NCBI RefSeq assembly: GCF_011043735.1
Contig: NZ_JAAKGV010000004.1
Span: 186,001-250,000, forward strand
From: Methylobacterium sp. DB0501
GTDB lineage: Bacteria; Pseudomonadota; Alphaproteobacteria; Rhizobiales; Beijerinckiaceae
Direction: 5' to 3'
Length of the DNA: 64,000 bases
The notes under the pieces are model-generated. The model had not been told where the DNA came from. It worked only from the letters and a program-made list of their open reading frames with translations, and made no database searches. A program made the position numbers and the translations under genes. Below are positions 1 through 64,000 of this stretch, piece after piece (position 1 is the stretch's first letter; each line of letters starts with the position of its first letter).

Positions 1-205
1 AATCCGTGCCGCAGGCAAACGTCAGCGCGCGGCCGGTTGGGTCGGTTCCTGTTACCTTGTACAAGCTCGGTTCCCTGTCTCGCGTTGAGCACGCGGCAGC
101 CGGGATGTGCCGACGTCGGCATCGAGACGCAAGGCGTGCAGCGGCGGACTGATGCGATCGGGCGGAGGTTGGGCCCGATGGCGTTCCTGGGGGCTGGAGA
201 GGACG

Positions 206-360
206 AAGGGCTCGCCCTTCGTCCTGCCGATCGCTCGAGGCGCAGGCCCATTCGGCACCTCGACGCGGCGCTCGAGCAGATCTCCACTCGCGCGAAGCTG
301 GAGGGTGTGACGACACAGAACCCCCGGCACTCATTCGCTTCCATGGCCGGCGAACTCGTT
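206..360 (+). pseudogene. Tyrosine-recombinase (integrase) remnant, frameshifted
   Basis: Only a C-terminal scrap of a phage-type integrase can be read. One frame gives SPFVLPIARGAGP (about 212-250), like the 'FVFP' strand before the catalytic helix. The reading then continues in another frame as HLDAALEQISTRAKLEGVT and RHSFASMAGEL (about 256-357), which resembles the usual 'RAGLEGVTPHDLRHSFAS' block holding the first His-x-x-Arg pair. Here HDLRH has become QNPRH, and the frame switch falls near 247-253, so the copy is dead. No N-terminal domain or catalytic Tyr is visible. The assignment rests on motif resemblance only. Confidence 0.45.
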
Positions 361-605
361 CATGCCAACGGCGCCAACAGCACCGCCGTCCTCACCGCAT
401 TCCGCCGCCGGGCCGGTGTCGCATCCTCGACCGCCAGTTCGTCGGCCGACCACTGGTGAGCCATGACGGCCGCGGCGACGTCGAGGCGCTTGTCGCCGAT
501 CTCCAGCACCACCGGCTTCGAAGGGTCGGCGAGATAGGCTGCCGTCGCCGCCTCGAGGGCGTCCTCAGTCAGGAGCTTTGCCTTGTAGGCCTCGCCGGCG
601 GTCAT
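360..605 (-). CDS. Small hypothetical protein (81 aa)
   Basis: Small acidic, alanine-rich protein starting MTAGEAYKAKLLTEDALEAA. It has no signal peptide, membrane segment or recognisable domain. Its ATG lies 25 nt downstream of the stop of the SDH-like proteinase gene on the same strand, so the two may be co-transcribed. Unlike that neighbour, its base composition is GC-rich like the chromosome. Its 3' end abuts the integrase remnant on the other strand, so the C-terminus (VRTAVLLAPLA) may be a fortuitous extension of an older gene. No strong ribosome-binding site is seen. Confidence 0.42.
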   Translation of the reverse strand: MTAGEAYKAKLLTEDALEAATAAYLADPSKPVVLEIGDKRLDVAAAVMAHQWSADELAVEDATPARRRNAVRTAVLLAPLA

Positions 606-630
606 GAGGTACCCAGTTCTTGCTGATTAA

Positions 631-1539
631 TTAACCAATCACCCAGGCATTGCCGGCTGAGTTTTCGATTATCTTCACCGATTGGGTCCGCGCAAATGTC
701 GCCATATAGGAATGATGGACACTAAGAAGACTTTCTTGCAGATCTTGGTCATCTTCGATGGCGGCGACATTTAGGCCAATCGCCCTACACTTATCAATTA
801 AATAATGCTCGCCATGCTCTGTATTTTCACTGTAGTTCATCAAACCTGAAATGACAGCTTCGGCTGCGATTTCAGGATTCTGCAAATGTGCAAACATGTT
901 GCCGGCCAGCCATCCTTTGACCATTGCACGAGCGCCCTTTACTGAGCGCTCGCAGTCAAGAATAAATGCTGGCGGGTATTTAGCAAAAACAGCCTGCCAG
1001 ACGATCTGGCGCATGGGATCTTTCTTGATGTCTTCGATTGCTTTATCGACTTCAGCCAATATGCCCATAGCCGGCAGACCATTGACCTGCGGATCGGTTG
1101 GTCCCAAGCATGAGTGCTTGGCCATGAATATTTGCTTGGCGGCACAGGCAATCATAGTGCCGACACTCATTGCCATATGCGGTATGAACACCCGCAGGTC
1201 GGTACCAAACATCTTGTAAAGGTATTCTACCATGGCGCGGCCGGCCTCAATTCCTCCGCCGGGCGTATGCAGGACAAGGTCAAGACCCTGCGATCTATCA
1301 AGGCCGTGAACAACGGCCATAAGACCGTTCATGTCGAGGTCGCTGACCGCACACTCGGGATGCATCCGGCCGGATGCATCCCGTCTGAGTAAAAACCCTG
1401 AATAATATGCTATAACAGGCCGCTTTAGCCTTCCGGCGAGCTGGCCTATATACTTTTGACGGACCGCATTCTGCGCGTCGTGAAAGCCCTGACCCTGGAG
1501 CGAGTCAATCTCTAAGTTGATCTCGTTCCATGTCGGCAT
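631..1539 (-). CDS. SDH-family Clp-fold serine proteinase (302 aa)
   Basis: Resembles the serine dehydrogenase proteinase family (ClpP/SppA crotonase-like fold). Visible motifs are HTPGG at residues 91-95 (oxyanion-hole region), AMSVGTMIACAA around 123-134 with Ser125 as likely nucleophile, and LGPTDPQ at about 145-151, the family's conserved Asp region. There is no signal peptide, so it is probably cytoplasmic or peripheral to membrane. Family members are poorly characterised peptidases, often found in variable genome regions. The gene is markedly AT-richer than the chromosome, with many A/T-ending codons, and lies next to an integrase remnant, which points to horizontal acquisition. The substrate is unknown. 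Confidence 0.85.
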   Translation of the reverse strand: MPTWNEINLEIDSLQGQGFHDAQNAVRQKYIGQLAGRLKRPVIAYYSGFLLRRDASGRMHPECAVSDLDMNGLMAVVHGLDRSQGLDLVLHTPGGGIEAGRAMVEYLYKMFGTDLRVFIPHMAMSVGTMIACAAKQIFMAKHSCLGPTDPQVNGLPAMGILAEVDKAIEDIKKDPMRQIVWQAVFAKYPPAFILDCERSVKGARAMVKGWLAGNMFAHLQNPEIAAEAVISGLMNYSENTEHGEHYLIDKCRAIGLNVAAIEDDQDLQESLLSVHHSYMATFARTQSVKIIENSAGNAWVIG

Positions 1540-1717
1540 GTTTGTTCTGCACCGTATTAGACCGGATAGTCACCGGCGTGAACTCCCCATACCCGGAGAG
1601 CGAAGGAAAGACCGGGGTCGAATACGATGAGGAGGAACGGCTGAAATCGACTTGCGGGATCGGAGCCTCAACAAGCGATATGCCGAGGGCTTGAAGGCTC
1701 GCTTGGCGGTCCGTCAT
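1505..1717 (-). CDS. Possible small ORF upstream of the SDH-like gene (70 aa)
   Basis: An ATG at 1717 is preceded by a good Shine-Dalgarno (GAGG, 6 nt away). It opens a frame starting MTDRQASLQALGISLVEAP and runs 35 nt into the proteinase gene. That arrangement would suit translational coupling. The protein is Ser/Pro-rich in the middle with no recognised domain. It may equally be a decayed fragment or a chance frame. Reported mainly because of the ribosome-binding site and the overlap. Confidence 0.25.
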   Translation of the reverse strand: MTDRQASLQALGISLVEAPIPQVDFSRSSSSYSTPVFPSLSGYGEFTPVTIRSNTVQNKHADMERDQLRD

Positions 1718-1914
1718 GGCTTTCCTCGCCCGGCGTTTACCATGGTCATCGCGCGTCGGTAGCATGTCTTCCTCCACCGTGCCAGCCACGATGCAGGTTG
1801 GTCCCAACCTAACTAGATGGGTCGGGTTCCACCCCTCACCGGGTCGTGAGATCCAACCAGACCTCTATGGTGTCAGGCTTGCCACTCGTGGCGCGTCCCC
1901 GCATTCAACTTAGT

Positions 1915-2343
1915 TCACAGCGAGCGGCCCCCGAAATCCCAGATCGGCACCATGCCCGGCATCTTCACCGGCTCGTGCCGGTAGGCTGTCCACTTCCCGA
2001 GCTTGATCCACTCGGGCGTGACCTCGTGCACGTCCACCGACAGCGGGATCAGGATCCCGCAGAAGTCGCCGCGCAGCGTCCCGGTGTCCGGGCCCACGCC
2101 GAACAGCCTCAGGGTGTCCCACCCGGTCTCATGCGCCTGGACGCCCCACCGATCGATGAAGCCGCAGAGGCGTGCGTGCGTGTCGCGCCACTCGTCGGGG
2201 CGCAGGCCGCGGCACGGGACGACGCCCGGCGACAGGCTGGCGAGGCCGCGGGACCAGGCGAGGACGGCGGGTGGAACCCCTGCGGGGTCGGGCGGATACG
2301 TGGGGTCGACTACAGCATTTCGTACAGCATGAAGGGACAGCAC
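1915..2343 (-). CDS. Conserved Methylobacterium-type hypothetical protein (142 aa)
   Basis: Starts at a GTG preceded by AGGGA with 8 nt spacing. The core reads WRDTHARLCGFIDRWGV, then WDTLRLFGV and GTLRGDFCG, a pattern I associate with short uncharacterised proteins common on Methylobacterium chromosomes and plasmids. The C-terminus ends in PGMVPIWDFGGRSL. There is no signal peptide, membrane helix or known catalytic motif. It is GC-rich, unlike the proteinase gene downstream. It lies in the same accessory patch as the integrase remnant, and homologues are often mobile. Function unknown. Confidence 0.65.
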   Translation of the reverse strand: MLSLHAVRNAVVDPTYPPDPAGVPPAVLAWSRGLASLSPGVVPCRGLRPDEWRDTHARLCGFIDRWGVQAHETGWDTLRLFGVGPDTGTLRGDFCGILIPLSVDVHEVTPEWIKLGKWTAYRHEPVKMPGMVPIWDFGGRSL

Positions 2344-2502
2344 CGGCGATTTCCCTAGGCAAAAGCCTCTCCGTCCGTCCCATCCATCATGGGGGCGACG
2401 GAGAAGCGCCAGGGCGAGGGAGAGGCAGTGTCGATCATGGCCGTGAGGTGGTGATCCGCCCGGCCTTGTCCATGCCGGGCCCCGTCGGAGGTGGGAAGCG
2501 CG

Positions 2503-3144
2503 TCAATGCCCGTGCTTGCAGTCCGGGCCGTGGACATGCTCGTGGCCGTGCTCATGCGCAGGGTGGTCGTGCGCGTGTCCGTGCCGGTGGCCGTGGTCGT
2601 GATGGGCATGGTCGTGATGCCCGTGATCGTGGTCCTTGCGATCGTGGCCCTCGTGGGCATGGTCGTGGCCGTGATGGGCGTGGCCGTGGTCGTGCCCGCA
2701 GGTGCTGTGGTCGTGGGCCGCCGCCTCCTTCTCCGGGCGGAACGGGCGCAGGAGCGCGCCCGCGGTGCAGCCCTGGCTGCGGATCAGCTCGGCCACCACG
2801 GGATCGTCGAGGACGTAGAGCGCGTCGGCCGTCACCTCGGCCTGGACGTGGTTGCTGCCGAGCTGCCAGGCGAGGCGGGTCAGGCGGACCGGATTCTCGG
2901 CCTTGACCGCGAGCAGGGCCTGCGGGGCGGCGAGGATGCGCACCAGGCGCCCGTCCTCCAGGCGCACCGCGTCGCCGTCCTCGAGGGTGGTCTCGCGGTC
3001 GAGGTCGAGGCGAAAGGCGAGGCCGCCCTGCGCGGTCAGCTCGGCGTGGCGGCGCGAGCGGGCGGCGTGGTCGAGGGCGACCTCGTCGGCGACGGCGTCG
3101 GGGCGCACGGCGGCTTTGCGGACGATGGTGGTGGCGCGCTGCAT
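2503..3144 (-). CDS. ureE: Urease accessory protein UreE, nickel chaperone with His-rich tail
   Basis: UreE delivers nickel to the urease activation complex. The ATG at 3144 ([13 protein letters not shown]) fits the family; an open frame extends further upstream but that part has no UreE character. Visible blocks are [28 protein letters not shown], and [14 protein letters not shown], where the family's dimer-interface metal-ligand His is preserved. The last 70 residues carry 31 histidines, mostly HDH/HGH, a very long Ni-binding and storage tail compared with the usual 10-15. No other urease gene is in the window, so this copy is separated from ureABC. The gene is complete. Confidence 0.9.
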
Positions 3145-3397
3145 CGGGTCCTCGCGGGCATTCGGGCCGGATTGTCCGGCTTCCTGTAGAGCATTTGGCG
3201 GACCGGCGGCAGGGCCCGCCCCGTGTGACCTCGGCGCCGCACCTGAACGGTTCGTGTCCCAACCGGCCCGGGTGTCGGGAACCATCGCACGGCCAAGCTC
3301 ATTTGGCGTTCGGCTGCGGTACGGCTAAGCTGGGTGGCAGCGGCGCGGGCATGAGGCCCGGGGCCAGAGACCGCGACATGCACGAGGGGACAACACC

Positions 3398-3667
3398 ATG
3401 AAGAAGCTCATCGCCGCCACGCTCGCCGGCGCCCTGGCGCTCTCGGTCGGCGCCTGCAACACCCCCGGCGACCGCGCGGCCGGCGGTGCCGCCCTCGGCG
3501 GCCTGACCGGCGCGGCGATCGGCGCGGCGGCCACGGGCCGGGCCGGCGGCGCCCTCGCGGGCGGCCTGATCGGCGCGGCCGGCGGCGCCGTGGTCGGTGC
3601 GGCCACCGCCCCCCAGTGCCCCTACGGCACCTACCGCGACCCCTACGGCAACGTCTACTGCCGCTGA
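3398..3667 (+). CDS. Small glycine-zipper lipoprotein (89 aa)
   Basis: Begins with a lipoprotein signal peptide: MKKLIAATLAGALALSVGAC, with lipobox S-V-G-A-C and Cys20 as the lipidated residue. The middle (residues 28-70) is a glycine-zipper with repeated GGAALGGLTGAAIG-like steps, and the tail has two cysteines (CPYGTYRDPYGNVYCR). Such outer-membrane glycine-zipper proteins are common in Rhizobiales and their role is not well defined. It stands alone and is followed directly by a strong hairpin terminator. Confidence 0.75.
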   Translation: MKKLIAATLAGALALSVGACNTPGDRAAGGAALGGLTGAAIGAAATGRAGGALAGGLIGAAGGAVVGAATAPQCPYGTYRDPYGNVYCR

Positions 3668-3679
3668 GCGCCATCGCGT

Positions 3680-3712
3680 GACGACCCCGGCGGCGCGCCC
3701 GCCGGGGTCGTC
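3680..3712 (+). terminator. Hairpin after the glycine-zipper lipoprotein gene
   Basis: A perfect 14-bp inverted repeat (GACGACCCCGGCGG and its complement) with a 5-nt loop begins 12 nt after the stop codon. It lacks a T-run, so it is a probable rather than classical intrinsic terminator. Confidence 0.6.
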
Positions 3713-3854
3713 CGCCCGACGGGATGCTTCGCCGGGTGCGCTTCCACATTCCGCGGCGGCGTCCGGGGCGCTACAAGGGCGGCATGACGCGCGCCCGAAT
3801 CCCACCATCCTTCGTCCCGCCAACGCCCTCCCTGCCCCAGGCCCGGAGGCGCGC

Positions 3855-4580
3855 GTGAGCCAGGGTGTCTGGGGCAAGCTCGGCGGTGCCGGTATCGGTC
3901 TCGCCGCCGGCGGTCCGCTCGGCGCGCTGATCGGGGCCGTCGCCGGCCATTTCCTCCTCGACCGCGAGGGCTCGCTGCTCGGGCCCACGCCCCGCGAGGT
4001 GGTGTTCACCACCGGGCTCGTGGCGCTCGCCGCCAAGATGGCGAAGTCGGACGGGGTGGTGACACCCTCCGAGGTCGCGGCCTTCGCCGACATCGTGCAG
4101 GTGCCCGAGCACGAGCGCGCCGGCGTCGAGCGGCTGTTCGACCTCGCCAAGCGCACCACCAGCGGCTTCGAGGGCTATGCCCGCCAGGTCGCCGAAGCCT
4201 TCCGCGACGAGCCGGCCCTGCTCGAGGACGTGCTCGACGGCCTGTTCCACATTGCCAAGGCGGACGGCGCGATCCACGAGAGCGAGGCGCGCTACCTCGC
4301 CGCGGTGGCGGAGATCTTCGGCTTCGACGCGGCGCGCTTCGCCGCCATCACCGCCCGGCACGTGCGCCTCGCCGACGACCCCTATGAGGTCCTGGGCGCG
4401 CCCCGCACCCTCACCGACGCCGAGTTGAAGGCGCGCTACCGGGCGCTCGTCTCCGAGAACCATCCCGACCGGGCGATCGCCCGCGGCCTGCCGCCCGCGG
4501 CAGTGGCCATCGCGACCCGGCGCCTCGCGGCCATCAACGCCGCCTACGACCGCATCGCCGCCGAGCGGCACCTGAGCTGA
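3855..4580 (+). CDS. TerB-DnaJ domain protein (DjlA-like co-chaperone, 241 aa)
   Basis: The start is GTG at 3855, because GGAGG lies 5 nt upstream; earlier in-frame codons lack support. The N-terminus is a glycine-rich hydrophobic stretch (GGAGIGLAAGGPLGALIGAVAG) that may anchor it in the inner membrane. Next comes a TerB-like helical domain (KMAKSDGVVTPSEV and AKADGAIHESEARY, two acidic repeats), then a C-terminal J domain (DPYEVLGAPRTLTDAELKARYR) with the intact HPD tripeptide in SENHPDRA. This is the DjlA architecture, expected to stimulate DnaK ATPase near the membrane. The amidase gene follows after only 4 nt, so the two form an operon. Confidence 0.85.
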   Translation: MSQGVWGKLGGAGIGLAAGGPLGALIGAVAGHFLLDREGSLLGPTPREVVFTTGLVALAAKMAKSDGVVTPSEVAAFADIVQVPEHERAGVERLFDLAKRTTSGFEGYARQVAEAFRDEPALLEDVLDGLFHIAKADGAIHESEARYLAAVAEIFGFDAARFAAITARHVRLADDPYEVLGAPRTLTDAELKARYRALVSENHPDRAIARGLPPAAVAIATRRLAAINAAYDRIAAERHLS

Positions 4581-4584
4581 GCCG

Positions 4585-5340
4585 ATGAGCCTCTCCCCCG
4601 ACAGTCCCGTCGCCACCCAGGTGGTGCCCTCCCCCAACCACGACGAGCGGACCCTGCCGGTCGACGTCCTGATCCTGCACTATACCGGCATGGCGAGCGC
4701 CGCCGAGGCGCTGCTGCGGCTCTGCAACCCGCTGTCCAAGGTCTCGTCGCACTACCTCGTCTTCGAGGAGGGCCGGGTGGTGCAGATGGTGCCGGAGGCC
4801 CGCCGCGCCTGGCACGCCGGCATATCGGCCTGGGAGGGCGTGCGCGACATGAACTCGCGCTCGATCGGGATCGAGATCGCGCATCCGGGCCACGCCGAGG
4901 ACGGCACCGTGGCGCCCTACACCGAGGCGCAGATGGCGGCGGTGTCGGCCTTGTGCCGCGACATCCTCGGGCGCTGGCCGATCCGCCCCGACCGGGTGCT
5001 CGGCCATTCCGACATCGCGCCCGAGCGCAAGATCGACCCCGGCGAGAGCTTCCCGTGGGGTCCCCTCCACCGGGACGGGATCGGCCATTGGGTGCCCCCG
5101 GCCCCGATCCGAGACGGGCGGTTCTTCGCCGAGGGCGATGCCGGCCAGCCGATCGAGGCGCTGCAATCGATGTTCGCGCTCTACGGCTACGACGTGCCGG
5201 TGACCGGCATCTTCGACGCCCGGACGAAGGCGGTGGTGACGGCGTTCCAGCGCCACTTCCGGCCGACCCGGATCGACGGCGTGGCGGATGCCTCGACCAT
5301 CACGACGCTGCGGGACCTGCTGGCAGGCAAGCGGGCGTAA
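4585..5340 (+). CDS. N-acetylmuramoyl-L-alanine amidase (AmpD/AmiD family) with peptidoglycan-binding domain
   Basis: Cleaves the MurNAc-L-Ala bond. The amidase_2 domain spans about residues 20-160. Zinc ligands are recognisable as His32 (LHYTG), His141 (LGHSDIAP) and Asp151 (KIDPGESFPW), with WHAG and the conserved IGIEIAHPGH strand. A C-terminal PG_binding_1 domain follows (about 175-245, PIEALQSMFALYGYDV and TKAVVTAFQRHF). There is no signal peptide, so it may act in cytoplasmic muropeptide recycling. The added binding domain is typical of alphaproteobacterial members. Coupled to the upstream TerB-DnaJ gene by a 4-nt gap. Confidence 0.88.
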   Translation: MSLSPDSPVATQVVPSPNHDERTLPVDVLILHYTGMASAAEALLRLCNPLSKVSSHYLVFEEGRVVQMVPEARRAWHAGISAWEGVRDMNSRSIGIEIAHPGHAEDGTVAPYTEAQMAAVSALCRDILGRWPIRPDRVLGHSDIAPERKIDPGESFPWGPLHRDGIGHWVPPAPIRDGRFFAEGDAGQPIEALQSMFALYGYDVPVTGIFDARTKAVVTAFQRHFRPTRIDGVADASTITTLRDLLAGKRA

Positions 5341-5342
5341 GA

Positions 5343-5371
5343 GAAGGGGGGCCGCTGCGCCCCCCCCCTTT
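5343..5371. terminator. Bidirectional terminator between amidase and TerC genes
   Basis: A G6/C9 hairpin with short A/T flanks (GAAGGGGGG ... CCCCCCTTTC) lies in the 33 nt between two convergent stop codons. It could terminate transcription from both sides. Confidence 0.6.
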
Positions 5372-5373
5372 CC

Positions 5374-6420
5374 TCACCCGTGGCTGCTGCCGAGCCGTTC
5401 GCGTGGCGCCTCGGCTTGGGGCGGGGTCTCGGCCGGCGCCTCGACCGCGCCACGGGTCCGCCACAGGCTGTAGACGATGCCGCCGGCGAGCAGGACCACG
5501 GTCACCACCAGGGCGACCCAGGGCTGGATCTCGATCAGCTCGAACGTATCCGCCACCACGATCTTCAGGCCGATGAAGATCAGGATCAGGGCGAGCGCGG
5601 TCTTGAGATAGGCGAATCGGTCGACCATCGCGGCGAGCGCGAAGTAGAGCGCACGCAGGCCAAGGATCGCGAAGATGTTCGAGGTGTAGACCACGTAGGT
5701 GTCGGTGGTGATGGCGAAGATCGCCGGCACGCTGTCGACCGCGAAGATCACGTCGGCGCCGTTCACCAGCACCAGGGCCAGGGCGAGCGGGGTGAGCCAG
5801 CGCACCGGCTTGCCGGTCTTCGGATCGGGCCGACGGGTGGTGAAGTTCTGGCCGTCGAGCTCGTCCGTCACCCGCATGTGCCGGCGCATGAAGCCGGTGA
5901 AACGGTCGGCGGACTTGTTCTCGCCCTCCTCCTCGTCACCGGACACCAGCATCTTGATGCCAGCATAGATCAGGAAGGCGGCGAAGATCGTCAGCACCCA
6001 CTCGGCCTGGTGGACGAGGGCGGCGCCGAGCCCGATCATCAGGCCGCGCAGCACGATCGCCGCCAGGATGCCCCAGAGCAATACCCTGTGCTGGGCGTTG
6101 CGGGGAATGCCGAGATACCCGAAGATCACCGCGATGACGAAGACGTTGTCCATCGACAGCGACTTCTCGACCACGAGGCCGGCCAGGTATTCCTGGCCCG
6201 CCTGCGGGCCGATATACCACCAGACCCAGCCGCCGAAGATGAGGCCGAGGGTGAGGTAGAAGGCAGTGAGGAGCAGGCTCTCCTTCACGCCGATCTCGCG
6301 GCTCTTGTCGCGGTGCAGGAGACCGAGATCGAGGGCGAGCAGGATGAAGATGACGGCGTGGAAGCCGAGCCACATCCAGATCGGCTTGCCGAGCCACGAC
6401 ATATACAGGAAATCGACCAT
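5374..6420 (-). CDS. TerC/Alx-family integral membrane protein
   Basis: Multi-spanning inner-membrane protein of the TerC family (tellurite-resistance/Alx type). Members act in metal homeostasis, notably manganese export, and membrane stress. The start at 6420 (MVDFLYMSWLGKPIWMWLGF) matches the family; upstream in-frame ATGs at 6453, 6465 and 6486 are possible. About nine hydrophobic helices are visible. Conserved signatures are ALDLGLLHR, the EKSLSMDNVFV segment with its acidic pair in a membrane helix, and NGADVIFAVDSVPAIFAIT, the second repeat with the family's key Asp residues. Convergent with the amidase gene. Confidence 0.88.
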   Translation of the reverse strand: MVDFLYMSWLGKPIWMWLGFHAVIFILLALDLGLLHRDKSREIGVKESLLLTAFYLTLGLIFGGWVWWYIGPQAGQEYLAGLVVEKSLSMDNVFVIAVIFGYLGIPRNAQHRVLLWGILAAIVLRGLMIGLGAALVHQAEWVLTIFAAFLIYAGIKMLVSGDEEEGENKSADRFTGFMRRHMRVTDELDGQNFTTRRPDPKTGKPVRWLTPLALALVLVNGADVIFAVDSVPAIFAITTDTYVVYTSNIFAILGLRALYFALAAMVDRFAYLKTALALILIFIGLKIVVADTFELIEIQPWVALVVTVVLLAGGIVYSLWRTRGAVEAPAETPPQAEAPRERLGSSHG

Positions 6421-6637
6421 CGCGGGACCGTGATGCTTCGAGGAAGAAAGCATCGGCTCCGACATCACGAGCGCGCGTTGCGTCACTCGCCAGAGGGGCC
6501 CGCAGCCGATGGGAGCGACTTATGTCCCGGATGGCGGCGGATCAAGGGCAGCGGGCGGTCACGGCCACGCTCTTATTTTTGCGCCCTGCCCGCGCGGCAG
6601 GTTGACAGGGCGGCCCGCGTCGCGGCCTTGGCGGCGG

Positions 6638-7855
6638 ATGACGACAGCGCGCATGCACGTGGCGGTGATCGGGGGTGGGCCCGCGGGCCTCTCCGCCGCC
6701 GAGATCCTGGCGACAGCCGGCCTGCAGGTCACCGTGATCGAGCGGATGCCCTCGCCGGCCCGCAAGCTGCTGATCGCCGGGCGCGGCGGCCTCAACCTCA
6801 CCCACAGCGAGCCGCTGGAGCGCTTCCTTGCCCGCTACGCTCCCGTGGAGCGACGCCTTGACGCAGCGATCCGGGAATTTTCGCCGCAGGCCCTGCGCGA
6901 CTGGTGCGAGGCCCTCGGCCAGCCGACTTTCGTCGGTTCGAGCGGCCGGGTGTTTCCGCAAGCCTTCAAGGCGTCGCCGCTGCTGCGCGCCTGGCTCGCC
7001 CGGCTCGATCGCCTCGGGGTCGCCCTGCGCACCCGCACCCGCTGGACCGGTTGGGATGCGCAGGGCTCGCTGACGCTGACCGGCGAGGACGGCGCCGATA
7101 CCCTGAGGGCCGACGCGACGGTGCTGGCGCTCGGCGGGGCGAGCTGGCCGCGGCTCGGCTCGGACGGCACCTGGGTGCCGGTGCTGGAGGAAGGGGGCGT
7201 GTCGGTGAGCCCCCTGCGGCCGGCCAATGCGGGCTTCACCGCCGCCTGGTCGCCGGTCTTCGCCGAGCGCTTCGCCGGTGCCCCGCTCAAGCGCATCGCG
7301 CTCCGCCTCGGGCCTGCCCAGGTGCGGGGCGAGGCCGTCATCACCCGCGAGGGCATCGAGGGTGGCGCGGTCTATGCGCTCTCGCGCCCGATCCGCGAGG
7401 CGATCGAGGCGCGGGGCGAAGCGCGAGTGACGCTCGACCTGCGGCCCGACCTCGACGACGCCACCCTCGCCCGCCGCCTCGCCGGAGCGCGGCCGAAGGA
7501 GTCCCGCGCCACGGTTCTACGCAAGGCGGCAGGCCTGAACCCGCCGGCCGCCGGCCTGCTGCGCGAGGCCTTGCGCGACCTGCCGGCCGACCCGGCGTCC
7601 CTGGCGGCGCTGATCAAGGCGGTGCCCTTGCGGCTCACCGGCCTGCGGCCGATCGAGCGGGCGATCTCCACGGCCGGCGGCGTCGCCTTCTCGGGCCTCG
7701 ACGAGCGCTTCATGCTGCGGTCCCGCCCCGGCACCTTCCTCGCCGGCGAGATGCTCGACTGGGAGGCGCCGACCGGCGGCTACCTGCTCCAGGCGAGCTT
7801 CGCCAGCGGCCGGGCGGCGGCGAAGGGGGTGCTGGACTGGCTCGGGGAGCGATAG
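6638..7855 (+). CDS. FAD-dependent flavoprotein, HI0933/TIGR03862-like oxidoreductase (405 aa)
   Basis: The N-terminal Rossmann motif VIGGGPAGLSAAEILA is followed by IERMPSPARKLLIAGRGGLNLTHS, a signature of the HI0933-like (BaiN-type) flavoproteins. The second dinucleotide-contact region is LALGGASWPRLGSDG, and the C-terminal FAD block is GTFLAGEMLDWEAPTGGYLLQ. The ATG at 6638 was chosen because the Rossmann strand starts ten residues later; an open frame extends upstream to 6509. The physiological reaction of this family is unknown. Transcribed alone, divergent from the TerC gene. Confidence 0.85.
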   Translation: MTTARMHVAVIGGGPAGLSAAEILATAGLQVTVIERMPSPARKLLIAGRGGLNLTHSEPLERFLARYAPVERRLDAAIREFSPQALRDWCEALGQPTFVGSSGRVFPQAFKASPLLRAWLARLDRLGVALRTRTRWTGWDAQGSLTLTGEDGADTLRADATVLALGGASWPRLGSDGTWVPVLEEGGVSVSPLRPANAGFTAAWSPVFAERFAGAPLKRIALRLGPAQVRGEAVITREGIEGGAVYALSRPIREAIEARGEARVTLDLRPDLDDATLARRLAGARPKESRATVLRKAAGLNPPAAGLLREALRDLPADPASLAALIKAVPLRLTGLRPIERAISTAGGVAFSGLDERFMLRSRPGTFLAGEMLDWEAPTGGYLLQASFASGRAAAKGVLDWLGER

Positions 7856-8299
7856 AGCATTTTCCGATCAAGCGGGGACCGGCTCGTCGCAGAACATGCA
7901 TCACAATCGAAGATATCGAGCGACACCCGACGCCAACGCCGCGGTGCATGACTGATTTGCGGCCAAGTTCGATCGACCGAAGCTTGTCCGACTTAACCTA
8001 ACGGCATCGATACTTCCTGTATCGTAAAGCTCCCCGTCCAATCCTCCCCTCCTCTGCGAGGGAAGATAGCCTGCGGAGCAGGCCGGGAGAGGGGAACCAC
8101 GCTTCCGGATAAAGCGGAGCCGTTGTGAAGGATGCCACATCCTTCATCGTCGCGCTGCCCCTCTCCCGCCCCGCATCCGCGGGGCACCCTCCCCCGCAGA
8201 GGGGGAGGGGTTCTTGCGTGGCGGCCATCGCTTCCCGCACCGCTCAACCTGCTGTGTCGTGTCCCATGGTGCAACGCGCTCGGACGCCGCTCCAGAACC
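7856..8299. repeat. Gene-free region with inverted palindromic repeats
   Basis: No credible gene in 444 nt. It opens with TAGAGCATTTTCCGATCAAG, overlapping the flavoprotein stop; a similar TAGAGCATTT stands near 3187. Two GC-rich palindromic units follow in opposite orientation: about 8045-8095 (arms CCCCTC ... GAGAGGGG) and about 8156-8211 (CCCCTCTCCCGCCCCGC ... GGGGGAGGGG). They resemble the elements at 26.4 and 37.4 kb. Confidence 0.55.
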
Positions 8300-9154
8300 T
8301 CACAGCTTGGCGCAGAACCCGACCATGCCGGAACTGTCCGGCGGGCAGAGCGCCACTGCCTGGCCGCTCTCCCGGCGGGTGAAGTTCGGCGTGCCGCCGC
8401 GCAGGCAATAGGCCGAGACGAAGGTCTCGCCCTCGTCGCAGGCGAGTTCGCAATGCGGCGTGCTGCAACCGTCGGTGCGCAGCATCCGGAACGGCAGGGC
8501 GGTGCTCGCCGCCGCCGCGGTTCCCACCGATCCGGCCGGACCCTGCGGCCCGGGGGGACCCGCTTCGCCCTTCGCACCTGCTTCGCCCTTGGGACCCGCT
8601 TCGCCTTTGGGACCGGGATCGCCCTTGGGGCCCGCCTCGCCGCGCGGACCCGCCGGCCCCGGCTCGCCCTTGAGCCCGGCCTCGCCCTTGGGGCCTGCGT
8701 CGCCCTTGGGTCCGGCCGGCCCGGCGAGTCCGGCCTGTCCTTGCGGCCCGGTCGGGCCCGGCTCGCCCTTGGCGCCCGGGGCGCCGGTGGCGCCGCAATT
8801 GGCGATCGCGATCTCGCGGGAGGCCTCGCCGGCCTTGAGGGTCGCGACGCAGTTCTGCGGCACGTAGGGCACCTTCAGGGTGAAGCGCCCGCGCTTGTCC
8901 GAGGTGACCGGGATGTCGTCGTCGAGGGTGACGACCACGCCGGCCTTGCCGACGCTGCCCGACACCGTGAGGTCGCCGGCCTCGATCCGGGCGTCCCAGA
9001 CCGTGATGGCGGCTTGCGCCGGGGCGGCGGCACGCCCGCCCGCCGGCGCCTGCTGCGCGAGTCTCTGGGGCGCCTGAGCGAGGCCCGGACCGGACAGGGC
9101 TGCACCGGCGGACAGGGCCGCAGACAGGATCAACGCGGCGCGGAATGGACGCAT
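8300..9154 (-). CDS. Secreted collagen-like repeat protein (284 aa)
   Basis: The signal peptide ([20 protein letters not shown], cleavage likely after GLAQA) is followed by an Ala/Gln-rich linker. A beta-rich domain with two cysteines comes next (about 49-122, [13 protein letters not shown] ... NCVATLKAG). Then 30 consecutive Gly-X-Y triplets follow (about 123-212; GPKGEAG and GPKGDAG recur), ending in a C-terminal domain with six cysteines ([29 protein letters not shown]). Bacterial collagen-like proteins form trimeric triple helices on the cell surface; here Cys pairs probably cap the rod. Alternation of K, E and D would give interchain salt bridges. No cell-wall anchor or autotransporter domain is present, so how it is displayed is unclear. 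Confidence 0.85.
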
Positions 9155-9271
9155 CGTTCAGCCTCAAGGCGTGACGGAGGAGCCCGCGCGCGGAGTCGTG
9201 GTGGCGGGCGCCGCACCTTGCGGCGCTGTCAAGCTGCGGTCAACTGCGCAGACGCCCGCCGGCAAGCCCCC

Positions 9272-9817
9272 TCAGGCCTCGTCGTCGAGCACGCCGTCGA
9301 GGGCGTAGTGGCGCACGGTATGGCGGTTGGCGATCAGCTCGTCGACCGTCGGCTCGCCCTTCAGCGCCCGGGCGATGGCGAGCTTCGTCGCCTCGTAATT
9401 GGTGCGGTAGAGGTCCTTGCGGTCGAGGTTCGGGTCCTCGGGGCAGCGCGGGTCGAGCCAGATCATGATGATCATGCACAGCTCGTCGAGCCCGTCGCGG
9501 GGCAGGATGCCCTCGATGATGCAGTCGACGATCGCGTCGCCGGTCGCGGCCTGGACCACGCCGCCGAGGAGTTCGACGTATTCGGCGGTGTGGATCGTCG
9601 CCTTGGTGGTCATCATCGTGGCCGGGCGCACCAGCTGGTTGAGGTCGCGCACCACGAACATCCGGGTATGGCCCTGGACCTGCCCCATCATCGAGGCGAA
9701 GGCCTGTCCCACCGGCCCGCGTACCGAGCCGATCAGCACCTCGGGCATCGCGTCGGTGTACTGGCCCTCGGCCGCCAGCACGGTGGCCTCGCCGGTGCGG
9801 AAGACGATCTCGCTCAT
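9272..9817 (-). CDS. Formaldehyde-activating enzyme (Fae) family paralogue
   Basis: Fae condenses formaldehyde with tetrahydromethanopterin in methylotrophs. The start at 9817 has GAGGGA 8 nt upstream. Family blocks are visible: LIGSVRGPVGQAF, GHTRMFVVRDLN, ATMMTTKATI, EGILPRDGLDELC and NYEATKLAIARALKGEP. The catalytic His of classical Fae (in VAHIDLIIG) aligns with Met in DAMPEVLIG, and there is an insertion before NYEATKL (DPRCPEDPNLDRKDLYRT). So this is one of the divergent Fae homologues (Fae2/Fae3 type) whose function may not be catalysis. No other C1 genes lie alongside. The C-terminus is acidic (LDGVLDDEA). Confidence 0.85.
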   Translation of the reverse strand: MSEIVFRTGEATVLAAEGQYTDAMPEVLIGSVRGPVGQAFASMMGQVQGHTRMFVVRDLNQLVRPATMMTTKATIHTAEYVELLGGVVQAATGDAIVDCIIEGILPRDGLDELCMIIMIWLDPRCPEDPNLDRKDLYRTNYEATKLAIARALKGEPTVDELIANRHTVRHYALDGVLDDEA

Positions 9818-9965
9818 GGTCCGATTCCCTCGGTTCACATCCCGGCGCGGGTCGACCACGGCGACCGTCGCAGCGTCAACCGCCGCGAACCCATCGACCT
9901 GTCCGGAAATTGGTCTATAGGGCCGGGGGCCGGGGTGTTTCGCCCCGAAGAACTGATGCGGACGG

Positions 9966-10178
9966 ATGAGCGATCGCGACTGGACCCTGAGGGTGACGCC
10001 GACCGAGGCGGGCGTGCGGCTCGAACTGGACCTCGCCGACCTCGACGGCACGCCGGTCACGGCGGCGATCGCCCTCGATCGGGCCGAGGCACGCCGCTTC
10101 GCCCGGGCGATGCTGGCGGCGGCCGGCGACGCGGCCGAGCGGACCTTCCCGCATCCGCCGATGCACGAGGGAGAGTAA
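9966..10178 (+). CDS. Small conserved hypothetical protein (70 aa)
   Basis: The protein starts MSDRDWTLRVTPTEAGVRLE. It is acidic and Ala/Arg-rich, predicted as a short beta hairpin followed by a helix (DRAEARRFARAMLAAAGDA). There is no signal peptide or membrane segment. It is divergent from the Fae-like gene and convergent with the lipoprotein gene that ends 4 nt away. The region upstream (9818-9965) should hold promoters for both divergent genes. Function unknown. Confidence 0.55.
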   Translation: MSDRDWTLRVTPTEAGVRLELDLADLDGTPVTAAIALDRAEARRFARAMLAAAGDAAERTFPHPPMHEGE

Positions 10179-10182
10179 GGGC

Positions 10183-10608
10183 TCAGTACCGCCCCGGCAG
10201 GCGCGGCACCTTGGTGCCGGGCTTCTCGACCGGCTCGGCGCAGGAATAGACGAACTCGGTCTGGAGATCGGTGAACACCGTCTCGCCGACGATGGTGCAA
10301 GTCTCCCGCGCCGTCTCCTTGAGGTAGGTCGTGGCAGCCTCGGAGAAGCGGCGGCGGCGGGTCAGCGCCGGATCCCGGCCGTCGAGGCCGCAGCCGGCAA
10401 TCTCCCGCAGGTTGTTCGAGACGATCAGGACCTTGCGCTGCTGGCGCTGGTCATAGACCTCGTAGGGGTCGTTGCAGCCGATCGTGACCACCTGCGGCTG
10501 GAGGCCGACATAGGTCTTCGAGATGTAGGAGAATTCGGTGCAGCCGGCCACCGCCGCGACGGCGCCCGCCACGGCGACGAGGGCGAGCCTCCCTGGTCCT
10601 GTCCGCAT
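10183..10608 (-). CDS. Hypothetical lipoprotein (141 aa)
   Basis: The start at 10608 gives MRTGPGRLALVAVAGAVAAVAGC, a lipoprotein signal peptide with lipobox A-V-A-G-C; a start at 10632 would add eight residues. The mature part has further Cys residues (IGCNDPYEVY, AGCGLDG, ETCTIVG, YSCAEP) that may form disulfides. No known domain is recognised. A small cytoplasmic-looking gene lies upstream on the same strand. Confidence 0.65.
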   Translation of the reverse strand: MRTGPGRLALVAVAGAVAAVAGCTEFSYISKTYVGLQPQVVTIGCNDPYEVYDQRQQRKVLIVSNNLREIAGCGLDGRDPALTRRRRFSEAATTYLKETARETCTIVGETVFTDLQTEFVYSCAEPVEKPGTKVPRLPGRY

Positions 10609-10674
10609 CCCCGATCCTTCCCGCATCCTCAAGCCCAGCTTTGAGCCGGGGCGGGCGCGGCGGTCAAGCCCGGG

Positions 10675-10920
10675 TCAGATGGTGGGTTCGTCCTCCTCCA
10701 CTGCCCCGTCGACAGGCATAAGCGGCTGCTCGATCGCAACTTGCACGATGTCGTCGTCCAGCGGGCCGACGAGACGACGGAGCCGATCCCCGTTCTCCGG
10801 GATGTCCGCCGACGTCTCGACCGGCTCTTTCAGGACCGCCTCGACATCGGCATCGAGCGGTTGCACCCGCTCCTGAAGCCAGTCCCAGCGTCCCGGTACC
10901 GGCTTGTCGATCTCGTCCAT
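10675..10920 (-). CDS. Small acidic hypothetical protein (81 aa)
   Basis: The ATG at 10920 (MDEIDKPVPGRWDWLQERV) is preceded by a GGGGGGC Shine-Dalgarno-like run, which favours it over the ATG at 10947. The sequence is strongly acidic (DADVEAVLKEPVE, AVEEDEPTI) and has no membrane segment. It lies 57 nt downstream of the metH stop on the same strand and could ride on the methionine operon transcript. No domain recognised. Confidence 0.5.
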   Translation of the reverse strand: MDEIDKPVPGRWDWLQERVQPLDADVEAVLKEPVETSADIPENGDRLRRLVGPLDDDIVQVAIEQPLMPVDGAVEEDEPTI

Positions 10921-10977
10921 GCGCCCCCCCGGGGTTGCGCCCATCATGACGACGGGCTGTCCCCGGAGGCAAGCGCC

Positions 10978-14727
<3,750 letters not shown>

Positions 14728-14830
14728 CGGGAGGGGGTTCCAGCGGATCGGGTCGATACAGGGTGCAGAATCAGGCCGGGCCGCGCGGAGCGGCCCGGGA
14801 GACTTTCGGTAGTGGAGCGACTTGAGGAGA

Positions 14831-15745
14831 TCAGGCCGCCGCCTTCTCCGCCGCCACCGGCGCCGCGCGCAAGCCCAGGAGGTGGCAGATCGCGTAGACG
14901 AGGTCGGCGCGGTTCATGGTGTAGAAGTGGAAGTCGGTGATGCCGCGGTCGACGAGGTCCAGCACCTGCTCGGCGGCGACCGCCGCGGCCACCAGCTTGC
15001 GGGTCGCGACGTCGTCGTCCAGCCCCTCGAAGCGGGCGGCGAGCCAGTCCGGCACCGAGGCGCCGGTGCGGCGGGCGAAGTTGGCGGCCTGCTTGAAGTT
15101 CTGCACCGGCAGGATGCCCGGGATGATCGGGATGGTGATCCCCCGGGCCCGCACCCGGTCGAGGTAGCGGAAGAACAGGTCGTTCTCGAAGAAGAACTGG
15201 GAGATGGCGCGGTCGGCGCCACAATCGACCTTGGCCTTCAGCGCATCGAGATCCTGATCGAGGGAGCCGGCCTCGGGGTGACGCTCGGGATAGGCCGAGA
15301 CCGAGACCTCGAAGTCGCCGACGCGCTTGATGCCGGCGACGAGGTCGCAGGAGCGCTCGTAGCCGCCCGGATGCGGGGCGTAGGCCGAGCCGACACCGTC
15401 CGCCGGGTCGCCGCGCAGGGCCACGATGTGGCGCACGCCGGCCTCGTGGTAGGCGCGCACCACGTCGTCGACCTCGCCCTTGGTCGCCGCCACGCAGGTG
15501 AGGTGGGCGGCGGGCTTCAGGTCGGTCTCGCGCACCAGGCGCGCCACGGTGTTGTGGGTGCGCTCGCGGGTCGAGCCGCCGGCGCCGTAGGTCACCGAGA
15601 CGAAGCTGGGGCCGAGCGGCGCCAGGCGCTCGATCGACGACCACAGGGTGGCCTCCATCTCGGCGGTCTTCGGCGGGAAGAACTCGAACGAGACGCGGAT
15701 CGGGCGGCAGCTCTCGCGGCTCGGGCGGAAGGAGGTGGCGAACAT
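14831..15745 (-). CDS. metF: Methylenetetrahydrofolate reductase MetF (304 aa)
   Basis: Flavoenzyme that reduces 5,10-methylene-THF to 5-methyl-THF, the substrate of MetH. The TIM-barrel start is [15 protein letters not shown], with the catalytic Glu in FEFFPPK. Next are [13 protein letters not shown], then HLTCVAATK and [10 protein letters not shown], which form the FAD and folate site, and [12 protein letters not shown] towards the C-terminus. The size matches the bacterial single-domain enzyme. It lies 36 nt downstream of the ArsR-methyltransferase gene and 103 nt upstream of metH. Direct functional coupling with both neighbours is expected. Confidence 0.97.
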
Positions 15746-15781
15746 CGGCGGCCTCGGCAGACAATCGAGAGAGGTGAGAAT

Positions 15782-16771
15782 TCAGGCGACGGCGCGGTCG
15801 GGCAAACCAGCCGCGGCTTCGGGGTGATGGGCGAGCCAGAGCGTGACGGTGAGCTGGTGCTCCGCGCCCCCGGCCGGGGCGAGGTGGCGCAGCCGCACGT
15901 CGGTCAGGCCGGCTTCGGAGAGCCAGCCCGCGACCTGCTCCGGGGCGAAGCCGAGGCGGCGATGCGCCTCGTCCGCGCGCAGGAATTCCAGGCTGTGGGG
16001 GGCGAAATCGACCACAAGGAGGCGACCGCCCGGGGCGACGAGGCGGGCGGCCTCGCGCAGGGCCCGCGCCGGGTCGTCGAGATAGTGCAGCACCTGGTGG
16101 ATCAGCACGAGATCGAAGCTCGCCCGGCCGAAGGGGGGCGCGTGGATGTCGCCCTGACGCAGGTCGATCCGGGTCAGGCCCTGGCGCTCCAGGTTGGCGC
16201 GGGCCACCGACAGCATGGCGTGGTTGGCGTCCAGCCCCGTCGCCCGCGCGGCCCGCGGCGCCAGGAGGCCGAGCATCCGCCCGGTGCCGGTGCCGAGATC
16301 GACGACGCTGCCGATCGGGCCGGGGCCGAGCGCGTCGAGCACCGCCGCCTCGACGGTGGCCTCCGGCACGTGGAGCGAGCGCACCCTGTCCCATTGCGGC
16401 GCCAGCCGCGCGAAGAAGCTCTGGGCGGCCTCCGCGCGCTGCGCCCGTACCGCCTGGAGCCGGGCCCGGTCCTCGGAGAGCGGCGGCTCGGCGGCATCGA
16501 GGGCGGAGATCAGCGGCGCCACCAGAGCGGCCACCCCCTCGCGCAGGCGGAAGAACGCCCAGGCGCCCTCCCGATGGCGCACCACCAGCCCGGCCTCGAC
16601 CAGGAGCTTGAGGTGACGGGAGATGCGCGGCTGCGACTGGCCGAGGATGTCGGTGAGGTCGGAGACCGACAACTCGCCCTCGCCGAGCAGCACCAGGATG
16701 CGCAGGCGCGTCTCCTCCGCGGCGGCCCGCAGCACGCCCAGGGCGTCGACGAAGGGGACGGTGGCGGTCAT
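15782..16771 (-). CDS. ArsR-family regulator fused to a SAM-dependent methyltransferase domain (329 aa)
   Basis: The N-terminal winged helix (about 10-85; EETRLRILVLLGEGELSVSDL, GQSQPRISRHLKLLVEAGLV) is of ArsR type. It lacks the usual CxC metal site. From about residue 130 a class I methyltransferase fold follows, with motif I VVDLGTGTGRMLG and FDLVLIHQVLHYLDDPARAL. This architecture sits next to metF/metH in many Alphaproteobacteria. By analogy with SahR-type regulators it probably senses SAM or S-adenosylhomocysteine and represses methionine-cycle genes. The start at 16771 is favoured by GAGGAG 9 nt upstream; a start at 16840 would place the operator inside the coding region. Confidence 0.88.
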   Translation of the reverse strand: MTATVPFVDALGVLRAAAEETRLRILVLLGEGELSVSDLTDILGQSQPRISRHLKLLVEAGLVVRHREGAWAFFRLREGVAALVAPLISALDAAEPPLSEDRARLQAVRAQRAEAAQSFFARLAPQWDRVRSLHVPEATVEAAVLDALGPGPIGSVVDLGTGTGRMLGLLAPRAARATGLDANHAMLSVARANLERQGLTRIDLRQGDIHAPPFGRASFDLVLIHQVLHYLDDPARALREAARLVAPGGRLLVVDFAPHSLEFLRADEAHRRLGFAPEQVAGWLSEAGLTDVRLRHLAPAGGAEHQLTVTLWLAHHPEAAAGLPDRAVA

Positions 16772-16800
16772 GCCTGGAAGCTCCTCACCTCCGATGCGAA

Positions 16801-16820
16801 ACATAAAGATATCTTTATGT
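16801..16820. promoter_or_regulatory. Perfect 20-bp palindromic operator upstream of the methionine operon
   Basis: ACATAAAGATATCTTTATGT is an exact inverted repeat. It is AT-rich in a GC-rich context and centred about 40 nt upstream of the regulator's start codon. Size and symmetry suit a dimeric ArsR/SahR-type winged-helix protein, so autoregulation of the whole metF-metH unit is likely. The topoisomerase gene is divergent, starting 217 nt away, and could be affected too. Confidence 0.75.
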
Positions 16821-17036
16821 GAGACACGGCGGCGGCGCAAGCGGCGTTTCCCGGCTACGCTTGTTTCCGGGCGACATGCCGTTCTCCCCTGGCGCCAAGG
16901 ACCCCGATCCTGGCATGGCCGCCTGAATCGATCGCGAAGCGGAGGCCGCGAAAGCGGCGTTGACCGGGCCGGGGCGCCTCCGGTATGTTCTTGCTTCGTT
17001 CGGGCCGCCCTGCCCGCTCAAGAGCGTCCCGCTGCC

Positions 17037-19445
17037 ATGGCGCAGGCCACCTCCCCCGGCTCTTCTTCCGGCAAGGCCCCCTCGGGGAAGACGCTGTTCT
17101 TCTTCGAGAAGCCCTCGGCGATGCGCCAGGTGCAGCGGTTCTTCCGCTCGACCAGCACGGTCTGCGTCGCGGCGGAAGGGCACCTCCTGGAGGTGGCCGA
17201 GCCCGGGGAGATCCGGCCGGACTGGAAGCCCTGGCGCTTCGATGCGCTGCCGATCGCCATGGAGCGCCTGCCGGTCGCCCCGGGGCATGGCCGCTCGGGC
17301 CAGTCGCACGCGCCGAAGCTCGCGGCGATCCGCCAGGCGCTGACCGGCGTCGAGCGGGTGATCATCGCCACCGATCCGGGCCGCGAGGGCTCGATGATCG
17401 CCTGGGAGGTCCTGGAGCATCTCGGCTGGCGCGGCCGGGTCGATCGCCTGCGCCTCGGCGCCCTCGACGAGATCTCGATCCGCCGCGCCTTCGGGCTCCT
17501 GGCGAGGGAAGACGATTCGGGCGAGCGCGACTATGCGGCCTATCTCGAGGCCCTGTGCCGGCAATACGAGGATTGGCATCTCGGCCTCAACGGCACCCGG
17601 GCGGTGTCCCTGCGCCTGCGCCCGCCGGCCTTCCGCGAGCCCTGGCGCTTCGGCGGCGTGCAGACGCCGACGCTGGCGATCCTCGCCGACCTCGAGGAGC
17701 GCATCCGCAATTTCGTGCCGCGCGACTTCTACAAGATCGCCCTGCCGGTGACGACGGAGAGCGGCGCGAGCCTGACGCTCTGGCATGCGCCGAAGGAGAA
17801 GATCTTCGCGATCGAGGAGGCCGAGACGATCCGCGACGCCGCGACGGGCTGGGCCGGCCCGCTCGCCGTCGTGCAGAAGGACGTGCGCCGGGCGCCCCCG
17901 AAGCTCTTCTCGAAGGACACCCTGGCGCGAGCCTGCGCCAAGCGCTTCGGCTGGGATCCGCAGGTGACGGCGCGCCACGCGCAGGCGCTATACGACAAGG
18001 GCTACCTCACCTATCCCCGCACCGAATCGGTGCATCTCCCCGAGTCGCAGGCCAAGGACGCCGCCGCGGTGATCGCCGCGATCGCGACCGCCGACAAGGA
18101 CATCGCCGCCCACGCACCCGACACGCCGCAGATCCGCCGCGGGCCCAAGGGCCATTACGTGAAGGACCCGGGCGAGCACCACGCCATCGTGCCCCTGCGC
18201 AAGGTGCCGGGGCCGGGCGACGTGGCGCCCGAGGCGTTGCGGCTGTGGCTGCTCGTCGCCAAGACCTTCCTCGCCGCCCACATGGCCGACGGGATCGACG
18301 CCCGCACCACGGTCACGGCCGAGGTGGCGACGCCCCTGGGACAGAAGCGCTTCGCCATCACCGGCAGCGTGGTGAAGGTGCCGGGCTGGCGCGCCCTCTA
18401 CGGAACCGAGGCCGACGAGGACGAGGTCGTGCCCGGCAAGGCCAGGGCCGACGACGAGCCGACCACCGGGCGCCTGCCGCCAGTCCGCGACGGCGAGGCC
18501 GGCCGGGGCGGCGAGCCGGTGATCGAGACCGCCCGGACCGAGCCGCCCCGGCGCATCACCCGGGGCGAGCTGCCGGTGGTGATGGGCCGGCTGATCGACC
18601 AGGTCGAGGACCCGGCCCTGAAGCGCGCCCTGGAGAACCCCGCCAACCCGACCGAGCCGAAGGGCCTCGGCACCGCCGCCACCCGCGACGCGGTGCTGCC
18701 GAAGCTGATGAAGAGCCACTACGTCACGCTGCTCAAGGGAAAGGACCCGGCCATCACCGTGACGGAGGTGGGCCTCGCCTTCGTGGCCGCGGTGCGGCGG
18801 GTGTTTCCGGCCTATGGCGACCCGGTCGGGCGGGCGGTGTTCGAGTCGGAACTCGCCGAGATCGGCCGCGCGACGACGAGATCGGAAGCCGTGCGCCGGG
18901 CCGAGGTTTTTCGCCAGCGCACCCGCGAGCGGGTCGAGGCGCTGATCGGCGCGGTCTCGGGCGCGGATCGCCTGGAGGTGGACGCCCAGGCGCCTGCCAG
19001 AGGCGGCGGCCGCGCGCCGACCGCCGCCATGGTGTCCTTCGCGAAGTCCCTGGCCGCCCGCAAAGGCATCCCCCTCCCCCCGGAGGCGACCCGCGAGGCC
19101 GGCGCCTGCCGGGTCTTCCTCAACACCCATGCGGGCCCCCGACATCCCGCGGGAACGGAATCGGCCCCGGCGGCCGACGGCGCCACCCGTCCGCCGACCC
19201 CGGCGATGCTGCGCTTCGCCGCCTCCCTCGCCCGCGAGAAGCGCATGGAGGCGCTGCCGCCCGAGATCGAGACCGACTTCGCGGCCTGCCGCGCCTTCCT
19301 CGACGCCCATGCGGGCGGCGACGGCGCGCGCGCGGGCAAGACGGCTGCCGCCCGCGAGGCCCCGGCGAAGAAGACCCGCCGCCCCCGCAACCCGGCAGGC
19401 CCGGCCCGCGCCCCCCGCCGTCGGCGCGCTGCCGGCGGGGCGTGA
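17037..19445 (+). CDS. Type IA DNA topoisomerase, TopB/plasmid-like, with C-terminal repeats (802 aa)
   Basis: Single-strand-passing topoisomerase of the TopB-like group. The Toprim domain opens with FFFEKPSAM (Glu24); its acidic motif reads D113-P-G-R-E-G-S rather than the usual DxDREGE, so the second Asp is Gly. The nucleophile is Tyr326 in GYLTYPRTES. A long charged linker (about 455-505) interrupts the domain core. There are no zinc-finger Cys motifs. Instead the tail holds two copies of a roughly 60-residue unit (TAAMVSFAKSLAARKGIPL ... CRVFLNTHAG and TPAMLRFAASLAREKRMEAL ... CRAFLDAHAG) and a basic end. The ATG at 17037 is the first plausible start. It is the sole gene on its transcript. 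Confidence 0.85.
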   Translation: MAQATSPGSSSGKAPSGKTLFFFEKPSAMRQVQRFFRSTSTVCVAAEGHLLEVAEPGEIRPDWKPWRFDALPIAMERLPVAPGHGRSGQSHAPKLAAIRQALTGVERVIIATDPGREGSMIAWEVLEHLGWRGRVDRLRLGALDEISIRRAFGLLAREDDSGERDYAAYLEALCRQYEDWHLGLNGTRAVSLRLRPPAFREPWRFGGVQTPTLAILADLEERIRNFVPRDFYKIALPVTTESGASLTLWHAPKEKIFAIEEAETIRDAATGWAGPLAVVQKDVRRAPPKLFSKDTLARACAKRFGWDPQVTARHAQALYDKGYLTYPRTESVHLPESQAKDAAAVIAAIATADKDIAAHAPDTPQIRRGPKGHYVKDPGEHHAIVPLRKVPGPGDVAPEALRLWLLVAKTFLAAHMADGIDARTTVTAEVATPLGQKRFAITGSVVKVPGWRALYGTEADEDEVVPGKARADDEPTTGRLPPVRDGEAGRGGEPVIETARTEPPRRITRGELPVVMGRLIDQVEDPALKRALENPANPTEPKGLGTAATRDAVLPKLMKSHYVTLLKGKDPAITVTEVGLAFVAAVRRVFPAYGDPVGRAVFESELAEIGRATTRSEAVRRAEVFRQRTRERVEALIGAVSGADRLEVDAQAPARGGGRAPTAAMVSFAKSLAARKGIPLPPEATREAGACRVFLNTHAGPRHPAGTESAPAADGATRPPTPAMLRFAASLAREKRMEALPPEIETDFAACRAFLDAHAGGDGARAGKTAAAREAPAKKTRRPRNPAGPARAPRRRRAAGGA

Positions 19446-19552
19446 GGCGGCGCCGGCAAACAATCGCCCGCGCGCCCGCACGAGACGGCTGGACAGGCGA
19501 TCAGGGCGTCTCTATACCGCCGCTCAACGCCGCTGCCCCAGGCAGCCGGCGG

Positions 19553-19628
19553 GCCCGGGTAGCTCAGTTGGTAGAGCATGCGACTGAAAATCGCAGTGTC
19601 GGCGGTTCGACTCCGTCCCCGGGCACCA
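19553..19628 (+). tRNA. tRNA-Phe (GAA), copy 1
   Basis: A 76-nt cloverleaf: acceptor GCCCGGG/CCCGGGC, D-loop AGCTCAGTTGGTAGAGC, anticodon loop CTGAAAA with GAA at 19586-19588, T-loop TTCGACT, and encoded CCA. Identical to the second copy 85 nt downstream. Confidence 0.97.
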
Positions 19629-19713
19629 CTTCCTTATCATCGGTAAGGGTGGTGCCGTCCTTCTCATGAGGACGATCTCTGGTGCTTGGACCGTCGCCTC
19701 GCGCGGCCGGTGC

Positions 19714-19789
19714 GCCCGGGTAGCTCAGTTGGTAGAGCATGCGACTGAAAATCGCAGTGTCGGCGGTTCGACTCCGTCCCCGGGCACCA
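19714..19789 (+). tRNA. tRNA-Phe (GAA), copy 2
   Basis: Exact duplicate of the copy at 19553-19628, with the same anticodon GAA (19747-19749) and encoded CCA. The 85-nt spacer between them is not duplicated. The two were probably produced by tandem duplication and may be co-transcribed. The 271 nt downstream (19790-20060) hold no credible gene and are somewhat AT-richer. Confidence 0.97.
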
Positions 19790-20060
19790 TTTATCTACTC
19801 GCGTAACTTGCTCACATCGTCGGAAGATTGGACGCGGGTTGATCCGTCGGCTTGATCGACGTTGGATCGACGCCATTCGTTTTCTTCGAACTGACCTGAC
19901 GCCCTCCGTGCGTTCCAGGCCGCGCAGCACACCCAGGAATGACGCCGAGGGTGGCTGGGGTTTGATCTGACTAGCAGCCGAATGATGCATCATCCAAACC
20001 GAGCTGCCGAACAACGGGAACACGCTCGGGCAGCTGCAAGAACATTGCAGCCGTGAAGGA

Positions 20061-21029
20061 TCAGCCCGCCTGGGCGGGCCGCGCTGCCGGCCCCTTCGCC
20101 GCCGGCCCCTTGCCGGCCGACGCCGCCCTCGCCTGCCACAGGTTGAGCGGCACGGTCAGGAGCACCGTGCCGAGCACCCACCAGGCCGGGCGCACGTCGT
20201 AGGAGAAGTCGAGATTGGCCGACAGCACCGCCTGCGCCGACACGTTGGTGGCGAGCGCGTACCACAAAGCCTCCAGCCCCGCCGTGGCGAGGCCGGACGC
20301 CACGCTGAGACCCAGGAGCGGCAGCGGCGCGGTCGGCACCTTGAACCGGTGCATCAGCCGCCAGCCCATCAGAGCCAGGAACAGCCCGCTCCAGTAGACC
20401 GGGTTCGAGACGTCGATCTTCGACTGGATGAAGAAGTGCAGCAGCGCCAGGGCGGTGAGCGGGTAGACCAGCCGGTGCAGCCGCGGCCAGGCCTTGCCGA
20501 GGCGGCGGATCATCCCGTCCGTCGAGGTGACGCCGAGCACGACGAGCCCGAGCAGCCCCGCAAAGCCGATGGTGAGATAGATGCGGAACGCGATCTCGCT
20601 CGCCACCCGGGCGAGATCGAACTTCTGGTCGGCGACGTAGAGCGTGAAGTGGACCACGGCATAGGCGAGCGCGGTGAGCCCCAGCATCCGCCGCACCAGG
20701 ATCAGCTTCGGCGCGTTGGCGATGCGCCGCATCGGCGTGACCGCGAGCGAGAGGATCAGGAACCGCACCGACCAGTCCCCCATGGCGTGCAGGTAGGCGG
20801 TGAGCGGCTTGGCGCCGAGCTGGTCGAGGGCGTAGGCCCCGGTGAACCACAGGCCGGGCGCCAGCGCGAGGAGGAAGACCGCGAGCTTGAACCGCGACAG
20901 GCGGCCGGCCCGGTCGAGCCACGGCCAGGAGATCTTGGAAGTGGAGATCTTGGACGTGGAGATCTTGGAGGGAGAGAGTCCGGACGGGGTGGCGCCGGAG
21001 GGAGCGGCGATCCGGGAGTGGACGGTCAT
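20061..21029 (-). CDS. msrQ: MsrQ, heme-binding membrane subunit of periplasmic methionine sulfoxide reductase
   Basis: MsrQ (YedZ) passes electrons from the quinone pool to the periplasmic Mo-protein MsrP, which repairs oxidised methionine. Six membrane helices are visible, with heme-ligand histidines in LGLTALAYAVVHFTLYV and LHRLVYPLTALALLHFF. The N-terminal extension (residues 1-36) is unusual: it holds the repeated peptide SKIST three times, produced by a 15-bp tandem repeat at 20928-20972. The protein is long for the family (322 aa against about 200-300). No msrP lies on either side, so the partner gene must be elsewhere. Confidence 0.9.
   Translation of the reverse strand: MTVHSRIAAPSGATPSGLSPSKISTSKISTSKISWPWLDRAGRLSRFKLAVFLLALAPGLWFTGAYALDQLGAKPLTAYLHAMGDWSVRFLILSLAVTPMRRIANAPKLILVRRMLGLTALAYAVVHFTLYVADQKFDLARVASEIAFRIYLTIGFAGLLGLVVLGVTSTDGMIRRLGKAWPRLHRLVYPLTALALLHFFIQSKIDVSNPVYWSGLFLALMGWRLMHRFKVPTAPLPLLGLSVASGLATAGLEALWYALATNVSAQAVLSANLDFSYDVRPAWWVLGTVLLTVPLNLWQARAASAGKGPAAKGPAARPAQAG
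20928..20972. repeat. Triple 15-bp in-frame tandem repeat inside msrQ
   Basis: Three units of GGAGATCTTGGA plus a 3-nt variable end (AGT, CGT, GGG) follow one another without gaps. Fifteen nt per unit keeps the msrQ frame and adds five residues each time. A similar core (GGAGACTTGGA) is duplicated in murD at 40659-40688. Confidence 0.85.
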
Positions 21030-21160
21030 GCGGGAACCGGGTGCGGTGCGGAATGCGCCACAGATAAGCCGCGAGCAGCGGTTTGACCCGTGCCGCCGAC
21101 CACACGATGGCGTGAGAGGCCTTCGCGGGCGCGGAAGCCCGCCCCTTGAGGAGATCCGCC

Positions 21161-21472
21161 GTGCCCCGCACCGCCCTCGCCGCCGTCCTGATGCTGATGC
21201 CGCTCGCGGCCCACGCCGCCTGCACCGCGCCGACGCCGCCGCCGGCGAGCGAGAAGCCGGCGAAGCCCGCCCCGCCGCCGAAGCCCGCCTGCCTCGACGC
21301 CAAGGGCGGCTGCCCGGGCTGGGAGGCCTACACCTACAATGACGGGATCAAGGCCTACAACGCGCAGCTCGGGCCGTACCGCACGGGTGCCGAGGCCTAT
21401 GCGCGCAAGCTCAAGGCCTATGCGGATGGCAGCGTGGCCTACGCGAATTGCGAGATGCAGTCGCTGCAGTGA
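21161..21472 (+). CDS. Small secreted proline-rich protein (103 aa)
   Basis: The start is GTG at 21161, preceded by GAGGAG at 7 nt; the TTG at 21146 is less likely. A signal peptide (VPRTALAAVLMLMPLAAHA) is followed by a mature part with Cys and a Pro/Lys linker (TPPPASEKPAKPAPPPKP). After it comes a Tyr/Ala-rich region (AYTYNDGIKAYNAQLGPY, AYARKLKAYADGSVAY). Cys residues at CLDAKGGC and near the end (NCEMQSLQ) suggest disulfides in the periplasm. No known family recognised. Divergent from msrQ. Confidence 0.65.
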   Translation: MPRTALAAVLMLMPLAAHAACTAPTPPPASEKPAKPAPPPKPACLDAKGGCPGWEAYTYNDGIKAYNAQLGPYRTGAEAYARKLKAYADGSVAYANCEMQSLQ

Positions 21473-21827
21473 CGGGGGCGTGGCCGGCTCTCTCGCATGG
21501 CCGACCTGCCGCCATCGCGGTCGACGTGCCGTCGCCCGGGACGCGGCCCGTCGATGCGGGAGCGAAGCCGAAGCTCTGTCCCCCGGCACCCGGCGAACCG
21601 ATGCGAGCGAGAAGCTCTGGCGCCCCTTCCGTGTCCCGGGCATCCATCACCGCCGGGCCGGCGACGAGGTCGAGCCCGCCCTCCAGCAGGACGGCGGCCT
21701 CGTCCTCGATCCGCCGGGCATCGAACCCGCCATCCCGTCCCGGTTCGAGGAGCCGTGAGCCCCTGCGCTTGACCCCCCGGGCAGCGGATGCGACAGGCGG
21801 CCCAGCATCTTGCGCGCGAGCCCCTGC
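21473..21827. other. No supportable gene (355 nt)
   Basis: Frames are open here only because of high GC. None has a ribosome-binding site, recognisable domain or normal amino-acid composition. No palindromic methionine-type operator is seen upstream of the kinase gene that follows. Confidence 0.5.
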
Positions 21828-22829
21828 ATGACCGCCTCCCTCGACCTCCTCGTCCTCGGCAACGCCATCGTCGACGTGATGGCCCGCACCGACGAGGCCT
21901 TCCTGGTCCGCGAGGGCGTGCACAAGGGCGCGATGCAGCTCATCGACGAGGAGCGGGCCGAACACCTGTTCGGTGTCATGGGACCGGCCACGATCATCTC
22001 GGGCGGCTCGGGCGCCAACACGGCGGTCGGCGCGGCGCTGCTCGGCGCACGCGCCGGCTTCATCGGCAAGGTGCGCGACGACGAGCTCGGCCGTCTCTTT
22101 TCCCACGACCTCAACGCCACCGGCGTCCGGTTCGGCGTCGCCCTGGCGCAAGAGGGTCCCGCCACCGCCCGCTGCTTCATCCTGGTGACGCCGGACGGCG
22201 AACGCACCATGAACACCTATCTCGGCGCCTGCCAGGGCCTCACCGCCGCGGATGTCGACGAGGAGACGGTCAGGAGCGCCCGCCACGTCTATCTCGAGGG
22301 CTACCTGTGGGACCCGCCGGCCGCCAAGGAGGCGTTCCGCAAGGCCGCGCAGATCGCCCACGGCGCCGGCAACAAGGTCGCGCTGACCCTGTCGGACGCG
22401 TTCTGCGTCGACCGCTACCGCGACGAGTTCCTCGGGCTCATCCGCGACGGCAGCCTCGACATCCTGTTCGCCAACATCCACGAGCTGAAGAGCCTGTACC
22501 AGACCGCCGATGCCGACACGGCGCTGGCGGCGCTGCGCCGGGAGACGGGGCTGCTCGGCGTCGTCACCCGCTCGGAAGAGGGCGCCCTGGTGGTCTGGGG
22601 CGACGAGACCCGATCGGTGCCGGCTTCGGCCGTCCGCGAGGTGGTCGACACCACCGGCGCCGGCGACCTGTTCGCGGCGGGCTTCCTCGCCGGCCTCGCC
22701 CGCGGCCTCGACCATGCCGATTGCGCCCGCCTCGGCGCCGTCGCGGCGGCCGAGGTGATCTCCCATCTCGGTGCCCGGCCGCAGGCCGACCTCACGGCGC
22801 TCGCCGCGCAGGCCGGCCTGAAGGCCTGA
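21828..22829 (+). CDS. PfkB-family sugar/nucleoside kinase, adenosine kinase-like (333 aa)
   Basis: Ribokinase-type ATP-dependent kinase. Diagnostic segments are LVLGNAIVDVMA at the N-terminus, SGGSGANTAVGAALLGARAG (PfkB signature 1) and DTTGAGDLFAAGFLAGLARG (signature 2), with the catalytic Asp in GAGD. TYLGACQGL and LEGYLWDPP are typical of the adenosine-kinase-like subgroup of Alphaproteobacteria. If it phosphorylates adenosine, it would clear a product of S-adenosylhomocysteine breakdown and so complement the methionine operon 5 kb away, but sugar substrates are possible. It precedes ugpE by 167 nt. Confidence 0.85.
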   Translation: MTASLDLLVLGNAIVDVMARTDEAFLVREGVHKGAMQLIDEERAEHLFGVMGPATIISGGSGANTAVGAALLGARAGFIGKVRDDELGRLFSHDLNATGVRFGVALAQEGPATARCFILVTPDGERTMNTYLGACQGLTAADVDEETVRSARHVYLEGYLWDPPAAKEAFRKAAQIAHGAGNKVALTLSDAFCVDRYRDEFLGLIRDGSLDILFANIHELKSLYQTADADTALAALRRETGLLGVVTRSEEGALVVWGDETRSVPASAVREVVDTTGAGDLFAAGFLAGLARGLDHADCARLGAVAAAEVISHLGARPQADLTALAAQAGLKA

Positions 22830-22996
22830 CAGATCGGCGGCGCTTCCGTCAGAGCTTGACGGGTGCTAAGCCGGCTTCGCAACACTGGGCGCCGGTTTCG
22901 CGACGAAAGCCTGCGCCCCCGGAACCCGAGCGTCGCACGCCCGTCACGCGCGTGCGGCACCGGGATCAAGAAACCATCCGCCAGGGAGCGGCCCCG

Positions 22997-23839
22997 TTGG
23001 TCGAGAACCGCCGCTTCGGCAACCTGATCCCGCACCTCGTGCTCTGCCTCGGGGTCGGCATCGTGGTCTTCCCGGTCTACCTGGCGCTGATCGGCTCGAC
23101 CCACGACGCCGCCACAATCGCCAACGGCCAGATGCCGCTCTGGCCGGGCGGCCACGGCCTCGAGACCTACCGGCGGGCGCTGACCGAATCCGGCATGGCC
23201 GGCGCTCCCGTCGGGCTGATGCTCCTCAACAGCACGATCATGGCGCTCGCCATCGCGCTGGGAAAGATCTCGATCTCGCTGCTCTCGGCCTACGCGCTGA
23301 TCTACTTCAAGTTCCCGTTCCGGCAGACCGCCTTCTGGGCGATCTTCGTCACCCTGATGCTGCCGGTCGAGGTGCGCATCTACCCGACCTACAAGGTCGC
23401 GGCGGACCTGCAGCTCCTCGATACCTATGCGGGCCTCGCCCTGCCGCTGATCGCCTCGGCGACGGCAACGCTTCTGTTCCGCCAGTTCTTCCTCACGGTG
23501 CCGAACGAACTCGTCGAGGCCTCCCGCATCGACGGGGCCGGGCCGGTGCGGTTCTTCCTCGACACCCTGCTGCCGCTCTCGCGCACCACCATGGCGGCCC
23601 TGTTCGTGATCCAGTTCCTCTACGGCTGGAACCAGTATCTCTGGCCGCTCCTCGTCACCACCCGCGACGACATGCAGACGGTGGTGATCGGCCTGCGCAA
23701 GATGACCTCGATCACCGACCAGCTCACCGAGTGGCAGATCGTCATGGCGACCGCCGTGCTGGCGATGCTGCCGCCGGTCGTGGTGGTGTTCGCGATGCAG
23801 AAGCTGTTCGTGCGCGGCCTGGTGGAGACCGAGAAGTGA
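22997..23839 (+). CDS. ugpE: sn-Glycerol-3-phosphate ABC transporter permease UgpE (280 aa)
   Basis: Inner-membrane permease of a CUT1-type importer. The TTG at 22997 is chosen because AGGGAG sits 8 nt upstream and the resulting length equals that of known UgpE proteins. Six membrane helices are visible, starting [20 protein letters not shown]. The coupling-helix EAA motif reads [23 protein letters not shown], and [10 protein letters not shown] is a UgpE-like signature. ugpC follows 28 nt later. The usual upstream partners ugpB (binding protein) and ugpA (second permease) are absent; the preceding gene is the PfkB kinase. Confidence 0.9.
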
Positions 23840-23867
23840 CCTCTTTCCGTACGATCGGACGCGTCTG

Positions 23868-24920
<1,053 letters not shown>

Positions 24921-24969
24921 CCGGAGGCCGGCGGCATTCCCGACGGCCAAGCCGCGTCGTAAGCAGGCG

Positions 24970-26199
24970 ATGGACATGAGCGCCATCCCGCAAACGGGAG
25001 GCGCGCCACTGGGAGGCTCGGTCTTCGTGCACAAACCCCTCGCCGGCATCAAGGTGCTCGAACTCGCCCGCATCCTGGCAGGGCCCTGGATCGGCCAGCT
25101 CCTGGCGGATCTCGGCGCCGACGTGGTCAAGGTCGAGCGGCCGGGCGTCGGCGACGACACCCGCTCCTGGGGCCCGCCCTTCGTCGAGGGGGCGGAGGGC
25201 GGCACGCTCTCGGCCTCGTATTTCCACTCGACCAATCGCGGCAAGCGCTCGATCGCGGCCGATTTCGAGACGGCGGAAGGCCAGGCGGTGGTGCGCCAGC
25301 TCGCCTCCCACGCCGACGTGGTGATCGAGAACTTCAAGGTCGGCGGCCTGAAGAAGTACGGGCTCGACCACGAGGCGCTCAGCGCCCTCAACCCGCGCCT
25401 CATCACCTGCTCGGTCACCGGCTTCGGCCAGGACGGCCCCTACGCGCCGCGCGCCGGCTACGACTTCATGGTCCAGGGCCTCGGCGGGATCATGTCGCTC
25501 ACCGGCGAGCCCGAGGGCGAGCCGGTCAAGACCGCGGTCGCCTTCGCGGACGTGTTCACCGGGGTCTACGGCACCGTGGCGATCCTCGCCGCGCTCCAGG
25601 GCCGGCACGCCACGGGCAAGGGCTGCCACATCGACATGGCGCTCCTCGACACGCAGGTCTCGGTGCTCGGCAACCAGGCGCTGGTCTATCTGGTCTCCGG
25701 GATGCTGCCGCCCCGGATGGGCAACGAGCATACCAGCATCGTGCCCTACCAGGTCTTCCCGACCTCGGATGGTCACATCATCGTCGCCTGCGGCAATGAC
25801 GGGCAGTTCCAGAAGTTCTGCACCGTGCTCGGCACGGCCTGGCACCTCGACCCGGACTATGCCACCAATCCGGGCCGGGTCACCCGCCGCGACGTGCTGA
25901 TCCCGCTCATCGCAGCCGAGACAAGCCGCCACAGCAAGGCCGACCTTCTGGCACGGCTCGGCGCCGTCAACGTCCCGGTCGGCCCGATCAACGACCTCGC
26001 CGAAGTGTTTTCCGATCCGCAGGTGGTCCATCGCGGGATGCGCCTCGACCTGCCCGATCCGCGGGCGAAGGGCGGCACGATCCCGAGCGTGCGTTCGCCG
26101 ATCGTCATCGACGGCGTGCCGATGGCGGCGGAAACCGCCTCGCCGCAGGTAGGGGACCATACGCAGAGCGTGCTGGCGGACCCGGCCTGGGGCGGGTGA
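24970..26199 (+). CDS. Class III (CaiB/BaiF family) CoA-transferase (409 aa)
   Basis: Moves CoA between carboxylic acids. The N-terminal block is GIKVLELARILAGPW, then LGADVVKVERPGVGDDTR, followed by NRGKRSIAADFETAEG and DVVIENFKVGGLKKYGLD. RAGYDFMVQG carries the Asp expected to form the acyl-anhydride intermediate. The family interlinked-dimer end piece reads VGDHTQSVLAD. The length is typical. The substrate cannot be read; oxalate, succinyl-glutarate or aromatic acids are all used in the family. It follows ugpC by 49 nt and may share its transcript without functional link. Confidence 0.88.
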   Translation: MDMSAIPQTGGAPLGGSVFVHKPLAGIKVLELARILAGPWIGQLLADLGADVVKVERPGVGDDTRSWGPPFVEGAEGGTLSASYFHSTNRGKRSIAADFETAEGQAVVRQLASHADVVIENFKVGGLKKYGLDHEALSALNPRLITCSVTGFGQDGPYAPRAGYDFMVQGLGGIMSLTGEPEGEPVKTAVAFADVFTGVYGTVAILAALQGRHATGKGCHIDMALLDTQVSVLGNQALVYLVSGMLPPRMGNEHTSIVPYQVFPTSDGHIIVACGNDGQFQKFCTVLGTAWHLDPDYATNPGRVTRRDVLIPLIAAETSRHSKADLLARLGAVNVPVGPINDLAEVFSDPQVVHRGMRLDLPDPRAKGGTIPSVRSPIVIDGVPMAAETASPQVGDHTQSVLADPAWGG

Positions 26200-26298
26200 C
26201 GGATGGAGATGGCTGGCGTCGAGACTGTCCGCGGCGCCGCCGCACCTTCCAGTACGGGTCCGGCGGATACCGGATCCTGGGCACCAGATTGTCGCGAG

Positions 26299-26424
26299 AT
26301 GGAAGCTCGCCCGACACGTCGAATCGACGCGACCAAGCGTGACATCATCCTGACGACCGCCGGTCTGGTCATCGTCCAATATGTCGTGAACGTCGCCGTG
26401 ATCACGTTTTTCATAGTGATGTAG
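26299..26424 (+). CDS. Possible small single-pass membrane protein (41 aa)
   Basis: The ATG at 26299 gives a basic N-terminus (MEARPTRRIDATKRD) followed by one hydrophobic helix to the end (IILTTAGLVIVQYVVNVAV), an N-in topology by the positive-inside rule. An earlier in-frame ATG at 26203 would add 32 low-complexity residues. It lies immediately after the CoA-transferase gene. The TM composition is convincing but no clear ribosome-binding site is seen. Confidence 0.4.
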   Translation: MEARPTRRIDATKRDIILTTAGLVIVQYVVNVAVITFFIVM

Positions 26425-26436
26425 GCTGGCTGAGAT

Positions 26437-26639
26437 CGGGAAAGAACATGGCGCGGGATCCCCGCTCCCGAGTGGGAGAGGGATCGGGGCGAGGGTGGAG
26501 GCGGCTCGGAATTGCACTCTGACCGTCCCGCTGTCAGCGGGACGGTCAGAGCTTAATCTTGAAGCGTAGCACCCTCACGCGGGATCTCCGATCCCCTCGA
26601 CCCCTCTCCCATTCGGGAGGATCCTGCGCCTTTCCTGCC
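26437..26639. repeat. Inverted pair of a palindromic intergenic element around a perfect hairpin
   Basis: The left copy (26437-26500) contains GCGCGGGATCCCCGCTCCC, GTGGGAGAGGG and GCGAGGGTGG. The right copy (about 26569-26639) is the same element inverted (CACCCTCACGCGGGATC, CCCCTCTCCCATTCGGGAGG). Between them, 26517-26551 is a perfect 17-bp inverted repeat with a one-base centre. The same element pair, in the same arrangement, stands at 37423-37623. The region has no gene and separates the CoA-transferase and ThDP-enzyme genes. Confidence 0.8.
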
Positions 26640-26678
26640 GCCGCCAGATGCTTTTAGATGCCGACAGAGGACAGACCC

Positions 26679-28355
26679 ATGACCGACGCCCCCCGCCCCC
26701 GCACCGGCGGGCAGATCCTGGTGGACCAGCTCGCCCGCCACGGCGTCGGCGACATCTTCTGCGTGCCCGGCGAGAGCTACCTCGCGGTGCTCGACGCGCT
26801 GCACGACGCCGAGATCCGCCTCACCGTCTGCCGGCAGGAGGGCGGGGCCGCCATGATGGCGGAGGCGCACGGCAAGCTGACGGGCCGGCCCGGCATCTGC
26901 TTCGTGACCCGCGGGCCCGGCGCCACCAACGCCGCCCCCGGCCTGCACATCGCGCGGCAGGACTCGACCCCGATGATCCTGTTCGTCGGCCAGATCGAGC
27001 GGGCGGCGCGGGAGCGCGAGGCGTTCCAGGAACTCGATTATCGGGCGGTGTTCGGCACCATCGCCAAGTGGGTGACGGAGATCGACAGCGCCGACCGGCT
27101 GCCGGAGCTGATCGCCCGCGCCTTCCACGTCGCCACCGCCGGCCGGCCCGGCCCGGTGGTGATCGCGCTGCCCGAGGACATGCTGGTCGAGACCGCGACG
27201 GTCGCGGACGCCCCCGCCTTCCGGCCGGTCGAGACCCATCCGGCCCTGTCCCAGATGGTCGCGCTCCAGACCATGCTGGCGCAGGCCGAAACGCCCTTCG
27301 CGATCCTCGGCGGCAGCCGCTGGACGGCGGAAGCCGTGCGGCGCTTCTCGCGCTTCGCCGACCTGTTCTCGCTCCCCGTCGCCTGCTCGTTCCGGCGCCA
27401 GGGACATTTCCCGGCCGACCATCGCTGCTACGCCGGCGATCTCGGCCTCGGCGTCAACCCGACGCTGCTCGCCCGGATCAAGGAATCCGACCTGCTCCTC
27501 GTCGTCGGCGGGCGGCTGTCGGAGATCCCGTCGCAGGGCTACACCTTGCTGGACATTCCAGGTCCACGCCAGCGCCTGGTCCACATCCATCCCGATCCCG
27601 AGGAGCTGGGCCGCGTCTACAGCCCGGCGCTCGCCATCAACGCCAGCCCCACCGCCTTCGCGGCGGCGATCGAGACGGTGCAGCCGCCCCGCGCCCTGCC
27701 CTGGGCCGCCGGCACCGAGGCGCTGCACGCCGATTACCTCGCCTGGAGCGACCCGACCCGGATCACCACGCCGGGCAGCCTCCAGATGGGCGGCGTGATG
27801 GCCCACTTGCGCGAGACGCTGCCGGCCGACGCGATCCTGTGCAACGGCGCAGGCAACTTCGCCACCTGGATCCACCGGTTCTGGCCGTTCCGGGCCCATG
27901 ACGGCCAGCTCGCCCCGACCTCGGGCTCGATGGGCTACGGCGTACCCGCCGCCATCGGCGCCAAGCGCCTGCTGCCCGAGCGCACCGTCGTGGTGGTGTC
28001 GGGCGACGGCGACTTCCTGATGAACGGCCAGGAATTCGCCACCGCCGTCCAGTACGGGCTGCCGGTGCTCGTCATCCTGGTCGATAACGGCATGTACGGC
28101 ACGATCCGGATGCACCAGGAGCGGGAATATCCCGGCCGCGTCTCGGGCACCGCGCTCAAGAATCCCGACTTCGCCGCCTACGCCACGGCCTTCGGCGGCT
28201 ACGGCGAGCGGGTCGAGCGGACGGAGGACTTCCCGGCGGCCCTGGCGCGGGCGCTGGCCTCCGGCCTGCCGGCGATCTTGCACTGCCCGATCGACCCCGA
28301 GGCGATCACCCCGACCACCACGATCCAAGCCTTGCGCGACCGGAAGCGGGCCTAG
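26679..28355 (+). CDS. Thiamine-diphosphate-dependent enzyme, acetolactate-synthase-like (558 aa)
   Basis: The ATG at 26679 has AGAGG 8 nt upstream. The N-terminal Pyr domain carries the cofactor-activating Glu54 in CRQEGGAAMMAE, followed by FVTRGPGATNA. The central domain (about 185-320) is TPP_enzyme_M-like. The C-terminal PP domain holds SGDGDFLMNGQEF, then VDNGMYGTIRMHQ, the GDG...N magnesium-ThDP motif. No regulatory subunit (ilvN) is nearby, and the usual AHAS features are not all clear. It may therefore be a decarboxylase or ligase of the same superfamily, such as an oxalyl-CoA or sulfoacetaldehyde type, rather than the biosynthetic AHAS. Confidence 0.82.
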   Translation: MTDAPRPRTGGQILVDQLARHGVGDIFCVPGESYLAVLDALHDAEIRLTVCRQEGGAAMMAEAHGKLTGRPGICFVTRGPGATNAAPGLHIARQDSTPMILFVGQIERAAREREAFQELDYRAVFGTIAKWVTEIDSADRLPELIARAFHVATAGRPGPVVIALPEDMLVETATVADAPAFRPVETHPALSQMVALQTMLAQAETPFAILGGSRWTAEAVRRFSRFADLFSLPVACSFRRQGHFPADHRCYAGDLGLGVNPTLLARIKESDLLLVVGGRLSEIPSQGYTLLDIPGPRQRLVHIHPDPEELGRVYSPALAINASPTAFAAAIETVQPPRALPWAAGTEALHADYLAWSDPTRITTPGSLQMGGVMAHLRETLPADAILCNGAGNFATWIHRFWPFRAHDGQLAPTSGSMGYGVPAAIGAKRLLPERTVVVVSGDGDFLMNGQEFATAVQYGLPVLVILVDNGMYGTIRMHQEREYPGRVSGTALKNPDFAAYATAFGGYGERVERTEDFPAALARALASGLPAILHCPIDPEAITPTTTIQALRDRKRA

Positions 28356-28551
28356 TCTTCGTGCCTCTCCGGCCGACCCCGGCGGCGCCGGGACCCTCCG
28401 CGTCGTCCCGCGGCCGCCGAAGCGGGGCCCGGGACAACCGGACGGCCGTCCGTTCCGTCGGGGGCCGGTCGAACAGGGTGCGATCGTGAAGCCGGGGCAG
28501 CCCCACGCGCGTTAGCGGGCATCGATCCAGCCCACGACGCACGAGGCTCCG

Positions 28552-29250
28552 ATGCCCCTCCCCGCCCCGCTCGACCGCGCCGACGCCGTGGTCTTCGACG
28601 CCTACGGCACCCTGCTCGACGTCCATTCCGCGGTGCAGCGCCATGCCGGCGCCGTCGGTCCGGAGGCGCGGTCGCTGTCCGAGACCTGGCGGCAGAAGCA
28701 GCTCGAATATTCCTGGGTCCTGTCACTGAGCGGCCGCTACGCGCCGTTCTGGACCCTGACCGAGCGCGCCCTCGACTACGCCCTCGACAAGCATCTGCAG
28801 GTCGACCGGCATTCACAGGTCGACCGCAGCAAGGTCCGGGCGGACCTGCTCGAGGCCTACCGCGCGCTCGACGCCTACCGGGAGGTGCCCGCCACCCTGG
28901 AACATCTGCGCCGCGCCGGCCTGAAGACCGCGATCCTGTCGAACGGCGACACCGGCATGCTCGACGCGGCGGTGAAGGCGGCGGATCTGGGCCGCCACCT
29001 CGACGCCGTTCTGTCGGTCGACCCCGCCGGCACCTTCAAGACGGCGCCGGCCGCCTACGCCCTGGCGACGGACGCCCTCGGGGTCGCGCGGGAGAGGATC
29101 GTGTTCCTGTCCTCGAACCGCTGGGACATCGCCGGGGCGGCGGCCTACGGCTTGACCCCCGTCTGGGTCAATCGGACGGGGCAGCCCGACGAATACCCGG
29201 ACCTCGCCCCGGTCCGGGTCATCCGTTCCCTCGACGGGCTCTTGACCTGA
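28552..29250 (+). CDS. Haloacid dehalogenase, type II (HAD superfamily, 232 aa)
   Basis: Likely L-2-haloacid dehalogenase or related hydrolase. The nucleophile Asp is in VVFDAYGTLLDVHSA, with TWRQKQLEYSWVLSLSGRY as the substrate-lid signature of type II enzymes. ILSNGD gives motif II Ser. The motif III Lys is in TFKTAP (usually YKPxP), and FLSSNRWDIAGA is motif IV. A duplicated 18-bp stretch (28792-28827) encodes HLQVDRHSQVDR in the lid region; it is probably tolerated as a surface loop. Its stop codon directly abuts the stop of the convergent transporter gene. Confidence 0.88.
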   Translation: MPLPAPLDRADAVVFDAYGTLLDVHSAVQRHAGAVGPEARSLSETWRQKQLEYSWVLSLSGRYAPFWTLTERALDYALDKHLQVDRHSQVDRSKVRADLLEAYRALDAYREVPATLEHLRRAGLKTAILSNGDTGMLDAAVKAADLGRHLDAVLSVDPAGTFKTAPAAYALATDALGVARERIVFLSSNRWDIAGAAAYGLTPVWVNRTGQPDEYPDLAPVRVIRSLDGLLT

Positions 29251-30570
29251 CTACTCGCCGGCCACCGGGCGGGCGGAGCCCGGGACCCCGGCGGCGGCGG
29301 CCGCGCCGCGGCGGTAGATCAGCAGGGTCGCGAGGAGTCCGCAGGCGCCGGCGAAGGCCATCCACAGGCCCGGCGCCGCCTTGTTGTCGAGCTTCTCGAT
29401 CAGCCAGGTCGAGACGACCGGGGTGAACCCGCCGAACAAGGCGGTGGCGAGCGAGTAGGCGAGCGAGAAGCCGGTGGTGCGGACGTTGGCCGGGACGATC
29501 TCGGTCAGCGCCACCACCATCGCGCCGTTGTAGCTGCCATACAGGAAGGACAGCCACAGCAGCGTGAGCAGCATGTTGGTGAACGAGATGTTGGAGGTCA
29601 GCCAGGCGAGCGCCGGATAGGCGGTGAGCAGGGTCAGCGCCGAGAAGGCCAGCAGGATCGGCTTGCGGCCGATCTTGTCCGACAGCGCGCCCATCACCGG
29701 CAGCCAGAACAGGTTCGACAGGGCGGTGCAGAAGGTGACGATCAGGCTGTCGGTCTCGGTCAGCTTGAGCACGCTCTTGCCGAAGGTCGGGGTGTAGACC
29801 GTGATGGTGTAGAACGACACCGTGGTCATCACCACCAGCAGCATGCCGAGCAGGACGATCTTCCAGTTCTCGCCCAGCGACTTCAACACCTCGGGCAGCG
29901 ACGGGCGGTGCTTGCGGTGCAGGAATTCCTGGGTCTCCTCCAGCGAGCGCCGGATGTAGAACAGGAACGGCACGATCAGGCAACCGATGAAGAACGGGAT
30001 GCGCCAGCCCCACTCGGACATCTGGGCCGGCATCAGGGCGCGGCTCAAGCCGAAGCCGATCAAGGCCGCCACCATCACGGCGACCTGCTGGCTGCCGGAT
30101 TGCCAGGAGACGTAGAAGCCCTTGCGGCCGGGGGTCGCCATCTCGGCGAGGTAGACCGACACGCCGCCGAGCTCGACGCCGGCCGAGAAGCCCTGGAGCA
30201 GGCGGCCGATCAGCACCAGGAACGGCGCCGCGAGGCCGATGGTCTGGTAGGACGGCACGAAGGCGATGAGGATGGTGCCGGCCGCCATGATGCCGAGCGT
30301 CACGATGAGGCCCTGGCGCCGGCCGATCCGGTCGACATAGGCGCCGAGGAAGATCGCCCCGAGGGGCCGCATCAGGAAGCCGGCGCCGAAGGCCATGAAG
30401 GTGAACATCAGCGAGGCGAACTCGTTCTCGGCCGGGAAGAACGCCTTCGCGATATGGCTCGCATAGATGCCGAACAGGAAGAAGTCGAACATCTCCAGGA
30501 AGTTGCCGCTCGTGACGCGCAACACCGTGGCAACCTTCGACCCCTGCGGACCGTGGACCGGACCTGCCAT
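29251..30570 (-). CDS. MFS transporter of the MHS (citrate/tricarballylate symporter) family
   Basis: Proton-coupled importer of organic acids, with twelve predicted helices. Family-typical stretches are [20 protein letters not shown] at the N-terminus, [21 protein letters not shown] (the loop 2-3 signature), and [19 protein letters not shown] with the [11 protein letters not shown] pattern of MHS proteins. The second half starts near [18 protein letters not shown]. The start at 30570 has AGGGGA 6 nt upstream; one at 30576 is also possible. The substrate is uncertain. It is divergent from the ModA-like gene. Confidence 0.88.
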
Positions 30571-30741
30571 GCTCATTCCCCTACCTTGGGCTCCCTCGAC
30601 TGGCCCTCTCTACAGCGATCCCAGACACGTTTGATACAAAAATTTCATCCCGCGAGAATCGGTGGAGGTTGTACTCCGCCCGGGTTACCAACAGGGAGGT
30701 GCCGCCGGGACAAGTGCACGAGGCATCCCCCGGGAGGAATC

Positions 30742-31569
30742 ATGACGAGGATCGCATTCATGACCACGACGTCGCGCCCTTACAGCGGAGCACGCCGCCG
30801 CCTCGCCCGGATGGCCGCCGGCCTGGTGGCAGGGCTCGTCCTCGCCGCCCCGGCCAAGGCCGCGGAGGTGCGGGTGATGATCTCCGGCGGCTTCACCGCC
30901 GCCTACCAGGCCCTGGTGCCGGGCTTCGAGAAGAAGACCGGCGACAAGGTCGAGACCGCCTACGGCCCCTCGATGGGCACGGCGCCGGAGGCGATCCCCG
31001 TGCGCCTCGCCCGCGGCGAGCCGGCCGACGTGGTCATCATGGTCGGCTACGCCCTCGACGCCCTCGACAAGGAGGGCAAGATCGAGCCCGGCACCAAGGT
31101 GGCGCTGGCCGATTCCCGCATCGCGCTGGCGGTGAAGGCCGGGGCCAAGGTGCCGGACATCGCCACCCTCGACGCCTTCAAGAAGGCGCTGCTCGGCGCC
31201 ACCTCGATCGCCTATTCGGACAGCGCCAGCGGCGTCTACATCGAGAAGGAGATGTACAGGAAGCTGGGGCTCGAGAAGGAGCTGGCGCCCAAGAGCAAGA
31301 TGATCGTCGCCGAGCGCGTCGGCAACGTCGTCGCCCGGGGCGACGCCGAGTTCGGCTTCCAGCAGATCGCCGAGCTGAAGCCGGTCAAGGGCATCACCAT
31401 CGTCGGGCCGATCCCGCCGGAGGTGCAGAAGGTGACGGTGTTCTCGGCCGGCATCCCGAAGGGCGCCAAGCACCCGGAGGCGGCCCGCGCCCTGATCGCC
31501 TGGCTCTCGTCGCCGGAGCATGCCGCGACGGTCGCCGAAACCGGGCTCGACCCGATCAAGGCCCGCTAA
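30742..31569 (+). CDS. Periplasmic ModA-like substrate-binding protein (275 aa)
   Basis: The ATG at 30742 has a strong GGAGGA ribosome-binding site. A signal peptide is evident (RRRLARMAAGLVAGLVLAAP, cleavage after AKA), then EVRVMISGGFTAAYQALVPG, the first strand of a type-2 periplasmic-binding fold. DVVIMVGYALDALDKEGKI and SDSASGVYIEKEMYRKLGL are typical of ModA-related proteins annotated as molybdate binding. No ModB or ModC genes are nearby. Members of this subgroup in Methylobacterium usually stand alone, so the ligand may not be molybdate. Divergently transcribed from the MHS transporter. Confidence 0.8.
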   Translation: MTRIAFMTTTSRPYSGARRRLARMAAGLVAGLVLAAPAKAAEVRVMISGGFTAAYQALVPGFEKKTGDKVETAYGPSMGTAPEAIPVRLARGEPADVVIMVGYALDALDKEGKIEPGTKVALADSRIALAVKAGAKVPDIATLDAFKKALLGATSIAYSDSASGVYIEKEMYRKLGLEKELAPKSKMIVAERVGNVVARGDAEFGFQQIAELKPVKGITIVGPIPPEVQKVTVFSAGIPKGAKHPEAARALIAWLSSPEHAATVAETGLDPIKAR

Positions 31570-31702
31570 CCCCCGATTCACGACACGGAGAATCCGAGCG
31601 ATCGGATTCACCACCTCTTCACGCCGGGCAGGCCCTGATGGGTCCCACACAACAGGTCTCGCGCCGCCCGAGAGGGCGGCACAAGCGGGCGGGGACGGCA
31701 TC

Positions 31703-31921
31703 ATGAAACAGGGTCGGACGCCCGGAGCGGCGGCGCGCGGTGCCGCGCCGCTGCTCCGGCAGCGGAAACAGGACGGCATGCTCGCGCATCAGCGCTACCT
31801 CGCGGCCCCGGGCTACCATCCGGGGGCGCTGGTGATCGCAGCCCTGGGGCCGGCCGTCGGGGCGGCGGTCCTGGCGGGGATCCTGGCGGCGATCGCGCTG
31901 GGGGTGCGGGTCACGCTCTGA
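31703..31921 (+). CDS. Possible small membrane protein (72 aa)
   Basis: The frame from the ATG at 31703 begins MKQGRTPGAAARGAAP, has a short polar part (LLRQRKQDGMLAHQRYLA) and ends in one hydrophobic helix (ALVIAALGPAVGAAVLAGIL). The ribosome-binding site is weak (GGGGACGG). It lies alone between two larger genes. Confidence 0.35.
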   Translation: MKQGRTPGAAARGAAPLLRQRKQDGMLAHQRYLAAPGYHPGALVIAALGPAVGAAVLAGILAAIALGVRVTL

Positions 31922-32375
31922 GGGAGGGACGGAGCGGCTATCCGTTCCCTGAGGGGCGGCCGGACCGCCCCGTCGCGAGGCGACCGGGCCGTACACCGGA
32001 AGGCCGGCGATTCGGGACGAGGCGAAGACGCGGTCCAGCCGGCCCGATCGAGCCGACGATCGCGGAGACCGGATGCCCGGCAGGCTTCCCCGCCGGATGA
32101 CGCAGGGAACGGGCGGACCGCGCACCGGCTCGACTGGCCGCACCGATCGAACAATCCGGGCGGCCCGACTTTTCGACATCCGGTTCTCTGCGCGACATCC
32201 CCACCGGTGCCGGCCCCGCCACGACGGAGAACGGCGGCGCGCCCGCGGCAGAGTATAGACGATCGATCCGATCCATGGTGAATCGGGCGCTCCGTCCCGT
32301 CGGGGCCGCATGCGTCGCGGGCCTCGAGCCGGACTGTCTCGCAAAGATGGTCTGCGCCCGGAGAGAGGATCGATC
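31922..32375. other. No supportable gene (454 nt)
   Basis: Arg/Pro-rich antisense frames cross the region but have no plausible protein character or ribosome-binding site. The only visible signal is the GAGAGAGGA Shine-Dalgarno for the following gene at its right end. Presumably promoter and leader sequence. Confidence 0.5.
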
Positions 32376-33863
32376 GTGGTTGGTGCTTCCACAGGCTCCG
32401 GGCTCGCACTGTGCTATGCTTACAACAGAGGCGGGATCAACAACCAGAAGATCGCCCTTCTCGGCCTGTTCCTCAAGGCGGCGACCGAAGGACCGCCGCG
32501 CATCGTCCTGCCCGATCTGGTGATCTTCGATCAGATCAGCTTCGTGCATCGACGCGTGCCGATTGCCACGGCGTTCGACGTGGCCCGCCTGGCGGAATTC
32601 GCGGACACGATCGGCGTCACCATCGTCGCGGGTGACGCACAGGGAGACGAGGGCGGCTGGGAGTTCTTCCATCACGGCGAGAGCCGGATCGCGGGCGCGG
32701 CCGTCTCCGACCGGCTCGATTCCGAGAGCGTCGTCGTCCGGTTCTTCCGGGCCCTGGTGCCGCGGGTGCGGATGTCGGACGACGTGCTGAGGCTGCGGGA
32801 CGTCGTCTTCGATCAGCTCGGCATCACCCATGTCGTGCAGATGCGCATCGAGCCGGACTGGGACTACCACGTCAGCCACCGGCTGGACCCGGAGGTCGGG
32901 CACAACGAGGACAACCGGCCATCGGCCGAGACCATCCTGCGCAAGCTCCGCGCGAGCGTCCCGGGCGGCCGGCTGAAGGCCTTCATCCTGTGCGACGAGG
33001 CGGCGCTCGCCGTCGGGAAGGACCGGATCCGCAGGCTGGCAGAGGACGGCTACGAGATCGAGATCACCTGGAAATCCGACCTGTCGCAGCGGTTCGAGGC
33101 CCGGCACTCGAACTTCCTCGACCTGTCCCTCGCGGATTTCGAGATCGCGCTCGCCTCCCGGTCCTTCGTCGGAACGTCGCGCTCGACCTTCGCGGGCATG
33201 GCCGCGCTCGAACAATTCGCGCGATCCGGCAGTGCCGGGAGCCACAGCGTCTACAACATGCTGGGGCCGAAGCTGGTCGAGCGCTGCGACAAGGGGGCGT
33301 TCCGCCCCGCACGCCTGGCGACCGCCCGGGACCTCCGGGACCCGTCCTGCGGCTACGAGCTCGGCCGGATCCTGGAGGCCGCCGGGGATCTGGCGGCCGC
33401 CCACGACCGCTATGCGGCACGCGGCGAGTATGGCGGGCCCGACCGGGAGGAGGTCTATCTGGCCCTCACCGGCGCCGCCCGGCTGAAGGCGGCGCTCGGG
33501 GCTGCGCCGGACGACGTCATCGGGGCCTTCGCGCAGGCCGCCGCCACCCTGCCGTCGCGGGCCGAGGCGCTGCATGGCGCCGCCCTGTACGCGCGGTGCC
33601 AGGGGCGATACGAGGAGGCCTGCGCCTTCGCCGCGCGCGGCCTCGCCGTCGCGCGGCCTTCCGCCGGCCGGGACATCGAGAGCAGCGTCTACGACTGGGC
33701 CCTGCTCGACGAATACGCGGTCGCGACCTCGTGGACCGGGCGCCCTCTGGAGACGCTCCGGGCCTGCATCCGGCTCCTGACGGAGGCGGCGATGCCCGGC
33801 GAGCATCGCGACAGGATCGTCGCCAACGCGAAATTCGCCATCGACCGGCTGGCGGGGCTCTGA
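32376..33863 (+). CDS. O-fucosyltransferase-like protein with C-terminal TPR region (495 aa)
   Basis: The GTG at 32376 has GAGAGAGGA 6 nt upstream. The N-terminal segment YAYNRGGINNQKIALLGLFL resembles the GG(L/I)NNQ motif that opens protein O-fucosyltransferases. Later, SFVGTSRSTFAGMAALEQF matches their GTSxSTFS nucleotide-sugar motif, with DLSLADFEIALAS just before it as in that fold. From about residue 330 the sequence turns into helical repeats (YELGRILEAAGDLAAAHDRY, ALHGAALYARCQGRYEEAC). It closes with DEYAVATSWTGRPLETLRACIRLL, a C-terminal module seen in TPR-linked glycosyltransferases. There is no signal peptide or TM helix. Probably a cytoplasmic glycosyltransferase; donor and acceptor unknown. 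Confidence 0.65.
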   Translation: MVGASTGSGLALCYAYNRGGINNQKIALLGLFLKAATEGPPRIVLPDLVIFDQISFVHRRVPIATAFDVARLAEFADTIGVTIVAGDAQGDEGGWEFFHHGESRIAGAAVSDRLDSESVVVRFFRALVPRVRMSDDVLRLRDVVFDQLGITHVVQMRIEPDWDYHVSHRLDPEVGHNEDNRPSAETILRKLRASVPGGRLKAFILCDEAALAVGKDRIRRLAEDGYEIEITWKSDLSQRFEARHSNFLDLSLADFEIALASRSFVGTSRSTFAGMAALEQFARSGSAGSHSVYNMLGPKLVERCDKGAFRPARLATARDLRDPSCGYELGRILEAAGDLAAAHDRYAARGEYGGPDREEVYLALTGAARLKAALGAAPDDVIGAFAQAAATLPSRAEALHGAALYARCQGRYEEACAFAARGLAVARPSAGRDIESSVYDWALLDEYAVATSWTGRPLETLRACIRLLTEAAMPGEHRDRIVANAKFAIDRLAGL

Positions 33864-33946
33864 CGCGGCGCCCGGCGACGCGGCGCCACCCCGCGCCAAT
33901 CGGCCGGATTGCCGGCCCCCGGCCTTCCGCCGCAAGGTGATGCCCC

Positions 33947-35311
33947 ATGCGGCGCCACGTTCCCATCGTCCTCGCGGCTCTCCTCGCCCTCGTGGCGACG
34001 GCGCTCCTCGCCTATCAGTGGCTCGGGCAGCCGACGACCCTGCGCGTCGCCGTCGGGCCGGCGGGGAGCGAGGATGCGCGCCTGGTCGCGGCGGTCGCCC
34101 AGGCCCTCGCCCGCACCCACGAGGACGTGCGCCTGCGCCCCGTGACGACGAGCGGGGTCGCCGAGAGCGCGGGAGCGGCCGAGCACGGCAAGGCCGACCT
34201 CGCGGTGGTGCGCTCCGACGTCGGCATCCCGGCGAGCACCCAGACGGTGGCGATCCTGCACCGCGACGCGGTGCTGCTGCTCGCCGCCGACCCGAGCCTC
34301 GCTGCGGTGCCGGACCTGCGGGGAAAGCGGATCGGGATCGTGCGCAACCCGGCCGGCAACACCCGGCTGCTCGCCAGCATCCTGGAGCATTACGACGTGC
34401 CGGCCGACGCCGTCACGACCGTGCCCCTCGGCGACGGGCGCGAGGCCGGCGAGGCCCTGCGGGAGGGCCGGGTCGACGCCGTGATGGTGGTGAGCCCCCT
34501 CACCGGCCGCACCGCCAGCGAGGTGGTGGCGGGCATCGCCAAGGGAAGCGGGAACTCGGGCAGCGGGAACTCGGCGGGGAGTACCCCGAGCTTCATCCCG
34601 ATCGGCGAGGCGGCGGTGCTGGCCCGGCGCTGGCCGGCGCTGGAGAGCGTCGAGATCGCCCGCGGCACCTTCGGCGGCACGCCGCCGCGGCCCGCCGAGG
34701 CCTTCACCACCGTCGGGGTCAGCCACCGGCTCGTGGCCCAGGCGCACCTGTCCGATTCGACCGTCTCCGAGCTGACCCGGCTGCTCTTCGTCAACCGGCC
34801 GGGCCTCGCCGCCGAGGTGCCGCTCGCCAACCAGATCGAGGCGCCCGACACCTCGAAGAGCGCGTCGCTGCCGGTGCATCCCGGCGCCCAGGCCTATTAC
34901 GAGGGCGAGGTCGAGAGCTTCTTCGAGCGCTACGGCGACTGGTTCTATCTCCTGGTCATGTGCGTCTCGATCCTGGGCTCGGCCGCCGCGACGCTGGTGT
35001 CGCGGGCCGCCAACCGGTCGCGGGCCCGGGACATGGCGCTCCTGCGCCAGCTGCTCGCCATCGTGCGGGCGAGCCGCGACGTCGAGGACGAGCTGGAACT
35101 CGCCGACCTCGAGCGGCAGGCCGACGAGATCCTGGCCGCCGCGCTCGCCCGCGCCGGGACCGGCGCCATCGACAATGCCGGGGTGGCGGCCTTCACCCTC
35201 GGCCTCGATCAGGCGCGACGGGCGATCGCGGAGCGCCGCGCCATCCTGCTGGAGCGGCACGCCCATTCCGTCGATCGCGGACCGGACCCGCTCTCCGCCG
35301 CGGCGGAGTGA
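33947..35311 (+). CDS. TAXI-family TRAP-type solute-binding protein with C-terminal membrane segment (454 aa)
   Basis: The N-terminal hydrophobic segment (RHVPIVLAALLALVATALLAY) is an uncleaved anchor or signal. The binding domain has LRVAVGPAGSEDARLVAAV and LRGKRIGIVRNPAGNTRLL, characteristic of TAXI proteins. After it comes a second membrane helix (DWFYLLVMCVSILGSAAATL) and a charged helical cytoplasmic tail (ELELADLERQADEILAAALA). No TRAP permease is next to it. The tail suggests a sensor or adapter role instead of pure transport; this is inference. A 15-bp tandem duplication at 34547-34576 adds GSGNSGSGNS in a loop. Confidence 0.8.
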   Translation: MRRHVPIVLAALLALVATALLAYQWLGQPTTLRVAVGPAGSEDARLVAAVAQALARTHEDVRLRPVTTSGVAESAGAAEHGKADLAVVRSDVGIPASTQTVAILHRDAVLLLAADPSLAAVPDLRGKRIGIVRNPAGNTRLLASILEHYDVPADAVTTVPLGDGREAGEALREGRVDAVMVVSPLTGRTASEVVAGIAKGSGNSGSGNSAGSTPSFIPIGEAAVLARRWPALESVEIARGTFGGTPPRPAEAFTTVGVSHRLVAQAHLSDSTVSELTRLLFVNRPGLAAEVPLANQIEAPDTSKSASLPVHPGAQAYYEGEVESFFERYGDWFYLLVMCVSILGSAAATLVSRAANRSRARDMALLRQLLAIVRASRDVEDELELADLERQADEILAAALARAGTGAIDNAGVAAFTLGLDQARRAIAERRAILLERHAHSVDRGPDPLSAAAE

Positions 35312-35466
35312 CCCACTCGGAGACGGCCCCCTCTTGCCTAGGGAGCCTCTTGCGAAGTGGCGCCACACCTTCTATTGCAACGCAACAGATTTCCCCCGGC
35401 TCGATGCGTCCGGCTGCCATTCTGGCGGCGCGCGGCGTGCCGGGCTTTGTTTGCTTCGGACATCCC

Positions 35467-37293
<1,827 letters not shown>

Positions 37294-37326
37294 TCGACGG
37301 CATGACGATCTGACATCGTCGTCCCT

Positions 37327-37354
37327 CGCCCCTCCCCGGGGCGGGGGATTTTTT
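37327..37354 (+). terminator. Rho-independent terminator of typA
   Basis: A GC hairpin (CCCCTCCCC / GGGGCGGGG, one mismatch) is followed directly by six T residues, 34 nt after the typA stop codon. Confidence 0.85.
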
Positions 37355-37422
37355 ATGGCGGCGGTGGACGGCCGGCTCGCCCAAGTGGATTCCCGGTCCG
37401 TCCTCCCGTATCCCGTAGGCTT

Positions 37423-37623
37423 GTCCGGGAACGAGACGGGGCGCGGGATCCCCTCTCCCCGTGTGGGAGAGGGGCCGGGGGTGAGGGTGACACGCTTCGG
37501 TGTGAAACGCTGAGCGTGACGCGGGCAGCGGAACGCGCGGAGCCTGATCCGGCACCGTCTCCACCCTCACCCCCGGCCCCTCCCCACTCGGGAAAGGGGA
37601 TCCCGCGCCTGATCCCTTCCCGG
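37423..37623. repeat. Second inverted pair of the palindromic intergenic element
   Basis: The left copy (37423-37490) carries TCCGGGAACGAGACGGGG, GCGCGGGATCCCCTCTCCC and GTGGGAGAGGGG, then CGGGGGTGAGGGTG. The right copy (37562-37623) is the reverse complement (CACCCTCACCCCCGGCCCC, CACTCGGGAAAGGGGATCCC, CTTCCCGGAT). About 70 nt of unrelated sequence lies between. Same element and layout as 26437-26639. Confidence 0.8.
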
Positions 37624-37685
37624 ATGATTTCCCCAAACGGCCCTGCTTATCTGAGCGCGAGGGCGGCGCGGCGGCAGGAGGCCGT

Positions 37686-39122
37686 GTGGAACACGAGATC
37701 TACCGCTGGCTCGGGATCCTGACCTCGATCCGCTCGGACGTGCTGGCGCCGCTCGGCCTCGCCCTGGCGGTGATCGTCACCGTGCACGTTCTGATGAGGA
37801 AGCGCGAGGTCGGGGCGGCGATCGGCTGGATCGGGCTTGCCTGGCTCTCCCCGCTCCTCGGCAGCCTGCTCTACGTGATGTTCGGCATCAACCGGGTGAG
37901 CCGGCGCGCCCGCCGCCTGCCGGTGCTGCCCGGCCCCCGGCCCGGCGCACCCCCGCCGCCGGTGGCCGAGGTGCCGGACGCGTTCCAGCCCCTGAAGCAG
38001 GCGGTCCAGCGGATCAGCGGCCTGCCGCTCGTCGCTGGCAACCGCATCCGGCGCTACCGCCACGGCGACGAGGCCTATCCGGCGATGCTGGCGGCGATCG
38101 GCGAGGCGCAGACCAGCGTCGCCCTGTCGAGCTACATCATGCGCGACGACGACAGCGGGCGGGCCTTCGCGCAAGCCCTGGCGGCCGCGAGGGCGCGGGG
38201 CGTCGCGGTCTGCGTGCTGATCGACGGCATCGGCAGCGGCTACTTCTTCCCGGCGATGTACCGGCGCCTGCGGCGCCTGAGTATCCCCGCCGGCCTGTTC
38301 ATGCACTCGGCGCTGCCCTGGCGGATGCCGTTCCTCAACCTGCGCACCCACAAGAAGCTCCTGCTGATCGACGGCCGGATCGGCTTCGTCGGCGGGGTCA
38401 ACATCGCCGACGAGAACGTCATGGCGAAGAAGCCGCCCGATCCGGTGCGCGACAGCCATTTCCGCATCGACGGCCCGGTGGTCGGGCAGCTCGCCCAGGC
38501 CTTCTGGCGCGACTGGGCCTTCGTCAAGGGCGAGGACCTGGAGGGGCCGGCCTGGTTCCCGGAGATCCCGGCGGCCGGCGCCTCCCTTGCCAGGGTCGTC
38601 ACCTCGGGGCCGGATGCCGACATCGAGAAGATCGAGTTCGTGGTGATGGAGGCGGTCGCCACCGCCCGGCATTCGGTGCGCGTCGCCACGCCCTATTTCC
38701 TGCCGAGCGAGATGCTGCTGACCGCGCTCGGCCTCGCGGCGATGCGGGGCGTCACCGTCGACGTCATCATCCCGCAGGCGAGCAATCACCGGGTGGTCGA
38801 CTGGGCGACGCGGGCCCATGTCGGGCCGCTGCTGGAGACCGGCGTGCGGATCTGGCTCGACCGGCCGCCCTTCGACCACTCGAAGCTGATGGTGGTGGAC
38901 GACGCCTGGTGCTTCGTCGGCAGCGCCAACTGGGACAGCCGCAGCTTCCGGCTCAACTTCGAGCTCAACGTCGAGGTCTACGACCCCGACTTCGCGGCCG
39001 ACATCGACGGGCTGATGCGGGCCAAGATGGAGCAGCGCCTGACCGCCGACGACCTCAACTCTCGCGGGATGGCCGTGCGCCTGCGCGACGCCGCCGTGCG
39101 ATTGCTGCTGCCATATCTTTGA
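37686..39122 (+). CDS. cls: Cardiolipin synthase, phospholipase D family (478 aa)
   Basis: Condenses phosphatidylglycerol into cardiolipin at the inner membrane. The GTG at 37686 has AGGAGG 4 nt upstream. Two N-terminal membrane helices (LGLALAVIVTVHVLM; IGWIGLAWLSPLLGSLLYVMF) are followed by two phospholipase-D domains with intact HKD motifs: HKKLLLIDGRIGFVGGVN (first) and HSKLMVVDDAWCFVGSANWD (second). The C-terminus reads LDGLMRAKMEQRLTADDL-like and finishes in a short amphipathic tail. The last 68 nt overlap the convergent EEP-family gene. Confidence 0.92.
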   Translation: MEHEIYRWLGILTSIRSDVLAPLGLALAVIVTVHVLMRKREVGAAIGWIGLAWLSPLLGSLLYVMFGINRVSRRARRLPVLPGPRPGAPPPPVAEVPDAFQPLKQAVQRISGLPLVAGNRIRRYRHGDEAYPAMLAAIGEAQTSVALSSYIMRDDDSGRAFAQALAAARARGVAVCVLIDGIGSGYFFPAMYRRLRRLSIPAGLFMHSALPWRMPFLNLRTHKKLLLIDGRIGFVGGVNIADENVMAKKPPDPVRDSHFRIDGPVVGQLAQAFWRDWAFVKGEDLEGPAWFPEIPAAGASLARVVTSGPDADIEKIEFVVMEAVATARHSVRVATPYFLPSEMLLTALGLAAMRGVTVDVIIPQASNHRVVDWATRAHVGPLLETGVRIWLDRPPFDHSKLMVVDDAWCFVGSANWDSRSFRLNFELNVEVYDPDFAADIDGLMRAKMEQRLTADDLNSRGMAVRLRDAAVRLLLPYL

Positions 39123-39957
39123 GCGGCGCCCGCTTGCGGAAATCCTCGGCCCGGTCGCGAAACGCCTCGATCCGGGCGCGAAGCGGCTCGCGCTTGCCCT
39201 GCGGGTTGCCGGGCTCGAGGTGGACGACGATCGGACGGTGGTCGGAGGCGCCCCGCGGCAGCACGGCCTGGCCGCGGCAGGTCAGCCCGCGCACGAGGCA
39301 GCGGTCGAGGCGCAGGGGCACGAGATCGACCATGGCGTGGGTCGGGTGGCGCGGCCCGACATCGTGGAAGCCCGGCAGCAGGGCCGGCCCGACGATGTTG
39401 TAGTCGCCCAGCACCGCGGCCCGCACCGGCAGGTGCTGGGCGATGCGGCGCAGCTGGCGCCGGTTCAGCACCTGGCCGTGCGACAGGTGCACGTTCGCGA
39501 CGCCGAACGTCCCGAGATCGACGATCTGGCACACCCGGTCGATCAGGGCGCCGGACGGCAGGGTGACCACCCGCGGCGGCGTCGCCCAGGGGGTGGGGCT
39601 CCACATCGCCAGGCCGTGGATGCGGCGCGGCAGCGGCGCCCAGGCGTAGTGGCCGCCGGCGCGGGCCTGCAATTCGGTGATGTCGACGGTCGCCTCCTGC
39701 ATCAACAGGAGGTCCGGCTTCTCCTGGGCGATCAGCGCCTCGAGGGCGTCGACCGTCGCGCCGGTCCGCCGCAGCAGGTTCCAGCTGATGATCTTGCGCG
39801 GGCCCGCCCGGTGCGGGGCGGGCGCAACGGCCGGGGTGTCGGCGGGCAGCAGGCGCTGGGGGGGCAAGAGGCTTTGGGGGGGCAGCATGTCACCGCTGGG
39901 GAAGCGCAGGATGGGGCCGGCACGACGGCGTGAGAGCCCGTCGGACCGGAGCGACAT
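39055..39957 (-). CDS. Endonuclease/exonuclease/phosphatase family protein (300 aa)
   Basis: Mg-dependent EEP-fold phosphodiesterase. Catalytic motifs: ISWNLLRR (Asn), LLLMQEATVD (the metal Glu), ANVHLSHGQ, LGDYNIVG (the Asp-x-Asn motif) and the terminal ASDHRPIVVHL (Asp-His). The substrate could be nucleic acid or a phospholipid head group. Its 3' end overlaps the convergent cls gene by 68 nt. The N-terminus is uncertain: starts at 39957 or 39888 are possible, and the stretch LPPQSLLPPQRLLP comes from an 18-bp tandem repeat (39845-39880). It follows murD by 30 nt on the same strand. Confidence 0.85.
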   Translation of the reverse strand: MSLRSDGLSRRRAGPILRFPSGDMLPPQSLLPPQRLLPADTPAVAPAPHRAGPRKIISWNLLRRTGATVDALEALIAQEKPDLLLMQEATVDITELQARAGGHYAWAPLPRRIHGLAMWSPTPWATPPRVVTLPSGALIDRVCQIVDLGTFGVANVHLSHGQVLNRRQLRRIAQHLPVRAAVLGDYNIVGPALLPGFHDVGPRHPTHAMVDLVPLRLDRCLVRGLTCRGQAVLPRGASDHRPIVVHLEPGNPQGKREPLRARIEAFRDRAEDFRKRAPLKDMAAAIARRRRAGARPSRES

Positions 39958-39987
39958 AGGCCGTCCGGCCCGACCGGGGAGAGGGCG

Positions 39988-41421
39988 TCAGGCCCCCGGC
40001 GGCCGCAATCCGGGCAGCGCCCGGACCAGGGTCCGGAACTGGTCGCCGCGATCCTCGAAGCTGCGGAACTGATCGTAGGAGGCGCAGGCCGGCGAGAGCA
40101 GCACCACCGGCTCGTCCGCCGGATCGGCCTCCGCCGCCGCGGCGGCCTCGGCGATTGCGGCGGCGAGCGTCCCGCAACGGCTGAACGGCACCTGCCCGTC
40201 GAGAGTGGCGGCGAAATCCTCGGTCGCGGCGCCGATCAGGTAGGCGTGGGCGATGCGCGGGAAGTACGGCGCGAGGCTCGCGATCCCGCCCTCCTTCGGC
40301 TTGCCGCCGAGGATCCAGTGCACGTGCCGGAAGGCCGAGAGCGCCTTCTCGGTCGAATCGGCGTTGGTGGCCTTCGAATCGTTGATGAACAGGACGGCGC
40401 CGCGGCGCCCGACCTCCTCCATCCGGTGCGGCAGGCCCGGGAAACTCGCGAGCGCCGCCGCGAAGGCGTCCGGCGTCACGCCCAGCTCGCTCGCCACCGC
40501 GTAGGCGACGGCGGCGTTCTGCCAGTTATGGGCGCCGCGCAAGGACCCGATGCCGGAGAGATCGGCCACCGGCTCCGCCGGCGCCCGTCGCCCGTCGATG
40601 ACGATGCCGTCCCGGGCGAGGATGCCCGGCCCCTCCCCCGCCTCGCCGACATGACCTTGGGAGACTTGGACTCGGGAGACTTGGACCCGGGTGAGCGGGC
40701 CCGCGCGGCGCCCGGCGATAGCCCGGCAGAACGCGTCGTCGACGCCGACGATCGCGTGGGCGGCGCCCGTCACCAGCCGCTCCTTGATGGCGGCGTAATG
40801 CGCCATGTCGCCGTGGCGGTCGAGGTGGTCGGGAGTGAGGTTGAGGAGCACGCCGAGGGTGGGGGCCAGCGACGGCGTCAGGTCGATCTGGAACGAGGAC
40901 AGCTCGATCACGTGGACCCGGTCGGGCGAGGGCGGCTCCAGCGACAGGATGGCGGTGCCGATATTGCCGCCCATCTGCACGTCGCGGCCGGCCGCCGCCA
41001 GGACGTGGGCGATCAGGGCCGTGGTGGTCGACTTGCCGTTGGTGCCGGTGATGGCGACGAAGGGCGCGTCGGGGCTCCCGGTTGTGGGTTTCCGGGCGAC
41101 GCGCTCGCGGCAGAACAGCTCGATGTCGCCGATCACCGGCACGCCGGCCGCCTTGGCCAGTTCCACGGTCCAGTGCGGCGCCGGATGGGTGAGCGGCACG
41201 CCCGGGGCGAGGACCAGCGCCGCGAACTCCGCCCAGTCCGCCTGCCGCAGGTCGCCGGTCTCGATGCCCTGCCGAGCCGCCGCCTCCATCCGCGCCGGGT
41301 TGTCGTCGCAGGCGATCACCCGGGCGCCGCCGGCCTTGAGGCTCAGCGCGGTGGCGAGGCCCGAGCCCCCGAGCCCGAACAGGGCGACCGTCTGGCCGGC
41401 GAAGGTGGTGGAGGGTGTCAT
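39988..41421 (-). CDS. murD: UDP-N-acetylmuramoylalanine-D-glutamate ligase MurD (477 aa)
   Basis: Cytoplasmic Mur ligase that adds D-Glu to UDP-MurNAc-L-Ala. The N-terminal UDP-binding fold is [16 protein letters not shown]. The ATP P-loop is [16 protein letters not shown], the Mg/carbamate region is ELSSFQIDL, then [11 protein letters not shown], and the C-terminal domain has [13 protein letters not shown] and [13 protein letters not shown] short insertion after [18 protein letters not shown] derives from a 15-bp tandem repeat at 40659-40688, in a loop where family members vary. It is the last mur gene of this cluster; ftsW, murG and murC do not follow. Confidence 0.96.
40659..40688. repeat. 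15-bp in-frame tandem repeat inside murD
   Basis: Two units of GGGAGACTTGGA followed by CTC or CCC. Each unit adds five residues (the RVQVS motif repeats). The core is nearly the same as that of the msrQ triple repeat. Confidence 0.8.
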
Positions 41422-41556
41422 GCGTGCGATCGGGCCTTCGCGCCAGGGCGGCGCCGGGCCGGGGCCCGGCGCGTGTCTCAGGCGGTTAGTGAGACGCGGA
41501 GCGAGGCTTCGTCAAGCTGTGCCATGTGGCCGGGGTGGGACCGGTCTGCCACCATC

Positions 41557-41605
41557 CCCTTTCCCGGACGACTGAAGCGTCAGCGGACGGAGATCCGGGA
41601 AAGGG
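41557..41605. repeat. Inverted repeat between mraY and murD
   Basis: CCCTTTCCCGGA (41557-41568) is matched by its perfect complement TCCGGGAAAGGG (41594-41605) with a 25-nt loop. It lies in a 204-nt gap that interrupts the otherwise tight dcw operon. The arms resemble the outer edge of the palindromic elements at 26.4 and 37.4 kb. Confidence 0.65.
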
Positions 41606-41625
41606 CGCGGAGGTGAGAAAGAATC

Positions 41626-42711
41626 CTACCGCAGCTTCAGCGTCGCCAGCCCCAGGAGCGCCAGCACCACTGCGATGATCCAGAACCGGATCACCACCTG
41701 CGGCTCCTTCCAGCCCTTCTGCTCGAAATGGTGGTGGATCGGCGCCATGCGGAAGACGCGCTTGCCGGTGAGCTTGAACGACGCGACCTGGATGATGACC
41801 GACAGGATCTCCAGCACGAACAGGCCGCCGACGATGCCGAGCACGATCTCGTGCTTGGTCGCCACCGCGACGGTGCCGAGCAGGCCGCCGAGCGCCAGCG
41901 AGCCGGTATCGCCCATGAAGATCTGGGCCGGCGGGGCGTTGAACCACAGGAAGCCGAGGCCCGCCCCGATCAGTGCGCCGCAGACCACCGCCAGCTCGCC
42001 GGTGCCCGGGACGTAGTTCACCTGGAGGTAGGAGGCGTAGATCACGTTGCCGACGAGATAGGCGATGATCCCGAAGGTCGCTGCCGCGATCATCACCGGC
42101 ACGATGGCCAGGCCGTCGAGGCCGTCGGTGATGTTGACCGCGTTGCCGGCCCCCACGATCACGAAGCCCGCGAAGGCGACGTAGAACAGGCCGAGATTGA
42201 AGATCGCGTCCTTGAAGACCGGGAAGGCGAGCCGGTAGGACAGGCCCGGAGCCGAGTATTCGGCCACCGCGATGCAGGCCGACACCGCGATCAGGGCTTC
42301 CAGCGCGAGCCGGAACTTGCCCGAGAAGCCCTTGTGGCTCTGCTTCGTGACCTTGAGGTAGTCGTCGTAGAAGCCGATCGCGCCGAAGCCCAGCGTCACC
42401 ATCATGACGATCCAGACGTAGTGGTTGCGCGGGTTGGCCCAGAGCAGGACCGCCACCATCACGCCGGCGAGGATCATCAGCCCGCCCATGGTCGGCGTGC
42501 CGCGCTTCGTCAGCAGGTGCGATTGCGGGCCGTCCTCGCGGATCGGCTGGCCCTTGCCCTGGCGCAGGCGCAGGAGCGAGATGATCCAGGGCCCGAACCA
42601 GAACACGAAGAAGCCCGCCGTGAACAGCGCACCGCCGGTCCGGAAGGTGATGTAGCGGAAGACGTTGAGCGGCGAGAACACGCCGCTCAGGTCGGAGAGG
42701 AGGTAGAGCAT
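41626..42711 (-). CDS. mraY: Phospho-N-acetylmuramoyl-pentapeptide transferase MraY (361 aa)
   Basis: Polytopic inner-membrane enzyme that transfers phospho-MurNAc-pentapeptide to undecaprenyl phosphate, giving lipid I. Ten membrane helices are expected and visible. Signature regions: [11 protein letters not shown] with [18 protein letters not shown], the aspartates of [13 protein letters not shown], the active-site loop [10 protein letters not shown], and the end motif [14 protein letters not shown]. Length and start ([10 protein letters not shown]) match the family. It lies 81 nt downstream of murF. Confidence 0.97.
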
Positions 42712-42792
42712 CCCGGGGGCATCCGATCGTGGGCGAGCGGCAGCGCCGGGCTCAAGGCCGCGCCGCCGCGTCAGAAGTCCTTCGAAGGTCGC

Positions 42793-44253
42793 TCAGCCGG
42801 ATCGGCCGACGGCGAGGTCCTGATCCTCAGCCCCGCCGTAGCGGGCTTTGAGCGCCTCGACAATCCGGCCCATGCGGGTGCTGTTCGACCCCTTGACCAT
42901 CACGGCGTCGCCGGGCCGCAGGGCCCCGACGACGAGGTCGACGAGTTCGGCCGAGCCCGGCCGGGCGCCGGCGCGCCGGGCGGAGGGCAGCGCCTCGAAC
43001 AGCTCCTGCATCAGGGGACCGGCGGTGAAGACGAGGTCGATGCCGTGCTCCTCGACCGCCGCCGCCAGCTCGCGGTGCAGGACGGGCGCGTCCGCGCCGA
43101 GTTCCATCATGTCGCCCAGAACCGCGATGCGCCGCCCGGACGTCTCGACCCCGGCGAGCGTGCTGAGCGCGGCCCGCACCGAGGCCGGGTTGGCGTTGTA
43201 GCTCTCGTCGACGAGGAGCGCCTCGCCGTCCCCGACCTGGAGGACGTGGCGGGCGCCGCGCCCGGCCGGGGGACGCAGCTGGGCGAGCGACAGGGCCGCG
43301 AGCGCGAGATCGGCGCCCAGCGCCTGGACGGCGGCGATGACGGCGAGCGAGTTCAGCGCCGTGTGGCGGCCCGGCGTACCGAGCTGGTAGGTGACGGTGA
43401 GGCCCATCGCCCGCACGTCGACGATCGAGAGGTCGGGCCGCATCACGATCCGCTCGGCCCGCACGTCGGCCTCGCGGTGCTCGCCGAAGCTGACCACACG
43501 GCCGGCGCAGGAGGCGAGGGCATGGGCCTTCAGCCGCTCGAAATTCGGGTTGTCGCGGTTGATGATCGCGACACCGCCGGGCTCCAGCCCGTAGAAGATC
43601 TCGCCCTTCGCGTCGGCGATGCCGGACAGCGAGCGGAAATGCTCGATATGGACCGGCTCGACCGTGGTGACGATCGCGATCTCGGGCCGCACCAGCCGGG
43701 TCAGGGGGGCGATCTCGCCGGCATGGTTCATGCCGACCTCGAACACCCCGAACTCGCTCGAGGCCGGCATCCGGCCGAGCGTCAGCGGGACGCCCCAATG
43801 GTTGTTGTAGGAGGCGACCGAGGCGTGGGTGGCCCCTTGCGCCGCCAGGACGTGGCGCAACGCTTCCTTGGTGCCGGTCTTGCCGACCGAGCCGGTGACG
43901 GCGAGGATTCGTGCGCCGGTGCGGGCACGGGCCGCGACCGCGAGGCCGCGCATGGCGGCGAGCACGCCGTCCTCGTCCCGCGCCGGCACCGCGATCAACG
44001 GTCCGGCTCCGCCGAGGTCAGGCGCGCGCTCCTCGGCCACCACCGCGGCGCCGGCGCCGCGGGCGAGGGCGTCGCGCACGAAGTCGTGGCCGTCGCGGGC
44101 CTCGCCGCGAATCGCGAAGAACAGGTCCCCGACCTTCAGGGTGCGGGTATCGATCGAGATCCCGGAGAGCGCCTGCGCCGCGGATTCGTCCGCGACGACG
44201 CGGCCGCCCATGGCGGCGGCGGCATCCATCAGGGTCCAGAGGGGCTCGGTCAT
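42793..44253 (-). CDS. murF: UDP-MurNAc-tripeptide-D-Ala-D-Ala ligase MurF (486 aa)
   Basis: Adds D-Ala-D-Ala to complete the UDP-MurNAc-pentapeptide. N-terminal domain: GISIDTRTLKVGDLFFAIRG. P-loop: LAVTGSVGKTGTKEALRHVL. ATP/Mg segment: VASYNNHWGVPLTLGRMP, with FEVGMNHAGEI. C-terminal ligase domain: VDESYNANPASVRAAL and AVLGDMMELG. The ATG overlaps the murE stop by 4 nt (44250-44253), implying translational coupling. The C-terminus extends slightly (GGAEDQDLAVGRSG). Confidence 0.96.
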   Translation of the reverse strand: MTEPLWTLMDAAAAMGGRVVADESAAQALSGISIDTRTLKVGDLFFAIRGEARDGHDFVRDALARGAGAAVVAEERAPDLGGAGPLIAVPARDEDGVLAAMRGLAVAARARTGARILAVTGSVGKTGTKEALRHVLAAQGATHASVASYNNHWGVPLTLGRMPASSEFGVFEVGMNHAGEIAPLTRLVRPEIAIVTTVEPVHIEHFRSLSGIADAKGEIFYGLEPGGVAIINRDNPNFERLKAHALASCAGRVVSFGEHREADVRAERIVMRPDLSIVDVRAMGLTVTYQLGTPGRHTALNSLAVIAAVQALGADLALAALSLAQLRPPAGRGARHVLQVGDGEALLVDESYNANPASVRAALSTLAGVETSGRRIAVLGDMMELGADAPVLHRELAAAVEEHGIDLVFTAGPLMQELFEALPSARRAGARPGSAELVDLVVGALRPGDAVMVKGSNSTRMGRIVEALKARYGGAEDQDLAVGRSG

Positions 44254-45707
44254 GCGCGGGTCTCCTCGATCGCGCTCAGGACCGCGTCGCGGTCGGAGAA
44301 AGGCAACGTGCGGTCGCCGATGATCTGGCCGGTTTCATGACCTTTGCCGGCAACCAGCAGCACGTCGCCGGCGCGCAAGGAGCCCACCGCCGCCCGGATC
44401 GCCTCCGCGCGGTCGCCGATCTCCTCGGCACCGGGCGCCGCCGCGAGGATCGCCGCGCGGATCGTCGCGGGGTCCTCGCTGCGGGGATTGTCGTCGGTGA
44501 CGATGACCCGGTCGGCCTTCTCGGCCGCGATGCGGCCCATCAGCGGGCGCTTGGCGCGGTCGCGGTCGCCGCCGCAGCCGACGACGCAGACGAGGCGCCC
44601 GGAGGTGAAGGCGCGCAACGCATCGAGGACGTTCGCCAGCGCGTCGGGCTTGTGGGCGTAATCGACGATGCAGAGCGCGTCGCGCACGGTGCCGACCCGC
44701 TCCAGCCGCCCCGGCACCCCGGCGAGGTGGCCGAGGGAGGCGACGACCTCCGCCTCGCGCCCGGCGCCGGCCGGGGTCGCCAGCACGAGGCCGGCGGCGA
44801 GCAGTGCGTTCTCGACCTGGAACGTCCCGACGAGGGGCAGGTCGACCGTATGGGTCGCAGCCCCGACGGCGATCTCGAGGCGCTGGGCGAAGCCGTGCGC
44901 GCGGACGGAGACGAGGCGGATCCCCTCCCCTGCCCGGCCGGTGGTGACGAGCCGCACGCCGCGGTCCTGGACGGCCGCGATCACCGCTCCGCTCCGCGGG
45001 CCGTCGGCATTGACGACCGCCGTCCCATCCTCCGGCAGCAGGGTCGTGAACAGCCGCAGCTTCGCCTGGAGATAGGCTTCCGGCGTGCCGTGATAGTCGA
45101 GATGGTCGTGGCCGAGATTGGTGAAGCCGGCGGCCGTCAGGCGCACCCCGTCGAGGCGGCTCTGCTCGATGCCGTGCGAGGAGGCCTCCATGGCAAGTTC
45201 GGTGACGCCGTCCCGCGCGAGCCGGTCGAGGGTCGCGTGCAGGGTGATCGGGTCGGGGGTGGTGAGCGAGCCGTAGGCGGCGCCCGAGGTGGTGATGACG
45301 CCGAGCGTGCCCAGGCTCGCCGCCTGCCGGCCGAGGCGGCCGAAGATCTGGCGCACGAAATCGGCGACCGAGCTCTTGCCGCTGGTACCGGTGACCGCGA
45401 CCACCGTCCCGGGCTGGCCCGGATGCAGCCGGGAGGCGGCCTGCGACAGGGCGCGGCGCGCATCCGTAACCGCCAGGTAGGCGACGCCCTCGGGCAGGTC
45501 GGCCGGCCGCTCTCCTTCGGCCACCATCGCGACCGCGCCGGCGGCCGCCGCCTTGGCGGCGAAGAGCCGGCCGTCGGCGGCGGTGCCGGGCACCGCCAGG
45601 AACACGACGCCGGGCACGACCTTGCGGCTGTCGGCGGTGAGGCCGGTGACGGGCAGGCCGGCAGCGGCACCGGCCTGCGGGAACAGGTCGCCGAGGGTGA
45701 GGCTCAT
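44250..45707 (-). CDS. murE: UDP-MurNAc-tripeptide synthetase MurE (meso-DAP type, 485 aa)
   Basis: Adds meso-diaminopimelate to UDP-MurNAc-L-Ala-D-Glu. N-terminal: ITGLTADSRKV-like sequence (VTGLTADSRKVVPGVVFLAV). P-loop: VVAVTGTSGKSSVADFV. Substrate segment: TTPDPITLHATLDRL, with MEASSHGIEQ. The DNPRSEDP motif marks meso-DAP rather than lysine specificity. It overlaps ftsI and murF by 4 nt each, a tight operon. Start MSLTLGDLFPQAG. Confidence 0.97.
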   Translation of the reverse strand: MSLTLGDLFPQAGAAAGLPVTGLTADSRKVVPGVVFLAVPGTAADGRLFAAKAAAAGAVAMVAEGERPADLPEGVAYLAVTDARRALSQAASRLHPGQPGTVVAVTGTSGKSSVADFVRQIFGRLGRQAASLGTLGVITTSGAAYGSLTTPDPITLHATLDRLARDGVTELAMEASSHGIEQSRLDGVRLTAAGFTNLGHDHLDYHGTPEAYLQAKLRLFTTLLPEDGTAVVNADGPRSGAVIAAVQDRGVRLVTTGRAGEGIRLVSVRAHGFAQRLEIAVGAATHTVDLPLVGTFQVENALLAAGLVLATPAGAGREAEVVASLGHLAGVPGRLERVGTVRDALCIVDYAHKPDALANVLDALRAFTSGRLVCVVGCGGDRDRAKRPLMGRIAAEKADRVIVTDDNPRSEDPATIRAAILAAAPGAEEIGDRAEAIRAAVGSLRAGDVLLVAGKGHETGQIIGDRTLPFSDRDAVLSAIEETRA

Positions 45708-47578
45708 CGTCCGTCCAGCTGGTTCACGTGGTAGGCGCCGAGCTTGACCATCAGCGGGAACGGCTTCACCGGCGGCTCGAATTGCGGCGGCAGACCGAGG
45801 ATCGGTGCGACCCGGGCGATCACCCGGCCGGTGACGACGCCGGAATTCCAGGCGGCGGTGGCGTAGCTGCCGGATTCCGCCGCCACGGCCTGCGGCTCGT
45901 CCATGATGGTGACGAACAGGTATTTCGGCTTGTCCATCGGCGCGGCGGCCATGAAGGTGGTGAACAGCCGGTTCTTGACGTAGCGGCCGCGGATCACCTT
46001 CTCGGCGGTGCCGGTCTTGCCGCCGACATAGTAGTACGGAATCGCCGCCTTCTTGGCCGAGCCCTCGGTGGCGTTGAGGCGCATGATGTAGCGCATCGCC
46101 TCGCTGGTCTGGGGCGAGAGCACCGGCGTCGCCTTCTCGCGCGCCTCGGCCTCGGTCCGCTTGAGGAAGGTCGGCGTCATCAGGAAGCCGCCATTGGCGA
46201 TCGCCGCCACTGCCGCCGAGGCCTGGAGCGGGGCCACCGCGAGACCGTGGCCGAACGCGATCGTGATGGTGTTGATCTCGGTCCAGCGCGGCGGAACGAT
46301 CGGCTCGGCGCTCTCCGGCAATTCGGTGCGCATTCGGTCGAGCAGACCCATCTTCTTCAGGAAGGCCTTGTGGCCGGGCACGCCGATGCCGAGCGCCATC
46401 TTGGCCGAGCCGATGTTGGACGAGTGCGTGAACACCTCCGGCATCGTGATGACCCGGTTGGTGCCGTGGTACTCGTGGATCTTCTGCCGGCCCCAGTGCA
46501 GCACGCCGCCGCGGGTGTCGAAGGTCGAGTTGACGGTGAACTTGCCGGAATCGAGCGCCATGGCCAGCGTCATGGCCTTGAAGGTCGAGCCCATCTCGTA
46601 GACGCCGACATTCATCCGGTTGATCCGGTCGGGATCCAGCGCATCCTTCGGCTCGTTGGGGTCGAAGTCGGGCAGCGAGGCGAGCGCGATCACCTCGCCG
46701 GTGGTCACGTCGAGGATCAGGCCGGCCGCCGCCTTGGCGCGGTAATGCTCCATGCCCCAGGCCAGCTCGTCGCGCACCGCGTGCTGGGCGCGCAGGTCGA
46801 TCGAGAGCTGGACCGGTGCCATGTCGGCCGACTTCTCGACGAAGCCGAGGCTGGTGAGGTCGCGCAGGCCCTGGCGGTCGATGTATTTCTCGATGCCGGC
46901 GATGCCGACGTTGTCGAGGTTGGTGACGCCGAGGATATGGGCGGCCGCGGTGCCGTTCGGATAGACGCGCTTGTGGTCGGGCAGGAAGCCGACGCCCGGG
47001 ATGCCGAGGCGGTGCACCTCGACCTGCTGGCGCGGGGTGATCTCGCGCTTGACCCAGACGAAGCCCTTCTTCGACGACAGCTTCTCGCGCAGGTCGCGGG
47101 CGTTGATCTCCGGCAGGACGGCGGTGAGGAGTTCCACCGCCTCGTCCTTGTCGTAGATGTTCTTCGGCTCGGCGAAGACCGAGACGGTGCGGATGTCGGT
47201 GGCCAGGATCTCGCCGTTGCGGTCGATGATGTCGGGGCGGACCTGGGTCGTGCCGCCGGCCTCGGCCCGGCGCGCCGAGGCGGTCACCGGATCGTCCGGG
47301 AACAGCGCGAAGCTGACCAGGCGGCCCATCAGGGTGAGGAACACCGCGCCGAAGACGAGGCTGACGAGCCCGACGCGGGCGGCGCTGCGCTCCACCGAGA
47401 GGCGGAACATCGCCATGACGCCGCCGCGCAAGCGCTCCGCGAGGCTGGCCCGCGGCCGCGCCGGGGCGGCCTCCTCGTGCGTCGATTCCGCGCGCACCGT
47501 CTCCCGGCCCGCCGGGCTCGCGGCACCGGGCCCGGGAAGCGGAGCGTCGTGATCCTGGAAGTCCTGGTCCTGGCTCAC
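45704..47578 (-). CDS. ftsI: Penicillin-binding protein 3 / FtsI, septal transpeptidase (624 aa)
   Basis: Cross-links septal peptidoglycan with FtsW. The GTG at 47578 (VSQDQDFQDHDAPLPG) is used because ftsL ends 5 nt upstream and AGAGGTAGG precedes it; the open frame further upstream is only a shadow of ftsL. There is a cytoplasmic tail of about 65 residues, then one membrane helix (VGLVSLVFGAVFLTLMGRLV). The pedestal domain starts RPDIIDRNGEILATDI. Transpeptidase motifs: STFK (about 331), SSN in THSSNIGSAKM, and KTG in VGGKTGTAEK (about 520). The tail carries a small repeat (SQDQDFQDHD). Confidence 0.95.
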   Translation of the reverse strand: MSQDQDFQDHDAPLPGPGAASPAGRETVRAESTHEEAAPARPRASLAERLRGGVMAMFRLSVERSAARVGLVSLVFGAVFLTLMGRLVSFALFPDDPVTASARRAEAGGTTQVRPDIIDRNGEILATDIRTVSVFAEPKNIYDKDEAVELLTAVLPEINARDLREKLSSKKGFVWVKREITPRQQVEVHRLGIPGVGFLPDHKRVYPNGTAAAHILGVTNLDNVGIAGIEKYIDRQGLRDLTSLGFVEKSADMAPVQLSIDLRAQHAVRDELAWGMEHYRAKAAAGLILDVTTGEVIALASLPDFDPNEPKDALDPDRINRMNVGVYEMGSTFKAMTLAMALDSGKFTVNSTFDTRGGVLHWGRQKIHEYHGTNRVITMPEVFTHSSNIGSAKMALGIGVPGHKAFLKKMGLLDRMRTELPESAEPIVPPRWTEINTITIAFGHGLAVAPLQASAAVAAIANGGFLMTPTFLKRTEAEAREKATPVLSPQTSEAMRYIMRLNATEGSAKKAAIPYYYVGGKTGTAEKVIRGRYVKNRLFTTFMAAAPMDKPKYLFVTIMDEPQAVAAESGSYATAAWNSGVVTGRVIARVAPILGLPPQFEPPVKPFPLMVKLGAYHVNQLDGR

Positions 47579-47583
47579 GGCGC

Positions 47584-48033
47584 CTACCTCTTGGCGGTCG
47601 GGGTGCGGGTGGAGGTGGAGCCGGTGGTGCGGGGCTCCTCGGATCGGCCGGCGGTGGCGGCGGCGGTCGTGGCGGCCGGACGCTCCTTGGCGACCGGGGT
47701 CGCGGTGGCGCCGAGGCCGAGGGCTTCGAGCTTGCGGGCGATCTCGTCGCCGCGGTCGGCCTTGACCGGCAGGTCGGCCAGCCGCCCGAGATGATTGGTG
47801 CCGATCGGCTCGAGGGTCAGGTACTTGTCGACCGCGCCCTGGAGCCGGTCGGGCCGGGTCAGGAGCTGCCACTCGGCGCGCAGGACCGCGATCGCGTCGC
47901 GCTCCTTGCGCAGGCGGGTCTTCAGCTTGGCGACCTGCTCGGCCTGGTAGAGCGTGTCGTACTTGATCGAGTAGGCGTAGATGGCCGAGGCGATCAGCCC
48001 GGCGATCGCCGCGAGGTGCAGGAGGCGGATCAC
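47584..48033 (-). CDS. ftsL: Cell division protein FtsL (149 aa)
   Basis: Bitopic divisome protein that partners FtsB and FtsQ. The GTG at 48033 overlaps the rsmH stop in GTGA. The N-terminus [21 protein letters not shown] is a single membrane helix with almost no cytoplasmic part. A heptad-like coiled coil follows ([36 protein letters not shown]), then a low-complexity tail ([15 protein letters not shown]). Short and poorly conserved, but position and architecture are diagnostic. Confidence 0.9.
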
Positions 48034-49049
48034 CGGCGGCCTCCCCGGGCTTGAGGCTCGGGCAGGGAGGCCAGGGCTTCGAGGACCGTCAGCGGCGGCG
48101 GCGCCGGGGCGTCGGTGCGCTCGCCGGCCCGGAGCTTGGCCGAGCGGGAGCGGGGATTGGCGCGGCACTCGGCCTCGCCCGCGGCGACCGGGCCCTTGGT
48201 GGCGAGCGTGAAGCTGCGGGGCGCGGGCTGCGAGGCCATCGGCAGGTGGCGCGAGGCCGCCACCGCCCGGCCGCTGCGGGCCGAGAAGAACTGCTTCACG
48301 ATGCGGTCCTCCAGCGAGTGGAAGGTGACCACCGCGAGGCGCCCGCCCGGCCGCAGGGTGCGCTCGGCCGCGTGCAGCGCCCGCTGCAGCTCGCCCAGTT
48401 CGTCGTTGACCGCGATGCGCAGGGCCTGGAACGTCCGGGTCGCCGGGTGGATGCCGCTGCCGGGCTCGGCCCGCACGACGCCGGCGACGATCTCGGCCAG
48501 GGCCGCCGTGGTCTCGATGCGGCCGCGCCGGCGCGCCTCGATCAGGGCGCGCGCCACGGCGCGGGCCCGGCGCTCCTCGCCGTAATGGTAGATCACGTCG
48601 GCGAGGGCGGCCTCGGAGGCCTCGTTGACGAGGTCGGCGGCGCTCTCGCCGGCCCGCTCCATCCGCATGTCGAGGGGGCCGTCGAACCGGAACGAGAAGC
48701 CGCGCTCGGCCTGGTCGAGCTGCATCGACGATACGCCGATGTCGAGGACGACGCCGTCGGCCTCGGCGAAGCCCTGGTCGCGGGCGATGGCGTCGAGGTC
48801 GCCGAAGCGGCCCTGGACCAGCACGAGGCGCCCGGCCTCGCGCTCGACCAGCGCCTGGCCGGCGGCGATCGCGGTCGGATCGCGGTCGATGGCCAGCACG
48901 CGGTTCTTCGGATGCGCCGCCAGGATCGCCCTCGTGTAGCCGCCGGCCCCGAAGGTGCCGTCGATCACCGCCGCCGGCTCGTCCCCGAGGCGCAGGGCGT
49001 GCAGGACCTCGTCGAGCAGGACCGGGATGTGGGGCGCGGCCTCGGTCAC
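48030..49049 (-). CDS. rsmH: 16S rRNA (cytosine-1402-N4)-methyltransferase RsmH (MraW, 339 aa)
   Basis: Methylates C1402 in the decoding centre of 16S rRNA. The start is taken as GTG at 49049 ([19 protein letters not shown]), the family's first conserved strand. Motifs: [14 protein letters not shown] (SAM site), [31 protein letters not shown], and [17 protein letters not shown], with [15 protein letters not shown] near the end. First gene of the dcw cluster here; the usual mraZ is missing upstream. Confidence 0.96.
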
Positions 49050-49532
49050 GACCGGCACCCCGGCGCGGCGTGTGCCGCGGCACGTTGCGAGACGACGGCA
49101 ACGCTCGCGCGAGAGGCGCGCAGTGACGCGTGACGATCCATGGTGCTCCGGTATCCGCACGAGCCGGGCCGAGGCCGGCCGGGATCGGCGCCAGGGCGCC
49201 GCGATGCCCACGCCAGCCATCGACGCGCGACCATCACGCCTGCTCTCGCGGGCGGCGGCCGCCGATGCTGGAATCGCCGTGGACGGGGTGGCTCGGGGTA
49301 TCATGGGCCTCTGGGGTCGTCAACGCGAGGGCACACGCGGCGGGTAGCACCCGTCCGTGCGCCATCAGAGACCAGCAAGGTTAACGAAGGCTTGTGCTCG
49401 CGCGCCGTGTCCGCGGAAAGTCGAGGCGGGGGCGGCTCTTCGGCCGCGGGCGCGGGCTCTAGTATGCGGTTGCCTCGCGCCCGCTCGCACTCAGTTGCAG
49501 CCGCGCGAGCGCGGCGTTCCCGGAATTGGGTA
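49050..49532. other. Leader/promoter region of the dcw cluster, no gene (483 nt)
   Basis: No mraZ-like coding sequence is found. On the minus strand a TTGACG hexamer (complement of 49317-49322) is a candidate -35 element, but the -10 is poor. A GC hairpin at 49499-49514 (CCGCGC-GA-GCGCGG core) lies just past the rnpB 3' end and could terminate it. Several open frames cross the region without protein character. Confidence 0.45.
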
Positions 49533-49976
<444 letters not shown>

Positions 49977-50115
49977 CGGCGCCGATGTGCGACGGCCGGG
50001 ACGCCGCGTCAAGGCGGGAGCGCCGCCGGGACGGGTTGCCGCCTCGTCGGGACCCCCTACCTGCCGATGTCCAAGGCCGCGAGGCGCGGCCGACCCGAAA
50101 CAGGAGGCGACCCGG

Positions 50116-50286
50116 ATGAGCGAGAACATCGAGGCGGGCTGGACCCTGGAGACCGTGCAGCAGCTCAAGGCCATGGCGCAGGAGGGCGTCTCGCCCTCCG
50201 TGATGAGCCTCAAGCTCAAGCGCCCGGTCACGGCGATCCACGCCAAGCTGGCCGAGCTCGGCATCACGCCCGCCGCCGGAGCGTAG
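50116..50286 (+). CDS. Small conserved protein (56 aa)
   Basis: The ATG at 50116 has AGGAGG 8 nt upstream. MSENIEAGWTLETVQQLKAM and AQEGVSPSVMSLKLKRPV suggest a small helix-turn-helix-like fold that resembles short DNA-binding or SinR-type modules in Rhizobiales; the end is IHAKLAELGITPAAGA. Codon use is normal for the chromosome. It lies in the interval between rnpB (divergent) and the glyoxalase gene (convergent). Function unknown. Confidence 0.7.
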   Translation: MSENIEAGWTLETVQQLKAMAQEGVSPSVMSLKLKRPVTAIHAKLAELGITPAAGA

Positions 50287-50331
50287 GCTTTCGTGGGAGG
50301 GGCGGGCCCGGGCCGGGCCCGCCGGCCGCCG

Positions 50332-50772
50332 CTACCAGCTGCCGGTGTTCTGCATCGAGGCCCAGGGCTCCTGCGGCGGCTTAGGCCCGCCCTTCTGCAG
50401 GATCTCGATCGAGATGCCGTCCGGCGAGCGCACGAAGGCCATGTGGCCGTCCCGCGGCGGGCGGTTGATGGTCACGCCGGCATCCTGCAGCTTCTGGCAG
50501 GTCGCGTAAATGTCGTCGACCTGATAGGCCAAGTGGCCGAAGTTGCGTCCGCCGGCATACTCCTCCGGATCCCAATTGTAGGTGAGTTCGAGCAGCGGCG
50601 ACTTGCTGTCCTTGGCCCGCGCGACGTCGCCCGGGGCGGCCAGGAAGACCAGGGTGAAGCGGCCCTTCTCGCTCTCGGTGCGGCGCACCTCCTGGAGGCC
50701 GAACTTGTTGCAGTAGAAGTCGAGCGCACGCTCGAGATCGGCGACGCGGACCATCGTGTGCAGGTATTCCAT
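50332..50772 (-). CDS. gloA: Lactoylglutathione lyase, glyoxalase I (146 aa)
   Basis: Isomerises the methylglyoxal-glutathione hemithioacetal to S-lactoylglutathione. N-terminal beta-alpha unit: [20 protein letters not shown], with first metal His in LHTM. Then [13 protein letters not shown] (metal Glu), [16 protein letters not shown] (His) and [13 protein letters not shown] (Glu) give the complete two-His two-Glu site of the Ni-type bacterial enzyme. The length is standard. Single gene, convergent with the small protein. Confidence 0.95.
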
Positions 50773-50956
50773 GGCACTCCATCCTCGGTGTCGGGGCGCG
50801 CCGGTCGGGCGCCGGATCCGGCGTCGTAGCTAGGGCGGCCGGCGACCGGCGGGGAGGGCTTCGAAGGGGAGCGTTCATCCCGCGTTGCGCTGCGGCCGGC
50901 GGCGGTGCAAAGGCTGAAGCCTTCCATCGCGCCGCGCGACCGCCGAGGACCCCGCC

Positions 50957-53614
50957 ATGCAGTCGATCGTTCGCCTCGCCGATTACCGCCCGAGCGACTA
51001 CCTGATCGACCGCGTCGAGCTCGACGTGCGCCTGCATCCGACCGAGACCCGGATCACCGCGACGCTGGCGTTCCGGCCGAACCCGGCCGGGGAGCCCGGC
51101 GCGCCGCTCGTCCTCGACGGCGACGAGTTGACCCTGCTGGCGATCGCCCTCGACGGGCAGCCGACCGGCCCGGGCGCGATCGACGTCACGCCCCGCTCCC
51201 TGACCCTGCATCAGCCGCCGCAGCGCCCCTTCGTGCTCGAGGTCGCCACGCAGGTGAATCCGAGCGCCAACACCAAGCTGATGGGGCTCTACCGCTCGAA
51301 CGGCGTCTACTGCACCCAGTGCGAGGCCGACGGGTTCCGGCGCATCACCTACTTCCTCGACCGGCCGGACGTGATGGCGGTCTACACCACCCGGATCGAG
51401 GCCGAGCGGGCCGAGGCGCCGGTGCTGCTCGGCAACGGCAACCCGGTCGAGCAGGGCGCGGTCGGCCTGACCCGCCACTACGCGGTCTGGCACGACCCCC
51501 ACCCGAAGCCCGCCTACCTGTTCGCCCTCGTCGGCGGCCATCTCGGCCGGATCGGCTCCCGCTTCGCCACCATGGAGGGGCGGGACGTCGAGATCGCGGT
51601 CTACGTCGAGCCCGGCAAGGAGGACCGCGCCGATTTCGCCCTCGACGCGGTGGCCCGCTCGATGGCCTGGGACGAGCGCACCTTCGGCCGCGCCTACGAC
51701 CTCGACGTCTTCAACGTCGTCGCGGTCTCCGACTTCAACATGGGCGCGATGGAGAACAAGGGCCTCAACATCTTCAACGACAAGTACGTGCTGGCGAGCC
51801 CCGACACGGCGACCGACGCCGACTACGCCAACATCGAGGCGATCATCGCGCACGAGTACTTCCACAACTGGTCCGGCAACCGGGTCACCTGCCGCGACTG
51901 GTTCCAGCTCTGCCTCAAGGAGGGCCTGACGGTCTTCCGGGACCAGGAATTCTCCTCCGACGAGCGCTCGCGCCCGGTCCATCGCATCGCCGAGGTGCGC
52001 ACGCTCCGCGCCCGCCAGTTCCCCGAGGATGCCGGGCCGCTCGCCCATCCGGTGCGGCCGCAGGCCTATCGCGAGATCAACAACTTCTACACTGCGACGG
52101 TCTACGAGAAGGGCGCCGAGATCGTCCGGATGCTGCGCACCCTGCTCGGCCCCGACACCTTCCGGCGCGGCATGGACCGCTACTTCTCCATCTGCGACGG
52201 CACGGCCGCGACCGTGGAGGATTTCCTGGCCGCCTTCGCCGCCGAGAGCGGGCGCGACCTCACGGCGTTTTCCCGCTGGTACGCGCAGGCCGGCACGCCG
52301 ACCGTCGCGGTGACGGGCGCCCACGACCCGGCGGCGCAGACCTATATCCTGACCTTCCGCCAGAGCCTGCCGCGCGTCGCGACCGAGGCGACCGCCGGGG
52401 CCGCCGTGGAGCCCCTGGTGATCCCGGTCGCCCTCGGCCTCGTCGGCCAAGGCGGTGAATCCGTCGCGGCCGCGAGCGAGCGGGTGCGGGACGGCGTGTT
52501 CGTGCTCGACAAGCCGGAGGATGCGATCGTCTTCACCGGCGTCGCGGCGCCGCCGGTGCCGTCGCTGTTTCGCGGCTTCTCGGCTCCGGTGAAGGTCGAG
52601 CACGCGCTCACCCGGGACGAGCGCCTGACCCTGCTGGCGCATGACGCCGACGCCTTCAACCGCTGGCAGGCGGCCCAGAGCCTCGCCATGGAGGTGCTGG
52701 TCGGCCGCGCCCGCGCCGGGGCGCCGCTCGCGGACGAGGCCGGTCCGGAGGGCGCGGGCCTGACGGGGGCGCTCGCGACCTTCCTCGATGCCGAGGCCCT
52801 GGCCGACCCGGCCTTCGCCGCCCTGGTCCTGGCCCTGCCGGGCGAGCAGGAGGTGGCGCAGACGATCGCCGGCGAGGTCGATCCCGACGCGATCTGGCGG
52901 GCGCGCCAGACCCTGCGGCGCCAGCTCGGCCGCGACCTCGGGTCCCGGCTGCTGTCCCTGCGCGACGCGCTGGCCGAGCCGTCCGGGGCACCCTTCAGCC
53001 CGGACGCGGCCAGCGCCGGCCGCCGCGCCTTGCGCAACGCCGCCCTCGACCTCGTCGCGGCGGCCGACCCCGAGACCGGCACCGCCCTGGCGCTCGCCCA
53101 GATCGAGGCCGCCACGACCATGACCGATCGCCTCGCGGCGCTCGCGACCCTGAGCCTCGTGCCGGGCGAGGCCCGGGACGGGGCGCTCGCCCGCTTCGGC
53201 GAGGCCTACCGCCACGAGCCCCTGGTGCTCGACAAGTGGTTCGCCCTCCAGGCGATGATCCCGGAGCCCGGCACCCTGGAGCGGGTCCGCGGCCTGATGC
53301 GCCATCCCGCATTCTCGCTCGGCAACCCGAATCGGGTTCGCTCGCTGGTCGCCAGCTTCAGCCTCAACAATCCGACACAGTTCCACCGCCCGGACGGGGC
53401 CGGCTACGACCTGACCGCGGAGGTGGTTCTGGCCCTCGACGGAAAAAATCCCCAAGTCGCGGCGCGGCTGCTAACTGCTTTCAATACTTGGCGTATGGTC
53501 GAGGGCGGGCGCCGCCGGAAGGCCGAGGAGGCCCTGTCCCGCGTCGCCGGTACGCCGGGCCTCTCCCCCGACGTCAGCGACATCGCCGGGCGCTCGCTCG
53601 CGCCGGTGAAATAA
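50957..53614 (+). CDS. pepN: Aminopeptidase N (M1 family, 885 aa)
   Basis: Zinc metallopeptidase removing N-terminal residues from peptides. The substrate motif GAMEN (about 263-267) is followed by the zinc site HEYFHNW (His298 onwards) and, 18 residues later, the second metal Glu in LKEGLTVFRDQEF. N-terminal beta domain: YLIDRVELDVRLHPTETR. The long alpha-helical C-terminal domain (about 550-885) includes NPNRVRSLVASFS and FHRPDGAGYDL, as in E. coli PepN. Complete and of normal size. No signal peptide; cytoplasmic. Confidence 0.96.
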   Translation: MQSIVRLADYRPSDYLIDRVELDVRLHPTETRITATLAFRPNPAGEPGAPLVLDGDELTLLAIALDGQPTGPGAIDVTPRSLTLHQPPQRPFVLEVATQVNPSANTKLMGLYRSNGVYCTQCEADGFRRITYFLDRPDVMAVYTTRIEAERAEAPVLLGNGNPVEQGAVGLTRHYAVWHDPHPKPAYLFALVGGHLGRIGSRFATMEGRDVEIAVYVEPGKEDRADFALDAVARSMAWDERTFGRAYDLDVFNVVAVSDFNMGAMENKGLNIFNDKYVLASPDTATDADYANIEAIIAHEYFHNWSGNRVTCRDWFQLCLKEGLTVFRDQEFSSDERSRPVHRIAEVRTLRARQFPEDAGPLAHPVRPQAYREINNFYTATVYEKGAEIVRMLRTLLGPDTFRRGMDRYFSICDGTAATVEDFLAAFAAESGRDLTAFSRWYAQAGTPTVAVTGAHDPAAQTYILTFRQSLPRVATEATAGAAVEPLVIPVALGLVGQGGESVAAASERVRDGVFVLDKPEDAIVFTGVAAPPVPSLFRGFSAPVKVEHALTRDERLTLLAHDADAFNRWQAAQSLAMEVLVGRARAGAPLADEAGPEGAGLTGALATFLDAEALADPAFAALVLALPGEQEVAQTIAGEVDPDAIWRARQTLRRQLGRDLGSRLLSLRDALAEPSGAPFSPDAASAGRRALRNAALDLVAAADPETGTALALAQIEAATTMTDRLAALATLSLVPGEARDGALARFGEAYRHEPLVLDKWFALQAMIPEPGTLERVRGLMRHPAFSLGNPNRVRSLVASFSLNNPTQFHRPDGAGYDLTAEVVLALDGKNPQVAARLLTAFNTWRMVEGGRRRKAEEALSRVAGTPGLSPDVSDIAGRSLAPVK

Positions 53615-53814
53615 AGGCACAAGCCTCTGCGGCCGAAGGCATAATCGCGCTGATTGCAGAATCGCACAACGCTCGGATCACTGGTTAACACTTCATTTCC
53701 GTCTCGCGAAGCGCTGGACAAAATGCTTGTGGAAATGCCAGATTGAGCCTCGATTCGGGGGCCTGCCGGGAACCTCCGCGGCATCTGTCTTTCTGTTCCG
53801 TTGGGGGTTTGGGT

Positions 53815-56166
53815 ATGCTGGAGGCGGATCCCGCCCCCTTCTCTGCGCGTGCCGCGACGATTCTCGGGATCAGCCGGGTTTCGAAAGCCGCGCACCAGCG
53901 TCTCGCCCATGCCGAATCCTGGCTCCGGTTCGCCGTCCCGGCGATGCTCGCGGCGTTCCTGATCTGCCTCGGCACCGTCACCGCCCTGCAGCTCTCCGGC
54001 CATCGCGAGGAGGTGGTCTCCGACGCGCGGCGCGACATCGACCTGGTGGCCCGGCTGCTGGCCGGGAGCCTGCCGGCCGGCCTCGGCCGCCCCTCCGGCC
54101 TGGTCGCGCCGGAGACGCCGGGCGCGGCCGCCCTGCGCGAGCGCCTGGTGCGCCTGCTGCCCCCCGGCGGCCTGCCGGCCGGCCGCACCCTCCTGCTGAT
54201 CGGCGCCGACGACGCGATTCTGGCAGCGCTGCCGGAGCAATTCGGCCTGCCGCGCAACTTCAGCGAGTTCGTCGGCGAGGTCCAGGTGCTCGGCATCATG
54301 GGCGAGCGCGCCGGCGTGCTCCCGGTGGTGCTCGGCAACGGCGAGCGGGCTCTCGCCACGGTGCGGGCGGTCCAGGGCGGCGGCGGCGTCGCCCAGGTCG
54401 CGGTGGTGCAGACCCTCGATTCGGTGACCGCGTTGTGGGCCGGGCGGGCGCGCATCGCCGCGGTTCTGGTCGGTGCCGTGACGCTGGTGGTGGTCTGCAC
54501 CGGCCTCGCCTACGCGCTCCAGGCCGACCGGGCTCGCGCCGTCGACCGCGTCTGCGAGCAGGTGCGCCAGCGCCTCGACACCGCGCTCGGCCGCGGCCGC
54601 TGCGGCCTGTGGGACTGGGACATCCCGCGCGGGCGGATCTACTGGTCGGATTCGATGTACCAGCTCCTCGGCTACGTCCGGGAGCAGGAATTCCTCTCCT
54701 TCGGCGACGTGAACGGCCTCGTCCATCCGGACGATACCGACCTCTACGGCCTCGCCCGCCAGCTCGCGGCGCGCGACACCACCGTCGATCACGAGTTCCG
54801 CATCCGCGCCGCCGGCGGCGAATGGGTCTGGCTCAAGGCCCGGGCCGAGATCGTGCAGGACCTGGAGGACAACGGCCGGCACCTCGTCGGCATCGTCATC
54901 GACATCTCGGAGCAGCGCCGCCTCGCCGAATCGACCGCCACCGCCGACATGCGCCTGCGCGACGCCGTCGAGGCGGTGTCCGAGGCCTTCGTGCTGTGGG
55001 ACGCGCAGAACCGCCTGGTCCTGTGCAACTCGAAGTTCCGCCGCCTGCACGCCCTGACCTCCGACGAGGCCCAGCCCGGCCGCCGCTACGACGCCATCAT
55101 GGGGCGCGCCGCCCTGCCGACCGTGCGGCGCGAGATCCCCGCCGGCGAGTTCCCGGAAGCGGGAGCCCGCACCTTCGAGGCCGAGCTCGCCGACGGGCGC
55201 TGGCTGCAGATCAGCGAGCGCCGCACCAAGGACGGCGGCTACGTCTCGGTCGGCACCGACATCACGGCCCTGAAACGGCACCAGGAGCGGCTCGTGGAAT
55301 CGGAACGCCAGCTCATCGCCACCATCGCGGACCTCAAGCGCTCGCGCCGGACCCTCGAGATCCAGACCCAGCAGCTCGCGGATCTCGCCGAGCGCTACCT
55401 CGACCAGAAGGCCCAGGCCGAGAGTGCCAACCGCTCCAAGTCCGAGTTCCTGGCCAATATGAGCCACGAGCTGCGCACCCCCCTCAACGCCATCCTGGGC
55501 TTCGCCGAGGTGATGGAGAGCGAGGTCTTCGGGGCGCTCGGCTCCGAGAAGTACCGCGAATATTGCCGCGACATCCGCTCGAGCGGGCACTACCTGCTGT
55601 CGGTCATCGACGACATCCTCGACATGTCGCGGATCGACGCCCGCCGGGTGAAGCTCGCCAAGCAGCCGGTCGCCGTGAGCGAGGCGCTGGAGCGCGCCCT
55701 CAAGCTGATCGCCGAGCCGGCCCGGATGAAGGGGCTCACCGTCAGCGTCGAGATGAGCGCCGACGCCCTGGTGATGGCCGACGAGCGCGCCCTGCACCAG
55801 ATCCTGGTCAACCTGCTGCAGAACGCCGTGAAGTTCACTCCCGAAGCCGGCCGGGTGGCGGTGCGCACGCGCCGCGCCATCGATGCAGTCCACATCTTCG
55901 TCGAGGATAGCGGCATCGGCATCCCGAAGGCGGCGCTCCCGAAGCTCGGCTATCCGTTCGAGCAGGTCGAGACCAACTTCGCCCGCAGCTACAAGGGCTC
56001 CGGCCTCGGACTCGCCATCGCCCGCTCGCTCGCCGAATTGCATGGCGGAGGCCTGCGCATCCGCTCCGAGGAGGGCACCGGCACGATCGTGCTCGTCCGC
56101 CTGCCGCGGCCCGGCCTGAGCGACGCGGCCCAGGCGCAGGAGATGGCGGCGGAGGTCGGGGCGTAA
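53815..56166 (+). CDS. PAS-domain sensor histidine kinase, PleC/DivJ-like (783 aa)
   Basis: The ATG at 53815 follows a G-rich ribosome-binding site; an in-frame ATG at 53743 is also possible. Membrane helix 1 (FAVPAMLAAFLICLGTV) and helix 2 (IAAVLVGAVTLVVVCTGLAY) bracket a periplasmic sensory domain. A PAS domain (about 262-385; GLWDWDIPRGRIYWSD, FRIRAAGGEWVWLKA) and a second PAS (DAVEAVSEAFVLWDAQNRLVL) follow, then the DHp His near 551 in FLANMSHELRTPLNAILGF. The ATPase domain has NLLQNAVKFTPEAG, EDSGIGIPKAAL and GSGLGLAIARSLAEL. The architecture resembles alphaproteobacterial PleC kinases that control asymmetric division. No receiver partner is adjacent. Confidence 0.88.
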   Translation: MLEADPAPFSARAATILGISRVSKAAHQRLAHAESWLRFAVPAMLAAFLICLGTVTALQLSGHREEVVSDARRDIDLVARLLAGSLPAGLGRPSGLVAPETPGAAALRERLVRLLPPGGLPAGRTLLLIGADDAILAALPEQFGLPRNFSEFVGEVQVLGIMGERAGVLPVVLGNGERALATVRAVQGGGGVAQVAVVQTLDSVTALWAGRARIAAVLVGAVTLVVVCTGLAYALQADRARAVDRVCEQVRQRLDTALGRGRCGLWDWDIPRGRIYWSDSMYQLLGYVREQEFLSFGDVNGLVHPDDTDLYGLARQLAARDTTVDHEFRIRAAGGEWVWLKARAEIVQDLEDNGRHLVGIVIDISEQRRLAESTATADMRLRDAVEAVSEAFVLWDAQNRLVLCNSKFRRLHALTSDEAQPGRRYDAIMGRAALPTVRREIPAGEFPEAGARTFEAELADGRWLQISERRTKDGGYVSVGTDITALKRHQERLVESERQLIATIADLKRSRRTLEIQTQQLADLAERYLDQKAQAESANRSKSEFLANMSHELRTPLNAILGFAEVMESEVFGALGSEKYREYCRDIRSSGHYLLSVIDDILDMSRIDARRVKLAKQPVAVSEALERALKLIAEPARMKGLTVSVEMSADALVMADERALHQILVNLLQNAVKFTPEAGRVAVRTRRAIDAVHIFVEDSGIGIPKAALPKLGYPFEQVETNFARSYKGSGLGLAIARSLAELHGGGLRIRSEEGTGTIVLVRLPRPGLSDAAQAQEMAAEVGA

Positions 56167-56434
56167 GGCAGCCCATCCGAGCGGCGCAAGAAGGGTTGCG
56201 GCGGTCTTTTCGACGATGCCGCCGCCGACTCGATCCTGAGACCCTGCGCGAGTCGGGCGACGGAATCGATCCCCGCCCCCGTCCATGCCGGGCTGCGCGG
56301 CCCTGCACTGGACGAGGAGGGGTTTCATTCGGGCAACGGAGCGTCGAGCAGGCGCCGAGGGGAAAGTAGTTTGGCCAATCAACGGCCAAACCAAGGGCCC
56401 CAAACCAGAGGCTCAGTACGAGGCCGAGGAACGG

Positions 56435-58120
56435 CTACGCCGCCCGCACCGTCGCCAGGAACCGCGCCACCTCCGCTCCGAGATGCTCCGACTGACGCGA
56501 CAGCGCGGTGGCCGAGGCGAGGACCTGGGTCGCGGCGGCGCCCGTCTCCTCCGCCGCACCGGCGACGCCCGCGATGTTGCCGGTCACCTCGCCGGTGCCG
56601 GTCGCGGCCTGGGAGACGTTGCGGACGATCTCCTGGGTGGCGACGCCCTGCTCCTCGACCGCGGCGGCGATCGCCACCGTCACGGTGTCGATCTCGCGGA
56701 TCCGTGCGGTGATGGCGGCGATCGCCGCGACCGTCTCGCCGGTGGCGCTCTGCACCGCGGCGATCTGCTGGCCGATCTCCCCCGTCGCCTTCGCTGTCTG
56801 GGACGCGAGTTCCTTCACCTCCGCGGCGACCACCGCGAAGCCGCGGCCCGCGGCGCCCGCACGGGCCGCCTCGATCGTGGCGTTCAGCGCCAGGAGGTTG
56901 GTCTGCGCGGCGATCGACGAGATGAGGCCGGCGACGTCGCCGATCCGGCCGACGGTGTGGCTCAGCTCGCGCACCTGGGCGCCGGTCCGGTCGGCCTCCG
57001 CCACCGCCTGGCGGGCGAGGCCGGCCGAGCCGTCGACCTGGCGGCCGATCTCGGCCACCGAGGCGCCCAGCTCTTCGGCCGCCGCCGCCACGGTGCCGAC
57101 ATTCGAGGCCGCCTGTTCGGCGGCGGCAGCGACCGCGGCGGACTGGCTCGCCGTCTCGGTCGCCGTCCCGGTCATCTGCCCGGCAGTCGCCTGCAACGCG
57201 GTGGCCGAGTCCGAGACCCGGCCGACGATGCCGCCGACTGCACGCTCGAACCCGTCGGCCAGGTCCATCATGGTGCGCCGGCGCGCATCGGCCGCCGCCT
57301 CGTCGGCGATCCGCTTGATCTCGGCCTGCTCGGCGGCCTTCTGCGCCACCATCGCCTTGATGCCGTCGACCGCCCGGCCGATGGCGCCGATCTCGTCGCC
57401 CCGGCGGGCTTCCGCGATCTCGGCCTCGATCTCGCCATGGGCCATGCGCTCGAGCACGCGCACCAGGCGGCCGATCGGGCGGGTGACGCCGAACACGGCC
57501 ACCAGGGCGACGGCCGCGAGGCCCAAGCCGAGGCCGAGGCCGCTGACGGCCATCAGCCGGGTGCGGGTGGCGTTGGTCTGCGCGGTCAGGTCGTTGGAGC
57601 TCTTCGCGACGTAATCCTGGATGTCGGTGGCGAGCTGGCGCGTCTCATGGAGCTGGCCGCCCAGGACGGGGTCGACGGTGCGCCGGAACAGGGCCAGGGC
57701 GTCGGCATTGCGCTGGGCGAGGCCGAGGTCGCGCACCGCCACGAGCTTGGCGGTGAGGTCGTCGAGATCGCGGGCGAGCGTGTCGACGCGAGGCGCGAAG
57801 GTCGGCGCCCGCTCGCGCAGGGTCGCGACGGTGGGCTTGAACACCGCCAGGGCTTCGTCGAATTCGGCGCCGGCGCGGCGCATCTGCGCCTGGTCCGTTT
57901 CGGCGATGATGCGGAACGCCGCGGAGGTCAGGGTGTAGAGGGCACGGTTCAGGCGGCTGGCACTCGCCGGCGCCCGCGCCTCGCGCATGAGGAACTGGCT
58001 GTAGGCATCGTCGATCGCCGTCATGCGCCCCTGGGCGTACCATACGCAGCCGCCCACCATGACGGCGATCAGCAGGACGGCGACGGTGAGCTTGTGGAGG
58101 ATCTTGAATCTGGCGAGCAC
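56435..58120 (-). CDS. Methyl-accepting chemotaxis protein (561 aa)
   Basis: Bitopic chemoreceptor. First [23 protein letters not shown]. The periplasmic helical-bundle sensor (about 35-185) is followed by the second TM ([20 protein letters not shown]) and a HAMP domain ([21 protein letters not shown]). The long cytoplasmic coiled coil carries the hairpin tip [20 protein letters not shown] with [19 protein letters not shown], the CheA/CheW contact. No che operon is nearby, so it should join the main array. It ends without a CheR-binding pentapeptide. Confidence 0.93.
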
Positions 58121-58458
58121 GTGCCACGTCCTTGGTCGATATCCGTTGGACCGCAGAAAACGCCAGATGGCTTAATCCTGCGTAAACCGCCAAGATCCAG
58201 GCCGGTACCGCAGCCTATTCAGGTCGGGGTTCCCAGGCTTCCCGCAGGCCTTCATCCCGGCACGACCCTGCCGTACGCTTTTATTCCTGCAGATTACGGT
58301 GAGATCGACACTGTAAGGTCTTGTCTTCGGAAAGGTCGCGCCCGCGGAGCAACGACGTCACGCAGCAAGCGGGCGAGAACGCACGGAACGCCCGGATGTT
58401 CCCCAAGGCGAACGTTTCCCAAGGGGTGATCCCGGCATGGACCATGCGGTCGGCCGGG
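58121..58458. other. No gene; promoter region for the chemoreceptor (338 nt)
   Basis: Locally AT-richer just upstream of the chemoreceptor start. No frame with a ribosome-binding site and plausible composition is present. No clear sigma-54 or sigma-28 promoter could be identified by eye. Confidence 0.45.
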
Positions 58459-61368
58459 TCAGCCCAGGATCGCGCCGAAGGCCTCCCGCACCCCCGCCCG
58501 CGCCTCGGCGAGCTGCGCGGCCAGGGCCGCCTCGTCGGGCTGACCGAGCGCCGCGGCGAGGCGGGCGCGGGCCGCGGGCGGTGCGGTGCGGCCGAAATCG
58601 CCCTCGACCATCAGGCGCTGCCAGTGATGGGCGTCGTCGAGGAGCCGGTAGGCGGTGACGAGGCGGCCGGCCCGTCCTTCCTCGAGGAGGCCGTGGGCGC
58701 CGGCGCGCTCCAGCACCGCCGGCGCGTCGAGCCCGACGAGGTCGGGATGCGTGCCGGCATGGGACAGAACCAGGCTCTGCGCCAGGAAATCGAGGTCGAG
58801 GAGCCCGCCGGGGGCGAGCTTGAGGTCGAGGGGGCCATGATCGCCCTTCTCGCGCTCGATCAGGCTGCGCATCGCCCGCACCTCGCCGACGACGACGGCG
58901 AAGTCGCGGGGCTGGCGCAGGACGGAGGCCGCGGACGCGTCGGCCTCCCGCATCAGGCTCGCGTCGCCGGCGAGCGCCCGGGCGCGGGTCAGCGCCATGT
59001 GCTCCCATAACGCCGCCTCCTCGCGCCAGTAGGCGGCGAACCGGTGCCACTGGTTGGCGATCGGGCCCTGGCCGCCGCTCGGGCGCAGGCGCAGGTCGAC
59101 CTCGTAGAGCCGGCCGCGCCGGGTCGGCACGGTCAGCGCCCCGACGAGGCGCTGGGTCAGGCGGTTGTAGTAGACCGCGGCATCGAGGGGCCGCCTTCCG
59201 TCGCTCTCGCGGTTGTCCTGGTCGAAATCGTACAGGACCACGAGGTCGAGGTCCGAATCGGCGGTGAGCTGGCGCGAGCCGAGGCGGCCGAGCCCCAGAA
59301 CCGCGAACCGCCCCGCCGGCACCCTGCCATGCTCCTCGGCGAAGGCGGATTCGACCGCCTGGAGCGCCGTCGCGATGGCGGCCTCGGCGATGCCCGCATA
59401 GGCGCGGCCGGCACCCGCGGGGGGAAGGATGCCGGAGAGGAGCCGGGCGCCGGTGACGAAGCGCAGCTGCCGGGCGGCATCGCGGCTGCGGTCGAGGACG
59501 TCCTCGAGGTCGCGGGGCTGGCCGAGGCCGGCGCGGAACTGGAGCGCCAGCGCCTCGGCCTCGGTCACCGGCACCACGAAGGCGGGGTCGATCACCGCGT
59601 CGAGGACGTGCGGGCTGAACGCCACCGTGTCGGCGAGCCGCGGCACGGTGCCGAGGAGGTCGGCGAAGAGCAGCCGCAGCCGCTCGTGCGAGCGCAGGAT
59701 GGTCAGGAGCTCGACCGCTGCCGGCATCCGCCCGAAGGCGCGGTCGAGGGCGGCGAGCGCCCCGTCCGGGTCGGCGGTACCGGCCAGCGCCTGGATCAGC
59801 GCCGGCACCAGCTCGGTCAGCACCTCGCGGGCGCGCGGGCTCGTCACCGCCGGGCGGCGGCCGAAATGCCAGCCGCGCACCGTCTCGGTCGCCTGCTCCG
59901 GCGCCCGGAAGCCGAGGCGGCGCAAGGTGGCGAGCGTCGCGGGATCGTCCTCGACGCCGGTGAAGACGAGGTCGCCGACCTCCGCCGCGAGGTCGGGCTC
60001 GGCCTCGAACAGCAGGGCGTAATGGCCCTGGACCCGCCGCGCCTCGGCGGTCAGCGCCGCGCCGAAGGCGGCCTCGTCGGCATAGCCGAGGAAGCGGGCG
60101 AAGCGTCCGAGCTTGGGCAGCTCGTCGGGCAGGCGCTGGGTCTGCTCGTCGGCCACCATCTGCAGCCGGTGCTCGACGGTGCGCAGGAAGCGGTAGGCGT
60201 CCGACAGCTCGTCGCGCGCTTGCGGCGTGATCCAGCCCTCGTCGTGCAGGACCGCCAGCATCTCGAGGGTGCGCCGGCCCCGGAGGGTGGGGCGCCGGCC
60301 GCCGAAGACGAGCTGCTGGGTCTGGACGAAGAACTCGACCTCGCGGATGCCGCCGCGCCCGAGCTTGATGTCGTGGCCGGCCACCGCGATGGCGCTGTGG
60401 CCGCGCACGGCGTGGATCTGCCGCTTCATCGCGTGCACGTCGGCGATCGAGGCGAAATCGAAGTACTTGCGCCAGATGAACGGCCGCAGCTCGGCGAGGA
60501 ACCGTTCGGCCAGCGGGAGATCGCCGGCGACCGGCCGCGCCTTGATGAAGGCGGCACGCTCCCAGTTCTGCCCGACCGTCTCGTAGTAGGTGTAGGCGGA
60601 GGGCAGCGACAGGGCGGTCGGGGTCGAGCCGGGATCGGGCCGCAGGCGGTAATCGACCCGGTGGACGTAGCCGTCGGCGGTGCGCTCCTGCAGGAGCTTG
60701 GCGACGGTCTGCGCGATCCGGCTGAAGAACGGCGTCGCCTCGACGCCTTCGCGCAACGGTGCGGCATCGGGATCGAACAGCACGATCAGGTCGACGTCGC
60801 TCGAATAGTTGAGCTCGCCGGCCCCAAGCTTGCCCATCCCGAGCACGATGAGCCCCGATCCCTCCTGGGGCTTGCCCGGATCGGCGGGGCGGAAGCGGCC
60901 GGTGCCGGCGGCCTGGACGAGGGCCGCGTCGACGGCGGCGCTCACCGAGGCGTCGGCGAAATTCGAGAGCGCCGCCGTCACCTGCTCCAGCGGCCAGACG
61001 CCGCCGATATCGGCCAGCGCCACCAGCAGCGCGTGGGCGGCGCGGTTGCGGCGTAAAGCGCCGGCGACGTCGCCGCCGGCGAGACCGGCCCCCCGCTGCT
61101 CGGCGAGGATCGCGGCGTTCGACTCCTCGGGCGCGCGCTCCAGCAGGCCGGCGAGCCGGGCGGGATCGCGGGCGGCGAGCCCCCACAGGAACGGCGAGTG
61201 GTCGGCGAGGCCGAGGAGGAGGTCGCGGCCGGGCTCCAGCCGCGACGCGAGATCCGGGTCCGAGGCGAGGAGGTCGTCGAGGCGCGCCCGCGCCCGCTCG
61301 GGCTCGGCGAGGCGGGGCGCCCGGGTCAGGCGCGCGGCGAGCGATCCGATCATCCTCGGTCCGGTCAT
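58459..61368 (-). CDS. glnE: Bifunctional glutamine synthetase adenylyltransferase/deadenylylase GlnE (969 aa)
   Basis: Adjusts glutamine synthetase activity by adding or removing AMP in response to PII. Two nucleotidyltransferase domains are present. The N-terminal adenylyl-removing domain has GMGKLGAGELNYSSDVDLIV (about 175-195) and KLGRGGIREVEFFVQTQQL. The C-terminal adenylylating domain has GLGRLGSRQLTADSDLDLVV (about 690-710), with the helical PII-responsive linker between. Both Asp-x-Asp metal motifs are intact. The ATG overlaps the upstream kinase gene by 4 nt, so translation is coupled. Last gene of a three-gene unit. Confidence 0.96.
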   Translation of the reverse strand: MTGPRMIGSLAARLTRAPRLAEPERARARLDDLLASDPDLASRLEPGRDLLLGLADHSPFLWGLAARDPARLAGLLERAPEESNAAILAEQRGAGLAGGDVAGALRRNRAAHALLVALADIGGVWPLEQVTAALSNFADASVSAAVDAALVQAAGTGRFRPADPGKPQEGSGLIVLGMGKLGAGELNYSSDVDLIVLFDPDAAPLREGVEATPFFSRIAQTVAKLLQERTADGYVHRVDYRLRPDPGSTPTALSLPSAYTYYETVGQNWERAAFIKARPVAGDLPLAERFLAELRPFIWRKYFDFASIADVHAMKRQIHAVRGHSAIAVAGHDIKLGRGGIREVEFFVQTQQLVFGGRRPTLRGRRTLEMLAVLHDEGWITPQARDELSDAYRFLRTVEHRLQMVADEQTQRLPDELPKLGRFARFLGYADEAAFGAALTAEARRVQGHYALLFEAEPDLAAEVGDLVFTGVEDDPATLATLRRLGFRAPEQATETVRGWHFGRRPAVTSPRAREVLTELVPALIQALAGTADPDGALAALDRAFGRMPAAVELLTILRSHERLRLLFADLLGTVPRLADTVAFSPHVLDAVIDPAFVVPVTEAEALALQFRAGLGQPRDLEDVLDRSRDAARQLRFVTGARLLSGILPPAGAGRAYAGIAEAAIATALQAVESAFAEEHGRVPAGRFAVLGLGRLGSRQLTADSDLDLVVLYDFDQDNRESDGRRPLDAAVYYNRLTQRLVGALTVPTRRGRLYEVDLRLRPSGGQGPIANQWHRFAAYWREEAALWEHMALTRARALAGDASLMREADASAASVLRQPRDFAVVVGEVRAMRSLIEREKGDHGPLDLKLAPGGLLDLDFLAQSLVLSHAGTHPDLVGLDAPAVLERAGAHGLLEEGRAGRLVTAYRLLDDAHHWQRLMVEGDFGRTAPPAARARLAAALGQPDEAALAAQLAEARAGVREAFGAILG

Positions 61369-62885
61369 GCCGCGGCGTCCCGAAGCGCCGGCAGCCGCAG
61401 GACCGCGCGCAGGCCGGGCGCGTTGTCCTCGAGCGCGAAGCTGCCCTGGTGCAGGCGGGCGACGGCGTTGACGAGGCTCAGGCCCAGTCCGAAGCCAGGC
61501 CGCGTGCGGGCGGTCTCCAGGCGCACGAAGCGCTCCAGAACCCGGCCGCGGTCGGAGGCCGGAATCCCCTCGCCGCGATCGGCCACGATGAGGACGACGT
61601 CCCCGCCCTCGCGCCGGGCCGAGACGCTGACCGTGAGATCGGGTGCGCCGGCCCCGGCCGTTCCGGTCTCGGCCGCCACGGCTCCGGCCGCCTTGGCTTC
61701 AGCCGCCTTGGCCCCGTATTTCAGGGCGTTGTCGATCAGGTTCGCCACCGCCTGTCCGATCAGCTCGCGGCTGCCGTGCAGCACCAGGCCGTCCTCGACC
61801 TCGGCCGTCACGGCGATTCCGCGTTCCTCCGCCACTGCTTCGTACAGCTCCGCGACCTCGAGGGCGACTGCCCCGGCGTCGAAATCCGCCAGGCCCTCGC
61901 GGGCATTGCCGGCCTCCAGCCGGGCGATCATCAGGAGGGCGTTGAACACCCGGATGAGGTTGTCGCTCTCCTCGATATTGGCCTCGAGCGCCGCCCGCAG
62001 GGCATCGGGGTCGCGGCCGTCGCGGAGCGCGGCATCGGCCTTGTTGCGCAGGCGGGTGAGCGGGGTCTTGAGGTCGTGGGCGATGTTGTCGGAGACCTCG
62101 CGCATGCCGCGCATCAACTCGCCGATGCGGTCGAGCATCGCGTTGAGGTTGCTCGCCAGCCGGTCGAGCTCGTCGCCGGTGCCGGCCAGCGCGAGGCGCC
62201 CGTCGAGGTCGCCCGCCATGATGCCGCGGGTGATCTCGGTCATGTGGTCGACGCGCTTGAGCACGCGCTGGGCGATGAACCAGCTGCCGAGAAACCCTAA
62301 GCCCACCACCAGCATCAGCGACCAGGCGAAGGCGCGGCCGATCACCGCCCGCAGGCGGTCGCGCTCCTCGACATCGCGGCCGACGAGGAGGCGGAACCCG
62401 CCCGGCAGGGTGAAGATGCGCACGATCGCCCGGTGGTCGAGGCGGTCGCCGTCGCCGACGCGGCTATAGGCGGTCTCGGTCTGGCCGGGCTCGGCGAGGG
62501 TGCCCGGGGGCAGCGACTCGACGTTGCCGACGACGTGCTCGCCCGCCGGGGTGGTCACGAGGTAGAGCGAGGCGCCGGGCTCGCGCGAGCGGCGCTCGAC
62601 CACGCTGACGAGGCGGCGGATGCCGCCCGAGGCGTACTGGTCGGACAGGCCGTTGATCTCCGCCTCGATGGTCGAGACGATCTGGTCGTCGAGGACGCGC
62701 CGGGCGTTCCAGGCGACGTAGCCGAGGGCGAAGAACGCGAAGGCGGCGAAGACCAGGAGATAGGCGAGCGAGAGCTTGAACGCGGTGGTGCGGAACAGCG
62801 TGCCGAGGCGCGCCAGCAGGCCGTCCGGAGCGGCGCCGGAGGGCGCCCCACCCGCGGGCCCGGTGGCGGCGTGCCGCGCGCTCAC
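61365..62885 (-). CDS. Two-component sensor histidine kinase (506 aa)
   Basis: The start is GTG at 62885 inside a GTGA overlap with the regulator gene. TM1 (FKLSLAYLLVFAAFAFFALGYV) and TM2 (LMLVVGLGFLGSWFIAQRVL) flank a periplasmic domain of about 120 residues. HAMP follows (HMTEITRGIMAGDLDGRLAL). The phospho-acceptor His is near 269 in DNIAHDLKTPLTRLRN. ATPase motifs: NLIDNALKYG, DRGEGIPASDRGRVLERF and GFGLGLSLV. An Ala/Glu-rich insertion (AKAAEAKAAGAVAAETGTA) lies after the N-box, not seen in close families. Pairs with the OmpR-type regulator upstream. Confidence 0.93.
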   Translation of the reverse strand: MSARHAATGPAGGAPSGAAPDGLLARLGTLFRTTAFKLSLAYLLVFAAFAFFALGYVAWNARRVLDDQIVSTIEAEINGLSDQYASGGIRRLVSVVERRSREPGASLYLVTTPAGEHVVGNVESLPPGTLAEPGQTETAYSRVGDGDRLDHRAIVRIFTLPGGFRLLVGRDVEERDRLRAVIGRAFAWSLMLVVGLGFLGSWFIAQRVLKRVDHMTEITRGIMAGDLDGRLALAGTGDELDRLASNLNAMLDRIGELMRGMREVSDNIAHDLKTPLTRLRNKADAALRDGRDPDALRAALEANIEESDNLIRVFNALLMIARLEAGNAREGLADFDAGAVALEVAELYEAVAEERGIAVTAEVEDGLVLHGSRELIGQAVANLIDNALKYGAKAAEAKAAGAVAAETGTAGAGAPDLTVSVSARREGGDVVLIVADRGEGIPASDRGRVLERFVRLETARTRPGFGLGLSLVNAVARLHQGSFALEDNAPGLRAVLRLPALRDAAA

Positions 62886-63571
62886 GCCTCGCCGCCGGCG
62901 CGGACCATGTAGCCCGCCCCCCGCACGGTGTGGATCATCGGGCGCTCGAAGCCCTTGTCGACCTTGGAGCGCAGGCGCGAGACGTGGACGTCGATGACGT
63001 TGGTCTGCGGATCGAAATGGTAGTCCCAGACGTGCTCGAGCAGCATCGTGCGGGTGACGACCTGGCCGGCATGGCGCATCAGGTATTCGAGCAGCCGGAA
63101 TTCCCGCGGCTGGAGCGGGATCTCCTGGCCGGCCCGGGTGACCCGGTGCGACAGCCGGTCGAGCTCGAGGTCGCCGACACGGTAGCTCGTCGTCTCGGTC
63201 CCGCCCCCGCCGCCGCGGCGGCGGGCCAGCACCTCGATCCGGGCCATCAGCTCGGAGAAGGCGTAGGGCTTGGGCAGGTAGTCGTCGCCGCCGGCCTTGA
63301 GGCCCTTCACCCGGTCGTCGACCTGGCCGAGCGCCGAGAGGATCAGCACCGGCGTCTCGACGCCCTGCTCGCGCAGCGAGCGGATCAACGACAGCCCGTC
63401 GAGCTTCGGCAGCATCCGGTCGACCACCAGGACGTCGTAGGCGCCCTCGCGGGCCAGCGCGTAGCCGTCGAGCCCGTCATCGGCGGTGTCGGCGACGTGG
63501 CCGGCCTCGCGAAAAGCCTTAGAGAGGTAGGCGGACGCCTCGCGGTCGTCCTCGATGATCAGGAGGCGCAT
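62882..63571 (-). CDS. OmpR/PhoB-family response regulator (229 aa)
   Basis: Receiver domain with acidic pocket EDD (residues 7-9), phospho-acceptor Asp51 in VLVVDRMLPKLDG, Ser/Thr switch region LILSALG and Lys in YLPKPYAF. The winged-helix DNA-binding domain follows a glycine-rich linker (RRRGGGGGTETTS): GQEIPLQPREFRLLEYLM and NVIDVHVSRLRSKVDKGF. The start at 63571 (MRLLIIEDDREASAY) fits the family; one at 63580 adds three residues. Likely controls its own operon with the kinase and glnE. Confidence 0.94.
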   Translation of the reverse strand: MRLLIIEDDREASAYLSKAFREAGHVADTADDGLDGYALAREGAYDVLVVDRMLPKLDGLSLIRSLREQGVETPVLILSALGQVDDRVKGLKAGGDDYLPKPYAFSELMARIEVLARRRGGGGGTETTSYRVGDLELDRLSHRVTRAGQEIPLQPREFRLLEYLMRHAGQVVTRTMLLEHVWDYHFDPQTNVIDVHVSRLRSKVDKGFERPMIHTVRGAGYMVRAGGEA

Positions 63572-63580
63572 GTCGGGCAT

Positions 63581-64000
63581 TCTAGGGCAGATCCTCGGCG
63601 CGCGGGAGGCGTCGGCGCGCGGGAGACGGGCCGGGACCGTCCCTGCCGGGATTGTCCCTGCCTGGATCCCGGCGCCGCGGGGGCGGGCCCCGCCCGGCGT
63701 ACCGCGGATTGGGAGGGGGAATCGCGGCACGCCGGGCATCGCCGCCGGGAGTCGGCAGGCCGAGCCGAGGGGCTCGACCTGCCGTGGCACGGAGTACCGG
63801 GTCGTCCTTGGGGGGCGACGATGATGACCCGGCACCGCGGCCCTCGGGGCCTGTGGCGCGCCGCCGCCCCGGGGGGTGAGAGGGCGGCATCGCGTCCGGC
63901 GACCCTGCCGTTATCGCGTATCCCGGCTTACGCCGTCGTCTCCGCCCGATGAACTCGGCGTAATCTTTGCCGCAGGCGGCGGGAGCGCGGGTTCGTCCGG
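63581..64000. other. No supportable gene (420 nt), window edge
   Basis: Contains the promoter region of the regulator-kinase-glnE operon. Overlapping open frames on both strands are Pro/Arg/Gly-rich and lack ribosome-binding sites. An AT-richer piece near 63912-63975 could belong to a promoter of a gene outside the window. Confidence 0.45.

Follow-up and report, generated by a model that had tools for sequence, protein, structure and literature searches.

A perfect 20-bp palindrome, ACATAAAGATATCTTTATGT, stands directly 5' of a gene for an ArsR-type regulator that heads a methionine operon, and the locus raises the question of which protein uses this site and to which signal it responds. The palindrome lies on the minus strand at 16801-16820 of the window, which is the whole 64-kb stretch of DNA analysed here. 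The initial annotation had described it as an exact 20-bp inverted repeat, strikingly AT-rich for its setting and 30 nt upstream of the regulator. The repeat was found exactly, and its composition was indeed unusual: only 4 of the 20 letters are G or C in a window of 71% GC, and 14 of the 63,981 window 20-mers have four or fewer G/C. Its place directly 5' of the regulator was also correct, while the spacing to the ATG at 16771 (minus strand) was measured as 29 nt and not 30. No other match was present in the window when up to three mismatches were allowed, and none of 100 shuffles contained one. Palindromy alone is unremarkable because the window has four perfect 20-bp palindromes (at 1360, 16801, 44043, and 63206), so it is composition, position, and conservation that carry weight. 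The palindrome at 1360-1379, ATGCATCCGGCCGGATGCAT, lies within a 302-aa ORF of the minus strand and is likewise single in the window at up to three mismatches.

The regulator gene, hereafter sahR, occupies 15782-16771 on the minus strand and encodes a protein of 329 aa. Domain and fold matches assigned an ArsR winged helix (HTH_5, E 1.1e-15, residues 20-63) and a class I SAM-dependent methyltransferase-like domain at about residues 137-318 (Methyltransf_11, E 5.4e-26, residues 157-253), as expected from the earlier description of a winged helix fused to such a domain. After a gap of 36 nt follows metF, encoding methylenetetrahydrofolate reductase (14831-15745, minus strand; MTHFR, E 2e-93). 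Behind it lies metH (10978-14727, minus strand), a cobalamin-dependent methionine synthase gene that matched the NCBIfam equivalog PRK09490 with 2152.7 bits (cut-off 1497). The proposed order of regulator, metF, and metH was thereby confirmed.

Elsewhere in the window, two tandem tRNA-Phe (GAA) genes are located on the plus strand at 19553-19628 and 19714-19789, 85 nt apart and with equal Rfam scores. A terC RNA, a cis-regulatory family, was detected on the minus strand at 6450-6511 with 56.4 bits against a cut-off of 39.9.

The gene order and the palindrome were compared across relatives. The closest named orthologues of the regulator were those of M. platani (97%), M. tarhaniae (96%), and M. 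aquaticum (96%). The 80 named loci used here were the top 80 among at least 540 relatives; they are closely related, with 64-97% identity, and the 40 order-level genomes represent one per family. At the class level, the protein was found at E <= 1e-50 in 55 of 115 genomes. The metF gene lies 3' of sahR in 80/80 named, 30/34 order-level, and 29/29 class-level loci, and metH is also downstream in 79 of the 80 named loci, the exception being a 3-kb contig (L080). The palindrome itself was present 5' of sahR with at least 18 of 20 positions matching in all 80 named loci: 66 matched at 20/20, 13 at 19, and one at 18 (L085). At a threshold of at least 17/20, it was found in 31/34 order-level and 25/29 class-level loci.

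No such site precedes the sahR matches of L209, L215, and L225, the remaining three of the 34 order-level loci. The matches in L209 (genome G080) and L215 (G094) adjoin neither an operator nor metF, and the ahcY genes of these two genomes (L233 and L249) bear a 17/20 or 18/20 site. Several Microvirga loci within L053-L075 carry a second, shifted inverted repeat (e.g., AAAGATATAAATATATCTTT) that overlaps the sahR operator, and this overlap suggests three half-sites.

A scan of the genome for further copies of the palindrome before other methionine genes had been proposed, and it returned one such gene. The own genome (7,580,656 bp in 86 contigs) was searched with the 16-bp core of the operator. 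The core occurred once without mismatch, at sahR, once with one mismatch, and at eight places with three mismatches; the reversed pattern as a control gave four forward matches at up to three mismatches. The one-mismatch site precedes ahcY, encoding SAH hydrolase, and ends 68 nt before it. No third site within two mismatches of the core exists in the 7.58-Mb genome, be it at metE, at a metA-type gene, or elsewhere. Among the genes that had been named as possible targets, ahcY thus carries the site and metK does not, as no 20-mer at the metK locus (L150) matches the operator at 13/20 or better.

The same two-site arrangement recurred in the genus. The strict pattern ATAAASATATSTTTAT, allowing up to one mismatch, was searched in 99 genomes, comprising 59 of the genus (own included) and 40 of the order-level sample, and its reversed control matched in 4 of the 99. 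All 59 genus genomes had at least two sites, with exactly two in 55 and three in four. Among the matches listed, 33 of 35 non-sahR sites from 33 genus genomes (own excluded) precede ahcY; the third sites of G004 and G009 lie outside this set, and G057 and G045 were seen via their ahcY loci. The other two (L167 and L174) are third sites and do not have ahcY downstream. In the order-level sample, the extra sites fetched from two genomes (G075 and G085) also precede ahcY. Furthermore, a site of at least 17/20 was found at 25 of the 30 ahcY loci examined, in which the genes were placed by tblastn, ahcY being present in 98 genomes.

The strict pattern also followed the protein. It occurred in 29/34 order-level genomes with a sahR orthologue and in 0/6 without one (Fisher p 1.2e-4, relatedness ignored), and was absent from five order-level genomes that have the protein. 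A looser site (17/20) precedes ahcY in G060, a genome of 92% completeness without a detectable orthologue.

In light of these results, we assign a probability of roughly 0.9 to the reading that ACATAAAGATATCTTTATGT, an operator predicted from sequence and conservation, is the autoregulatory operator of SahR, a SAH-responsive ArsR-family repressor of the SAM cycle. According to Leyn 2014 (PMC4239095), SahR of alpha-, delta-, and some gammaproteobacteria is a regulator of the ArsR family that responds to SAH and has a 20-bp palindromic site, with sahR, ahcY, metH, metF, and metK as its core targets. "Core" there refers to most regulons and not to all, so that metK is not strictly defining; the word Methylobacterium is absent from the main text of that paper. 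A follow-up noted taxon-specific substitutions in the SahR motif (PMC5343134). The sahR promoter of Ensifer aridi reaches its highest activity when sahR is deleted (PMC8877191), which fits autorepression. The regulator type, the target operon, and the comparison with SahR made in the initial annotation therefore hold, given the domains, metF and metH, the ahcY site, and the published regulon. We infer DNA binding by the window protein, repression, and SAH as the ligand, and, for much of the genus, a leaderless start.

The position of the operator relative to predicted promoter elements differed between the two target genes. At sahR, a -35 box TTGCGC is predicted at 16835-16840 (minus strand) from a conserved CTTG, 17 nt before a predicted -10 box TAAAGA at 16812-16817 (minus strand), which lies inside the left operator arm and was placed by that 17-nt spacing. 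The CTTG begins exactly 21 nt 5' of the operator in 76/80 named loci, namely in 51/51 of the Methylobacterium and Enterovirga groups, 21/23 of Microvirga, and 4/6 others. These 51 loci comprise 46 of the Methylobacterium group, including three MAGs of looser label, and five of the Enterovirga group. In order-level loci, the CTTG at this position was found in only 9/31. The mapped dcmR PR1 promoter of M. extorquens DM4 (TTGCGC-17-TAACTA; PMC9320726) has the identical -35 hexamer and spacing. The text of the same study describes -10 boxes without a conserved last T and 7% leaderless mRNA in this strain. The sahR promoter was missed by a generic promoter scan, which requires a T as the final base of the -10 box. 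The right operator arm contains an ATG, and transcription is predicted to start on its A, 7 nt past the -10 box.

At ahcY, the operator stands further upstream. Among 34 Methylobacterium ahcY loci (33 relatives and the own genome), TTGC lies 5 nt past the operator in 32, and all 34 have TA at offset 28, an arrangement that corresponds to a 17-nt-spaced predicted promoter just 3' of the operator. Because this promoter begins just downstream, the operator sits 5' of the predicted -35 box, a less obvious position for a repressor. Repression at ahcY is likely by analogy with sahR, and activation would also be compatible with the operator position.

Under the SahR reading, a SahR dimer on the palindrome would block RNA polymerase from the sahR-metF-metH promoter, because the operator covers the predicted -10 box and transcription start. 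The second operator, adjoining the predicted ahcY promoter, would extend this control to SAH hydrolase. With increasing SAH, the methyltransferase-like domain would bind it and SahR would leave the DNA, so that the genes for SAH removal and homocysteine remethylation would be turned on. Novichkov and colleagues reportedly described in 2014 that SAH releases SahR from DNA, and the same work is said to relate the sensing domain of SahR to SAM-dependent methylases. Sensing by the fused domain, as opposed to catalysis, is thus also the reported view of SahR.

The right-arm ATG of the operator (16802-16804, minus strand), a candidate start codon, is in frame with sahR. It is present and in frame in 51/51 loci of the Methylobacterium and Enterovirga groups, and the frame is open in 50, the sole closed one being L016 with an in-frame stop. 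The distance from this ATG to the conserved core of the protein is 45, 48, 51, 54, 57, 63, or 99 nt, all multiples of three. Within the Methylobacterium group, 45/46 frames are open, and 39 of these have no other ATG before the core; in 23 loci of the group, neither ATG, GTG, nor TTG occurs between operator and core. Operator position 19 is G in 46/46 sites at sahR versus 26/34 at ahcY (relatedness ignored). The operator ATG was found in 0/23 Microvirga loci, and elsewhere it is in frame and open in 6/31 order-level loci and 1/29 class-level loci (L282). As the sole start in an open frame it was found in 1/57 loci, because 50/57 have an in-frame TTG 36 nt upstream, the predicted -35 box. The ORF list opens the regulator frame at this TTG (16840), which is unlikely as a start codon since it belongs to the predicted -35 box.

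Judged by these frames, translation of sahR probably begins at the operator ATG across much of the genus. The window and its clade (L011-L015 and L090) have a second in-frame ATG 33 nt downstream with a strong ribosome-binding site; the ribosome-binding-site-like GGAGGTGAGGAG lies at 16781-16792 (minus strand) of the window, and L011-L015 and L090 show a Shine-Dalgarno match of 5/6 before the downstream ATG. Given this second ATG and its ribosome-binding site, the operator ATG in the window's clade probably serves just to start transcription and is not the main start codon. Judging from sequence, there is about an even chance that sahR mRNA is leaderless across much of the Methylobacterium and Enterovirga groups. 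An operator holding the start codon would be a compact design for autoregulation, and no description of a start-codon-containing operator of Methylobacterium was found in the open-licence PMC literature.

The fused domain may be a sensor or an enzyme, and the conservation of the regulator bears on this distinction. The window protein was aligned with 53 sequences hand-picked from 114 orthologue loci, leaving out L209, L215, L225, and many near-duplicates. Among these 54 chosen sequences, 8/9 positions of the recognition helix Q45-H53 are invariant, and the SAM-binding motif DxGTGTG (D158, G160-G164) is intact and invariant in 54/54, as are H225, H229, D255, H259, and H270. A well-kept pocket is a need of sensor and enzyme alike. 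The AlphaFold2 model had a mean pLDDT of 91, and its C-terminal half resembled class I methyltransferases (1vl5, Z 23.5, rmsd 1.6, 173 aligned residues). The fold-comparison rows span about residues 118-318, the methyltransferase half only, and no full-length ArsR-methyltransferase fusion was among the matches listed. The top Foldseek rows had full-length coverage but rmsd values of 15-21 and TM below 0.5.

The alternative that survives best, although unlikely, is a protein with both enzymatic and regulatory functions, comparable to ArsR^M of Brevundimonas sp. M20: its methyltransferase domain would methylate arsenite or some other substrate, and its ArsR part would autoregulate the met operon. 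In Li 2023 (PMC10190100), ArsR^M is a fusion of ArsR and methyltransferase parts whose gene is the first of an operon that includes metF and metH. As described there, the protein shifts an own-promoter probe holding the predicted palindrome CTTTATATAAAG, and a kit assay was taken as arsenite methylation. Six of the eight SAM-site residues named for ArsR^M (H223, Q224, H227, F254, R263, and H268) correspond at a constant offset of 2 to H225, Q226, H229, F256, R265, and H270 of the window protein and are conserved in 52 to 54 of the 54 sequences, and the intact SAM-binding motif would serve an enzyme as well. However, C134 and P296 of ArsR^M have no match in the window protein at this offset. 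The window protein has no cysteine at all, and no alignment column of the family conserves a Cys (best 16/54). The Gln named as an arsenic ligand is conserved in 53/54, whereas the column of its arsenic-contacting partner Tyr228 holds Tyr in 32, Phe in 21, and Ile in one, so that an ArsM-type ligand set was not found across the family. The linkage to metF in all named and class-level loci and in 30/34 order-level loci also argues against an arsenite enzyme. A sensor is favoured on these grounds, with the fused domain taken to bind SAM or SAH and not to act as an enzyme, although it may retain activity on some substrate.

An improbable combined version holds that in the Methylobacterium and Enterovirga groups the operator unites -10 box, transcription start, and start codon for a leaderless sahR-metF-metH mRNA, while the fused domain turns over SAM as a trigger enzyme. 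If true, the SahR and ArsR^M literatures would come together as descriptions of a single family.

Two further explanations are very improbable. A metal- or arsenic-sensing ArsR/SmtB repressor is suggested by the top NCBIfam match, a generic metalloregulator subfamily, but the lack of cysteine and the location of both sites before SAM-cycle genes stand against it. Formation of an RNA hairpin or terminator, as might be expected in the transcript of an inverted repeat close to a start codon, is contradicted by the same letters occurring before two unrelated genes, by most of the palindrome being untranscribed if the predicted -10 box is right, and by the lack of any Rfam family at cut-off near it.

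Riboswitch control was considered and rejected: Rfam gave no family at cut-off near the operator, and the regions upstream of metK and ahcY had only one chance-level match. Genome searches for SAM_alpha and SAM-SAH returned no matches, but neither did their positive controls, so these searches say nothing against the presence of such RNAs.

Returning to SahR as the preferred identity, the locus was compared with three described systems. SamR of Xanthomonadales is likewise a SahR-like regulator of methionine genes, and by its description in Leyn 2014 (PMC4239095) it is set apart by a 24-bp palindrome, a wider regulon with metK, and another taxon.

The palindrome of Brevundimonas ArsR^M also consists of CTTTAT and ATAAAG, with the half-sites in the opposite order to the window operator (PMC10190100). 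ArsR^M is claimed to be an arsenite methyltransferase, whereas its C134, P296, and Tyr228 are not family-wide. The main text of that paper contains none of the terms SahR, SAH, Leyn, and Novichkov, and no statement that ArsR^M is SahR was found in the open-licence PMC literature. From the sequence correspondences, we infer that ArsR^M is a SahR orthologue. The proteins published as SahR and as ArsR^M appear to belong to a single family, for whose shared domain opposing functions have been claimed.

The published SahR and the window system have in common an ArsR-family regulator, a 20-bp palindromic operator (motif compared by description), autoregulation, and the targets metF, metH, and ahcY. 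The genome comparisons support a SahR regulon of two operons in a genus of methylotrophs, organisms to which methyl-group flux is central. The two systems differ in metK, which is a core target of the published SahR, whereas the metK of the window genome has no site and stands outside the SahR regulon. Furthermore, unlike that of the published SahR, the operator of the Methylobacterium and Enterovirga groups holds a predicted -10 box and an in-frame ATG.
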